Of a stretch of 64,000 nucleotides of DNA, positions 1-64,000 are shown in pieces (position 1 is the first letter of the stretch; the number at the start of each line of letters is the position of its first letter). Below the pieces are notes generated by a model that worked only from the letters and a program-made list of their open reading frames with translations, was not told where the DNA came from and did not search any database. The DNA lies in contig OX422191.1 in NCBI GenBank assembly GCA_949130485.1, positions 4,403,754-4,467,753 on the forward strand. Reading direction: 5' to 3'. The position numbers and the translations under genes were made by a program. Source of the stretch: Agelas oroides. Taxonomy: Eukaryota > Porifera > Demospongiae > Agelasida > Agelasidae.

Positions 1-1415
1 GCCCAGAGTTGCTGCAGTGCAAAACCCAGCCACAGTGGTATTCAAACTTGGGAGTGTTCTCCCATATCCCACTGGGTACCTCAATGCTAACTAGACCTGG
101 GAAGAAGAAAAACCTGTCAGTGGGGTCAAAGGAGGTTGCAGCTGAATCACTGCCTTCAGATGGTTGGATAAGTTGGAGGGTCTCAGAATCGATCACTTCA
201 TGGCAAAACTCAAGGTGGGAGAGAAACTGTGTTATCATGTTGGTATCAAGGTCAGGAAAGTGAGTTTGAATCTTCGAATAAGGCACTACACCAGTGCTGG
301 TGGCTAGATCACAATGTTCCTTGAAGTCCTTCGGAGCAAAAACTGTTCCCGTCACCCGAGAAAGAAGGGCTTCCTGGTCAAGAATGATCCAACTACTTTC
401 AATGCTTTGTACACTTTTAAAGAAAAGAAGATTGCCAGTCTCACAGACTTCATCACAGAGCTGGGAAATTTGACTAGCATCTTCTGGGATATGGGCTGGT
501 ATTGGGCCTAGCAGTGGTGTCTCGTGTGCCACTCTTGCAGAAACATCCCTTATTTGAACAGCTGGACGATCTCGAAACTTATCCAGGAGGTAGACGAGAA
601 AGCAGTGGCTTCTGAAACTTATTTTAAATGTGTTTCGAAGTTCATCACAGCTTTTGGCTAGGCACCGGCGTAGCTGTGACATGGAGGAAGATTTTGCATA
701 TTGGCAATCCAAAGCAACAAACCCTGCATAGCGAAAGCCTGCAAAAGCAATTGCCTGTCGGAGAGCTTCAACTATGTGTCTCTTTCCCTCTACCTCTCTC
801 TTGGTTTTCAGCTGATCAGCATGACTAGCAACAATGATAATGTGAGGCTTGGGATCAGCTGAAAATCCTTGATTCTCAAGGAAGGCTAGCCAGTATTGGA
901 TTCTCTCTGTGAACTCCTTGTCACTTGTACGCAGGTCTACAACAAGAAGAAAGATAGCTGCAGATGACCCAGAAACTGCACTCCTAAGTACTGCATCATG
1001 ACCAGCGTAAAACTCTTTATGACCAGCGAAGTCATACAATGTGAGTCGCCCAAATTTCTTACCCTCAATGCCATGTGGCACAATGCCAGCTGTTTTTTGG
1101 TCCACATCACTTACTTTCAAAACTCGATTTGTGATAGAGGATAGTCCTTTGCTCTCTGTTTCAAGAGCTTTGGTAAGTGTACTCTTTCCAGCACCAGAAT
1201 CTCCAATAATAAATGTTTTGATTGCTGGCTGCTCTTTTGAAGGACCATGTTTCTTCCACAGTTTGTAATCAGCAGTTGCTCCATGTCGAAGGAGCTCACG
1301 AATTACATCAGATGAATCGGTGAGGCTGAGTGGTGTGCTTCCATCTCCGCTAGTGCAATCTGGATCAATCTTTCCCTGCTTTAGAAGGTGGGAAGTGGCA
1401 CTACTATATCCATAG
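1..1415 (-). CDS. ANK-Roc-COR gene, exon 7: last ankyrin repeats, Roc GTPase, COR (partial)
   Basis: An uninterrupted 1,415-nt reading frame that runs off the window. It opens with an ankyrin-like segment (YGYSSATSHLLKQGK, VIRELLRHGA). The Roc domain follows, with P-loop GDSGAGKST, DFAGHKEFYAGHD and an IIIVASHADQ strand. The COR region includes a strand-turn with TGNLLFFKS and SSWIILDQEALL. The large unsplit GTPase exon contrasts with the one-repeat-per-exon ankyrin part. Confidence 0.85.
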
Positions 1416-4400
1416 CTACAAGGAAAAGACAAAAAATTATCAGACTTATAACTCCGCAGGAGTCAATGGGGAACCTTGTAGTAATTATGCGCAATTTATA
1501 AAAACTATTCACGAGATCCATACCAGTACTACGAGTCACACAAAACTCTGTATCAGGTACTACAGGTCACACCCGCTATGTCTGATGTGCAATGAGAAAA
1601 ACCAGAAATTCATTCAATCAAATCATTATCACCATATTACCAGGCTATAATCGAAAAACATCATTCGTTATGCTGCCTTCAGCATTGTTACTTGTACATA
1701 TAGTTTTGTGCTGTGGTGATAGTTAAATATTATAATTTAATTGGGTTTCACACAGTAACTAGGAAAATGCATGTGCAGTGTTTGACTCGTGCACATGTTC
1801 AGTATAGTAGCTACGGTATTGTGGGGAGGTGGGAATTTGGGAAAATGAAGTTGTGAGAAGATGGCCAAGTGTTTGCTTGGAATGTACAAAGATGCCAGTG
1901 AGTTGGTGCTCCCTCACCGAATGGCTGGCTCTTGTGGGGGTAGAAGTTTCGCCTTACCTGTGTCTGCTAGATTCTCCCTGTATAACAGTTATACTGCTGT
2001 GATTTACCGTAGTCTCGCGAAAAAGGGCCCATGGGCGGATCACCTTACAAGTCTGCCAAAGAGGGGGGTGGGCGCTCTTTCGGGTGTTTCCGCATTTAAC
2101 CACGAAAGAGCGCCCATGTCTTGTTTACAGCGACTCGATGCCCTCGAAGCAAATAATTGGACAAACAGTAACGTACAACGGAACCACCAGCGGCTTCGAA
2201 GTCGAGTCCTAACGGCACACAACACTCTGAAAGGCACCACGTCACTGTGAGCATGGTGTAGCTCGCAGTGCACACCACGTTAGCTACGTCTGTCTACGCA
2301 AATATGCCTTGTAGCAACTTCGGTGAAGTATTACACGAAGTTTCTTACCTCAGATACGCATACTGTGCTTCTCAAACTCCACGCGAAGCTCGCTCCAGGG
2401 TGACCCTTTGACCCTGTACAGGAAATTGGGCGAAAAGTAGGGGGTGGGCGCTCTTTCGTAAGTGGGCCCTTTTTCGTGAGACTACGGTAGTAGGATATTG
2501 CATGGTGTAGAAGCCTCAGCAGTCTGTGTGCTGAAACGTTTTGGACTAACACACCACAGCGAAATAGAAATTTTATTGACATTTCAAATGGACTGTGCCG
2601 ATCTTCTTCAGGACTCACGGACCTGAAGTATGGCACAGTCTGTCCAAAGTGAAGTAGATGCTCTTCCATATGTTCTTGATAATACAACATAACAACAGTA
2701 AGTTAAGGCAGCAAAACGAATGATATTATTCGATTATAGCCTGGTAATATGGTGACAATGATTTGATTGAATGAATTTCTGGTTTTTCTCATTGTGTAGA
2801 AGCCTCAGCAGTCTTCGTTCTGAGATTTTTTGGACTAACATACCACAGCAAAATAGACATTTCAAACGGACTGTGCCAATTTTCTTCATGAATCATTGAC
2901 CTGAAGAAGAGTGGCACAGTCTGGTCAAAATCAAGTAGATGCTCTTCGATATGCTCTAGATAATACAACAGTAAGTTAAGCTCCCTCAAAGTCAAGATTT
3001 GGACAGCAAGTACGAAGGACAAACTTTTGGACACTCACTCACCGACATGCATAGTGCAGTAGCGTCCACCCATCACCATCAGTCCAGGTAGGACTCATGT
3101 GTTCCATAAAGTACCTGACAACAGCTGATTGTTCCTCCCTATACAGAAAGTAAACAAGATAAGCAACTCAATATGAACACCACGTCTGCTGTTCCAACAG
3201 TCACCCCTCACAACATCCCAAGTGAGTGGGTTGTGTTCTTGTAGTTTTGATTACACCTATGATCCTCAAGTAAACAGATATGCTGTAATGCTTCAATTGG
3301 TTATGCAATTTTGCAAAAACAGGATATACAACCTATTTAAGCAATATATTTCATCTGGAGGCTGTGTCTGAAAGGCTTTCAAAGTACACACACAAGCAAA
3401 TCATCATGAATTTTAGCATGAAAACTTGTGTGGCTGAAGGGACTGAACTACTTGTCATGAATACTGACAAGTCAATATGCAGCAGATAAAGTAGGTAAGC
3501 AAGCGCATCAGATGTATTAACACAAGCGCATAAATTTGTGCTCATGCACATATACGTGAGCACAAATTTATATGCACAGATCCGGGTTCACATAATGCGC
3601 ACAAAGTTCGTGCATAAAACTGCAGCATTACGTTATGCACATGACGACTTCCATGTAAACAACTTATGACAACCAACTTTCAGTGAGAGGCATGATATTG
3701 TCAGCCTAACCAAACAGCTTACTATAAACAGTCTCCCAAGTCATTGGAGAGTTGGCTCACATACAGTGTCATAGTAAGAGTGCAAATTTGTGACTAGGTA
3801 GCACATGGACAGTTCCTATACTGGCTGCAGCATGTGTGGTAAGTTGCATGCTTCTGGTATCTTTCTGATATGATGATGCTCGGGGGCATTAAGGTTCCTT
3901 GGCTTTTGAGGTTATATTATGGCAAAATTTGAATCAACTGTATGACAAGTGAAGAAGCTTGAAGACTTAGTAATTGTTTACTGTTATTACATGTAGCCCC
4001 ACCCTTAATGTTTACTGTGATGTCATTTCCGGCCACATCCATTAACAGCTTAGGTGTACCAAGTGTATATCAGTACAATAAACATGATATGCGGAATTTG
4101 CGTCAGCAAAATTTCATGATAGTTTCTGCACTTTTTAACTGTGGGAATAGTCGATATGTCTTTCCAAAGCACTGGAACTGGAAAATATGCCACAACCACA
4201 GGGCATTTAAACTTCCACTTCGCACCTTAGTGTTAAGCTACGAACTTTTCCCACGGTGAAATCAGGATTTCTTCTTGATTGAACCCAACAGTACACTCGA
4301 GTTCTCTTTTGAAAAATTCCGCATGAGCTACTTCAAGAAAAAGAGCTGCTAAGCAACCATTATGCAGCTTATTCAGAAGTAGCTGGCACATGCTACCCAA

Positions 4401-7400
4401 CAAGGTGCATGTGACTCCACTATGTGTGCTGCTAAAAGCACTTGGCAGAACGACTTCTAGTGTTACAGATGTGCATCTTACATTGCACTTTAGTTAAAAG
4501 AGGTAAGGACAAGACTGAGCATTTTTGTTAGGAACAGTACACGACTAAAACAGTCTCTTGGTACTATCATGGCCAAGGTGCATCATTGTTTACATAGATA
4601 CGACCGGTTTATTGTGCAGTAACACCCACCCCAGGGGTAATTAGCCAGCGTGTGCAAAACAGCTGGACCCAGTCGTTAATGCGCCTGAGTGTGACTCTAA
4701 CTATGTCTTACCCCTGATGTGCATGTGTAGAAATCAATCTAGTGGATACAAGAATGTTGAAAAAATGATGATTTTGTATCTTGTTGATTATATCTTGTAA
4801 ACTAGCTGAGTTCAGACACTGTTAGGTAGGTTACAAACAAATCTGCTTTACTCAGGAAGTAGTCATATGAATTGACAGTGAAGTCCAAATAAACTACAAT
4901 GGAGGAAGTGTAGGTATTCACCGTGTTATGCAAATGACTGAAACTCTTACGGAAAACTTTAAGTGAAAGTACGTTTTCATTGCTGTTTAGATGACTAGCT
5001 AGAAACAATTCTGTGGAACCAGTTGCATGTGGTATACAAAGTGTGCTGTGGCAATACAGTGCATCTTCAGTTATCCAAATCTCAATTATCCAAACCCTCA
5101 TTTACAAAAGTCACGTGGGTCATGACGACTGTGAAATCTTGTAGATGGCACCTTCCAAACACCAAAGCCACGCCGAGCAGCGAAAATATATTGACTATCA
5201 AAGGATGGCGGATATTTACAAGTTCATAGCTACAGGTACATCCATATGAAGTGCTATGGAAGTGGACAATTGAACACAGTCACACAAACTTGAAAGGTTC
5301 GCAAAGAAAATGGCTGACATGGAAATTGGTGAGTAGCTGAAGCTAGATGAAGCACTGTATTTTTGGCTTGGACAACGGACAGAGACAGCCATGTTTTCCA
5401 AGATTCTGTTTCAACATCTCCATCCAGATGTGGAAAATGTTTTTAAGCTGACACCATCACAATAACTGTTGTGTTTTAAAGTCATTAATGTTTTGACGGA
5501 TTTCACTCATTTAAACAAATTCACTTTTCTGAACACTTCCCAAGTGTGTCATAAAGGAACGTTCCGATAACCAAGGATGCACTATATTAAGCTCACACGA
5601 TTGGCGGGTAAACATCAAATACAATTTCTGGGAGAGTCCCTATGGGATATCCCAGCTAATTATGCTTTGATCGACTTCCTGCAGCTTACAATAACTATAT
5701 ATTGACTCAAAACAGGCAGCCATGGCAATAGATAGCCAGAAATTAATTCGTGGGCATATTGGGACTTTGGGTTTAAAAGGTTACAAAATTCTGTGCAAAT
5801 ACAGGTGATACCAGGGATGGTTGTGTGGTTCTCACGATACAGTGGTTGTTCCTACCTTCATCTTGAGAACATGAAGGAATCAAGACTAGACAAACAATTG
5901 TATCTCAAGCTCCACACATCTAAACACAGGATTTGTACCATAACAGTGGCAAGGACGTATGGTGTCCAAAAATTGATCACTTACTCTACCACAGGTTAGT
6001 AATAACATGACGCATGTGTGAGTAAGAGGTATGCACATTAATTCACGATGCCATGGAAAGTCGCTACATTTTGACCCTTAAAAACTTGTGGCCACATAAA
6101 CCGAACTGTAAGTATGTATTAGGTACCTACATTGTGTTAATTGTAAGTCACAAACTTAGAATTAGCTCGCAAAAATTTCCACGAAATAGTCACATTCACA
6201 CCAACGTTAGTCAATATACTGTATTGCAAAAAACAATTTCTCGAATTTTGCGTATTGAACACTAGTTCGTTAAAATTTCTTGCTGATGACAAGTTAAGGA
6301 AGCCAAGCACATTGTTGTTCAGCCGCATTTCCAGTAACTTAACCAAAAATTAACCCATTTTCGCATAGAAGATTCTCAGAGTTAGCTCGCTCCCCTTTGG
6401 CATGGCAGTTTTTGCCAAGAGCAACCCACACACTTTCATAAGCATGGTAGCCTCTCATTATCACTTCAATGTTAAAATACATGCTGAATTCCCAGGCAGG
6501 GTCGCAATTTCCATGCGTGAAATGGTATGAGGTATGGTAAAAGATCGTGACCTTGTTGTGAATAAGAATCACAAAGTCTATTTCCTGCCATGTTGGTGAT
6601 TCGCAAAACTTTATGCCCACGAAATTTTTTTGGGTATCAGTTAAAATCTTTCAGTTACAGTATAAATGGTTCATGTGTAAACACTGATCATCACTTGATC
6701 GGGTCTGTTATAAAAAACAGATTTTGAACTGAAATTCTTGCTGTGTTCCCATACGGCTAGCTATAAGCCTAAAAATTGTTGGCCACAGCTAGTGTCTCTT
6801 GAATCACTTCATAAAAGCTACATTATCCCTTAGCCACTGTATTTTGCACAAGATTAAGCTGTTCACCTCCCACTTTGCCCCAAATAACCTACAGTAAGTA
6901 TGCAAGCTTCAGAAACCATGTAAATTCAGAAGCTCTTATGCAAAGATGAAAATTTACAAAAACAAGGCAATTCCACCCGACTGTAGAAGAGGTTTGTAAA
7001 CCCTGGCGTACCCAAAATGGCTGTTGCACATTGCTTCCTGAAGAAAGAAAGTGACCAGTCTGAATAAATTGATAATTGATGAATTTATTTTCATTTTGGA
7101 CAGCAATGTCTATGCCTTCCCTGAAGATGTTTTTGGAGACATCTCTGCATACTTGGACAGGTCACTTTTGTCCTTCTAGCGCAAACATGAAATGCTGTGC
7201 AGCCACCATTCTTGGTATGGCAAAGTTGGCAAAACTCCTCTACAGTATGGTGGAGTCACCTTGTCTTTGCGACTATTCATCTCCACTTAAAAGCTTTCAA
7301 ATTTACCCGGTGTCCAAAGCTTGCACATTTACTCAACCTAGAACGGTATGCAAACTACAAAACAGATTCCTAAACTCAATTGGATACATGGATGGTATAC

Positions 7401-10400
7401 ACATATAAGCCTGCTATGCTTTGATTAGGTGTTTGGTGGCTCACATAATTTTTAATAGGCTAGTGATCCCAAGAGTACGTAAATGTTGATGATGAATGCA
7501 GAACTAATGTCTGAGTGAATGCATATGCTTGTTTCAGTAGAAGTGTCACAGATCGTCCATTAACTAGTAAGAAAAGGGGGTCATTACTACAGATACGTGA
7601 CCACTCACTTGCTCACAGATCCAATCATCATATGGCTAACACAACACCACAACAAATGCATTTATGACTAAACAAACCACTACCGAAGGTGGTATATTTC
7701 AAATGCTCAACAATTTGATGACATTTCAAATCCTAAACACGTCAGACATGTACAACTACATCTCAAGCCAGCAGCAACTCTAATGTGACAGTGCCACTAC
7801 CAAGATCAGAAAGTCCTAAGGCAAGTTTTCGTTACTTTCCCAAACTGAAAACTGGGACAAAATGAAACCAACTAAAAGAGTGGAACGGACTGTAATTACT
7901 TGGCAATTTACTCAACAGGATATGGAAACTGGAAACACATAGAACAGTACTCAGGGTTCAAATTCTCTAGCATCCATGGTACAAGTATCATAAAACCATA
8001 ATGATATCTAGTATTTGTTCTCACCATGTACCAAAAAATGTGAAAGGTTAATGCATTACACACAGCACGGTCACAGAGAAACTTACTTGAATGCATAGCG
8101 CAGTGGTGTGTGACCATTCTTGTTGGTGCAAGATGGGTCACAGGAACAATCCTGGACAAGGCACTGCACATAGTCAAGGTATCCATACCTGCAAAAAAAC
8201 ATGAATATAACCAGAGTGAGGATCCCTTGCTGATTACATTGCACTTCCAGTGGTGGTTTTAGGTGGGTTTCCAAGGTTTCCAGAAACTATATAGTCAGGT
8301 TTGCATTTAAGTTAGCTTGGCAACACATATTGTAGTGCATCCATGTCCCCAGTTATCACACGTCATTTACTACTCTGTCTACTCCAAGTAGACGTTCTTC
8401 CATATGCTCTTCATAGTACAACAACAGTAAGACAACCTCACTCAAGTGAAAGTTTGGACAGTGAGTATGAAGGACAAACTCCTGAGAAACTGACTCACCG
8501 ACAGGCATAGTGCAGTAGAGTCCACCCATCATGGTCAGTCCAGGTAGGGCTCATGTATTCCATAAAATATGCAACAACAGCTGAACATTCATATCTGTAC
8601 AGAAGGTAAGCAAATCACCATGTCTAGTGTTGTAACAGCCAACCCTCACACATCCCATGTGAGTGGCCTGTTTTAGTGTAATTTTGATTACACAATAACT
8701 CTGAAGTAAACAGAAGTATGCACATGAAAACCACTGTCATGACAACCAACTTGCACCTCTTGACTGTTTGGAAATAAAAGTAGCCACTGGCTCTTAGAAA
8801 GTCACAGTATGCATACGTAGTGAATAAGGTATGTGTTCGCTTAAGTGGCTGCACGGTATGTATGTCATCTAATTTTCATATAGGCAAGATAGGTTGGTAG
8901 CCATTGCCATAGAAACAAGTTCTACCCATTCTATTGAGACATGTAGGACTCTAGCAACTTGAATTGGATGTGTCCAACAATGTAAATGTATATCAGGCCA
9001 TTTTGACCTGCAGGTGACTAACAGGCATTCCGATTGTTACCGTGGAGTTGAGTAACTATGTTATGATGAATGATCATGAATTGCATACAGGGCTAGCGGA
9101 CCGGTACGGCTGGTACAGCCATGACCATATGAGTTGTTAAGAAAAAATAGCTTTGCTTGAATTACGTACGTGCATAGACTCACTCCCCTAGTGCTTCATC
9201 ATAGCAGCTAGCTGAAGTCCAAAGTATGATGACACTTTTTCGGGACTTTGTTGAGGTTTGAGTATTCAAAGTCATGACAAGAGGACACAAGGTTGTCTCA
9301 CATCTTCATGAGATTCATTTGCAACACCAGTGTGAAAAATGGGGGTGAGGCCAATCAAATACAGATTTTCAGCCACATGCATCACATTTCTGCATTGCAA
9401 GTTGGAAAAGTGCTCCTGTGAGACAGTCACTTCAGGGTTCAATTGCTTCAAAGTGGCTTCACTAGTTGTACTTGCAGTAGCTTTTGGCCCAAACATGGCC
9501 TCAGAAGTAATTTATTAGCCCCTAATCAAAAATAACATTTCCCTGTGGGAGCATGCCTCCAGACCCTCTACATTTTGCGTGTTTGTGAATGCTTTTATCA
9601 ATACTTGGTCGTACCAGTCTAAAATAGCTGCCTTCAGCCCTGGCATAGATCTGTCCCATATCCTAGCTTTTAAACGTTTTCATGCCAGTTTGATAACATA
9701 AAAATTTAAGCCTTAGAACAAACGGTTTGTTAGTGATACAGTGGTTGCCTTCAAATGATAGGTACAAATACCACTGAACTTCTCAGTGTTCACTAAACTA
9801 CACACTGTTACAATACAGGTCTACTATCTATGCTGTGTAGTCCAAATGGCGCTGGCTGAAACATGCATGTTTTACACAATGGGTGTGTTTAGGCCTATAA
9901 AGATAGATGAGCATACCCAAAAGGTAGCATGTTTATAAATCAACTAAAGCCCAAGGGTATCATCATAATAGCTGTCTTGTAGCTTATTTGCACATGGGCT
10001 ACACTGTTGCTATGACAGCAGTAGTTACAAATGTCTTCCATGGTAGCTAGCTTGTACAGCTCTAGCCATGTTATTTGAGCATAGCAGCTATGACTATTTA
10101 AACCACACCCCATTGCTACATTTTGAGGCAATGCCAGAGGACAGCGGTGGTGATTTTGAAACAAGCTGGTGTGAAGAAATTATTAGAGAGTAAAACACCA
10201 TGCTATAATGCTCAAAGTTGCTTGATATGTACATAGTAGCTGGTTTTGTGGTCTGTTTGACTGAGCAGCAATCTTGAACAGCACCACTAGAAAGCTAGAA
10301 TGGTGCTGAATTTTTCGCCGCCTACTCAACAATTTTTTTGTTCTGCACCGTTTCATTCTTTAACTATTGCTAACATCACCCCATCCACAACGTTGAGCAG

Positions 10401-13400
10401 TTTCAAATACACAAACATCTACATATCCTACATACCCCTAGCATATAAGCTTACCTGTATTTTATGCCAAAAGGATACATAATACAAGGCTTTCTTCAAA
10501 AATCTCAGGCACAATAAGGACTGGGTCAAGCTGTTTTGCATGTACTGCCTAGAGTAGCCCTGCAGCAGGCGTTATCACACCACAAACAGGAAACCGGTTG
10601 TATGTATGTGAATAATGTGGGACCTTGAAATGCAATTATGCACCTTGGCTACCATGATTCCGAGAGACGGTTTATACGTGTAGTGTTCCTAACAACAGTC
10701 TTGCTCTTACCACTTTCGACTAAATCATAATGTGAGACACACGTCTGTAACACTAAAAGTGGTTCTGCCAAGCGATTTTCAAAGCGCATAAAGTGGAGTC
10801 ACGTGTACTGTGTAGGGTAGCATGTGCCAGCTACCTCCGAATAAGCCACATAATGGCTGCTTAGCAGCTTTTTTTTCCAGAGGTAACTCTGCGGAACTTT
10901 CCAGAAGAGAACTGGAGTGTACTGTTGTGCTCAATCGAGAGGAAATCCAATTGTCTTTGATTTCACTGTGGCAAAAGTTTATAGCTTACCACTAAAGGTG
11001 CGAAGTGGAAGCTTAAAAGCCTGGTGGGTGTGGCATATTTGCCAGTTCCAGCACTTTGGAAAGGGATATCGACTATTCCCATGGATGAAAAGTTGAGCCA
11101 GATGAAAAATAGAATGTAATGGTGCTTGTGCAAATTCCACATATCATGTTTATTGTACTGATATAACCATAGGGAGGGGCTTGGTACAGCTAAGAAATTA
11201 CATCACAGTAAACATTAAGGGTGGGACTACATGTAACACCAGTAAAAAAAAATGACTTCACGCTTCATCACTTGTCACCCAGTTGATTCAAATTTTACCA
11301 TATAGGCTCAAAAGCGATGGACCCAGTCCTCCCCCTGAGAAAGTGTCTCTTTACACATAGGAAACACACAGCAATGGCTATAACGATTGTTCACCCGCTG
11401 TTTATAGTATTGTGTAAAATGGTCTCAATACAAATAATAATGAGATACACAGTCAAGAATAGGCTTACTCGCAAGCAAGGTGTACAGGAGTGTTGCCAAA
11501 TGAATTTTTTCTCATGTCACAGTGAAGTTCACCAACTAGATATTGGACCACATCAATATGACCCCACCTGTGAGAGAGAAAAAAGACAACAAATAGAAAG
11601 TGGATAAACTGTGTTTAAGCTACATAGAACCACATTAACAATGTGGAATATTTCTTTTCTTGAGGCAAATCCTAATTACTCACCTATCAAATAAACACTT
11701 GATGTTATGATACGACTTAATGTGCAAAACACCATGAGCTAGGTACCTGGACAAACATGATCTGAAAGTGTAATTTGATCATCAGACTATTACGGCTGTT
11801 ACTCATGGGATATTTTAATCACAACCACAGGGGTGCTGATTCGGTAATAGTACAGTGTTTATTCAAATAGAGCACTAGCAAATTAAATAATTAGAGTAGG
11901 CATGCATTAAGTTACAACCATCCATAAATCCTAGGAGTTGAATTTCTGGTATTAGAGTGATTCAGAAGCGAAAAAGTTAACTAGTTAGCTAGCATTTGTT
12001 GGTTTAACCTTAAACCCACAAATCATTATGTTTAATTAGCAATATGATGCTGTCAGCACTCACAAACTTAAGTTCACTCAAAACATTGTGTAACAAAAGA
12101 AAGGTTACACAAGTTTTGCAATAGTAGAGTCATAGTTTGTAATGGTTAAGGTGATGATGGTCAGGAACATCATGTGCTCATGTTTGCTGTTCCTGTCACA
12201 GTGGAGGCCCTACATAAACTTCGCGAGAGGAGAAGCAAAGATTGGGATTGGCAAGGTTGCTTAGTGTTGCAAATATATGGTTTAAAATTACAGACAAGTG
12301 TTGTGAGCTTCCTGAAGTTACACTTAACGGATTACTGATAATATTTATACCTCCTGGTACTGTACTGAAGTGCGATCACAATGCAGTAACCTATTTTTGT
12401 GCATACTATAGCATTACAGTGTATAGCTACTAACAGACAAGGCCTGGATACATTTACTACTGTACCCTGTATGAACTGGTTCTCCCAGGTTAGTACCCAT
12501 TTTCTGGTGTCCATGGCCATGTAACACATTTCTGAGCCACTGGGAGGGGCTATAAATGTAGCAGTTAGACTTGAGTGAAGGGTACCGTATAGAGTAAGTT
12601 AGCAATCATCGGACGACAGGTATATTCGGACACTCAAACGCGGAGGGAAAACTGCGTAAACATTCGGCGATACCACAAGACTGTAGCTGAGGTACGTGGT
12701 ACCTGGTGTACCAAAAATGACGCCCGCGCATTGTTTCCTGTTGGCGCTAGAAGCGATAAAATGGCCGTCCGAAAAACATCAATATTCGGAAAAGTGTATG
12801 TATATTTTCAGACACTGTTGTTTGTGCCTTCTCTGAAGCTGCTTTTGGAGAGATTTTAGCATCGATACGATGCCCCAAGACCTCCCCAATTCGCAATATA
12901 TTTTGGTAGCGGTAGCTGCTTTGAACACTCAGGGGCGCAGTTGAACATGGACCAGTCCGATTCGATCGATATCGGACGGTGAAATTTGTCATTTCTTGCT
13001 GTGTTGTCTCCAAACAAGTTGAAGTCTCCACCATATTAGCATCAGTAGAATCTACAGGCTCTTGGCTACATGCTGGTACTTGTCCGGAGTTTGTGCGTTG
13101 AGTAGTTCTCGAGATATAAATATATTTCATGTTTCTTTCCATAAACTACGCTGGTTGATTTATGTGCAGCATAAATAGGTGAGTTCAAACGATATCGTGC
13201 AATATCTCGAGAACTACTCAACGCACAAACACCGGACAAATACCAGCATGTAGCCAAGAGCCTGTAGATTCTACTGACGCTAATATGGTGGAGACTTCAA
13301 CTTGTTTGGAGACAACACAGCAAGAAATGACAAATTTCACCGTCCGATATCGATCGAATCGGACTGGTCCATGTTCAGCTGCGCCCCTGAGTGTTCAAAG

Positions 13401-16400
13401 CAGCTACCGCTACCAAAATATATTGCGAATTGGAGAGGTCTTGGGGCATCGTATCGATGCTAAAATCTCTCCAAAAGCAGCTTCAGAGAAGGCACAAACA
13501 ACAGTGTCTGAAAATACATACACTTTTCCGAATATTGATGTTTTTCGGACGGCCATTTTAGCGCCAACAGGAAACAATGCGCGGGCGTCATTTTTGGTAC
13601 ACCAGGTACCACGTACCTCAGCTACAGTTTGTGGTATCGCCGAATGTTTACACAGTTTTCCCTCCGCGTTTGAGTGTCCGAATATACCTGTCGTCCGATG
13701 ATTGCTAACTTACTCTACAATACACCATGGTTCACACACAGGATTCATACTACACAAAAATTATGATCCATGTACGTGTCATATCATACATGTCAATATT
13801 TTCACACTTCCAAACATCCAGACGTCACATCTTTCAGTAAGTTTCCTCATTTCCTTAAACTCAGTGCAATGATTCACTGGGCTGCTTCAAGTTGTGAGGC
13901 CCTGCTATAAGTTTTCAATCAAATTTAGTGAACATGCTAAACACTACAGGAGGTACTTTTGGATACCTAAATTTTCGTGGGTCTTAAATTTTGTGAATTT
14001 CGCAAATTTTCAACTGTTCGCAAAAATATTTCAACAAAACTTTTTGACATGCGACAGTTTTCACGCTCTGACTACAAAAGTGTCGATGGACAACATCCCA
14101 GGGCTAAGCTGCTGAATCCGCAAGGAACTCTCTACAAAGCTGAGATACCTTTGAAGTAGGCATTGCTTTGCTCACAGCTGCAAGCTCGAGCAGACGACAG
14201 TGTGATGGTACGGCACATGTTAGATAAACCGGCCAGGGTTGTATGCCATGCCCGTAGCATATTACGTATGCGGTGTGCGTGCGCAGCGAATGCTTTCAAT
14301 GAAATCTTCAAAAATCACTAATCGCAAAATTTAGACCCTCGAAAGTTTAGCAGTATATGGTATACCTTGAGCAAGGCCACAAGACAAAGATTTGCTGTGA
14401 GTTGGCAACAAGGCATTACTAGTTGTTAGCATAGACATCTTCCTTGTAATGATAATTACATACTATACTTTATTGCACGAGTCACCATGCAATATTGCGC
14501 AAGTGGGCAGTAGTATTTTCACGAGCCAAAGGCGAGTGAAAATGCAGCCAATGAGTGCAATAACCATGAAATGCTCACTAACAAGTGAGGGTTGCAGGTG
14601 GCCTATTGGTTAAAGCACTGGACTGCGGATCAAAAGGTCCAATGTTCCAGTCCCACTTGTAGCAGAGATTTTTTTTATCTTCTGGGTGCACTCAGCCCTA
14701 CCTCAAAAATTGAGTAGAAGGTTTTCCTTCGCGTCCTTCGGAGGGGACGTTAAGCCGTTGGTCTGGGGAACCTGTTATAAATAGCCTAAGTGCTATTGGG
14801 AATTTCCTCATTAACTGGGTCATCCCAGGTAAACCCAGAAGGTTTTCCATTACGTCCTTTGAAGGAGACATTAAGCCGTCGGTCCTGGAGAACCCCTTAA
14901 AATTAGCCTAAGTACTATTGGGAATTTCCTCATTAACTGGGTCATCCCAGGTAAACCATATATATAATCATATATAAAAAAACACGAGTATAATAAAATA
15001 TTTATTTTTCATTACCACAACGTCGGGAGCATAAGCACCGGTACTGAATTTTCTTAGGCACGACACTAAGATCAGAAGGAGGTTTGGTGGAGATATACCC
15101 AGAGAGAATCCCGATGAGCGAATCCCGATGAGCGAGGTCGAGGGTAGTATAATTCGCTATATACACCACCTTACTATGGTTCATATAATATACTACATTA
15201 ACAGCGACACCAAAGATTAATAGCAGATGGCAGTAGGACCATTCGTAAGCACTGATAGTCAAGCAGTCTATTCTAGCGGTAGCTTTGTCGGTAGCTACCA
15301 CGGCATCGGTACGGCTGCATTTGCACTTCACTAAATTTAGTCCCATGGTATGGTATACCCATTGATTATAGGTACCCTACGCAATCAGCACCGCAAAAAT
15401 GCACAGTTGAAAGTAGAGTACTGGTACTTATGCTCCTGAGTTTACAGTATAGTTTGTGGGCAGATTACATAAGCAGTTTTCATTTCTGGTATTGCATTTC
15501 TGAATTTTAAATCAGTGTGGCATTGCTGCCGCTATTTCACTGGTAAAGGATGAGTTTGAGTATTCTTAGGCACTAAAGCATCCCCAAAACATCTCTGCAT
15601 TCAAGGCAGGGATTGATCAATGACGAAGGGCCTTTCGCTTGTGTCAACTTGAAGCCAAGATGCTGCTGACAGTTGGCCATGATGCCAATGGGTAGCTAGC
15701 TTGCTACCTAGCCTCATTCCCAGGCTCTCATGCGTGGGCAGAGAAAAAAGAGCCTGGTACACACTGTTTGCACATGCTCAGTTCCCCTAGGATTTCTGGG
15801 AATTTGGAAATTCCCGTAAAATCTACTCTGTTACACTAACCTCTGCAAGGCACACTGACTTCTCCCACATAAAAGATGCCTGCCACTGACCACGCTTTGT
15901 GTGGAGGAAGCGACAAAGGTACTCAGCTCTTCGCTTGCAGGAATTGTCTACGTGTTCGTCCATTCCAGCTAAACGCTGCAGCACGTGACTGACGCAATCT
16001 TTCCCTTTGAAGTTCATCGATCGCCTCAAATGAAGCAATGCAGACTGTTACCGTCAAAGCGATGTTGTTATGACTTCAAAACCGCCCGCATGTGTCCCAC
16101 AGGAAGTATAACCATGCAGTGAGGCCTTTCAGCTGGTAAACAGAAATTGACCGTAATTTTAGTGTAGCGGAGTAGTATGCAGGTTACCAAGGGAACTTGG
16201 TGCATGCGCAAACAGTGTGTACCAGGCTCTTTTTTCTCCTCCCCCGCACAAGAGCCTGGGAATGAGGGTAGCTTGCTACCTAGCTGCTTTTGGAAGCCGA
16301 TTATCATAAAACAATGATTCAAGCTGGCAGTAGAATGCCTAGCTTCCCAGTTCCGCTGGCAGTGGTAGCAATGACTAGTCAAATATAAGCTGGACCGAGT

Positions 16401-19400
16401 GCTATTCCCAGATCAACCACCTGGGGGGGTGAAATTATCGTTGGCATTCGTCAGAATATACAGTGGCTAGCTGCCAGGAAGCAATAGCATCTGTCCAACT
16501 TCCAACTGTGCGTGGTTCCACACACCAAGTAAGCACTGTGCCACTGCAAGAATAAACTCAAAAATTTGTGTGATGCTTTGGCTGTTGTGCTAGTTTTGCG
16601 ACAGTAAAAGGGCCCTATAGTGCTGGCAGTAGCTCTCCTAATGAGGACTGGGGGAAATTGACCTTTTACTCCAAAAACAATTTTTTTTGTTTCTCTCTCT
16701 GTTGCAGTTGTGATATTTGCCAACTTCAAAGCAAATTAACTGTGCTGCTATATACACTCTCTCAACCACTAATTGCATACCTGACTCAGCAATATTCTCC
16801 CTGCTGCAGGAGTATATTGCTGAGTCAGGGGTGTATATGCCATATATGACCCCATGCGGCTCCTCAGCATATATAAATATCACTAAATTGTTGTTTTAGC
16901 AAAGTATTAATTTGGTTACTATGCGTGGTTGCGTGTGTAGGAGCGAATACCTAAGTAAACTTTATTAGCCTTCTACAACATTTGTCACAACCATTGCATT
17001 CTTTGAAGCACCATTGGGAAAGATAGTCACACAACTGTATTATGGACTTGTTAAAGCAATCATTTTGTTTTGGCAGTGGTACATACTGTACAGTGGGGAT
17101 ATTGCACTATGGTTAGTGTGTACCGTAGTCCCTTACAAGTCCGTCAAAGAGGGGGGTGGACACTCTTTCGAATGCTTCTCCATTTAACCACAAAAAAACA
17201 CCAATGTCATGTTTACAGCAACTCAATGCCCTCAAAGCAAATAATTAGACAAACAATAATGTGCAACGGAGCCACCAGCAGCTTCAAAGTCAAGGCCTGA
17301 CAGCACAACATTCTGAATGGCACCAAGTCACCATGACTGGTGTAGCTCGCAGTGTGTGTCGCATTAGATACGATAGTGTACGGAAAGCTGCCTTGTAATA
17401 ACTTTCGATGAAGTATAAAACAAAATTTCTTACCTCAGATATGTACAGTGCGTGAGGCTGTGCTTCTCAAACTCCACGTGAAGCTCGCGTGGGCGCTCAT
17501 TCGAATAAACTTTGACCATATACAGGAAATTGGGCCAAAAGCAGGGGGTGGGCGCTCTTTAGAGGGTGGGCACTCTTTCACGAGACTACGGTAGTAACGA
17601 AGGAAAGTTTCACCAGATATTTTTTTACAATCGAGTGCTGTCGAAAACCCACTTACCAAATTGGAAACTAACTTCCTCCCTGGGAGGATTTAGATGATGA
17701 ATATAATGACATGTTAGTCTTCATCTCTTGTAGCTGGAGGAAAAATGCCAGCGAAAAGTAACTCAGAAGACAACAGGCACTTGTAAGTACATGATGACTG
17801 GTAAAATTGCCAAAACCTCAGCAAAAATTTATACAGTAACTGTGGTACATAAACACAACCCATGACTGGAAGTGGGTCGTCTCTAATCGCTGGACTGGAT
17901 TGTGGACTGGATCGCTGGACTGGACTGCTGGACTGGATTACTGGACTGACCTTTGAACTAAAATTATGTGTATCACATGACCTCCACCCAATCAGATGTG
18001 CTGAATTGGGTCACATGTTCGATGCTTAGCAGCTAATAGATTGCCATGAAACAAAGGACGGCATGCAATTGTGGGAGTTTTGTGCCTAAGAGACCTTAAA
18101 GGTATGTGTATACTACAGCAGATGGAGCAGCTTGGTAGGCCAATTTTCACAATAATCTATTCCAAGGCCTCTCGCTGACCAAGCATAGTTTTTACATGGC
18201 TACATTCAACAAGACTACGGGTATTACATAGCCTGGTAGCCACTAACCAGTATAGCATTTGACACTCCATGACACTCTGGCAGTACATTGTTTGTAGTAA
18301 AGAGCCCTTTGTCAGTATTTTTGATGCTCGTTTGCATGCTTGCTATAGTCAGAGGGTGCTTTGAGCTCACTGCGTGTACACCATGAATTCACGATGCACA
18401 TCCGTCCATGTAGTTTGTGCATTGTGCACTCATATACATTCCCTAGCATGCAGTGGGAAGATGAAGTGCAGTTACTGTAACCAAATTTACAACATTTGAT
18501 TGGATGGAAGTCATGTGATAGGAACAAATTAAGTCCATCAGTCCAGTCCAGCAATCCAGTCCACAATCCAGTCCAGTGATTAGATATGACACTGGAAGTG
18601 AGACTGAGACTGACAACCAACCACTTTAAAACCAAAATGTTTCATCACTTCTGAATGTGTGGAGGATGAACCAATACACCATTCAATGAGTACCATCCAC
18701 TGTAGAGAGGAAGAACTTACGTGCAAGCAAAATGGAGTGGAGTGCTGCTGTACTCGTCCTCGGCATACAGATCACACTGGTGTTCTTCAATCAGCATCTT
18801 GACCAGTTGGAGATGTCCATGCCTATGTGATAACAAGATATTAACAATAAGTAAACCATTTTCTTTCCTTCTGTGACACAAATAAAATTAGCTATAATTG
18901 GCTCTGCATGGGAAAGTGTGTTCAGGAGCAGGGAAACTGCCGAAAAACTGGGATACTTAGCACCAGTGCCTATTTTTGAAATTATTGTAGAAGCTCAGCA
19001 ACAGATGACATCAGCAAGGTGTAGTAGGTGAAAGAGAACAGCAGGCATCTGATGTCCCAAACAAAGCCTACACACACAAGCAGGAGTGGTAGAGAGATCG
19101 GTTGCTGCACCATGGCAATTTTGAAATAGGGCGCTCCATATTTATTTTGGTGAGGAATCGGCAATGCTATAGTCTATGCTATGTACTCAGTTTAACTAGA
19201 CTCTTGCCACTGCATTGAGGAGAGATGGAGAGAGACCTACTGTGCAGCCGCGGCACTAACGTTTGAGTCTGAACACAAAAATACCCACTTATTGGTTTGT
19301 CTGTTATCTTGTGACTGTTAGCTATACTCACTAAAGGCACATGTAGCTACGTATGTCCTTTCTGTTTATGTTTTATGTACATTGTCATTGCTTGCATCTA

Positions 19401-21197
19401 CCTACTCAACCTTCTTAGCAGTCAGAACAGGGAAGCAGGACCATTCGTAGCAACCCAAACTGTTCCGGGAGACCACTTTCGGCTGCAAAAAGTGGTACCC
19501 GCTTTTGGTTACCAAATTTGGTCCTGATAGGACCAGTTATGGCAAGAGGGGACCATTTTTGGCAACTAAAAGTGGTGGTCCGGGGAACCAATTGTTCCAG
19601 CCAATATCCGTCTGGGGGACCACTTTTGGGTAGGACCAATTTTTGCGTGACAGGTCTGGCTTGTGAGACTACAGCCAAACGTGTGAAAAAAAACATCATA
19701 GCTGCCTAATTTGACCTAGTCCACTCACAAACTTGTGTATCATTTACGTTTGCTATTTGCCAAAGAGAGGGTCATTTTCACAGCATCAGACTACTACTGT
19801 TACTGGCAGGGTAGCTCATTGCTCAAGCACCACTATAGCAATGGCTTCCTAACCCAATGAATTTCAAATTGCTCCAAAAACTAATCTGGTTAGTGGTGTA
19901 AATGATACTATTCTTACATAACATCAGGCAACAAACTAGTTATTGACTGGCCATAGTGCCAGATACTAATACTGTAGTGACATACCGTAGACTCTGGTTA
20001 ATAAGCGCATGCGCTTATAAGTGTAAGTGGTAAGCAAATATGCGCCTAATAGAGGATATGCGCTAAATAAGGGATGAAATGAAAGCCACACCCTACAGGC
20101 GGGCCGCGCATGAGTGCGCAGTAGATCGTTAGACGCATTCATCTGGCAAGGCCATGCAGGAGTTAGCGTCTCACGGCATAGTGCAAGTGCTGAGCTGCTA
20201 GTAATGTACTGTCGCTTTTGATAATAGTTGATGTTTATGTCTGCACAGTTTTGACTGGGCACCCTCCCTTCGTTTAAGAGTAAGGAAAGGAGTTCTGAAG
20301 TTTTGACAGGTAAAACTCGCACCATTTCACTTACAGCAACTACAAGTGACGACAGATGTATCTCGTCTTTTTTTTGACTTCAGGATGACCATCGAGTGTG
20401 CTGTGTGTTCTTGATGCCATGGTTTTCACTCGATCCCTCGCCGCCATCATGTACTCTATTTGATGCACATGCGCCTAATAATGATGCCGTGTACCAGGAA
20501 GGAAGCATGCGCCTAATAAATAATATGCACCTAATAGCAAGGTGCGCCTAACAACCAGAGTTTACGGTAGATCCCTTGGACTCTACATTACCAACGTCTG
20601 GTTTGCAGCACTAACCATAGACAATATATCACAAGTGCCATATGCAAAGCCCACTTGTTTAAACTAATGATTAATTAAATTGTTTATACACAAGCAGGCT
20701 TTGGTGAACAGCACTGAGTCTAGTTATTTTACATGAGTGGACTTTGTACTTGCTGCTTGTACAGTTTGACAAGCAACCTGTATATTACTATTTGTGCAAT
20801 AACTAAACGCGATGTGGTCGTTGTAATCACTATATTCACGGGGTTATTTTGTATGGTTATCCGAGTCGAATTTATGGTATTCAGATTATATCACTGTAAT
20901 ACTATCTCTGGTGACATTTACGGTGTGATCCCAGAAGGTTCAGCACAAATGTTTTGTCATGTAGACGAGGTAAGTGAAAATACAGAACCATAGATAATAG
21001 AGCGGGATCTATGACAGAACATACCGGCAAGCAGTGTGAAGCAACGTCTCCTCCAAAAAGTCATGATTCCTCACTTGTCTCGGGTCGGTTCCTTGAGAAA
21101 TTATACGGACGACTCTGTCTTGATCGCCTCCCTTGCATGCATCAAAAATCTCGGCCTCGCTAAGAAGTGCCATTTTAGCATGCCCTCGATCAGTCAT
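1..21197 (-). CDS. Ankyrin-repeat Roc-COR GTPase gene (ROCO/DAPK-like), 3' end outside window
   Basis: Seven minus-strand exons (21197-21025, 18822-18721, 11567-11469, 8594-8499, 8188-8087, 3138-3043, 1415-1) join to give about 694 residues. Every internal exon starts with 1 nt and ends with 2 nt of a codon, has GT-AG borders and encodes one ankyrin repeat, so the joins are mutually consistent. Order: ankyrin repeats at about residues 10-275, then a Roc GTPase domain with a P-loop GDSGAGKST (1204-1178), switch II DFAGHK (1033-1016) and SHAD as the base-recognition motif (about 826), then a COR domain running to the window edge. Roc-COR proteins are GTP-regulated signalling scaffolds. The ankyrin-Roc-COR order matches the middle of DAPK1, but no kinase domain is present upstream. 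A C-terminal death domain or kinase could lie past base 1. Start chosen at ATG 21197; an in-frame ATG eight codons later is possible. Confidence 0.85.
1590..2795. repeat. Inverted pair of about 90-bp arms around MITE copy 1
   Basis: About 1590-1690 and about 2704-2795 are inverted relatives sharing GAGAAAAACCAGAAAT, CCAGGCTATAATCG and CGAATGAT. The MITE at 2005-2489 and about 300 bp of unique sequence lie between them. This is either an older element split by the MITE or a local inverted duplication. Confidence 0.6.
2005..2489. mobile_element. MITE, TACCGTAG/GGGCCC family, copy 1
   Basis: Terminal inverted repeats begin TACCGTAGTCTC and continue into AAAAAGGGCCC. The interior has further short inverted GCGCTCTTTCG motifs. 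The open frames within it are repeat-derived. Related copies lie at 17121-17593 (same orientation) and 53143-53650 (opposite). Confidence 0.8.
2497..2990. repeat. Tandem duplication of about 200 bp of intron
   Basis: About 2497-2700 and about 2790-2990 align directly: GTGTAGAAGCCTCAGCAGTC, then TTTGGACTAACA.ACCACAGC, then GGCACAGTCTG, then AAGTAGATGCTCTTC. A third, shorter relative lies before exon 4 (about 8390-8470). It belongs to the exon-duplication history of the ankyrin gene. Confidence 0.65.
3043..3138 (-). CDS. ANK-Roc-COR gene, exon 6 (ankyrin repeat, duplicate of exon 4)
   Basis: 96 nt with acceptor atag and donor gtgagt. It encodes SAVVRYFMEHMSPTWTD and GWTLLHYACR. Confidence 0.85.
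3893..4560 (+). repeat. Dispersed repeat, copy 1 of an inverted pair
   Basis: About 650 bp that recurs inverted at about 10680-11320. Shared blocks include CCCACCCTTAATGTTTACTG, TCCAAAGCACTGGAACTGG reading, and the AAGTGGAAG/ACCACT region. Diverged, with no coding potential seen. Confidence 0.65.
5057..5584 (+). mobile_element. Tigger/pogo-like DNA transposon remnant
   Basis: Ends are related inverted repeats (CAGTGCATC.T..GTTATCC) and each is flanked by TA, the target of Tc1/mariner-pogo elements. A decayed frame near 5310-5390 reads LDEALYFWLGQR, resembling the CENPB-type helix-turn-helix of Tigger transposases. Non-autonomous and broken. Confidence 0.6.
6970..7200. repeat. Diverged partial relative of the 12.6-kb foldback arm
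   Basis: TATGCCTTCCCTGAAG, TTTTTGGAGA and the CCTGGCGTACCC.AAATGGC block resemble the arms of the palindrome at 12590-13717. Confidence 0.45.
8087..8188 (-). CDS. ANK-Roc-COR gene, exon 5 (ankyrin repeat)
   Basis: 102 nt with acceptor gcag and donor gtaagt. It encodes YGYLDYVQCLVQD and GHTPLRYA. It pairs with exon 4 as the start of exon 7 pairs with exon 6. Confidence 0.85.
8499..8594 (-). CDS. ANK-Roc-COR gene, exon 4 (ankyrin repeat, duplicate of exon 6)
   Basis: 96 nt with the same length and phase as the exon at 3043-3138 and nearly the same protein (SAVV.YFME.MSPTWTD then DGWTLLHYACR). Flanking intron sequence is also similar, so the copy arose by DNA duplication. Confidence 0.85.
10680..11320 (-). 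repeat. Dispersed repeat, copy 2 of an inverted pair
   Basis: Inverted relative of 3893-4560, diverged by substitutions and small indels. The pair flanks ankyrin exons 4 and 5. Confidence 0.65.
11469..11567 (-). CDS. ANK-Roc-COR gene, exon 3 (one ankyrin repeat)
   Basis: 99 nt with acceptor acag and donor gtaagc. It encodes WGHIDVVQYLV and NTPVHLAC, a textbook ankyrin repeat. Confidence 0.88.
12590..13717. mobile_element. Foldback element: 1.13-kb near-perfect palindrome
   Basis: Arms of about 525 bp (12590-13115 and about 13195-13717) are near-perfect reverse complements around a spacer of about 80 bp. Each arm keeps an open frame of about 130 codons (minus 13142-12747, plus 13285-13701) with nearly the same protein. 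No family was recognised for that protein. The arms' close match implies recent insertion or ongoing gene conversion. Confidence 0.8.
14590..14957 (+). repeat. tRNA-derived SINE
   Basis: The head resembles a tRNA: an A-box-like TGGCCTATTGGTTAAAGCA, then a B-box-like TGTTCCAGTCCC. The body holds GGGACGTTAAGCCGTTGGTC and a second near copy about 120 bp later, each followed by GGAATTTCCTCATTAACTGG. Pol III promoter boxes would have driven it. Confidence 0.7.
15709..16270. mobile_element. MITE, TAGCCTCGTTCCCAGGC family, 562-bp copy
   Basis: Inverted ends TAGCCTCATTCCCAGGC, flanked by a 10-bp direct repeat GCTTGCTACC (15699-15708 and 16271-16280). The interior matches the copy at 50592-51163. Confidence 0.8.
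17121..17593. mobile_element. MITE, TACCGTAG/GGGCCC family, copy 2
   Basis: Same family and orientation as 2005-2489, more diverged and missing part of the left GGGCCC block. Confidence 0.7.
17875..18590. mobile_element. MITE with TGGACTGGA-repeat terminal inverted repeats
   Basis: 716 bp. Both ends read GTC.T.TCTAATC.CTGG and then several TGGACTGGA copies. It is flanked by an exact 10-bp direct repeat ACTGGAAGTG (17865-17874 and 18591-18600). A partial relative with TGGACTGGA repeats is at about 21878-21950. Confidence 0.8.
18721..18822 (-). CDS. ANK-Roc-COR gene, exon 2 (one ankyrin repeat)
   Basis: 102 nt with acceptor atag and donor gtaagt. It encodes a classic repeat containing HGHLQLVKMLIEEH and TPLHFAC. 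Phase matches both neighbours. Confidence 0.85.
19983..20569. mobile_element. MITE, TACCGTAGACTCTGG/GCGCCTAATA family, copy 1
   Basis: 587 bp with inverted ends TACCGTA.ACTCTGGTT, followed by subterminal GCGCATA/GCGCCTAATA motifs on both sides. The second copy is inverted at 48693-49273. Confidence 0.8.
21025..21197 (-). CDS. ANK-Roc-COR gene, exon 1 (start codon, first ankyrin repeat)
   Basis: ATG followed by 57 codons with an ankyrin-like helix pair (LLSEAEIFDACKGGD, then LLHTAC) and donor CG|gtatgt. Upstream in-frame sequence belongs to a palindromic MITE beginning about 54 bp away, so the start is placed here. Confidence 0.75.
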
Positions 21198-21250
21198 GTG
21201 ATGCCATAGGTATGCAGCCCAGCCCCGCCCACAACCAATTAGTTGCAAAC

Positions 21251-21392
21251 TAGCCTCGTTCCCAGGCCTACCCCGTTTTTTTGTTCTTCGGTTTGCATTC
21301 AGTATAATATAATACACGGAGGCGGAAGAGCGTGTATTATACTGAACGCAAACCGAAGAACAAAAAACGGGGTAGGCCTGGGAACGAGGCTA
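21251..21392. mobile_element. Short palindromic MITE just upstream of the ANK-Roc-COR start
   Basis: 142 bp, almost a perfect hairpin, with ends TAGCCTCGTTCCCAGGCC. It lies about 54 bp upstream of ATG 21197, so it sits in or next to the promoter/5' UTR. Confidence 0.8.
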
Positions 21393-24189
21393 CTGGCATG
21401 CCATAATAGCCTCGTCCCCATCCCCAGGCCCCTAGTCTCGTGCACCGCCCGCGCGCGCCTCGGGAGAGGGTGGGGTCTGGGGACGAGACTACCAGGCCCC
21501 GCCCGATTTTTGGGCGGGGCCTGGGGACGAGGCTAACTCCCAACTGAGTGAACTACTACACTGAGCCACTGTACTCATGGCGGAGTAAAGCAAGCCTTGC
21601 AACAGCCAGGCTGGAGGCCTCAGTGACTTCAGCTGTGGGCTACACTGCCTATAATTTGCAAAGGGGATCCCATGCGAAAGGGGTTGTTGGCCTGGGGTAG
21701 ACTGACTGTACAAGCACATTACCGGAGCAGATACACTCACTATCCACCACCTCAGCCTCTTGTCTCGCAAGCCACACCCTTAAAGGGTGTGGTTTGTGAG
21801 ACTCTAGCTCTCTTCCAACGCATTATCTATACCTTAAACGCTGACATATATGCTGAAAAAAATCCATAGGAATATGGACTCTGGACTGGACCGTGGACTG
21901 GACTATGGACTGGATTATAGACTTGATTTTGGAATTGATTTTAGACTGGAAAGCAGAATCTACAAACTAAACTCACGATTCCAGGTCTTCCCACCATCCA
22001 ATTTATGATCGCTTACAGTCTTGTGCCAAAGGTTTTATACATGCAGAGTCCAGGTTTTGTACTTACCCCTCACAACCAATTAAGCATCGCTGGCGTACCA
22101 AGTGTGTGATCATGGCGATACACTTAGTTATAGGCATGCAGCTCCACCCACTACTATGCAGTTCGCAGACATTTTCACGAGTGCAGTTTTTAGTGGGCAT
22201 ATTGTTGTTGCAAGCAATTTTGAGCTGTAAATGAACCTGCCTACTTCCCTCTGTTGAGACGAAGAAATTCCACAAACCGTAGAAAAACCACTTTGTAATG
22301 AACTAAACTAATACCTTTCAGAATGGCATTTTAAGGTGGCAGGGAACCCTGTGTTTTCAAGGTCAACAAACCTGGAATCCAAGCTGATAGAATTCTTTGT
22401 CTTTGTAAACTTTTAGCGCACAGTCCGTTTTGGGAGTCTTCATCCGTTCACTGTCCGTAAAATTGGGGATTTTCCCCATTTCCTGTCGGCATTGACATCA
22501 AGATGTGGCCTGGCGGAACCCCTCATGTGGTGGTCGGAACTTTGAAGATAAGCTTAGATCGACTTAAAAAAATAAATAAATAAAAATAAAAAAAGAAGGA
22601 GTTTAGTAGAGTGCTGTAGTGTCAGTAGCTGTGAGTAGTGCGAAGTGCCTGCTTGTGAAAGCAAACTTGTGTCTAGAAGCAGCAGAAAGGCCACAGTGAC
22701 CAAGACTGTACTCATTGGGCAGGCGCGATCGTATGCCAAGCCTAGTAGGTGATCGTGGCCCGGTGCTTCGAGTGCTGGGCTGGGCTTTAACTAGAATGCG
22801 CAATATATCGTTGGTACTATGTTGCCATTGACAAGAAAGCTGCAGAGGAGTTGTGTGGGGAACAGAACCGTGAGTTGTTTAGCGACATAAGGGGGAGGAG
22901 AGGTGGGGCTAGTAATGCTTGCTTCCACTCGTGAATGAGCCCCTCCCGTAGACAAGCTGTGAATTTTTGGAAATGTGCATTCATTTTGGTGCAGTCAAAG
23001 TTGTCCATTCCAAGAGTAGCGAAAAACATGAGTCTAGCCTGACTTTGAGAGTAGCTCTGAACAAAAGCTGGCACAGACTGATTTGAGATACATTGGTGGT
23101 TAGGACGCTACCTACAGTGAGTGTGTAGATGCGTCCATCGAGTGGCAATTTTGAGTTCATGAATACATTAATGAGCTACTAAAACCCTTTTTAAAATTAG
23201 GCAAAGCCCTAAAGCAAACCCTAACCCTGAAACTAGGAATAACCCTGGTCCTGACTGTAACCCATGTTTATGTTTTCGTTAACCTCCGCCGAAAGACTTC
23301 ACCGCCACCTTAAAATGTTAGTCAAACTGAAAATTATTGGCCAAACTGGAACTCTTAAACTAAAACATCCAAGAAACTATAATGAAAAACAGAAAGCTAC
23401 CTTTTCTTTCCACTGATAACTGTGACTAAATACCTTTTAGTAAAGTGTTTTTAGGGTTTTAGACTATAAATATATGAAACTATAACTGAACCAAACTTAT
23501 TTTCCGAATCTAAAAAAGTTCTATGACTAGCTACACCCATACTGGGTTTTGCAGAATCTTTGCAACATCACGTAAAGTGAAACCCTCATTGAGTTCCTTA
23601 TATGAAAGTCAAGTTTGCACTGGGCTGGGGCTATGGTTATGTAATGTGACCGACCTTTATCTAAGTATATGAGCCTATGTAGGAAGTAACATCTTGTTCG
23701 CAGCCACTTAATTATTAATGCAAATAACGGGTCACTTCAGCACTTCATGCTTGCATTGTCGCAAATATTTTGCAAACCCTGTAAACCCTATTAATAAAGA
23801 ACACTCGTTTACTTATTACCAAAGTATCATAATGTATTCAATATTTTAAACAAAGCGAAAATTCATTACTCTTAAAAGAGAAGATGCATGTTAGAAACAA
23901 GATCTATATATGGCACTTCTATAACCACAGCATTTGGTCAAATTGACTACACTAAGCTCAAGCTCAAGTAAACTGAAATGAAAGTTCAAGAATATTGTAG
24001 CAAGCAAACTTCAACTGTTGAAGGCCTACAACCAGATCACTCTTTGTTGTCTCTCTTGAGAGCATATGAACACACTTTCTTGTGGTTCTTCCAATGGGCC
24101 TTCTGGCACCAATAGTTGCAATACGCCACCTCCTTGCAGCCTTCACAGACCAAGATCTGATGCTACTTGGGTACTATAAGTGAGATTCA
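21393..24189. other. Intergenic repeat-rich stretch without a recognised gene
   Basis: Holds a GC-rich inverted repeat related to the GGGGACGAGGCTA ends (about 21405-21540), a repeat shared in inverted form with about 44510-44600, TGGACTGGA repeats (about 21878-21950) and an A-rich tract near 22565. A minus frame of 85 codons (22817-23074) matches no family I know. No gene structure is supported. Confidence 0.5.
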
Positions 24190-25690
24190 CAGCTACTGAA
24201 AGTGTTACTATCTCAGTCTGGGGACAGGATGTGTCCCAACCATATGGAAGAGGGCTACTGTCACTCCAGTATTTAAGAAGGGAGATGAGAAGGATCCTAA
24301 CAACTATAGGCCCATCTCATGCCCTGTTGTTGGAAAGGTAACTACTAGAACAGATAGTATATTTCCAACTGATGAGCTTTCTACAGACCAATGGCATCCT
24401 TCCACCTTATCAGTCTGGCTTTCATCCAAACCACTCCACTGAGGATGTGCTAGTAAAAACAACTGATGACTGGAGAATAGCAGTTGACAAAGGCAGGGTT
24501 GTGGGAGTGATTTTTATAGACCTTATATTAGTTATAAAAGCTTTTGACTCGGTCCCCCAAACCCTACTGCTGAAGAAGGGGATCCCACTAAAATGGTTCA
24601 GGAACTTTTTGTCAGGATGCCTACTGATTGATGGAATCTCATCAGACTGGTTGCCAATCAAGTGTGGTGTACCTCAGGGAGCACTCTTGGGACAAATCCT
24701 GTTCTCTCTGTACATCAATGACCTTCCTAGTGTGCTTGAGACTGTCAACGTGGACACGTATGATGACAAGGCAATTTATGTACATTGATGGGATGAACCA
24801 GGAGGATGTGGTGAACTGTTTATCTGTGACGAACTGGTTTGGGTCAGTAAGTGGTGCCAGAACAACCGCATGGTAATTCAAGTGAAGAATGTTGCAATGT
24901 TCCTACTAGAAGAAAGCAAAGCACTGATCCAGTGGTGCATTTGGATGGGACAACTCTGGAGACTAAACCCTATACAGACTACCTAAGAGTTTGCATTGAC
25001 AATCAACTTTCATGGAAAGAGCAAGTCAAAAAGGTTACAGGTAGAGCATATGGAGCCCTTAGGAATTTAAGACGAGTTAAACATTCCCTCCCGCTGCACA
25101 CAAGGAAGTTGTTGTACAGAGCCCTATATTGCTGCCCATCGTTGAGTATTGTTCAGTGGTCTGGGACCCAAGTACTGCAATTCTTAAAGCTAAACTTGAA
25201 AGAGTTCAGAACTATGCAGCACGTTTGATCCTTCACAACCATCCTGGACTTCATCTGAGGAATTGCGAAACACCCTGAACCAGTTCAGAGGAGAGAAGGG
25301 GTTTTCGGCATACTAAACTGACATGCATGATCCTCACAAACAGCCCCATCATACTTACATAATAAGTTTCAATTTAACAGAGACATGAGCAGAAATGGAG
25401 GAGATAAGATCTACATTGAATGGATGAACACAAACAGGTTTAAGAACTGTGTTACGTACTATAAAGCTACAAAAATCTGGAACTCATTGGATCCTGCTGT
25501 CAGACACACCAGCTCACTTTGCACTTTTGTTTCATTGTATAGTATGCTTTTGCTGTAAACATATATGTTTTCCCCTTTATGTGATATTTATATATATAAA
25601 GATTGTTTGTACACAGTGCTTTCAGGTAGACCAGCTGTAAGTAGCTGATGAGACTTCCCCTGTTAAAACAAAGTTTATCTATCTACTCTC
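24190..25690 (+). pseudogene. Broken non-LTR retrotransposon (LINE) reverse transcriptase
   Basis: Frames carry, in order, a NNYRPIS block (about 24300), PYQSGF.P.HSTED, a GVIFIDL..AFD region, GVPQGALLGQILFSLYIND, a ruined catalytic box reading YDDK where YADD is expected, and a C-terminal block LSWKEQVKKVTGRAYGALRNL. These are the reverse-transcriptase and thumb motifs of Jockey/CR1-type LINEs. Several frame breaks separate the pieces, and the active-site change makes it dead. The 3' end shows a short TATC-type tail near 25680. Confidence 0.8.
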
Positions 25691-25724
25691 ACCTTTTTCA
25701 CCCCTAAGGTTCACTATAGCACCC

Positions 25725-28700
25725 TCACAGTGTGATGGTAATCCTGCAAATGCAATCTTATTGTATTCTCCAACGGATATGAGTCATGCTTGGATTAAAG
25801 ACCACTTGAGGAATCCTGCATGTCAAAGAATTTTGAGTGAGTTTTCAATGGCTTGGCGATATGTGCTATCTCATCAAGGTGGAATTTGTCGAAGAAAGAT
25901 GATTCTTATGAGAGTACCACAGAGGTTGAAACTGGTGGTGATTGTTGTGATGTTTGCAGAACCCCAAAAATCCCTGAACCAAAAATGAAAGACCGTACGG
26001 AAGAATTAAAAGTACTTGTTAGTGCAATTGATGAGATTGGTTCAAAAGGAGAAGTCAAATTGGTGCAGTGGATGTGTGGATCACATCTAGCTTGGACAGA
26101 GAAGTTTAATACTCCTATGGCAATTCAAAAGGGCACACTGATCATTGGTGGAGACAATTTGTATGTTTGTGTCATGTGTATGGATTAGTACAAAGACAAT
26201 TGCAGTCCATTATCAATTGTACAGGGTCTTACAGCATAGAAGGGTTGTACAAAGTGTTGCACAAGGGGAAGTTATATATTGAAGAAAGAAAGCACTTGCT
26301 GGTTCTTCTAGTAGGAGACCCAATTTGCTGCAGCAGTCAGAGTGTTAGGGAAAGGTAAAATGGTGCTGGTGGAAGCAATTTGAGTGCAGAGAAGCGGACT
26401 AAACATGGCAAAGGAACACATGGCATTTTGGTGGTTCAGAAACTCATGAAAAATTGGAGTTCAGTAACTTCAAAGTATGATTACAGTTTACTGGCATTTT
26501 TGATGGTGAAGTAAACCAGCAGATGATATACATATCAGATTGTTCGAAACTGCCTCAGTACACCCCCAGTGATCCGCATTTGTTCAGTTTTCAAAAGGAA
26601 AGCTAAACAAACCAAGGGAGGTCAAGTTCATGATTGGAGGTCAAGAAGAAGCACTGATATACTGCTCAGCACCATGCCAGGGAACCAAATATTGTCCTGA
26701 AGATGGTTGTGGTTTTGTAGCATCACTAACATCTACAAAATGTCCTGTTCATGAGAACAAAAGGCTGTGTTATTCCACTACTAGGCCTTGGTAGATTATG
26801 CTCCAACTTCTACCCATTATTCTATTCTTTTATTCCCATAAACTTCACCTATTATTCTTTTCAATGCACCTATTATTCTCAATTATGCTAACTGGATTTC
26901 ACACATATGCATATACAAAATGACAATAATTTGAAAGTGGTTACAATTAGGATTCTCGCCTAGCATTACTGAAAGCTGTATGTAGTCTTCTAAAGAAGAT
27001 TCTTGCTGTAAACATAAGAAACTTGTTACTGGGAATGAGGCTACAGTGCACTTGGTCGAAAGAGATTGCAAGTTTGCAATGTTCTGGCCACCTGATCAGG
27101 AAAGTGTACCTATTATGCCAGCATAATTCTTGATGCTCAGGAGCACCTATTATTCCCAAAATAATGCTAGCATAATCTACCAAGGCCTATCCACTACTGA
27201 GAAAGGCAAATGTCCTATAGAGTTTTGCTACATACATCCAACTGACATAGCAACAGATCGCAGAAGTTGGATAGCAGGATTTGTGCTTAACCAGAAAGAA
27301 TTAAGTTCAAATTTTCACAATCACTCGTGACCATCTTCTTCCAAAATTTCTTCATTTGTCAAAGAAAAAATTGCCTCAACTGTGAAGTTGAATCCATTGA
27401 TTAAGCCCAAAGATATTCAGCAAGGATCAGGAATTGGAATAATACCCGCTGCAGTTGACCAAGCATCTGCAAATACGGGTAGGTTGCAGCATGAAGTGCG
27501 TAAGGCTAGAGAACAATTTCTTGTTTCTTCAAAGTGGAAAGTCAACTCATTTGAGGATGAAATTGATGAAGAAGATGAAAATGTGTGTGGTACTCCGGCT
27601 GAAGAAGTAGATCAGTTAAAGAAGCTTAGTAGTCCATACCTTGCCTCGGCAGGAATTGAAAATGGAATAAACTATATACATGCACACAATGTCACCGTAT
27701 ATGACACAAGTTCTTGCAAACACTGATTTTGTTGAAGCAGATGTCACCTTTAATTAGACATAGGAGTATCCTTACTTGTTTAATATGACTGGATTTGATG
27801 AAGTTTCAATGGAATGGGGGGTTGTTTCCAGAGTCAGAATGGGAAGCATCTGCATTAGCCTGAAAACATTTGAAAAGGCCTCCAAAGACTGCCCCAAGTT
27901 CTCATTGGGTGGTACACTTATGGGAATTGTGATTGATTGATGCAGAAGTTAAAGGATTGAAGGCAGCTATTGGTGATGAGCTTGCATCAGAACTGCTCAG
28001 AGGATGCCTGTGACGTTCTTGGGTTAGAATCCGGAAGCGAGTGGTATCATTTGATCCAACAAGCAGAAGTTAGACAGAAGCAGTGTCTTCAAAAGTCATC
28101 CACGAAAGATAAAGTGTATGTTGGCACCACCAGACAAAGAGATCCATTTCGCTGGAATTAAGTTGAAACATAGTATGTGTACAGTTAGTAGCATGATCTG
28201 AATACCGAATCTCAATATCAGGAAATATCAGGCAAAAACAGACACTTGACATTTCATGCCAACATAGCTAAGAGATGTACCCAGCTATAAGCAGGTGTAA
28301 ATACGTAACACCTTCAATACAAGCTACTGCAAAGCTATAGGCTCCATTGACATTTATGGGGCATATTTAAAATGATAATTATTTTGATCGACTGAAAACT
28401 GGGAGTAAATCCGCACATTGTGTGAATATGTATTAATTTTATTGTGATGTGCCTGAAGTTGTCCTCAACCAGAATGGAACATAGTTAGGGGCCTGGTTAT
28501 CTGCTTCATCATTATTCTAGATCTGCTAATAGTTCCACATCCCACGCAAAGAAGAGAACACAACCACACTTCAGTGACAGTGATGATGACCTTACTGACA
28601 CTCCTTCACACCACAGCCAGGGAGTGATGTCTTATGTGGGCCACAGCATAAGGAGGGAAATTCTTTAGGAAGACACTGGTAAGTTGCAGTGGTTTAAGGG

Positions 28701-28810
28701 AAAGATCACACACTACAATCCATCTGAACACGAATGCACTGCCCACTTCTCCTATGACAATTATGATTTGGAATTCTCTGTAGACGATGACGATGTGCGT
28801 TTTCTGGACT
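25725..28810 (+). pseudogene. Decayed large transposon protein: RecQ-type zinc region, Cys-rich region, transposase-like region
   Basis: Several frames broken by stops and shifts read in one direction. First comes a RecQ C-terminal/zinc-binding stretch: CRRKMIL (about 25890), one frameshift, then GGDCCDVC. Next are LVQWMCGS, a conserved VYGLVQRQLQ segment (about 26180) and a Cys/His cluster with CSAPCQGTKYCPE and CPVH (about 26670-26760). After an inserted MITE come DRRSWIAGF, an acidic region, NMTGFDEVSMEW (about 27785), and ELASELLRGC followed by a Trp/Arg segment resembling MULE-type transposase cores. The end (about 28680-28810) reads LQWFKGKITHYNP, a Tudor-like ending. The domain names rest on motif recognition; the transposase reading is the least certain. 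Confidence 0.6.
26783..27189. mobile_element. MITE inserted in the decayed transposon gene, 9-bp target duplication
   Basis: 407 bp with inverted ends AGGCCTTGGTAGATTATGC. It is flanked by TCCACTACT on both sides (26774-26782 and 27190-27198), and the coding frame on the left resumes on the right. Confidence 0.85.
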
Positions 28811-30689
28811 AGCTAACGTCTGTGGTTTGCTCGTTTATATACCTACTTTTCTGATTGTCGCTGGTTTGGTTTTAAATTTCATTATCATCCATTTATCAAG
28901 CTGCTACTATTTACCATAATATATCCCGCTACATTATTGATCATTGACATTTATCACTCCATTCATTGTGATTTTTGGATCATTTCATCAAGACCAGCAC
29001 GAATAATCAATCTAACTGATCATCCAGGGGTTGAAGATGAGTACTTAATCTTGATTATACCAGACATGCAGTTTTACAGGTGCACAACTGCTGCTGCTGC
29101 ATGAGGTGAGATTAAGATTCAACCGTTGATTGCAGCTATAGGCTTGTAGTAATTTTGACCAAAGTTATAGTCTATACATACCTGAGGGACCCTATGCATG
29201 TTGTATATGAATGCATACACCTAGTCCTTTCCTGTCAGAATCACTTGAAGCAGGAAACACTCACTGGATCTGTTGCTGAGGATGTCCGATCTTGCAACTT
29301 GCTATGACTAATATTAGAGCTAGATAATTGACAAGCTAGGAGCATAATACTAGGTGGGGTAGAAACTTTCAGCTACTGTACTTTTGAGTGCTTTTTGTCT
29401 GTCAGAGAAATGAAAAACCATTACTTTGTGCTGCAGAAGCAAATTCTAGAATGACAGGTAGTGCAACAAAGCACAACATTACAAAACGTAGCAGACAATA
29501 ACACAACAACCATCACAGTGATCCTAATCTACCATACAAAGACTTAAAAAACATTAAAAATGTAAAAGATGTAGGGATGGCATGCCAAAAAGTATGCAAA
29601 CAAGGTAGGGATAATGCATGAAAGCAAAGGTCAACATATTGGCAAAGCCCCATCCCTACATCTTTTTCACACTACAGGTAGACAGCTTGCTTGAGAGCTG
29701 AATCTGCACCCACCATGCAATGTATGAAGAGCGTGGATCTGATTGGTTACATCCAGTTTCTGCCATTGTCGACAACTCAATGGTTGCAGCGTGACCGGAT
29801 CTTTCCTCTCTGTGAAGGGTGTGGCTTGCGAGACTAAGTCCTTGCGATTCAATAGACATCACACAAAGTTTTAGTAGGTAGATCATATTAGCCTCGTTCC
29901 TAGGCCATGTGGGAGGAGGAAAGTGGCCTCGTGATGACGTTAAAATCGTAACTTACTATCATAAGTCTCCAGTCGAGTCCACTCCAACTCACTGCTTACG
30001 TATACAGCTGGATCATACTAGCCTCGTTCCCAGGCCATGTGGGTGTTGTACTGTATTAGTGGTAATAGCCAACCAAAATAACACTTAAAGAGATAAAATA
30101 CTTCTGCAATGCAATCGTGTGCAAACACATGCAGACATATAAATACTCCTGCAGGCAAAAACTGCACTTGTATGTAAACCTTAAAAGAGTACCAGTTGTA
30201 CAGAGATACATGACATTGTAAAAGTAATATTGTATAAAAGAGTATTGCTAAAATGTTACTAGTCTGAACAGCATAACCGTTCATGGACTGCTTCCAGTAA
30301 ACCACTGACTTCAGAAATAGGACCATTCCATCTGAATGGAGGAGCAGAGATTATGAAATGATACATCTAGAGAATTAGTTCAGCAAGGCTAAAATACAGG
30401 CTTTTTCCTGAATGTTCACACAGTAGCTAAGGAAAAGTGTACAGGTGTAACAAAAGCTGGGGAGGAGCCTGGAAGTTCAATTTTGGTTGCTTGCAGGCAA
30501 TTGTTGCTACCTGGATGTCAAATGTAGAGAGGTACGTTCCTGAAAAGTTATCTCTCAGTTGGCATGCATGGTCAGTAGCAAGTTAACCCTCGAGTGATCA
30601 TGATAATGTTCTTGCAAAGACTTGGGTTCTATGAGATTTACTCTACTGTCTATTTGACATTCAAGTATAGGTTTGTTACAACACATGCA
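28811..30689. other. Intergenic stretch between transposon remnant and NCAPG2 3' end
   Basis: Contains a small foldback around 29550-29670 with GATGTAGGGATGG inverted at its ends, and two solo TAGCCTCGTTCC..GGCCATGTGGG ends (about 29888 and 30008). No coding region is supported. Confidence 0.5.
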
Positions 30690-30744
30690 CTACCAGGCCA
30701 TTTCCCACTTTAGTACTGAAAGCAACCCCTTTGGCACAACTGTA
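30690..30744 (-). CDS. NCAPG2: NCAPG2 exon 26, candidate last exon
   Basis: After a pyrimidine-rich acceptor (ttctgcaag) the required phase gives 18 codons and a TAG stop. The peptide has no clear family match, so another downstream acceptor could be the true one. Confidence 0.4.
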
Positions 30745-33700
30745 CTTGCAGAAAGAAAATGGAGAAGTGAAACCTACCCCAAGAAATGAACCAAGTAGTA
30801 GTATCACCAAGGCAGTAGTCGGAAACTATTGGTTCTCAAGCTATAGGATCTACAGGATTAGTCTACAGGATTAGTCTATAGCTTTAAAGATTGGCTAGTC
30901 ACTGTTTCATGGCAGAACAAAGACATACTTCCTAGAATCAGAGGGTGACAGAAGACCTGTACAAGCTAACTTGAATAGGCCATTGTATTTCATACCTGTG
31001 TTTGTCATTTTCTGTTAAGCTGTCTAGGAGCTGTATAGAACTTCTGATACAGCGAACCAGCTCCTCACCCGTGTTCTTACCTGGAAAAAAGAAGAATGAG
31101 GACAATATAAAATGTAGTATACATTAGCAGTGCAAAGCGGTTTATAAGCTTATAAGATTATACAGACTACAAAAGTACATGTACATGCAGATACAGTTTG
31201 ATCTAGCAGCTACATATAGTAAATAATGTATATGTATCTATGCACTTACTCTTTGCTAAGACATTGATGAGGTGTAGCGAAGCTTGGTGGGTGAGTAGAA
31301 TATCGGGGAGCTTTGTGTCACAGTCTCCAAGATAATCACAAAGGTGGCTGGCAAAGAGCCTATAGAGGAAAAAAGATGTTATTAAGAATTGCTTGAGAAA
31401 TAGTCACTAGTGAGGAAATGGTTAGCCTAGTTCCTAGGCCTCATCCATTTTTGTTATTCAGTTTGCGTTCAGTAAAATACACGGAAGCAGAAGAGCAGTG
31501 AAAATGGGGAAGGCCTGGGAATACTTATCACGTGATGTGGACATGAGCGGGATATAGGGAGGGGGGCGGTGCCCAACTACAAATTCGTGCGCAATAAAGC
31601 AAGGACTTCACTAAATGCTCAGGCTTGAAATCCATTTCATAACCTGCATGGTACTGAGTATAATCACCTTGTAGTTTGTGCATCCTTGCAGGACTGTTTG
31701 ACTATGCTGTTCACAAATAGTGGAAGGTCATCGGGAGTCATTGGAGGATCCAGAGTGGGGTGCTGGGAGGGTAAGTGATGCAATAAGACACACATGCAAG
31801 ATTTAAAAGTAAGACTAGTTCTGGCAAGTCTAGATGAGTAGGAGCATGATGCTACTAAAGTTGTTACATGTTGAATCTCCTGTTGTACAAGGTATAGAAC
31901 TGAGTGACAAGATATTCTCAGTAATTATTACAGACTGGTGCTATAGCCAGTCACACTGACCTACACTGTATACCAGTACATGTATGTAGTGTTTGCATGT
32001 ACTTTAAGTATGTACTCAAAATGGCTTCATCATGCATGCGATGAACACCATCCAGTCTTATCATCTTTAGCTCACAATTAAAACTTCAACAGTCAAAAAC
32101 CTGTACAGGAACACGTACTATAGTAAACAAACTTGATGTTACTTTGGAAACATGTATGCTTACATCCAAGCACATCTTACCTTCCTGATGTGGTTGACCT
32201 GTGTCTCTATCACATGCTGCACAATGGTGGAGTACACAGCCAGGGAGTGGCAGGAGACAGAGAGGGAGTGGGAGCGGACTGACATCACCACAGCCACACT
32301 CACACAGGGCTTCACCTGCAACCATACCTGCATGGTAACACAAATAGACAATGGTAACTATAGATACAACTATGATGTGATTAGGGCTCCTCCCACCCCA
32401 AACTTCTCTTCCACAACTGTTTCAAGTGCAAAGCAAACATCAAGGAAAAGAAGAGCCAAGGTAAGACCAGGATCAGGCTATGTTCAGGCTGTGTATGGTG
32501 TTAAACTAGATGTGAGCAAATTTAGCCTCGTTCCCAGGCCTTCTCCACCTCCAGTTTTTGATTGCTTGCAGTATGCATACATCTGTGAACAGACTTGCAT
32601 CCACATAGCAATTGTCATTCGTATAGTGATTACATCATCCACACTGCAAGCAATCAAACCTGAGCGGAGAAGGCCAAGGAATGAGGCTAAGCAAATTGTC
32701 TTACACTGTATAGTAATTGAATCACACTGTATACGCTCACTTTTCTGAATCTCTCCGGGTCAGTTTCTGCCACTTGCTGCAGCAGATGTAGCATACTGCC
32801 TAGTAGCATGGCTGTTGGTCTGAGGTTACTTTCTGTGCGTATGCCTTCCACCTCACATTTTCCTGAGGCTTCACACAGCTGGTAGAGCAGCTTGCAGAGC
32901 GAGGGAAGCAGGAACTGGGCAGAGGCTATGAAGGGGTTGAAGTTCATAAACATCTAGTTACAGTCTAGTTAACACTTGAAAGTCCAATTGAGATAATTCA
33001 CTATTAAAATATTAACTACTTACAAGTTGTACATACAGCAGAAAGCTAAAAACTCTAGCTTTGTTCCCAGATTCCTTCTCACATTTTTACATAATGTACA
33101 TAATGATGGTTACTATGTAACAATGTTCAATCAAACACATCTCGTCTGTATGTGTACCTGTCTCAGTCACTCGTCCAGCAAAGTGTGCACACCCCACCTC
33201 CAGGGTTCCATCAGCCAACCCTGTCAACACCATCTCAGCCATCACTTCTAGCAGCATCTCCACCAGGCACCTGGCATTCTCTGCTGTGGTGTCAGTGGAG
33301 GGAGAGGGGTGGGCTTCATCCACCTTCCTCTTTCGAGAGCTCCGACGTACAGACCTTGAGGATTGAGAACTGCATACAAGAGAACAACCGTGTCACTTTG
33401 ACTCTTACATTACATACAGTTTTAGGTTATCACACTACTGATGGGTCCCTGCAGTTTCCTCCCAGCCAAATATTGAGACCCTGAGCATGCAGCTAATTAG
33501 TTACATGCAAAAATATTCACTCTCCTTACTAGTAATACGGCATTAGATAAAACTACGCAGTTTGGGTATCCTTGCCCGTACTATATAGGGGACAAATAGC
33601 GTAGGGGTACGCAATTTGTCTCCTATAGTAATATGGGAAGCAAACAGTGTATAGGAATCTAGTGCTGCCTGTAGTACTATAGGGGACAAATAGCGTAGGG

Positions 33701-36700
33701 GTACGCAATTTGTCTCCTATATACTACAGGAGACAAACAGTGTAGGTTAGGCAATGTACATGATCAGTACTATATGATATAGAGATGTGTACAAAACTAC
33801 GCTATTTGTCTCCTATAGTACTACAGGAGACAAACAGTGTAGGTTAGACAAAGTGCCATATCCAAGGTGTCTGCTTAGAAGTGTTTTAGGCAGAACAGAA
33901 CACAAGTGCCATATCCAAGGTGTCTGCTTAGAAGTGTTTTAGGCAGAACCTTTATGGGACGCCTGTCCAGATTAGTGGTGCACCCTAGATCTATACCTGT
34001 CAGAACATTTTGACAAGTTTATAAGATCTATGACTCTGACACTTACAGTCACAGTGATACTGGAGAGTGTGCTATGAAGAGTGTGTAGTTGCAATCTAGC
34101 CTAGCCATGGATGATTCAGAGACAGTGGATGACACGTGTGACCACTGTCAGGGTGAAGCAACCATATTTTGCAATCAGTGCAAGAGTAGCTATTGCTCTA
34201 CTTGTAGCTCAGTTAGACATAGGGCTGAAAAGAGGAAAGAGCACTTTGTGGTGAGAATATCTCAGCTCTACACAGACACTCGTGTGCTCTCAGCGGATCC
34301 TCCTAACAAGACAATCCCCGATGAAGGTAAGTTGCTAAAACAGGCCCTTAGCTGTAGAAGTGGGAAGTACATGTCACAACTACCAAACCTGCACTAACTT
34401 CCCCATAGAAAACCAGGATGCCCAACTGATTGGGTTGCTGATGAAATTTTTCAAGAAGAACGCCTTCAAAGATTGGCAGCTTCGTGTGATCAAGGCCATC
34501 CTGGGTGGCAAGAATGCACTCATTGTGCAGCCGACTGGTTCTGGAAAGAGCCTTTGCTTTCAGTTCCCCAGCACAATTACAGCAAAGATGACAATAGTCC
34601 TGCTCCCCACTGTCAGCCTAATAATGGACCAGGTCAAAGCTCTTGAGACGACAGGGCTGAGAGTCACTTACCTTGGAACAATGCAGAATGACCGCACTGT
34701 CATGGGGAAGATTGCTCAGGCACAGTATGATGTCGTTCTTTCCACACCTGAATCATTCTTTGACAAGCTTGGACAACCAAAGCCGGTTTTTAGAAGCTTG
34801 GCAGTCCAGTGTAAACTCGGACTTGTGGCAATAGATGAAGCTCATTTGGTTCGCACATGGAGAACCTTCAGGTATGTACATACTAAATACATACGTACAT
34901 TTACATACACTTTAATGGTGTTCCAGAATATAATGTTAGTACTGCTTTTTATGCAGGCCTGCATACAGCTGGCTGCAGAAATTGGCAGTCCACTTCCCCT
35001 CAGTCCCTCTCATGGCTCTAACAGCTACAGCCACCCCAGAAGTAGTTGGTTGTCTAAAACAGCTCCTGAAGAATCCTGTATGTGAGATGGCTAGTGTCAA
35101 CAAACCAAACATCAGTTATTCAGTCACAGCAATCAAGCCTGAAGGTAAGCCGCAGCTGCAAATCATAAGCATCTACATGTAGAAAATTTAATGTTATTTT
35201 TTTATCCACAGCCACAGTTGACAAGTACAGCAACTTAGCAACGCAAATTCTCCCCCTGCTTGACAATTCGAAAGCGATTGTATACGTGGATTTTGTACGA
35301 GATGTAGCGCCACTGGCAATAGCTATTCGTCAGAGTGGGCATCAGAGTTGCGGCTACCATGGAGAGGGCATGTCATACATGACAAACAGACCACCCTTGC
35401 AAACTGGCAAAGTGGCCAGATCCAGGTAATGGTATGTACAGAGAGGCAGCAAGGACTGTGGATGCTTTGCTGTCGCGTTTGCAGTTTCACTTCTCCTGGG
35501 GGATAATCCAACCACCCTGACTTACCACCAGAAGGACATGAGACAACACTTCATCAACTGTCTTGAATCAAGACTTTTTGCTCCTTTTCCAGCAACAGAA
35601 AAGAAGGCCAAGAGAAAAAGTCCAGATGTCAAATTGAACATTCAGCTATAAATATGCACAGTCATCTCTTTTTAAGTACTTGTACATTATGCTAATTATC
35701 TACATGTATATACCTGTGTCTAACCTACGTGTACACACCCCATATAGTACTGATCACTTTGTCTAACCTACACTGTTTGTCTCCTGTAGTACTATAGGAG
35801 ACAAATTGCGTAGTTTTGTACACACCTCTATATCATATAGTACTGATCATGTACATTGCCTAACCTACACTGTTTGTCTCCTGTAGTACTATAGGAGACA
35901 AATAGTGTACCCTACGCAGTTTGTCCCCTATAGTATACAGGCAACTGGCACTAATGCTGTATATACCTGTACTGTGTCAGGTTCCGGTAGTATATAGGAG
36001 ACAAATTGTGTACCCCTACGCTATTTGCCCCCTATAGTACTACAGGCAGCACTAAATTCCTATACACTGTTTGCTTCCCATATTACTATAGGAGACAAAT
36101 TGCGTACCCTTACGCTACTTGTCCCCTATATAGTACGGGCAAGGATACCCAAACTGCGTAGTTTTGTACGCACCCTAGTAATACAATGATTGATGGACAT
36201 ATTCAGTTTACAGATTTGTTGAATATCAAAATTTACTAGTTTCACAGTCCCATGCACTATACTGCCCACCTTCTGGTTGCACTGAGGGGTGGCAGCAGGA
36301 CCCTCTCTGCCCAAGTGAGCACCTCCTGCACTCGCTCTCCAAACTCCTCCTGGTCCTCAGACTCTGCTCTCTTGTGCATACACATCCGCAAGTACACATT
36401 CAGTGCATTAGTGAGGAGGGAGAAGGAGGGAGGAGGGGATGATGGTGGAGGGGTGTCATGGGAGAAGTGGGACTCAAGCAGCTCCTGGAGAAATGGACAC
36501 AACCTCAATCACAGCTGATTCAAAACAAAGTAACACTGGACCACTAACTAAGCCAACATTGTCAACAAGTCAATATTGCTACTGTGGTAAGTCAGTCATC
36601 ATGTGTGTTTACAGGTTGTAATGTACGTACCAATTCACGCTTTGTGAGAGTTTTAAAGGTCAAAGTACATACCGTAGAATTGGGAGCAAAATGACCAGTT

Positions 36701-39241
36701 GTTCTATACAGTGTTCCTGTTTTATTTGGAAATTAACAACAGGATAATACTATTGCTATAACTAGGGGGAATGTAGAACATTGTGGGGCGAGCGTGAGCA
36801 AGCGATGCACTACAGCATTGACTGTTATGTAGCAGCACGCCTAGCCCTGTCAGCTTCCCTGCGCCTTGACAAGCCCCGAAGTTCTTTCTGTTCTGCTGTT
36901 TCTGCAGAGCGTCGAGCTCTCTCATATTCCTCAATCTGTCTTCTCTATCCATAATTTTACAGTTTAGCTCATTAATGCGCCACGTGCAACAAGAAATATG
37001 CTCTTGACCTCTTACCCATGCCAGTTGATCTTGTGCCCAGACCTGGGGCAGGGCGCCGCTTAAATAGATCATAGAGATATACGGAATCACGTACATACCA
37101 TACGTACATATCGAGAATCCCCCAGCCAACTCGCTAGTGTGGGGCTCGCTCACGCTCGCCTCAATTACGTACCATTGATCTCTTGAGTGTGTCTCTAATT
37201 TCCCAGAACTCTTTCAGTTTCTTCAACTCCTGGAAACAGACGGGATGGCTCTGCAGAGGGTGTAACACATACACAAATGATACATGATACCATATATAGT
37301 GTCTCAAAGGTATGTGTACCTGCCCCGCCCTCATCAAAACAAATTGCAACAGGTTATTAAACACGACACCTACCCTGGTTTTATTAGTTTTATAGCTCTC
37401 CCAATATCACAAGGTCATAAGTATTTCCTTGTCTGTGAATCTTGGTAGGCTGGTTACTATCTACTGTCAGGCAAGGAGTATTAGTTCAGATGGTATAGTT
37501 AAGGACGTACAGAACTACATGTACTGTATTTGCAGTTGACAATTTCCAGATGTTTGCAGTAAAAGTCCAATGACCCACCCTCTACTCCCTACCTCTTCCC
37601 ACCCAGTCTCATCCCCTGACCAAATTTTTGGTGTGTGCCCTGCGGCCTCGTTGAAAATTGGGTCTGGACACTTTCACTAGGAAAACTGGGGCCAGTTGAC
37701 ATAAAGCAGTCACTAATTGTAGGTGTTAATCATATTATCAGTTACCAGTGGTGTGCAAGCGGGCTATCTGTGATGACGTATAAACGTAATTTATTTCCCC
37801 AAGCAATCTGACTGGTGCGCCAACATGCTGATACACTTTATTAGGCCCTAGTTTTCCCAGTGAAGGTGTCCAGACCCTATTTTTCGACAAGGCCAGACAG
37901 AGGGCGCACGCAAAATATTTGGGGACGAGACTTCTTCCCACCCTGAACACACACACATACCATCATCCAGCCGAGAATCTCCAGGGCAAGCATGGGTTGA
38001 GGTGAGGGAGGAGAGTCAATGACATGGTTGGGAGCTTTACCACCACGCTTCCCCTGTAGGCAACCAGAAACAGCAACACTTGCATGAAGGAACATTGTAC
38101 ACACTGTAGACCAATCAGCAGTGTTTATCAGCAGTAAACAGGTTGTCATGGTGTATAACAGCACAAGGTGAAGAGTGATAGAATGAATCAAGCAGGAGGT
38201 CAAATTGTGGTTACAGATTTGGTAAGATACCGTAAAATCGAGATAATAGGCACCCATTGAAAATAAGCATCCCCTGAATATAGGCACCCATTGAAAATAA
38301 GCATCCCTGAATATAGGCACCCATTTTGATTACAGCCACCACATCGTGTTCATAAGCATCCATACAAAAATAGGCACCCCATACGAAAAGCCACTCGTTA
38401 CCACACGAACGAATTTGCTGATTTCACTTTTCGAATGCAGTGGCTAATTTTCGGCAGTGTCTATCTCCGATTGTAACAAACCACTGTAAGCAACCTGGCA
38501 AAGGATGGGCAAAATGGTGTTCAAGAGAACAACCACCATCAACCAACTTCCATATCCAATGAAGACACATACAAGAACAAGTCTTCAAAAAAAAAAAAGG
38601 CACATCATTTCATGCATTACCTTTGTCTTTTTCTTATCCACTTCAACGCTACCACTGTCAGGAGCACCACCCTTCCCATTAAACTCCTGCACCAGCCAAT
38701 GTTTGATCAGCTTGATCACATGGCCTGCCTGTTGCCAGGCAACCAGAGCCACCAGGATGGCTGAGTAGTCTTGTGGCTTTGTTGGGTAGGAGAGGGAGGC
38801 GAGGGTCTGCAGTGTGCCTGTGCTGATGCTGGTGACTGACTTCTTGGGAAGATAGGAAGACAGGAGGTAGAGGGCAGAGCGAGACGGACCATCCTGGGAG
38901 AGAGAAAAGTTCCACATTGCCCCATTAAGTGATGGATCCTTGAGAATCATGAAGTTTCCTGGTAATAGTTAGGCTTGTGGTCCATAAGCCAGACATTACA
39001 GGATGCAGCTAAGCACATACAGTATGCTTTTGTTACATGAAATGCCTCAAGTGCATGTATATGAAAGATTGGAACAGATATTCACAATGCATAGCACTCT
39101 CATTCTTAGACTACATAATTATAGAGTACTTCTCACTGTCACAGTGTGTGCGCGCTCCATCTTTATCTTGTCTACCTCAAGCTATGTACCACAAATTACA
39201 TTTACATGCAATCAACAGCCAACATGCCACACACATATACA

Positions 39242-39288
<47 letters not shown>

Positions 39289-42200
39289 GCACCTTGAAGG
39301 TATCAAAGAGCAGTGGTAGTTTCTCTGCCACCCTTCCCACCAGCTTGCTGCGTAAAGTGCGGTTGGTAGGTTTGTCCAATCGGTCCCTTGCTCCCTCCCA
39401 CAGTACTACCATTGTCTCCAGCAGTCCTGTCATCAGCTCACCATCCTCCACACTGAGGGTCTCCGAGGCTTAGGGAGAGAGGGAAAGGAGGAATATGACG
39501 AGGAGGGTGGAAGGAAGGAGGAAGCAATAGTAGGTCGAGATACCACTGCATGTGACACAAAACACACAGCATCATATCTCATGTGTATAAACACACGATG
39601 ATACTCACCAGTTTCAGCCTCCATTTCCTCATTTAGTGCACTCTTGTCTCCTGCACCCTCCTCCCTCCACCCTCCTTGAGCAATGCCAGTTGGGTCATGG
39701 GCTGCAGACAAATTGTCTCTATCCTCTTCTTCTTCCTCTGCATCTGAAACAAGAGAGAAGAGAAATCAATGTGTTTAGAAGGTCATGAAGAGGTCACCTA
39801 TAACTATACAAGTACATACATATATAACAAACTGGCGAGGTAAATAAATGAAAAACTGGCTGTCACTAGGTATCAAACCAAGAGGCATTGGCTTGAACTA
39901 CAACATAATACTAGTGTTCTGACCACTGAACTACACAATTATACACACCACCCCCACAATCCCTGTACACATGTACAGTCTTTTTCACAACACCCAGACC
40001 CACACAAGCACACACCTTCACCAAGAGTAGCAGCAGCACTCTCTTCTCCCTCCTTTCCCTCCACCACCTTCCCCCCTCCACTCTGCTCACTGCCATCACC
40101 CTGCACACACTGCACAAGAGTGGAGTGGATGGCCAGAATGAATTTGGCCACCTCAGCAGGAGAGAGATGGGTGACGGCCAACTGGTAGAACCGTCTCGCG
40201 GCCCCAGGGTTCGCTCGAAGAAGAACAACACATCGCTCAATCTGAGAGGAAGAGAGAATGTGAACTGTATCCTCGATGTACACATGCACATGTAAATACC
40301 GTAGATCTGGAAATTTTTTCATGTAAAAATATTTTCGTGGTCTAGGACACCCAGGAAAATTTTCTTATGGTACTAAATTCTATGATTCTACATTCCGAGG
40401 TTTAATGATCTGAAACGAGCCACGCGTTGTGGTTAATGACATCATGAAAGGAACGCCCACCCATGATACGTCACTAAAATGGCTGAAAGTTACTATTTCC
40501 ACGCAAAAGCGCTCCCATACCTTCCAGGAAGGTTTTTATTCTAAGAAAAGTGCTTGAAACAAAACTTTCACCTATCTAAAAGCCATCTTTCAAGTAAATC
40601 CTGTTAAATCGGAGTTTTACAGTTACGTATACTATGCTAAACACTTTTGCCTCTCAAAAATCAGTTTTTAGGGATTTTCCTGACAATGCTTGGGAGTGAA
40701 GCCTGTTGACTACCCACATAACAAACTTCCAAGTAAAGGCTACTTTTACACCACATCTGGACACTTAACTTCAAGAAACAGGGCTATACTATGCTAAACA
40801 CTTTTTCTGAATGAGGTGACTTTCGGCAGCCATATTGACAAGGAGACATCACGTGACACTTAATTAAATTAGGGGAAACATAACAAGTGTTGGGTCATTG
40901 CTTTTATGTACTTTGTAAACACATTTGATGTGTGTGTCAAGCATTACAGCTAAAAGTTTCCAAAATTGAAAAATTTGCTCTCTTGCTTTGGAGCACTGTA
41001 CATGTAGCCTCATTCCCAGGCCTTCACTCCACTCATGTCCAAGTTTGCCATCAAAATCCTCTGTCCACTTAGGATTGTCCTACCTGTCCTATGGACATCC
41101 ATGGGACATCCATTGGACATCCCACCCTCACTGACCAGGCTTGTCCCACTGTCCTGTCCAGTCCACCTGTCCAATGGACATCCATGGGACGTCCATTGGA
41201 CATCCCACCCTCACTGACCAGGCTTGTTCCACTGTCCTGTCCAGTCCACCTGTCCTATGGACATCCATGGGACGTCCATTGGACATCCCACCCTCACTGA
41301 CCAGGCTTGTCCCACTGTCCTGTCCTCCTATGGACGTCCATGGGACATCCATTGGACATCCCACCCTCACTGACCAGGCTTGTCCCACTGTCCTGTCCAG
41401 TCCACCTGTCCAATGGACGTCCACGGGACGTCCATTGGACATCCCACCCTCACTGACCGGACATCCCACCCTCACTGACCGGACATCCCACCCTCACTGA
41501 CCGGGCTTGTCCCACTGTCCTGTCCAGTCCACCTGTCCAATGGACGTCCACGGGACGTCCATTGGACATCCCACCCTCACTGACCGGACATCCCACCCTC
41601 ACTGACCGGGCTTGTCCCACTGTCCTGTCCAGTCCACCTGTCCAATGGACGTCCACGGGACGTCCATTGGACATCCCACCCTCACTGACCAGGCTTGTCC
41701 CACTGTCCTGTCCAGTCCACCTGTCCAATGGACATCCATGGGACGTCCATTGGACATCCCACCCTCACTGACCAGGCTTGTCCCACTGTCCTGTCCAGTC
41801 CACCTGTCCAATGGACATCCATGGGACGTCCATTGGACATCCCACCCTCACTGACCAGGCTTGTCCCACTGTCCTGTCCAGTCCACCTGTCCAATGGACA
41901 TCCATGGGACGTCCATTGGACATCCCACCCTCACTGACCAGGCTTGTCCCCACTGTCCTGTCCAGTCCACCTGTCCAATGGACATCCATGGGACGTCCAT
42001 TGGACATCCCACCCTCACTGACCAGGTTTGTCCCCACTGTCCTGTCCAGTCCACCTGTCCAATACAGTGGTACCTCCCTTAACGGACATCTCCCAATCGT
42101 GATGGCCACTTGACATGGTCTCAATTAAGGCTCTATTAATGCACTATTTAATACTCCTAAATGCAGACACCTTGTTATTCCGTAAAGCCGACAGGTTTTT

Positions 42201-45200
42201 CAGTCCCACTCGATAATCTGGACGTTGACATGCTTCTCGCACAAGATTGTCGAGTACCGCTGATCGATCCAACAACTGGATACTACATTAGCACTTGTAC
42301 CCATAGTACTAACCTCTGGTTAGCCTTTCTTGCCAGTGTATAGCAAAGGAGAGTTCTGGAATGGCCAAGTCATGCCCTGATTGACTTTTTTGTGATTTAA
42401 TGGTATTTTCTACTGAGTAGGAGATAGGGCACAAATTGATTTTTAGTGGGCAAAATGAGCCCAAACCACTTTTTTAACTGCATAATTAATTCCCAATATA
42501 CACTACCTCCCCAACCAAATACCATGATGGACATGTGAAGGTATGTATTTCACCTTGTGGATATTTGAACTTAAAGCAGCATTAACTTCCTGCTCATACT
42601 ACCCCCAGTTCACCTTCTTTCAACGAAGTTTGACCACAGCTTTATTTCAGTAGCTATGAGAGATCCCTTCACATTTCCATTGTAAAAGATGTATATAGAT
42701 ACAAATAGTTACATATTTGTGTGAATACTATGTAACTTTTACCGTGATTATGGATTTGGTGTTTGCTCTGAGAGCTGTATGTATATCACCTTGAGAAAAG
42801 ATTTACAACCCTCGAAATACTATAGCTGCACTCAGGACTTATATAATAATATCAGGGCAATTGGAAAACCCAGCAATGTACCAGTAAAAGTGCTTTAGCC
42901 TGTTAGGTATTATTGGCTACACTATACTCACTAGTTGTCACCATACATACATGTATGCTATTTATTCCAAAATTGTTGATTGAAAGTTGAGTGCACCAAT
43001 TTGTGCAACGTCCAACTTGATTGTTTGCAAAGCTGACTTGGACAAAAAAACAACAACCTGATGGTGATAAAAACCAACTCGATTTGTGCCACATCTCACC
43101 CGATATGCTTACTTAGACTCAATCATCCACAATTTACTGATCCTACCTCATTCAAGTCGACCCTTCAGTAACTGAGTTGATTCACTCATGCCAACCATAG
43201 CCATCCCCATGCTACTTGACGACACCCACTGGACACCTGCAGTGCCAGCCATGGTTTCCATGGTCCTCGCCTTGTCTGGTTCTTTTAGGTTTTGTCTTCC
43301 TGCTTTAGTGTTAGTGGTGACTACCTGAGATGATGAGTGAAGCAGATGAGTTTGCAGACCAGCCTGGGCGTTTTTTTTTTTTGGACGCACTTTCAACTTA
43401 GTCTCTGGACGGCAATGGATATGCGCATACGCAGTGCCACACCCTCTGTGCCTTTGTGAAGGGCGTGTTGAACATGATCGAGCAAAATGACTGCCAAGAA
43501 GACTGCAGTTGGAAAGGGAGCGATTCCTCAGGTAATTTTTAACAACAAAGAACTTCAAACTATAACTACAATGTGCTTTTAAGTGAACTGTGAACAAGAC
43601 TGGAAAGTATCTGGCCACTGTTCAATTTCTGCAGGTTGTTTCCACTAGAAATAAATTTGCCAAAAAGACAATCATGATAGTGCGTCAATAGTCTATTCTA
43701 GCCAGCAAGACATTCCTGCAACCTGGAAACTCAGGGAATGTTGTCCCAGGAATGGGCAACAATTAGAACTACACGTTTACACTAGCACTTTAAACCCATT
43801 TCAAATCAGTTTCAAATTGGTTTCGGGCAGCTGTGTAAACACCCCAAGTACTGCTTTCTTGTGGTTTGGCCAAACCAGTTCAAGTGCTAAGTTTAAACGG
43901 TGATCTTCTCAAACAGTCTTGATTTTGCATGAAGCAACAAAAACAACTTCCAAGGATGTCAGTGATGATTGTTACATTTGTAGGTGTATCTGAGTGAGGG
44001 GAGCCTGGGAACAAGGCTAGGTGTAGATTAACGCTATGCCATTTATGTTGCTCAGACCTGACCAACCCAAATATTGGTAGACCGCTACTCAAAATGATTG
44101 TCTACAGCATGTGCATGAATCTGCAAGTTGACTTCGTTAGAGTGGCGTCATCTTTTGCATGGACAATTACAAGCATACTCACCAAAATTGGGCCTGAAAA
44201 TCAAACAAAAGGCCAAGACCTTCAACTGTAGGTGGACAGACTCTTTTGGAGAGCTGTTAGTGTATGTTTTGCAGCAAAACTGTCGCCAATATCATGATCA
44301 TGTGACTGTTATCATTTTTAAGCCTACCTATATATACTGACTCTCTTTGAAAAGTTATCTGGCCCAAGCAACAAAAATTAGATTGGTATGGCCTAAGACA
44401 ACCTTCTTCAATGGCCTTCCACAGCTTGGTCGAATACATCTTTACAACCCCCAGCCCCATTCCCATTTTCCAAAGTTAACCATAGGATACCCCCTTGGTG
44501 AAGAGATAATTGAGCCGGAGGCTGAGGTGGTGGATAGTGAGAGTATCCGCTCAGGCAATGTGCTTGTACAGTCAACCCACCCAGGCCCGCAACCCCGTCC
44601 GCAGGGGATCTCCACTTAGCTACCACAGTGTATTTAATTGCGAGAGGAAGGACAGCTGTTGGAAAAAAGACCCCGTCTTTATCGATCTCCACATATAGAT
44701 ACACGTGTATAAAGTATAAAGCCCTTATCCTAACACACTCACACTCGTAATTTAAAATGCGAATGAGCTTCACACCCATAATTTAAAATGTGAATGAACT
44801 TTACCCCTTACCTTAGCGTAACAGTATACGTAGTAACTCAAGTGTGAATGAGCTTCATAAAGAGTAGCTTCGTTCTCAGACTAACATAACGGTGAGTGAG
44901 CCTCACAGTAGTAACTCAAGTGTGAATGAGCTTCACACCCGTAGCGTAACTGTGAGTGAGCCTCGAGTAACTGAAGTGTGAGTGAGCCTCACACTCGTAA
45001 TTTTTAATGTGAATGAGCTTCACACTGTGAGTGAGCCTCGCAGATAACAACACAGAGCAGCCCCAACCCAGCCCTAGCCCTAGCTCAGCCTTATGGAACC
45101 GACTACACCCCTAGGCGTACCGTTACTATAGTAAAGCATACGCCATAACTAGCGTAACAATGCCGTTACTAGGATAGGTACGCCGTTACTAAGAGAAGCA

Positions 45201-48200
45201 CGCTCCCATTTAAAGCCCGTCGACCGAGTATCACACACAAGGTAATGAGAAGGTGGCAGGTCAGCTGGGCAAAACAACTATACTCATCGTGAGATAGTCG
45301 CCGCAGTACAGACCCGAATAATCTTCGGTACAGGAGCGCCTACCAGCGAAGAACAAGCCTCCCAGACGTTCCACCAAGACGACACGATAGTGAGCCAGAA
45401 TCCCGTACGTTAACCGTTCGCCCATCCGCCTAGTTATTATAAGTTAATATGATAACTCCACCCATTGAGCCCCACCCCCAATTTGTTTAGTAATTTGAAT
45501 ATTTATAGCACTGTGAATGCCCATAGCACTATGTGCCAACCAAAAGCTGGGCTCCTCAAAGCAAACCTTAGGCGGGGAGTGGTCCCGCCCTTTCTGTAGT
45601 AGGCCACGGGTCGGGAGTTCAAAGGGACTGAAACCCGTGGTCATGCGAGGACCGGAAAGGGTACTCCCCTGAAGACCAGTATTTTTTTGAGCATATCTCC
45701 CAAAAACAGTAACTAACCGCCCCATCCATTTAAGCCATAAATGCCCCATCCCCATCTCCCTTCATGTTTTAACTTCACACTTTATGTATGTGTGAAATTT
45801 TGAACATCGATGTGCCAGCGGTGTTGGTGCTTCCCCACTCGACACACAACTTCCATGATGTCATGAGTTAAAGTTCTATGTCATTGAAAAGTATGGTATT
45901 TCAATTCTTGCTTAAAATTGTTCTGCTTAGACTCATTTTAGCTTTGATTCTCTACAAGGTCACTGTTTCAATGTCTGCCACCAGGTAAGTCTTACTGCTT
46001 CAACCTTGCATATTAAACTTGAGCTCAATAGACAGTTAAGTATGGATCTCTGAATCTTTCCCTGAGAGTTTCTAAGTAGCTGTAATGTTGTTCCTCACTA
46101 TATGGTGCACCATCATTGTCCCTGGACTTGTACGGAGATAACAGAAATTGAACGGTGGCAGATACTTTCCAGTCTTGTTCACAGTTCACTGATAGTGCAT
46201 TGTAGTTATAGTTGGAAGTTGTCCCATGGTACTGTGGGATAGGACGAACAGTGGGATATGGGGCCCTTAAGGAGGGACAGTGGACTCCCATGGACAGTCC
46301 CACCTGTCCCATGGTACAGTGGGATAGGACGGACAGTGGGATATGGTGGCCCTTAGATGGGACAGTAGACTCCCATGGACAGTCCCACCTGTCCCATGGT
46401 ACAGTGGGATAGGACGGACAGTGGGATATGGGGCCCTTAAGGAGGGACAGTGGACTCCCATGGATAGTCCCACCTGTCCCATGGTACTGTGGGATAGGAC
46501 GGACAGTGGGATATGGGGCCCTTAAGGAGGGACAGTGGACTCCCATGGATAGTTCCACCTGTCCCATGGTACTGTGGGATAGGACGGACAGTGGGATATG
46601 GGGCCCTCAGATGGGACAGTGGACTCCCATGGACAGTCCCACCTGTCCCATGGTACAGTGGGATAGGACGGACAGTGGGATAGGACGGACAGTGGGACAT
46701 GGGGGCCCTCAGGAGGGACAGTGGACTCCCATGGACAGTCCCACCTGTCCCATGGTACAGTGGGATAGGACGGACAGTGGGAAATGGGGGCCCTCAGGTG
46801 GGACAGTGGACTCCCATGGACAGTCCCACCTGTCCCATGGTACTGTGGGATAGGACGGACAGTGGGATATTGGGCCCTTAAGGAGGGACAGTGGACTCCC
46901 ATGGATAGTCCCACCTGTCCCATGGTACTGTGGGATAGGACGGACAGTGGGATATGGGGGCCCTCAGGTGGGACAGTGGACTCCCATGGACAGTCCCACC
47001 TGTCCCATGGTACTGTGGGATAGGACGGACAGTGGGATATGGGGCCCTTAAGGAGGGACAGTGGACTCCCATGGATAGTCCCACCTGTCCCATGGTACTG
47101 TGGGATAGGACGGACAGTGGGATATGGGGCCCTTAAGGAGGGACAGTGGACTCCCATGGATAGTCCCACCTGTCCCATGGTACTGTGGGATAGGACGGAC
47201 AGTGGGATATGGGGCCCTTAAGGAGGGACAGTGGACTCCCATGGGTAGTCCCACCTGTCCCATGGTACTGTGGGATAGGACGGACAGTGGGATATGGGGG
47301 CCCTCAGGTGGGACAGTGGACTCCCATGGATAGTCCCACCTGTCCCATGGTACTGTGGGATAGGACGGACAGTGGGATATGGGGCCCTTAAGGAGGGACA
47401 GTGGACTCCCATGGATAGTCCCACCTGTCCCATGGTACTGTGGGATAGGACGGACAGTGGGATATGGGACCCCTAAGGAGGGACAGTGGACTCCCATAGA
47501 CAGTCCCACCTGTCCCATGGTACTGTGGGATCCAGGATTTTGATGGCAGACTTGGACATCACTCAGGCCTTCCCACCGTCCAGTTTTCAATCACGTGCAG
47601 TATGCATACTGCAAGCGATCAAAAACTGGACGGTGGGATTAAGGCCTGGGAATGAGGCTAGAATACATGTGCTGTGGCAGTAAAGACAAACAATTATCGG
47701 ATACTAGAGAAAGTTGTCACGCATGTAAATATGCAAGTGAACACAAGTAAATACGTGTACACTGAGCTACGCTACCTATACATTTACATCATACACATGT
47801 AAATGCAAAATGACATAGTATAATTTTATCCCTGATGGTGATACATTCAAGTCTAAACCACTCCCCAAGATACTCACAGAACCTAGAGTTTAGTGCTGCA
47901 GAGTCACCTTAGCTAGAATGCTTTAGAGTTAGAGTCCAGTGCTACCTTGCTACAAAGCTTTGCCAGAAGGCTTTAATTTATCATTAATTTCCATCTTGGG
48001 GTGTAGGTCTAAGCTTTCTTCCAACTGCCAGTGGAAACACATCTCTAGTTCTGCTATTCTTGCTTCTCACCTGTTGTGTTGGGGGGAGGTGGCTGGGCTG
48101 AAAGGAATCCACCAACAGAGCAACTATCCTCTTCACCACATGCACCGAGTCCACCTCCATGCGAGCTGCGGCAGAAGAGGAGAGACAAGAAACCCCATGA

Positions 48201-51200
48201 ATCACATCTCAGCTAATACTACGTATACGTAGTGGGTAGTATTTCTTAACATGCACAATGTGTGCATACATGTATATGGACAGGTAAAACGGCTGCTGCT
48301 GAGATTCCAGATGAGCATACATGTGGGTGACTTTGCATAACATCTAGGCCTGTTTTATAAGGGAGATGTGGTTCGTTGATTGTTCATGTATGTATTGTCC
48401 CACAAGTGAACACAACAGTGACAGCTACTGCACAGCATGTGATAACATACACGTAAATTTGGTGTGTGCTTTATTTATAGCACCACCCACAAACCAGCAC
48501 TCAACAGCAAATTTGTGTAAATATGTGAAATGCACTTAACGATGCGTGAGTACAGCATTATATATATACATGTAACTACCTTATCCAAACATACACATAA
48601 GCTCTTTATAAAAGTGCTCAGAGACAGTACAAGTTTGTGTGGGTGTACAGGTCATTAGTGATGACGATGAGATGGAACAGGTAACAAGAAGATACCGTTA
48701 TTAGGCGCACCTTGCTATTAGGTGCATATTATTATTTATTAGGTGCATGCTTCGTTCCTGGTACACGGCATCATTTATTAAGCGCATGTGCATTATATAG
48801 AGTACACAATGGCGGCAAGAGATTGAGTAAAACCATGGCGTCAAGAACACGCAGCATGCTCGATGGTCATCCTGAAGTCAAACACGAGAAGAGATACACA
48901 ATGCAGGCTTTTCCTGCTTTTGGCAAACGCAAAGCTTGCAAGCCACATCCTTGGCGGCTTACGAGACTACTAATATAGGCTATTGATAGTAAAATTTTTC
49001 CCATATGAAGCGTGAAGCCCTGAATATACAATGACTGCGAATCACGGTCCCCTCCCACGTCTTCTGATTTTACGTCGATACTCGCCAGGCGAACACGTCT
49101 AACAATTTACTGCATCATAGCGCTGCATATTATGCAGTCGTTACTGAGCCGCCTGTAGGGCGTAGCCTTCATTGCATCCTTCGTTTAGCACATATCCTCT
49201 ATTAGGCGCATATTTGCCTACCACTTACACTTAGAAGCGCATACGCTTATTATTATAACCAGAGTCTACGGTAATACATGTACGTGTACATTTACATGTA
49301 CACGTACACGTGGGTGTTGGGTCATAACTACAGTGTATATATATACATGTACATGTAACAATTTTCAATGACAGGACAATTAAGCCAATATCCTAACAAT
49401 CACTGCACATCAGCCATCCTTCACGTTTTGAGTGAGGACTACTGGCTTAACCTCAACTGTTTCTGTAGACATGAGGACTGACATTTAGTGATCCTGCTAC
49501 AAGTTACAAATGGCCAGGGTACAAGACTATACATTTACATGTATGTACCTAGCAGGTGTTCAATGGGGCAGATGTGCCAGAACTTGATCGTTCTCATTCC
49601 CTTCACGAGCAGCAAGAGATCCAGGAGTGCGATGCGGACCTTCTCAGAGGTGTCATGAAGGTGGTTCTGGAGGAGGGGGAGGAGGTTGCGCAAGAGAGGA
49701 TGACTCAGCCGGTTCTCCAGCACCAAACACAAACCCTGGTGTGTGTGTGCGTTTGGAAGAGTTGGGGGGAGGGGAGACGTTATATTGTAATGTGACAGGT
49801 AAAGAGAGCTTACACAATGTATACGTAAATGCACACACATAAGCTCAGGTCAGTACAAAGTGCTATACATGTACCCATACATTGTACAGTGGTTGCAGGG
49901 AGCAACTGCACATACCATGTACTACATGTAGTTTACCATATTGAGATATACACATGTACATGCAGTTGTGAGTACTATACTAACCCTTGACATCATTCAT
50001 ACAATGTATACTGTGTGTCCGACACGCAACCAAGGTACAGTGTATGATATGAGACCAACTGATACTGTACACTGTAAGTACAATGTCCACCCCACCTGCA
50101 GCACAGCGACCCTGACACCAATGGCTGAAGCATCCCATGTGAGGTCTCTGATCAGACGGGTCAAGAGAGACTTGATCACAGCAGCTGGGACCATCTCCCA
50201 GAAGTAGGAGAGCACACGACACACCCCCACCACACCTGTCACCCTCACCACCACAGAGGGATCATTGAGGAGCTCCTGAGGTGAGGGAGAAGGACAGGGG
50301 GAAGAGAAAGGAATGGGAAAACAAGAAAGAACCTATAAGACAATACAACACACATGTGTATCTACTGAAGTAGTGAAGTCCTGCTGGCGAAAATTTCCAT
50401 AGTGTGTACAAATCTGATCATAGTCAGTGTGCTACTATACATATAACACAGTGCACACACATATATACAACAGAGAAGTGTGACACACTGAAAACCGGTA
50501 TGTATGTCTACACATTAACATGTGCATATGTGGTTAAAGCCAGTCCCTCCAATCTTGTCAACACATGTACATGCACAAGTAGTCTCATACTTAGCCTCGT
50601 TCCCAGGCTCTTGTGCGTGGGCGGGGAGAAAAGAGCCTGGTACACACTGTTTGCGCATGCTCAGTTTTCCCAGGATTTCTGGGAATTTGGAAATTCCCGT
50701 AAAATATGCTCCGTTACACTAACCTCCGCGAGGCACGCCGACTTCTCCCGTATAAAAGATGCCTGCCACTGACCACGCTCTGTGTAGACGATGATGAGGG
50801 AGCGACGAAGGTACTCAGCTCTTCGCTTGCAGGAATTATTCACACATTCATCCATTCCAGCTAAACGCTGCGGCACGTGAATGACGCAATCTGTCCCTTT
50901 GAAGTTCACCGATCGCCTCGAACGAAGCAATGCAGACCGTTACTGGCAAAGCGATATTGTTTTTGACTTCAAAACCGCCCGTATGTGTCCCACAGGGAGT
51001 GTAACTATGCAGTGTGGCCTTTCAGCATATAAACAGAAATTGACCGTAATTTTAGTGTGGCGGAGTAGTATGCAGGTTACCAAGGGAACTTGGCGCATGT
51101 GTGAACAGTGTGTACCAGGCTCTCTTTCCTCCTCCCCCGCACAAGAGCCTGGGAACAAGGCTATCTCATACTGGGCTTTATGTTAGTGGCCCCTAAGACC

Positions 51201-54200
51201 CCAGGCGCAAAATGTACATACAAGTGTACATAGTGCATACACAATACATGCATGCAAGTACAACAACATGTGTATCGTACCATCATGGCATCAAACTGTT
51301 TCTGCATGCCGAGGTCAATCTCCTCACGAGTTGAGTTAGGTTCCTGCAGAGGGAAGGCATCAAACAGGAGGGAGGCAGCGTTGGCTCGAACATGGGGGTT
51401 GGCCACCTTGAGGGCCCGCCAGAGGAAGGGATTATAGAGCCGCAGGATCATCTCGGACACTCCCTTCTGGTTCTTCTGCTGGTGAATGTAGCCCAAGAGC
51501 TGGAGGGTGAGGGGAGAGATACTCAAGGAGGGAAACAAGTGCATGGTCGATGGCATTGGTGAAATGCTGGCAGTTGCTGGGAGTTGAGCTTGTATAGGGC
51601 TGGTTTGAGCTGCCAGGACCACAAGTTGAGCTACAACTACCAGACAACCATCACAATCCTCTATATATACATGTACATGTATATATAGAGGATTGTATGC
51701 AGCATTCAGTATGATGTGTATAAGGGATTGTGATGGCTGTTGGTTGCCTGATTGTCCTGTGTATGATAGCCCAGTAGTCAGAACACTGGTCTAAATTAAA
51801 GCAAGGCGTGTACATTGTATATAGTGGAAGGAGGGGTTGCCATGTTGCGACAGAGGTGAGGAGAGGGGTGTATGTAATAGATAAACCACAGTAGACAGGG
51901 ATTTATGGTCCATAAACCTCCTGAGCCCGAGGGCACAGCCTGAGGGCAAGGGTTGTTTATGGACCATAAATCCTTGTCTACTGTGGTTCCTGATTGGTCC
52001 TTGTTGTTATTAGTAAACACACATGGTAGTTTACACTGTAAACAAGGTATGTTATTAGTAAACACACATGGTAGTTTACACTGTAAACAAGGTAGTGTAA
52101 ACATGTAAAGTAGTTTACACTGTAAACAAGGTTGCTTATAGGAAACATCATTTTACATATTTCCTTGATCTGCACACAGAACTGTTGAATGTACAACTTC
52201 TGGGGTATATGGAACAGAATCTACAGAATCTACAACTTCCTGTCAGTATATGGAAAATACCCATCTGTTGCCACAGAAACAAGGGTGAAGTGGAGTTAAT
52301 ATTATTTGATGGGTGAGAAGGCAGGCTCGTGAAAATACGGCCGCACACTCGTGCAATGTTAAGCCATATTGCCTTCTCACCCATCAAATAATAATATACT
52401 ACTCTGATTTAGCAGCACCTAGAAGATAGACAGCTACTGCGCATGCACAGTACAAAGGTCGCTGCTGCGTGCATATTTAATGAGCTTCTGGCTGCAGGCC
52501 TGTTTCTAGCTTTGGACGGCACCAGCACGCGTACCGATCCCTCTACCAGTGGAAAAAAGTACCGTAAGTTAGTAAATAATGCCGTCTTCATCCGTAATGA
52601 AAGCTTATTCGTTGTTTCAGCAGCGGCTACGAGTGCATTCCAATTAAAGCACATGCCGCGGTTGCTACGCAGCATATGCCCGGCAGGCTATCGAATACGG
52701 ACTATCGAATATGGGAAGATATTAGTCATGTTGCTCTATGGGAAATACTATTGGTGCGTATACTAGGTATATAATAAATATGCATATACACTGTATATAC
52801 CCCAACTGGATACCTTTCTCAGTGAGTGGAACAGTGAGTGCAGGCCTTGTCTTGGAGCATGTACTGCACAGAACATCAGATCTTGAAGACAGTGCTCCTC
52901 AATTTGCTAATGAATGGACAGTACATTGTGACACATTGAGGTTACATATTTTCAAAAAAGCATGATGCAAATGGACAGTTTTATGAACACACATGAATGT
53001 AAGTTATGCCATGAGAAGTTCAAATGAACCATGAGAAATTGACTGTAGACCAAATTTACCCAAGGATTGGGGCATCAACTGTAGCAACATACTGTGGGTG
53101 GAGTTTGTCAGCAACACATATACCGGTCCGTGCACATGTAATTACCGTAGTCTCGCGAAAAAGGGCCCACTTACGAAAGAGCGCCCACCCCCTACTTTTC
53201 GCCCAATTTCCTGTACAGGGTCAAAGTTTACTCGAATGAGCGCCCACCCTGGAGCGAGCTTCGCGTGGAGTTTGAGAAGCACAGTATGCGTATCTGAGGT
53301 AAGAAACTTCGTGTAATACTTCACCGAAGTTGCTACATGGCATATTTGCGTAGACGGACGTACACATGTAGCTAACGCGGTGTGCACTGTGAGCTACACC
53401 ATGCTCATGGTGACGTGGTGCCGTTCAGAGTGTTGTGTGCTGTTAGGACTCGACTTCAAAGCCGCTGGTGGTTCCGTTGTACGCTACTGTTTGTCCAATT
53501 ATTTGCTTCGAGGGCATCGAGTCGCTGTAAACAAGACATGGGCACTCTTTCGTGGCTAAATGCGGAAACACCCGAAAGAGCGCCCACCCCCCTCTTTGGC
53601 AGACTTGTAAGGTGCTCCGCCCATGGGCCCTTTTTTGCGACACTACGGTAATTACCTTGAGGTAGGGTCCTGACGCCAGCTTCCACGCTCTGAAGTAAAT
53701 CTCACCATAAATCTCCAGAAATTGTCTGTGAGGAAATACACACATGAACATGTAAGCTAAGAGGGTTTTTCAATATGGTCTTGCTAGTCCTCCCCCAGTA
53801 CCCACCTCCCACTATTGGGGAGGCAAGGCCAAAGGGAAGAGGAAAAAGAATGATATCATCATGCACTCTTGCTAACTTCAGAGTTTTCCTCTCTTTTATT
53901 ATTGATGGAAATTTAAGAACGTAAATGCACATGCATGCACATGTACCTCGCCATGTGTATATCCTTCAATATTCAAAGAAAACTACACACTGTTTTCTCA
54001 ACCATTGAAGTAGGGGGGGGGGGGGGGGGGGGGGGGTCACTCTTTTCCCATATCATACAGGGACTGGTAAAACTTAAAACCAACTTCGGTAGTGCATGTA
54101 GAGGTGTAGGCTCAAAACTTAATTACATGTACTCTCAGCCGACCTACTTTGGACAGTGTGGGATCTGGTTCTTGATGGTCTGGTGAAGGTCCTCCACAAA

Positions 54201-57200
54201 CTTGGGGTGCATCCCAAACAGAAAGCTGATCAGCTTGCGACCCTGCAGACCAGAGGATCAGTATTAAAATAGTGTCTCTCATGAGCAACGATACTGGGAT
54301 GACAGTGTGTAGCCCTGTTCTCAGACCCCACCGAGCTTCCCATCGCTTGCAGTATGGAAAAGCGGTAGATGGCCTGGTAGTTTTTCTCACATGAGTGACG
54401 TCAGGATAGAAGGGATGGTAGAAAGGGCTTAATCGTGCATGGGTGCAGTTGGAGTCAGAACAGCACAAACAGCCAATTAAGGTACACATGTACGTACCAG
54501 GTAACTGACCACACATATCTAGCTAGTGGTTGTACACACCAAGCATTAAGTGTGTAGTCAGTTGAACAATATGCAAAATGTAGCCTGTTCATTCTGAAAA
54601 TTTTTTTTACCATTTTGTGATTACATCATGCTCATATGAGGAAAGATACCAGCCTCTCCCCCGACTTTTCCGTATTACAAGCGAAGGAAAGCTGGTCAAG
54701 GCCTGGGAACTGGAAGCTAGACAGTATGTGCATGCACCCACAATACCACATGCACCAGGTAACTGACAACAGTACATGTACATGTAGTTGGTGGAACAAT
54801 ACACAAAACACTGCCTGTTTGTTCCAAAAATTTTAACCATTTTCTGATTACGTCCTGTTCACATGAGGAATTATACCAGGTCCTCCCCACTTCTCTATAT
54901 TACAAGTGAAGGAAACCTGGGCAGACTGGGCCTGGGAACAATTAGACAGTGTCTGCACCCACAAATATGCTTGTCTTCCTTTCCAAACATGCACCACACC
55001 ACATATCCTTGAACACAGATGTACACCAGACATATTGTATTGTATCCTCCCCACACACACCTCTTCAGACGTGAGGTACAGTGGCTGCAGAGTACATGAC
55101 ATCAGCATACACTTGAGGGAGTCAGCACTAGCATCTTCAAAGTCCAGGAGAAGAAAACTCTGGCGCATCAACCACACTCGATGAAGGTCAGAGAGCTGGG
55201 GGGTGAGAGTGGATGATGAACCATGGAGCAGTCAATACTAGCTGCCTGCTACATATAACTACAGTGGAATGCATGAACATACACAATATATAAAGTCACA
55301 AAAAAGTTTTCTCAATGAAAACAAGCACATGTAGGGATGGAACCCTCAAAAACCAACCAAACAAGATAGGAACAACACCACAATACTTTTACACCATCCC
55401 TACATCTTGTGCCATTTTGCCGACTATGCATTGGGTTTGTTACTTGTGTGCACAGAAGGGTTGTCTTGGGCATGGAAGCCTGTGGAACGAGCAGTACTGG
55501 GTGTGTAGTGCACGTTGTTGTGTATGGAGAGTGCGTTGTGTTGTGGGTGGCTGTAACTTTGTTACGGTTGAGTGTGGCAGGCATGGTTAGCTAGTTTAAT
55601 ATGTACAAGCTGTGGGGTGCAAGATCAGTGCTGAGTCTGTGTGGCATGTTGGAGTGGGTTGCGTATGTTGTGGGCTTTTGTAGCTGCTGGGCATGGCAGG
55701 TAAGGGTTGTCTTGTAAGTGAAGGCTGTGGTGTGAGCAGTACTGGGTCGGTCCGTAGTTAACGACATGGTGGTGTGTTTGAAGGGTTTGTGGGGTAGGTA
55801 GCTAGTTGTAGGGAGAAAGGTTGTTTGTTGGTTTGTGGGTGTAGCTGGTGTGCAGTGTTGTTTTAGTTAACTATAACTTTAACTAAATATATTTTAGTAT
55901 GGCCTTTTTAAAATTTAGTTAACCAAAAGTGCAACTTAAATTTCTTGCTAACTTGGGGGCTGCATGTAACTAAAACGTCCAAGGACGTACAAGAAGAAAC
56001 CGTAACTGTACTAAAACAGAATACAGCCTGTTTTCAACAATAAGTGTAACTAAATACCTTTTAGTAAGGGGTTTTAGAGTTTCAGTGGTTGAAACTATAA
56101 CTAACTAAAAAGTTTGTAAAACCGGGAAACTAGAACTAAACTAAACCAAAAGTATTTTCTAAATAAAAACTAACTATAACTAAACTAAAAGCACAAACCC
56201 TAAAAACTTAAATTTGAAGGGTTTTGTGGTGTACGTGGTTGGCAAAATGGCACAAGATGTAGGGATGGTGTAAAAGTATTGTGGTGTTGTTCCTATCTTG
56301 TTTGGTTGGTTTTTGAGGGTTCCATCCCTACATGTGCTTGTTTTCATTGAGAAAACTTTTTTGTGACTTGTTTGCTTTGTTTTTTTTTTGGTTTAGGAAT
56401 GGTAAGAGAGAAGTGACATGGGAGGGTAGGCCGAGGGGAAGATGCATGGTGTGTACACTATGATAGTAGAAAGAGCTAAGAATTGTCATAAATTCAAACA
56501 CTTTGAAGTGAAATCGTCAATCCAAACATCAAACTTCGGGGGGTTTAGAAGTACAGTGCAAGCAAAGCCTCATAAAAACCAAGTGAAAAGCAGATGAGTT
56601 TAATAAGGCTTTGCATGCAAGCTTATAAATCCTGTGCTCATTTCACGTGGACTACTAATGGGTTCACCGAAAAACTCTCCATAGACTGTCACCAGAGTAT
56701 TGAGTTGTAAGACCCCATTACAGAACTGTTTGATGGTGAGTAGCTATAGTCTAAATGGGTTTGAAACGAACGCATAGGGGTCTGTGGAGCTGAACAACCG
56801 CCAGTTCTGTGGCCACCTCTAGTGCAGAAGTTTGGAATGAAGCCATGCACTGTTGACTCGGTGCTACTAGAGTTTGAGTATACCAATCTACCAATAGGCT
56901 GCCACTTGCTTCGTTGGAGGAATATGGAGACTCAGGCACAACACAAAAGGAGGATGTTAAGAAGACACCAGCCAAAGTGCTACCATCAACTTGCAGTAAA
57001 CATTGTATGTGTACTATATGCATGTAAATGACTATAACAAGCAAATTTGAAATGTGAAAGTTGACAATAAAACTTGAAATTGAATATCAGTAGCTAGTGT
57101 TCTAAGTCATATGAAGTACTTGATGGTTAAAACACTAGCTGGCATAGTACCGTCTATACCACTTGAGCTTGGCTTTTGCAGCCTTCAAATTAGTCATACG

Positions 57201-60200
57201 AGCTGCTGCCCTTTTATTGTCAGGGTTCCTCCAATAACTACTATGGGAGGATACGCGGGAAGCTGCCCTTCCTTTCTCAGGGTCCTCCCAATAGCGGGTA
57301 TGGGAGGATACGCGGGAAGCTGCCCTTCCTTTCTCAGGGTCCTCCCAATAACGGGTATGGGAGGATGCCCTGGAAGATGCCCTTTTGGTCTCAGGGTCCT
57401 CCCAATAACGGGTATGGGAGGACGCCCTTTTCGTCTCAGGGTCCTTCCAATAACAGGCATGGGAGGACGCCCTTTTCGTCTCAGGGTCCTTCCAATAACA
57501 GGCATGGGAGGACGCCCTTTTCGTCTCAGGGTCCTTCCAATAACAGGCATGGGAGGACGCCCGGGAAGATGCCCTGTGTTTCTCCGGGTCCTTCCAGTAA
57601 TTATTACGGGACGCTTGCCTTTTTTCCCCTTTGTTTCGCAGGTAGTTCTGCTTGTACTTCGCTCGTTTCTTGCGGACATTACGCATATTGCGTTCGATGT
57701 AAAGTGCAGCACAACTACGTCAACTGATCCACGAAATCAGATTTGCAAACTGCAACGCTCAATTCTCACCTTCTCTACGAAGTACTGAACCACGTGCTCA
57801 GTTGAACCCTGGTGACGTAATTATGAGTAATATTTAATTCGAGCAAAATGGCGTGTAGCAGCTAGCGTAAGTGTGAGATCACCTGAGAATCGCCAACAAG
57901 TTTGAGTTCTTTCTTTTAGACCGATAAGTGGCAGGTGCAATACCTAGTGATTTATCCTGTTGTTTTGCGTTTGAATCGTTGTAAAAGCTCCAGCCGTTAT
58001 CGTGCTATCGCGGTGAGAGGCAGAAGAAGAAGAAGAAGAAGAAGAAGAAGAAGAAAGAAAGTCAGAAGATAGACGATTTGTCCGTTTTGGCGACTTGCCG
58101 GTCTGGTGCTTAGCGATACTTTCCAGCAAACTTAACAGTCTCTTTGCTCATGAAAACACTCGATAATGCCTGATATGGCTCATACAGGCCTTTGACTAAT
58201 CTAACGAAGACATTTCGAGCGTGTTATTTGTGCACTTTTAATGTGGCGGCCATTTTTTTTCGGGGTCATCCCTACATATGGCGTACTACCGTAGGGATGA
58301 CCCCGAAAAAAAATGGCCGCCACATTAAAAGTGCACAAATAACACGCTCGAAATGTCTTCGTTAGATTAGTCAAAGGCCTGTATGAGCCATATCAGGCAT
58401 TATCGAGTGTTTTCATGAGCAAAGAGACTGTTAAGTTTGCTGGAAAGTAATTGAGCAGACTATTTATTATCGGGCTGATCCTTATCACACAGGCAAAAGT
58501 GTATGGGGATATTGGTACAGATCTGTTCTTTTTCTATTAACTGACCGTGGCACCATCCGCAAGAGTCCTGGCAACAAGATAGAGTAGGGTGTGCGGGACC
58601 AAGTCCTCTGCCTCCTTCTCTCCCTTCTTGGCCCACCACCTCTCACACAGTCGGGAGATGCTGTTCTGAATATCAGGAGCCACCTCTGAGAGATTCAGGA
58701 GGATGTCTGCCGTAGAGGGTGGGGAGAGGTGACAAGGAGATGTGGAGATAACAGGGAGGTGTGGGGAGAGGTGACAAGGATGTTGGGAGGGGAGAAGGAT
58801 GGGAGAGATGATAAGGGAAGAGGCAGGAGAGAGAGGACAAGGAGAGGGACATAGAGGGTTGGGAGAAGAATTGTAAGAGGAGGCCGAATCATGCATAGAG
58901 CAAGGGAGGAAAGAAGGATGACACACACCCTCTCTGTTTTTGCATACGGTAAACAATCAGAAAGGCTTGAGAATGAGGCTATTGAAATCCCAGTTACATT
59001 TTTTTTCGGTTCACACTCTCTCAGAACAACACCATTACAACAGCACACTTATACACATGTTGGAAGCTACAAGAGAGTGAGTGGGTGAATGCGTACCATG
59101 CAGCAGTGTCAGTGTCTCCTTGCACTGTGGGGGAGTGGTGGGGTGATCCTGTGCCAGTGCACTCTGACAGCACACGACAACCCCACTCAACAGGGCAAGC
59201 ACAGCTTCATCAACCTGGGGTACAAAACACACTGACAACATCAATCACTGAAAAGACCAAAACAAATTCCATTTTTATTTACCAACCGTACACAAATTTA
59301 CTTTACCATCACACATCACTGCAACCCTACAAACCTTATCCTCCTCCTCCATCTCACTGAGGCTGTCCACCGTGGAGTGAGTGAGGGAGAGCAGAGCTTC
59401 CCACACCTTGGTACGCTGCTTCTTGGGTAGGGCCTGGAAGAACTCATCCAGGTCAAATGGAGATGCCTTTGAACGCTGAGGAAGAGTCAGAGAGATCAAG
59501 GACGGCTGATTGTGTTAGACATAGGAGCTGTGTAACAGCAAAAGATAAGTCAAGCACCTCTTCCTTTACAAGTCAAGTACCCACTCTTACAAATCATTGT
59601 CTACATTAATTAGTGTCGTGTTTCTTCACTAATGTACATACATACACCTTGCTTTCAGATCCTACACACAGACCTAAAACATTAATGTTTATATCAACGA
59701 TTTCCTCAAATAAGAACCCATCCTTGAAACATCAACTGTCTGTTAGTAATATCTTGGCATATGCTCTACAGCTGCTCTCAGTTGTATCCAGTATTACATA
59801 GTAGTACACGTAAGAAGGTTCAGAAGAACAAGTCATGGTCGATGGATCCATGTTCCACAGTGGATGGTCCATCTTGTCTAAAGTTAATGGACCAACACTT
59901 GAATGGTCTAGACCCTACTACAGGACTAAAGATAAATGCACTTCCAGTAACACAGACTAAAGGCTAGCACTGTGGTTGCTTAGTCTAAGCCACAGGTAGA
60001 ACTACCTTAGATTTGGGGTTTTCATTCAAATTCACTAAATGTATATAACTTGTAGTACATCAGCTGCATGAAGGCATACCACCCCTGCGGATGATTGTTC
60101 TTTGTTTCCAGTGGTATTGACACCCTAGGATACTATTTCCTTGCTAACTTCTTATGCCCTAAAGGTGCAGTGGAAATTTTTTTTTGCCCCAGAGTCAGTA

Positions 60201-61231
60201 TCCCAAGCTAGATTCACTTCTGCACATAAAGGAAAGAGTCTGGTAACAGGCTAGGTCCCAATAGAATGTGAATGATGTATCATGTTTTCAAATATTGCAC
60301 TGTTCTACATGTAGTCTCGTGTGACCAGACCCAACCGAAAGGGAGGGAGGGTCTAGCTGGTCCACTGCCTAACACAAATTTTAATTGGGAATGTGATACA
60401 AGCTGGTTGGTAGTTACTAGTCTTGCAAGCCAGACTACTTTCACAAAAAAAGAAAGGGTCTGGTGAACTGCATATATAAGCCGTGTCCCACCAGAATGCA
60501 ATTAGCTAGATGACGTAACCAGATTTCAAATACTGCACTCTTGAAATAGCTGTTGCAAAGTGTGCATGCTCTCTGAGTAGTATAGTTTTTACAGCTCCTG
60601 TAGTAGCAGAAAAGATGTCCTAGCTCTCTGTTGCTGGTTTCAAGTGTGATGTAATGTGTCATGTGACAAGATACCACAACATGATTGAACTGCACCATAC
60701 GGTGCTGCAGGACATGGCTTGAATATGCAGTTCACCAGACCCTTCTCTTTTTTTTTATGTGGAAGTGGGTCTGGCTTGTGAGACTAGGTAGCTCTGAAAC
60801 ACCTTGTAGTGTGAAAGTTATGATAAAAAAACAGTTGCGGTACTTAGTTGACTGTCTATATGCTGACTGCGCAGAACAAATCTGTGTTAGGCAGTGGACC
60901 AGACCCTCCCATCCAGGTTGGGTCTGGGCCATGCTAGACCATAGATAGTAGAGTATCTTACTCTATTATCTATGGCAAGACTAAGGCTATACCACCACAA
61001 GCTAAGCCTTTTCTTATTCATCAGTTACAACCTAGCGATATGTCAACTTGCCAGTAGGTTGCCACTGTTCAGATTACATCTAAGGTGTAAGGTCAAGGTG
61101 TCGATGAGGACACACACCTGACACTTTCAAAAATTTATGAGCCTACTTACATGCTGCTGCACAAGTTCGAGGAAGTGAGCTGGGTCCTCCCGTGCCTTCT
61201 CAATGTTAGAAATGACTTGATCTCTCTTCAT
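30690..61231 (-). CDS. NCAPG2: Condensin II complex subunit G2 (NCAPG2), whole gene, 26 exons
   Basis: The minus-strand exons join into about 1,205 residues, close to the vertebrate length of about 1,140. Matches to the family run the whole length: FDLDEFFQALPKKQR near the N terminus, EIYFRAWK.ASG (about 250), CLQDLMFCAVHAPR (about 272), LRLYNPFLWRALK with FDAFPLQEPN (about 320-355), the block HPLL..LLP.L...LHD.SEKVR (about 441), KFWHICPIEHLL (about 482) and GAARRFYQ (about 537). NCAPG2 is the HEAT-repeat G subunit of condensin II; with SMC2, SMC4, NCAPH2 and NCAPD3 it compacts chromosomes from prophase in the nucleus. All joins keep phase and use GT-AG sites. Introns reach 7.8 kb and host many transposons. 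The first 25 exons are well supported; the last is tentative. Confidence 0.93.
30996..31080 (-). CDS. NCAPG2: NCAPG2 exon 25
   Basis: 85 nt with SKNTGEELVRCIRSSIQLL, the C-terminal helix. Ends phase 2, so a further exon must follow. Confidence 0.85.
31250..31359 (-). CDS. NCAPG2: NCAPG2 exon 24
   Basis: 110 nt with LFASHLCDYLGD and ASLHLINVLAK, matching the family's VHIILVINAGK. Ends phase 1. Confidence 0.88.
31425..31530. mobile_element. Decayed short MITE, same TAGCCT..CCTAGGCC family
   Basis: Ends GCCTAGTTCCTAGGCC and GGCCTGGGAAT. The interior resembles 21251-21392 (GTTTGCGTTCAGTA, ACACGGA.GC.GAAGAGC). Confidence 0.6.
31668..31762 (-). CDS. NCAPG2: NCAPG2 exon 23
   Basis: 95 nt with MTPDDLPLFVNSIVKQSCKD, matching human LTPPEHLSDLPPFSRCLIG. 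Ends phase 2. Confidence 0.88.
32181..32327 (-). CDS. NCAPG2: NCAPG2 exon 22
   Basis: 147 nt, phase 0 to 0, with SLAVYSTIVQHVIETQVNHI, a helical C-terminal segment. Confidence 0.85.
32523..32689. mobile_element. MITE, TAGCCTCGTTCCCAGGC family, 167-bp copy
   Basis: Inverted ends, palindromic interior and an 8-bp direct repeat AGCAAATT on both sides (32515-32522 and 32690-32697). Confidence 0.8.
32741..32925 (-). CDS. NCAPG2: NCAPG2 exon 21
   Basis: 185 nt. The acceptor catag at 32926 is the one that keeps frame; an upstream in-frame ATG is not used. Encodes FLLPSLCKLLYQLCEASG and TAMLLGSMLHLLQQV. Confidence 0.85.
33158..33354 (-). CDS. NCAPG2: NCAPG2 exon 20
   Basis: 197 nt with a basic stretch SVRRSSRKRKVDE (possible nuclear-localisation signal), then LVEMLLEVMAEMVLTG. 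Phase fits. The 2.6-kb transposon sits in the intron before it. Confidence 0.88.
33851..33949 (+). repeat. Direct duplication, period 53 bp
   Basis: The block AAGTGCCATATCCAAGGTGT continuing to TTTTAGGCAGAAC occurs at 33851-33896 and again at 33904-33949 with no changes seen. Just inside the left transposon end. Confidence 0.85.
34107..35440 (+). pseudogene. B-box zinc finger plus RecQ-like helicase, truncated and frameshifted
   Basis: Four exons with preserved introns: 34107-34326, 34409-34871, 34957-35144 and 35212 to about 35440; all joins keep phase. Exon 1 encodes a B-box-like finger (CDHCQGEATIFCNQCKSSYC). Exon 2 has helicase motifs: the RecQ-type AFKDWQLRVIKAIL entry, P-loop PTGSGKSLCFQFP, LLPTVSLIMDQV, then DEAH. 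Exon 3 has motif III (MALTATATPEV). Exon 4 has IVYVDFVRDV, then loses frame just before motif V, which in another frame reads NWQSGQIQVMVCT. The rest of the helicase (motif VI, zinc domain) is absent. Not a working helicase; kept introns show it was moved as DNA. Confidence 0.8.
35436..35651 (+). pseudogene. C-terminal fragment of a ULP1-like (C48-type) cysteine protease
   Basis: The frame QRGSKDCGCFAVAFAVSLLL, continuing to YHQKDMRQHF and ending in a Lys-rich tail with stop at 35651. The Gln ahead of DCG and the Cys itself correspond to the catalytic Q and C of ULP1 proteases; the His and Asp part would lie upstream and is missing. It abuts the helicase fragment directly, in another frame. 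Confidence 0.65.
36270..36484 (-). CDS. NCAPG2: NCAPG2 exon 19
   Basis: 215 nt with a Pro/Ser linker, then LTNALNVYLRMCMHKRAESE and a helix ending in VLTWAERVLLP, matching the family's LHCRLSIHLQHKF..EG segment. Ends phase 2. Confidence 0.9.
36786..37160. mobile_element. MITE next to the NCAPG2 exon 18 splice donor, with an Arg-rich coding fragment
   Basis: Inverted ends GGGCGAGCGTGAGC. On the minus strand, 36940-36825 encodes an Arg/Glu/Ala-rich piece (RARRSAETAEQKE, RRREADRARRAAT, stop). Such repeats are seen at the N-termini of transposon helicase-like proteins in invertebrates; that link is inference. Confidence 0.6.
37173..37229 (-). CDS. NCAPG2: NCAPG2 exon 18
   Basis: 57 nt, phase 0 to 0, ELKKLKEFWEIRDTLKRSM. 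A MITE begins about 12 bp past its donor site. Confidence 0.8.
37961..38053 (-). CDS. NCAPG2: NCAPG2 exon 17
   Basis: 93 nt, phase 0 to 0. QPMLALEILGWMM corresponds to the family's PELALVYIEYLL. Confidence 0.88.
38228..38385. repeat. Short tandem repeat, about 42-bp unit
   Basis: ATAGGCACCCATTGAAAATA then AGCATCCC.TGAATA occurs two to three times, preceded by TACCGTAAAATCGAG, which looks like a transposon end. Confidence 0.6.
38621..38893 (-). CDS. NCAPG2: NCAPG2 exon 16
   Basis: 273 nt, phase 0 to 0. It contains YLLSSYLPKKSVTSIS, an LVAWQQAGHVIKLIKHWL helix and a Lys-rich end. Confidence 0.92.
39240..39286. repeat. (CA)n microsatellite
   Basis: About 23 CA units with one CCA interruption, immediately downstream of NCAPG2 exon 15. 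Confidence 0.95.
39293..39468 (-). CDS. NCAPG2: NCAPG2 exon 15
   Basis: 176 nt with TLSVEDGELMTGLLETMVVL, matching TLSVNDVACMAGLLEIIVIL. Its donor lies about 6 bp from a (CA)n microsatellite. Confidence 0.94.
39609..39743 (-). CDS. NCAPG2: NCAPG2 exon 14 (acidic linker)
   Basis: 135 nt, low-complexity and acidic (DAEEEEEDRDN..), where the vertebrate protein also has an acidic insert. Phase fits both sides. Confidence 0.85.
39855..39950 (-). repeat. tRNA-like SINE head (decayed)
   Basis: Minus strand reads TAGTTCAGTGGTCAGAACAC, an A-box-like stem region, then GGTTTGATACC as a B-box. It lacks a full cloverleaf, so a SINE fragment or tRNA pseudogene rather than a working tRNA. Confidence 0.5.
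40022..40241 (-). CDS. NCAPG2: NCAPG2 exon 13
   Basis: 220 nt with IERCVVLLRANPGAARRFYQ, matching CERCVTLVQMNHAAARRFYQ, then a Gly/Glu-rich linker. Ends phase 1. Confidence 0.95.
41007..41083. repeat. Transposon-like end abutting the 83-bp minisatellite
   Basis: TAGCCTCATTCCCAGGCCTT then a block with GTCCAAGTTTGCCATCAAAA. The same block occurs inverted at about 47530-47580, right after the second minisatellite. Confidence 0.7.
41084..42063. repeat. Minisatellite, 83-bp unit, about 12 copies
   Basis: Units contain CCAATGGACATCCATGGGAC, GTCCATTGGACATCCCACCC and TGTCCCACTGTCCTGTCCAG. Each unit holds an internal near-palindrome (GTCCAATGGAC..GTCCATTGGAC). A shorter sub-unit (TCACTGACCGGACATCCCAC) is further expanded near 41450-41620. 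Long frames on both strands are repeat artefacts. Confidence 0.95.
42064..42140 (+). mobile_element. Solo pogo-like transposon end
   Basis: CAGTGGTACCTCCCTTAACG preceded by TA, typical of pogo-class inverted repeats. No matching right end found nearby. Confidence 0.35.
43486..43534 (+). other. Isolated first-exon-like sequence, unknown product
   Basis: ATG with 15 codons (MTAKKTAVGKGAIPQ) ending at a good donor (gtaattttt). A following acceptor at about 43634 leads quickly to a stop. Downstream sequence is related, inverted, to 46110-46210. Could be a gene fragment duplicated within the NCAPG2 intron. Not recognised. Confidence 0.25.
44740..45040. repeat. Irregular minisatellite of GTGTGAATGAGCTTCACAC motifs
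   Basis: Units of about 40 bp alternate TGTGAATGAGCTTCACAC and TGTGAGTGAGCCTCAC with GTAACTCAAG spacers, seven or so times, with variation. Confidence 0.75.
46025..46205 (-). other. Unidentified minus-strand coding-like exon with stop
   Basis: Frame with NCEQDWKVSATVQFLLSPY and EEQHYSYLETLRERFRDPYL, ending at a stop (46027). About 75 bp of it is duplicated, inverted, at 43550-43630. Codon content looks protein-like, but no family recognised and no other exons found. Could be a gene fragment carried by the surrounding element. Confidence 0.3.
46213..47532. repeat. Minisatellite, 85-bp unit, about 15 copies
   Basis: Units carry GTCCCATGGTACTGTGGGAT, AGGACGGACAGTGGGATATG, GGGCCCTTAAGGAGGGACAG and TGGACTCCCATGGATAGTCC. 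Two unit variants (CTTAAGGAG and CTCAGGTG) alternate. Long frames across it are artefacts. Confidence 0.95.
47580..47660. mobile_element. Hairpin MITE, TAGCCTCATTCCCAGGCC family, left end lost
   Basis: TCCCACCGTCCAGTTTT.. inverted against ..AAAACTGGACGGTGGGA, ending GGCCTGGGAATGAGGCTA. Resembles the interior of 32523-32689. Confidence 0.65.
48071..48165 (-). CDS. NCAPG2: NCAPG2 exon 12
   Basis: 95 nt with VVKRIVALLVDSFQPSHLP, matching the family's SRRLVSLIFNSFLPVNQP. The following intron is 7.8 kb and holds both large minisatellites. Confidence 0.9.
48693..49273. mobile_element. MITE, TACCGTAGACTCTGG/GCGCCTAATA family, copy 2
   Basis: 581 bp, inverted relative to 19983-20569, same subterminal GCGCATA motifs and interior. 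Confidence 0.8.
49549..49735 (-). CDS. NCAPG2: NCAPG2 exon 11
   Basis: 187 nt with LSHPLLRNLLPLLQNHLHD, SEKVRIALLDLLL and KFWHICPIEHLL, the clearest NCAPG2 signature. Ends phase 1. Confidence 0.96.
50096..50275 (-). CDS. NCAPG2: NCAPG2 exon 10
   Basis: 180 nt, phase 0 to 0. VVRVTGVVGVCRVLSYFWEM matches the family's VRSTGILGVC....YWEMMP. Confidence 0.94.
50592..51163. mobile_element. MITE, TAGCCTCGTTCCCAGGC family, 572-bp copy
   Basis: Inverted ends with a 9-bp direct repeat TCTCATACT (50583-50591 and 51164-51172). Interior is close to 15709-16270. Confidence 0.85.
51281..51499 (-). CDS. NCAPG2: NCAPG2 exon 9
   Basis: 219 nt, phase 0 to 0. HEAT region with LYNPFLWRALK, VRANAASLLFDAFPL and MQKQFDAMM. 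Confidence 0.95.
51880..51990. repeat. Palindrome of about 105 bp
   Basis: AACCACAGTAGACA.GGATTT ATGGTCCATAAAC is mirrored as TTTATGGACCATAAATCC.TGTCTACTGTGGTT around a CCTGAGCCC core. Hairpin MITE or recent foldback. Confidence 0.75.
52005..52132. repeat. Tandem repeat, 49-bp unit, about 2.7 copies
   Basis: TTATTAGTAAACACACATGG then TAGTTTACACTGTAAACAAG is repeated; the third copy is altered. Confidence 0.8.
52290..52393. mobile_element. Short MITE with 26-bp inverted repeats
   Basis: ATTATTTGATGGGTGAGAAG on the left and its reverse complement on the right, with about 50 bp between. Confidence 0.75.
52814..52906 (-). CDS. NCAPG2: NCAPG2 exon 8
   Basis: 93 nt, phase 0 to 0. QIEEHCLQDLMFCAVHAPR matches human AIENDCIQDFMFHGIHLPR. 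Confidence 0.92.
53143..53650. mobile_element. MITE, TACCGTAG/GGGCCC family, copy 3
   Basis: 508 bp, opposite orientation to copy 1, best preserved of the three. Ends 6 bp from the NCAPG2 exon 7 donor. Confidence 0.85.
53656..53725 (-). CDS. NCAPG2: NCAPG2 exon 7
   Basis: 70 nt with YGEIYFRAWKLASG, one of the strongest family matches. A MITE ends 6 bp past the donor. Confidence 0.93.
54012..54037. repeat. Poly-G tract
   Basis: About 25 consecutive G on the plus strand; could form G-quadruplex. Exact length is likely unstable and error-prone in sequencing. Confidence 0.9.
54148..54242 (-). CDS. NCAPG2: NCAPG2 exon 6
   Basis: 95 nt with GRKLISFLFGMHPKFVEDLH and QTIKNQ, matching the family's GRRFLSCLF..... 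TIKNQ. Ends phase 2. Confidence 0.92.
55061..55195 (-). CDS. NCAPG2: NCAPG2 exon 5
   Basis: 135 nt, phase 0 to 0. It encodes LSDLHRVWLMRQSFLLLDFED, matching the R(L/V)W..(H/R)QA....D segment of the family. Confidence 0.9.
55295..56367. mobile_element. DNA transposon with 127-bp terminal inverted repeats
   Basis: Arms 55295-55421 and 56241-56367 are essentially perfect reverse complements, starting GTCACAAAAAAGTTTTCTC and including GTAGGGATGG. Interior is TGTGG-rich and non-coding, so it is non-autonomous. No clear target duplication seen. Confidence 0.85.
57135..57686 (-). CDS. Basic repeat protein ORF, unknown function
   Basis: 183 codons from ATG 57686 to a stop. The N-terminus is basic (MRNVRKKRAKYKQNYLRNK). 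It is followed by about eight 15-residue or longer units of the form YW(K/E)DPE(T/K)(K/G)RASSH, and a basic end. Similar Tyr/Asp-Pro-Glu/Arg-Ala-Ser repeats occur in N-terminal parts of transposon helicase-like proteins of sponges and other invertebrates; this is recalled, not checked. It lies alone in an NCAPG2 intron with no other domain, so a transposon fragment or young gene. DNA repeats are 45 bp. Confidence 0.5.
   Translation of the reverse strand: MRNVRKKRAKYKQNYLRNKGEKRQASRNNYWKDPEKHRASSRASSHACYWKDPETKRASSHACYWKDPETKRASSHACYWKDPETKRASSHTRYWEDPETKRASSRASSHTRYWEDPEKGRAASRVSSHTRYWEDPEKGRAASRVSSHSSYWRNPDNKRAAARMTNLKAAKAKLKWYRRYYAS
58023..58056. repeat. (GAA)n microsatellite
   Basis: About 11 AAG/GAA units, followed by GAAAG. 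Confidence 0.9.
58117..58449. repeat. 333-bp near-perfect hairpin palindrome
   Basis: Arms of about 155 bp mirror each other (outer end TACTTTCCAGCAAACTTAAC). The centre contains ATGGCCGCC-type sequence, CGGGGTCATCCCTAC and a loop of about 15 bp. No protein potential seen. Confidence 0.85.
58546..58706 (-). CDS. NCAPG2: NCAPG2 exon 4
   Basis: 161 nt with ISRLCERWWAKK, matching the family's LC..WW segment. Ends phase 0. Confidence 0.92.
59097..59214 (-). CDS. NCAPG2: NCAPG2 exon 3
   Basis: 118 nt starting phase 0 and ending phase 1. It encodes a hydrophobic HEAT-like helix (EAVLALLSGVVVCCQSAL). Confidence 0.85.
59335..59475 (-). CDS. NCAPG2: NCAPG2 exon 2
   Basis: 141 nt, phase 0 to 0. SPFDLDEFFQALPKKQRTK matches the N-terminal family segment (human DPFSLNELLDELSRKQKEE). 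Confidence 0.92.
60310..60945. mobile_element. MITE with GACCAGACCCAAC ends
   Basis: Left ACCAGACCCAACC then TGGTCCACTGCCTAACACA; right TGTGTTAGGCAGTGGACCAG then GGTTGGGTCTGG. Internal GGGTCTGG motifs recur. Confidence 0.7.
61151..61231 (-). CDS. NCAPG2: NCAPG2 exon 1 (start codon)
   Basis: ATG then 27 codons (MKRDQVISNIEKAREDPAHF..), phase 0, donor gtaagt. The next plus-strand coding start is 399 bp away, so the two genes probably share a bidirectional promoter. Confidence 0.85.
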
Positions 61232-61629
61232 CTTGGATCTCTGATGGGCTATGGTCTATGCTAGGGCAGTACACGATCAGCCAAAAACTCAGATGACATA
61301 AAGAATAAAAGTTGCCGCCAAGATAAAATCAAAGGTCAAAGTTTAAAGGTTAGTTGTGTTACTTACGCATGCGCACTTTGTCAGTAGAAATGACGTGTGA
61401 CGATTTCAGGAGAATCGAAGACAAATTCTGGTTGCCAGGTCTGGCCCTGAAAGGGAAAGGTACCTAGAACCTAAGTGCTTACCTAATTGGTACTCACGGT
61501 GTCGTAGTATAACTAAGTATTCATCTAGGCTGTTCTTAAACTGAAAAGAATGATGAAGGAAGCTTTAATATACGTCTGACAATGTTGCTGTTGTGTAGCC
61601 ATTTTTTTGTCCACCCCTCCCATAGGACA
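61232..61629. promoter_or_regulatory. Putative shared (bidirectional) promoter
   Basis: 398 bp between the divergent start codons of NCAPG2 and the plus-strand gene at 61630. No TATA box stands out. Assigned by position only. Confidence 0.4.
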
Positions 61630-61720
61630 ATGTCCACGGTGCAGAGTAACAGAAGTGCACTACGCAGTCTTCTCGAAAAAGCTAATCTACTGGGTTATGA
61701 GAATGCTTTACTTGAGCAAG
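61630..61720 (+). CDS. First exon of an unidentified gene, SAM-like N-terminus
   Basis: ATG then 30 codons with LRSLLEKANLLGYENALLEQG, followed by donor gtaact in phase 1. The pattern (helix, then GY...L...G) is how SAM domains often begin. No second exon was found in the remaining 2.3 kb, so the gene continues beyond the window or is not real. Confidence 0.45.
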
Positions 61721-62809
61721 GTAACTTACAAACACATATTCTGTGGGGCATGAGCCAATACATCTTTGCTATTACATGGCTGTGCTTCAAAGCAATATCA
61801 GACAGAGGCTGCAACTGGGATAACTTCAGAATCTGGATCAGTGACACTTGATCGTCCCATTCTGTAGCTCTTAATTGGTTCATAATGACAAAATGGAAGG
61901 GGGAAGTTACTTGTAGTTGCCTGTTTTAAGCTCTAGCAGCTGCGATGAAAGTTTTCACGGGCAAAAAGTGTGCTTGATCGCTTGACTTTTAGTGGTTCAA
62001 GGTCTAATTGCAGCAATGCATTCTTGATCTGTTGATTTTTGGAGCTCTGAGGTCACCTTGATCCCTTGATCAGCTCTCAAAAAAGGGTTTCGATCACTTG
62101 ATTCAGTTGTTGATCCCAGGTGCAAGTGCTTCAACGTGGGATATATAAGCGACTACCCCTTAAAATTGTAGCCACACATTGTTATCTGAGAAATGTTAAA
62201 AAGTATGTTTTCCATTTGGATCCCTGTCACGAATGATACCACAGGGAAGATGTAGGACTATTCCTTGTATGTATTGTGTCTGGTAGTGTCCAGCTGTAGC
62301 TGCTCGTTGGTCTTGGGCTCTCTCGTGTCATACACTGTATAATACAATTTCCATAAAGTACATTTTATGTGGGACTCACTCAGGGCAAGTATAAAATGCT
62401 GAAGTGTGGAAACAGAAGTACGGAAACTAAAGTACGGAAGTGAGAAGAAAACCCGCCTATCAGTATCTAGTGCGTTGCTGACTCACGACTGTGCCTTGTA
62501 GCCAAAGGGTGACTGTCTCCAAGTAATGTGAGAGCAGGGTATAGAGCAGCCGGTTAGTGGGACCTCGGACTCCAGTGAGCACTGACAAAGTCGTTTAGCA
62601 TGACACACTGAGTTGTGATGGTCTCGTTCTGAGATTGCGGTGACTATTTGCTAATATCTTAGGGGTAGTTCTGTAACTGGTTGAGCCACTGGCGAATAGT
62701 CTCAGTGAGGAGCTATGACAACACCCGCGTCTGTATTGTGTAAATCAAGTTGACCTTTCACTATGGGCCTCTATGGCAGTCAGTATGATTACGTCATTCG
62801 CGTAGCACT

Positions 62810-63944
62810 AATGGCCGATTTGCATTATAGGATCACGTGATTACTGCCACGCCCCTCTGGGGGTCGGCTCCTTCTCATTCTCCATACAAAATGTATGGGA
62901 AATGACTACCGTGGTCTATAAAATAGCTTGCCGCTCGTGTACAGCGTGTCCTCCAGTCATCGTTTTTAGATTATCTATTGCAGATACTATAAGCTCTGCT
63001 ACAGTATATAGACAATACGTTGAAGCTCTTCGTACGCGGCAAAAACATGGCGAATTCTACTGCCATGATTGTGGAACAGCGGCTAGACCGAATGAAAACC
63101 GACTTACGCGACTTATACTTCGACAGCTAGCGAAGATGATGTTCCCACGGTTTAACTGCACAGCAGGACCCACACAGTTACTAAGTTGAAAGTAATGTCG
63201 CGGAACCATGACCATCATAGTTCCACCCTCAAATTTTAATGACTCACACACTTATAATACACATCCCCACACAACTACAAGTACATACACAACCAGAGTC
63301 AAGCTGTGCACAGGAAGAGAGGCTAGAACAAGTATCACAGTGCCTGGAAACAGTACATACAAGTATTAATGCTGGCAATACACCAAGTGGTCCACAGAAG
63401 CTGGAACGTCCAATCATAACTTGGGTCTGTGGTCTTCATCAACCCCATTCATGGATGGTTAGCTGCCCCACTGTCCACTCGGATGATACCCTGTTTCATC
63501 AGGAAATCAGTGTACCTACATAGACACAATGACATCTATAAAGTGGGGAATCATATTTCTTGCAGATGACTCCACACAGAAACTCTAATGCCAACAGTAA
63601 CTAGCTAGATTTGAAGAGCTGTTTGTACAGCAGCTGAAACTGGCTTCATCTCTCTGCACGCGGCCCATTAATAACGTGTACAGAAAGACTAGCAGCCAGG
63701 CTTTCACGGCTTTTGGCTCACCTGAGTCGGCTGGCATCCCAAGATTGGTTCATATAATGTTCACAGTCAAGGCAATCCACCCTAGAACAGCCACATAAAG
63801 TATGTTTTCCATCTATCTTCTCGATCATGAACGGCAGCTGACTTTATGCCGCGCTGTCAGCACTCACTATACGTTTTCAATGGCGATTCCGTGGACCCTG
63901 ACCCCCAGCTGTATCACATGATCCTATAGTGCAAATCGGCCATT
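62810..63944. mobile_element. 1.1-kb element with AATGGCCGATTTGCA inverted ends
   Basis: Left AATGGCCGATTTGCATTATA then GGATCACGTGA; right end is its reverse complement with few changes. The interior holds no recognisable protein. It spans most of the region after the SAM-like exon. Confidence 0.6.
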
Positions 63945-64000
63945 GCTATCTCGCATGTATCACTAATTACTAGCTTCCAACCTCCTCCGCTTAGCTTCTA

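Follow-up and report, generated by a model that had tools for sequence, protein, structure and literature searches.

In a 64,000-nucleotide window of the host genome (C9:4403754-4467753), a compact transposon holds a B-box zinc finger, part of a RecQ-type helicase and the tail of a ULP1-type protease between long inverted repeats. From what kind of transposon does such an element derive, and does the helicase belong to it or is it a passenger? A preliminary description of the window read the element as a deletion derivative of an autonomous transposon. We examined its ends and its gene remnant, and looked for relatives in the host genome (259 Mb, 141 contigs) and among public proteins.

Ends of the window element

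The transposon spans 33539-36175 and is flanked by an exact 9-bp target-site duplication, TAGTAATAC (Table 1). It had previously been given limits of 33539..36174 and a 10-bp duplication. The duplication itself and the left end stand, and the right end moves by one base to 36175. A duplication of 10 bp was ruled out by end alignment: when the ends are aligned at equal length, as in the relatives L022 and L056 (see below), the tenth matching base (a C) is a base of the element. Chance as the source of the duplication can be excluded because relatives also carry exact duplications. The terminal inverted repeats (TIRs) measure 317 and 421 bp, within the 300-430 bp described earlier; aligned with each other, the arms match at 307 of 321 positions. 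The right arm is longer than the left through ~104 additional bases, and both arms are packed with shorter palindromes and repeats.

Table 1. Features of the window element and of a second relic (positions in the window)
Feature	Position	Strand	Evidence
Separate, older element of the L055 type, a relic from the same clan	25734-28806	+	RecQ, zinc finger, transposase, tail fragments
Target-site duplication, left copy, 9 bp, TAGTAATAC	33530-33538	.	End alignment
Left TIR, 317 bp, begins GGCATTAG	33539-33855	+	
Direct repeat, perfect, 46 bp (33851-33896, 33904-33949), inner edge of left TIR	33851-33949	+	
Exon 1 with ATG at 34107; B-box zinc finger	34107-34326	+	PF22586 6.2e-07, PF00643 2.9e-05
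Exon 2, first RecA domain of a RecQ-type helicase (PTGSGKS, DEAH)	34409-34871	+	PF00270 9.5e-23, spliced protein
Exon 3, helicase motif TATATP and residues after it	34957-35144	+	
Beginning of second RecA domain in exon 4 (first part); frame broken	35212-35440	+	
Tail of a ULP1-type protease (QRGSKDCG...), adjoining through an internal deletion	35441-35651	+	
Right TIR, 421 bp, CACCC at end	35755-36175	-	
Target-site duplication, right copy, 9 bp	36176-36184	.	

A gene remnant joined across an internal deletion

The intron-containing B-box/RecQ gene noted in the preliminary description was recovered as a series of exons with GT-AG introns, and both B-box models and the helicase model exceed their Pfam cut-offs in the spliced protein. 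Of the helicase, no more than the initial part is present. Exon 4 as a whole (35212-35651) is out of frame, with a stop immediately ahead of the ULP1 tail. That tail, likewise noted before by its QRGSKDCG motif, follows a deletion junction at ~35440, the exact base of which is not fixed; it has kept the catalytic Gln and Cys, and its His and Asp are missing. Comparison with L022 and L021 indicates that the deletion took the remaining helicase, the entire transposase with its DDE domain, and the protease His and Asp. Since the deletion spans the whole transposase, the window copy cannot make this enzyme. The window copy is thus non-autonomous, and movement is possible only with transposase supplied from elsewhere.

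The window also holds an older relic of the L055 type described below (Table 1). TIRs were searched for in this relic and none were found, and a flanking exon compared against the PDB gave no match better than E 1.8.

Relatives in the host genome

With the left TIR as the query, at least 101 matching pieces were found in the host genome (40 of 50 candidates scored); these are pieces rather than copies, and many are repeats inside one copy. This search, which the preliminary description had proposed, yielded other copies that share the ends of the window element. Among these, L021 (C6; 4262 bp) has both ends in common with the window element. Pieces of all four coding parts (B-box, RecQ, transposase and ULP1) remain in it, and a deletion has removed the latter half of the helicase together with the beginning of the transposase. 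Of the long copies proposed earlier, with the same ends and all four domains, L021 is therefore a partial example: parts of all four domains are there, and the copy is internally deleted. The host genome yielded no intact member of the subfamily to which the window element belongs. Two shorter copies with the same ends, L007 (1633 bp) and L005 (429 bp), carry target duplications, which suggests movement in trans.

Two further elements have TIR sequences of their own. The exons of L022 (C13; 5550 bp) join to 552 + 599 residues with a single frame break, at exons 6/7, and encode on one strand, in order, the B-box, RecQ with its Zn and RQC parts, transposase and ULP1. L056 (C15; 7324 bp) carries the B-box, RecQ, a zinc finger, the DDE transposase, ULP1 and a PHD finger, again on one strand, when read as exons of a putative transcript. 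As L022 and L056 carry all four domains in order, they support the earlier proposal, in which the window element arose by deletion from an autonomous B-box/RecQ/transposase/protease element.

L055 (C1; 7854 bp) has 422-bp arms of 96% identity and a main frame of 1511 codons without a stop, in which the first Met is codon 33. Its domain order is ubiquitin-like, B-box (scoring slightly under the Pfam cut-off), RecQ, GCM/WRKY-like zinc finger, transposase and tail. A copy on C14 is 98.9-99.5% identical to L055 over two aligned parts, but its gene is interrupted by a stop and carries an insertion close to its beginning. A third copy of this type (C1:29.0M) has a large deletion. L021, L022 and L056 are referred to below as B type and L055 as A type.

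An exact target duplication was present in 7 of the 10 clan copies with both ends examined. It is 9 bp long in the window element, L022, L056 (ATTTGATCA) and L007 (the last weaker, being in a GT-rich stretch), 10 bp in L005, and 8 bp in L055 and its C14 copy. In L021 the duplication matches at 8 of 9 positions, and no duplication is seen in L024 or in the third L055-type copy.

A recurrent order of helicase and transposase

Considered on its own, the window copy would look like a Mutator-like element that had captured RecQ from the host as Pack-MULE-style cargo, with no role for the helicase in transposition. Capture of gene fragments by plant Mutator-like elements is indeed described in a passage of PMC2528002. 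Three sets of data speak against cargo and leave it, in our judgment, very improbable: RecQ and the transposase share one uninterrupted frame in L055, they stand in one order at 16 or more of 25 places in the host genome, and the same combination recurs in public proteins.

In the host genome, 97 matches to a transposase query group into 52 clusters. At no fewer than 17 of the 52 clusters, ULP1 follows the transposase on its own strand within 5 kb, where 0.07 would be expected; among the matches listed (150 of 417 candidates), it lies upstream of the transposase at 0/52 and on the opposite strand at 0/52. RecQ was found upstream of the transposase, on the same strand, at at least 16 of 25 separate places, with the RecQ of L051 being only a short piece that adjoins the transposase. 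The other parts at these 25 places were the zinc finger (at least 19), ULP1 (at least 10) and the B-box (at least 6). All of these counts are lower bounds, as at the nine RecQ-less places the sequence was examined only 1.5 kb past the match.

Two protein searches of public assemblies identified 24 kindred proteins: the L055 protein retrieved 19, and P0009 as the query added five to these among its 15 rows. With the L022 protein as query, no kin were seen among 7988 scored candidates. P0002, at 93% identity to L055, may come from that host or one close to it. Apart from P0002 and P0021, every one of the 24 kin has a precomputed helicase or RQC domain, and a helicase was found in each of the seven (of 24) given domain scans. 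Some of the 24 stop short of the transposase. All 16 proteins aligned in A1 reach the first catalytic Asp, 15 of them have a helicase or RQC domain in their precomputed annotation, and most are 43-66% identical over the compared part. Alignments A1 and A3 exclude P0018-P0020 and P0021-P0025; the coverage of the compared part is only 13% in P0020 and 40% in P0019. Pattern matches in GTDB prokaryote contigs (35) and IMG/VR viral contigs (54) included no confirmed kin, and the lineage is therefore not read as viral or bacterial. With one frame in L055, one order at these places and public kin that are mostly 43-66% identical, the fusion of RecQ to the transposase is old and kept.

Affinity of the transposase, helicase and protease

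In an AlphaFold2 model, the transposase shows an RNase-H core into which a helical segment is inserted. The best Foldseek matches were Hermes (1.1e-04) and the P element (1.2e-04), and the best re-aligned solved structures were ISCth4, Hermes and the P element, with 13% identity to ISCth4, which we take to be a member of the IS256 family. The DDE core has a CxxH between the second D and the E. This C/DxxH motif is common to hAT, P, Kolobok and Dada according to a section of PMC9587614; because it occurs in several superfamilies, it is not diagnostic of Mutator. The best Mutator Pfam score (PF00872, E 0.0059) is below cut-off and PF10551 was not among the matches listed, but these models need not represent every Mutator lineage. 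The top match in a fold search of a viral library was a bracovirus protein (3.2e-10), where a family missing from the VIA listing is not thereby excluded; a polydnavirus Mutator element has been published (treated in part of PMC6446971).

We regard the lineage as probably Mutator-like: the duplication length, the long TIRs, the DDE core and the CxxH fit, the criterion used being a target duplication of 8-11 bp, mostly 9 bp. It is also conceivable, though unlikely, that the clan forms its own superfamily within the hAT-P-Mutator clade, one whose duplication length converged on 8-9 bp. This would agree with the failure of every Mutator Pfam model to reach cut-off, with Hermes and the P element as best fold matches, and with the 8-bp duplications of the L055 type, which are like those given for hAT and Zisupton in a passage of PMC12730594. 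Zisupton / KDZ elements are defined by an 8-bp duplication and a KDZ transposase; the L055 type has 8 bp and the window type 9 bp.

For the helicase of the clan, TIGR00614 scored above its cut-off of 219.8 bits, with 343.1 bits in L055 and 320.3 bits in P0003, and the match to WRN reached 4.2e-67. The RecQ-Zn and RQC parts are mostly under their own cut-offs. The C48 (ULP1) catalytic set His-Asp-Gln-Cys is retained in L022, L056 and L021; PF02902 is under cut-off in all three, and PDB profile matches include 6dg4 (6.1e-08) and SENP1 (1e-04).

A DDE transposase accompanied by a helicase is also what passages of PMC9587614 and PMC10799480 describe for KolobokH and AcademH, and the clan could in principle be a helicase transposon of one of these types. 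We give this hardly any credence. Kolobok duplications are TTAA and KolobokH is reported from fungi only (both in the relevant part of PMC9587614), whereas the duplications here are 8-10 bp and never TTAA. Kolobok identity is ruled out on this duplication length.

A ubiquitin-like leader in the A type

In nine of nine proteins that keep the N-terminus (P0001 included), a Gly-Gly stands 2-3 residues ahead of the first B-box Cys. In P0001, HMMER aligns it with Gly75-Gly76 of ubiquitin, its last two residues. The Pfam ubiquitin model is above cut-off in P0001 and P0022, the other leaders being ubiquitin-like by alignment only, and single ubiquitin chains match the P0001 leader at ~1e-05. By eye, L057 has a similar frame with Gly-Gly upstream of the B-box. 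No Gly-Gly leader was seen in the short stretches before the B-box of L022 and L056.

These features allow a tentative proposal, which we hold as possible rather than probable: a deep lineage with members in several assemblies may move with a built-in WRN-like RecQ motor, and its ubiquitin-like fusion may be cut after the conserved Gly-Gly, freeing a B-box/RecQ/transposase enzyme, while a sister lineage carries ULP1 instead. Transposition would then be helicase-coupled, through end unwinding or donor-gap repair, and ubiquitin/SUMO-gated.

Probable origin of the window element and a proposed model for its movement

Taken together, the window element is very probably a non-autonomous deletion derivative of a Mutator-like lineage. 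The single protein of this lineage would consist of a B-box, RecQ (to RQC), usually a GCM/WRKY-like zinc finger and the DDE transposase, plus either a C-terminal ULP1 (B type) or an N-terminal ubiquitin-like leader and a tail (A type).

The sequences themselves show the anatomy, the domain order, duplications of 8-10 bp, long TIRs, retained catalytic residues and copies that are nearly identical. In the model that we propose on top of this, the zinc finger or the transposase would bind the palindrome-rich TIRs, and the DDE domain would cut and insert by cut-and-paste with a stagger of ~9 bp. The WRN-like RecQ motor could unwind the folded ends or drive repair of the donor gap, and the ULP1 or ubiquitin-like part might act on SUMO/ubiquitin marks or in protein processing. 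Interrupted gap repair is a known origin of internal deletions in cut-and-paste elements, and interruption of donor-gap repair could have produced deletions like that of the window copy.

Cut-and-paste transposases are thought to borrow the repair helicases of the host. With a RecQ motor and a DDE enzyme in one chain, a role for unwinding or donor-gap repair in Mutator-type transposition would become directly testable. In addition, where RecQ genes occur in many copies in genomes of this kind, they may belong to transposons. A passage of PMC2836005 suggests that ubiquitin/SUMO enzymes carried by transposons act in transposition, and the Gly-Gly-ended ubiquitin-like leader of one type, set against the ULP1 of its sister type, would offer a concrete test of that suggestion.

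Comparison with known systems

In an open-access literature search, no listed title or abstract describes RecQ, any other helicase or a B-box in a Mutator element. By term search, helicase, RecQ and Ulp1 are absent from the Mutator survey PMC6446971 and from the arthropod survey PMC13359780.

Several known systems share parts of this organization. Mutator-like elements (MULE, MuDR; Phantom, Rehavkus and other animal groups) share the 9-bp duplication, TIRs of up to hundreds of bp, the DDE core and perhaps a zinc finger. The IS256 family (ISCth4) is, unlike the clan, a bacterial insertion sequence, and it is not known to carry a helicase. AcademH elements have short duplications and an XPG nuclease. 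They are DDE elements with a helicase, from animals and fungi (as relayed in part of PMC10799480). KolobokH, like the clan, unites a DDE transposase and a RecQ helicase in one element, but its helicase is downstream of the transposase (both from a section of PMC9587614), whereas the RecQ of the clan is upstream; KolobokH also makes 4-bp TTAA duplications, and a term count of PMC9587614 gave no ULP1.

ULP1 is known from hydra, lancelet and plant Mutator elements and from Ginger1 (passages of PMC2836005). In Ginger1 it is C-terminal, as here, and one listed Ginger1 has a PHD (same passages), but the Ginger1 transposase is integrase-type, unlike that of the clan. KI-MULE shares the ULP protease (described in part of PMC2528002), but in reverse orientation and in an element that lacks TIRs. 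RecQ is absent from the passages that describe Ginger1 and KI-MULE (PMC2836005, PMC2528002). Table 1 of PMC6446971 lists zinc fingers, and OTU, SET, FAR1 or PHD parts for some Mutator-like groups, and no helicase, B-box or ubiquitin-like part for the groups in that table. RecQ in KolobokH and ULP1 in some Mutator elements were known already; what appears to be new, set against the literature listed, is a Mutator-like element that bears a helicase.

Genomic surroundings of the element

An older relic of the same clan lies 5 kb upstream of the window element (33539-36175), and a reverse transcriptase fragment adjoins this relic. No terminal inverted repeats (TIRs) were detected when they were looked for at the relic. 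On both flanks of the window element, minus-strand stretches have the look of coding sequence and, therefore, the element may be situated within an intron of the gene to which the condensin II exon (51161-51790) belongs.

Features in the window and related loci in the host genome (G000)
Feature	Position	Strand	Pfam match, E-value
Reverse transcriptase fragment	window 24342-24788	+	PF00078, 1.2e-10
Decayed second clan member, L055 type (lineage with ubiquitin-like leader)	window 25734-28806	+	
Exon with condensin II non-SMC domain	window 51161-51790	-	PF12422, 1.4e-20
L023, truncated family copy keeping TIR and B-box	G000:C8:3964400-3972000		
L024, array of 73-bp units (~20 by match list)	G000:C4:9427700-9431500		

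Related sequences in the host genome and kindred proteins

The repeated unit of L024 is a piece of the TIR of the window element's family, and the array is bounded by two family ends; examination of both ends revealed no exact target duplication around it. In the flank of L023, some frames have, by eye, the appearance of a seven-helix receptor and of reverse transcriptase.

The host genome holds a great many genes for ULP1-type proteases (150 places among the matches listed). At some of these listed places, multi-copy frames with equal scores occur without a clan transposase match nearby, and thus ULP1-type proteases are probably carried by another transposon family as well.

Among the kindred proteins, Gly-Gly closes the ubiquitin-like leader shortly ahead of the B-box in all nine that keep the N-terminus (P0001, P0003, P0008, P0009, P0011, P0015, P0016, P0020 and P0022), an arrangement that resembles ubiquitin fusion genes.
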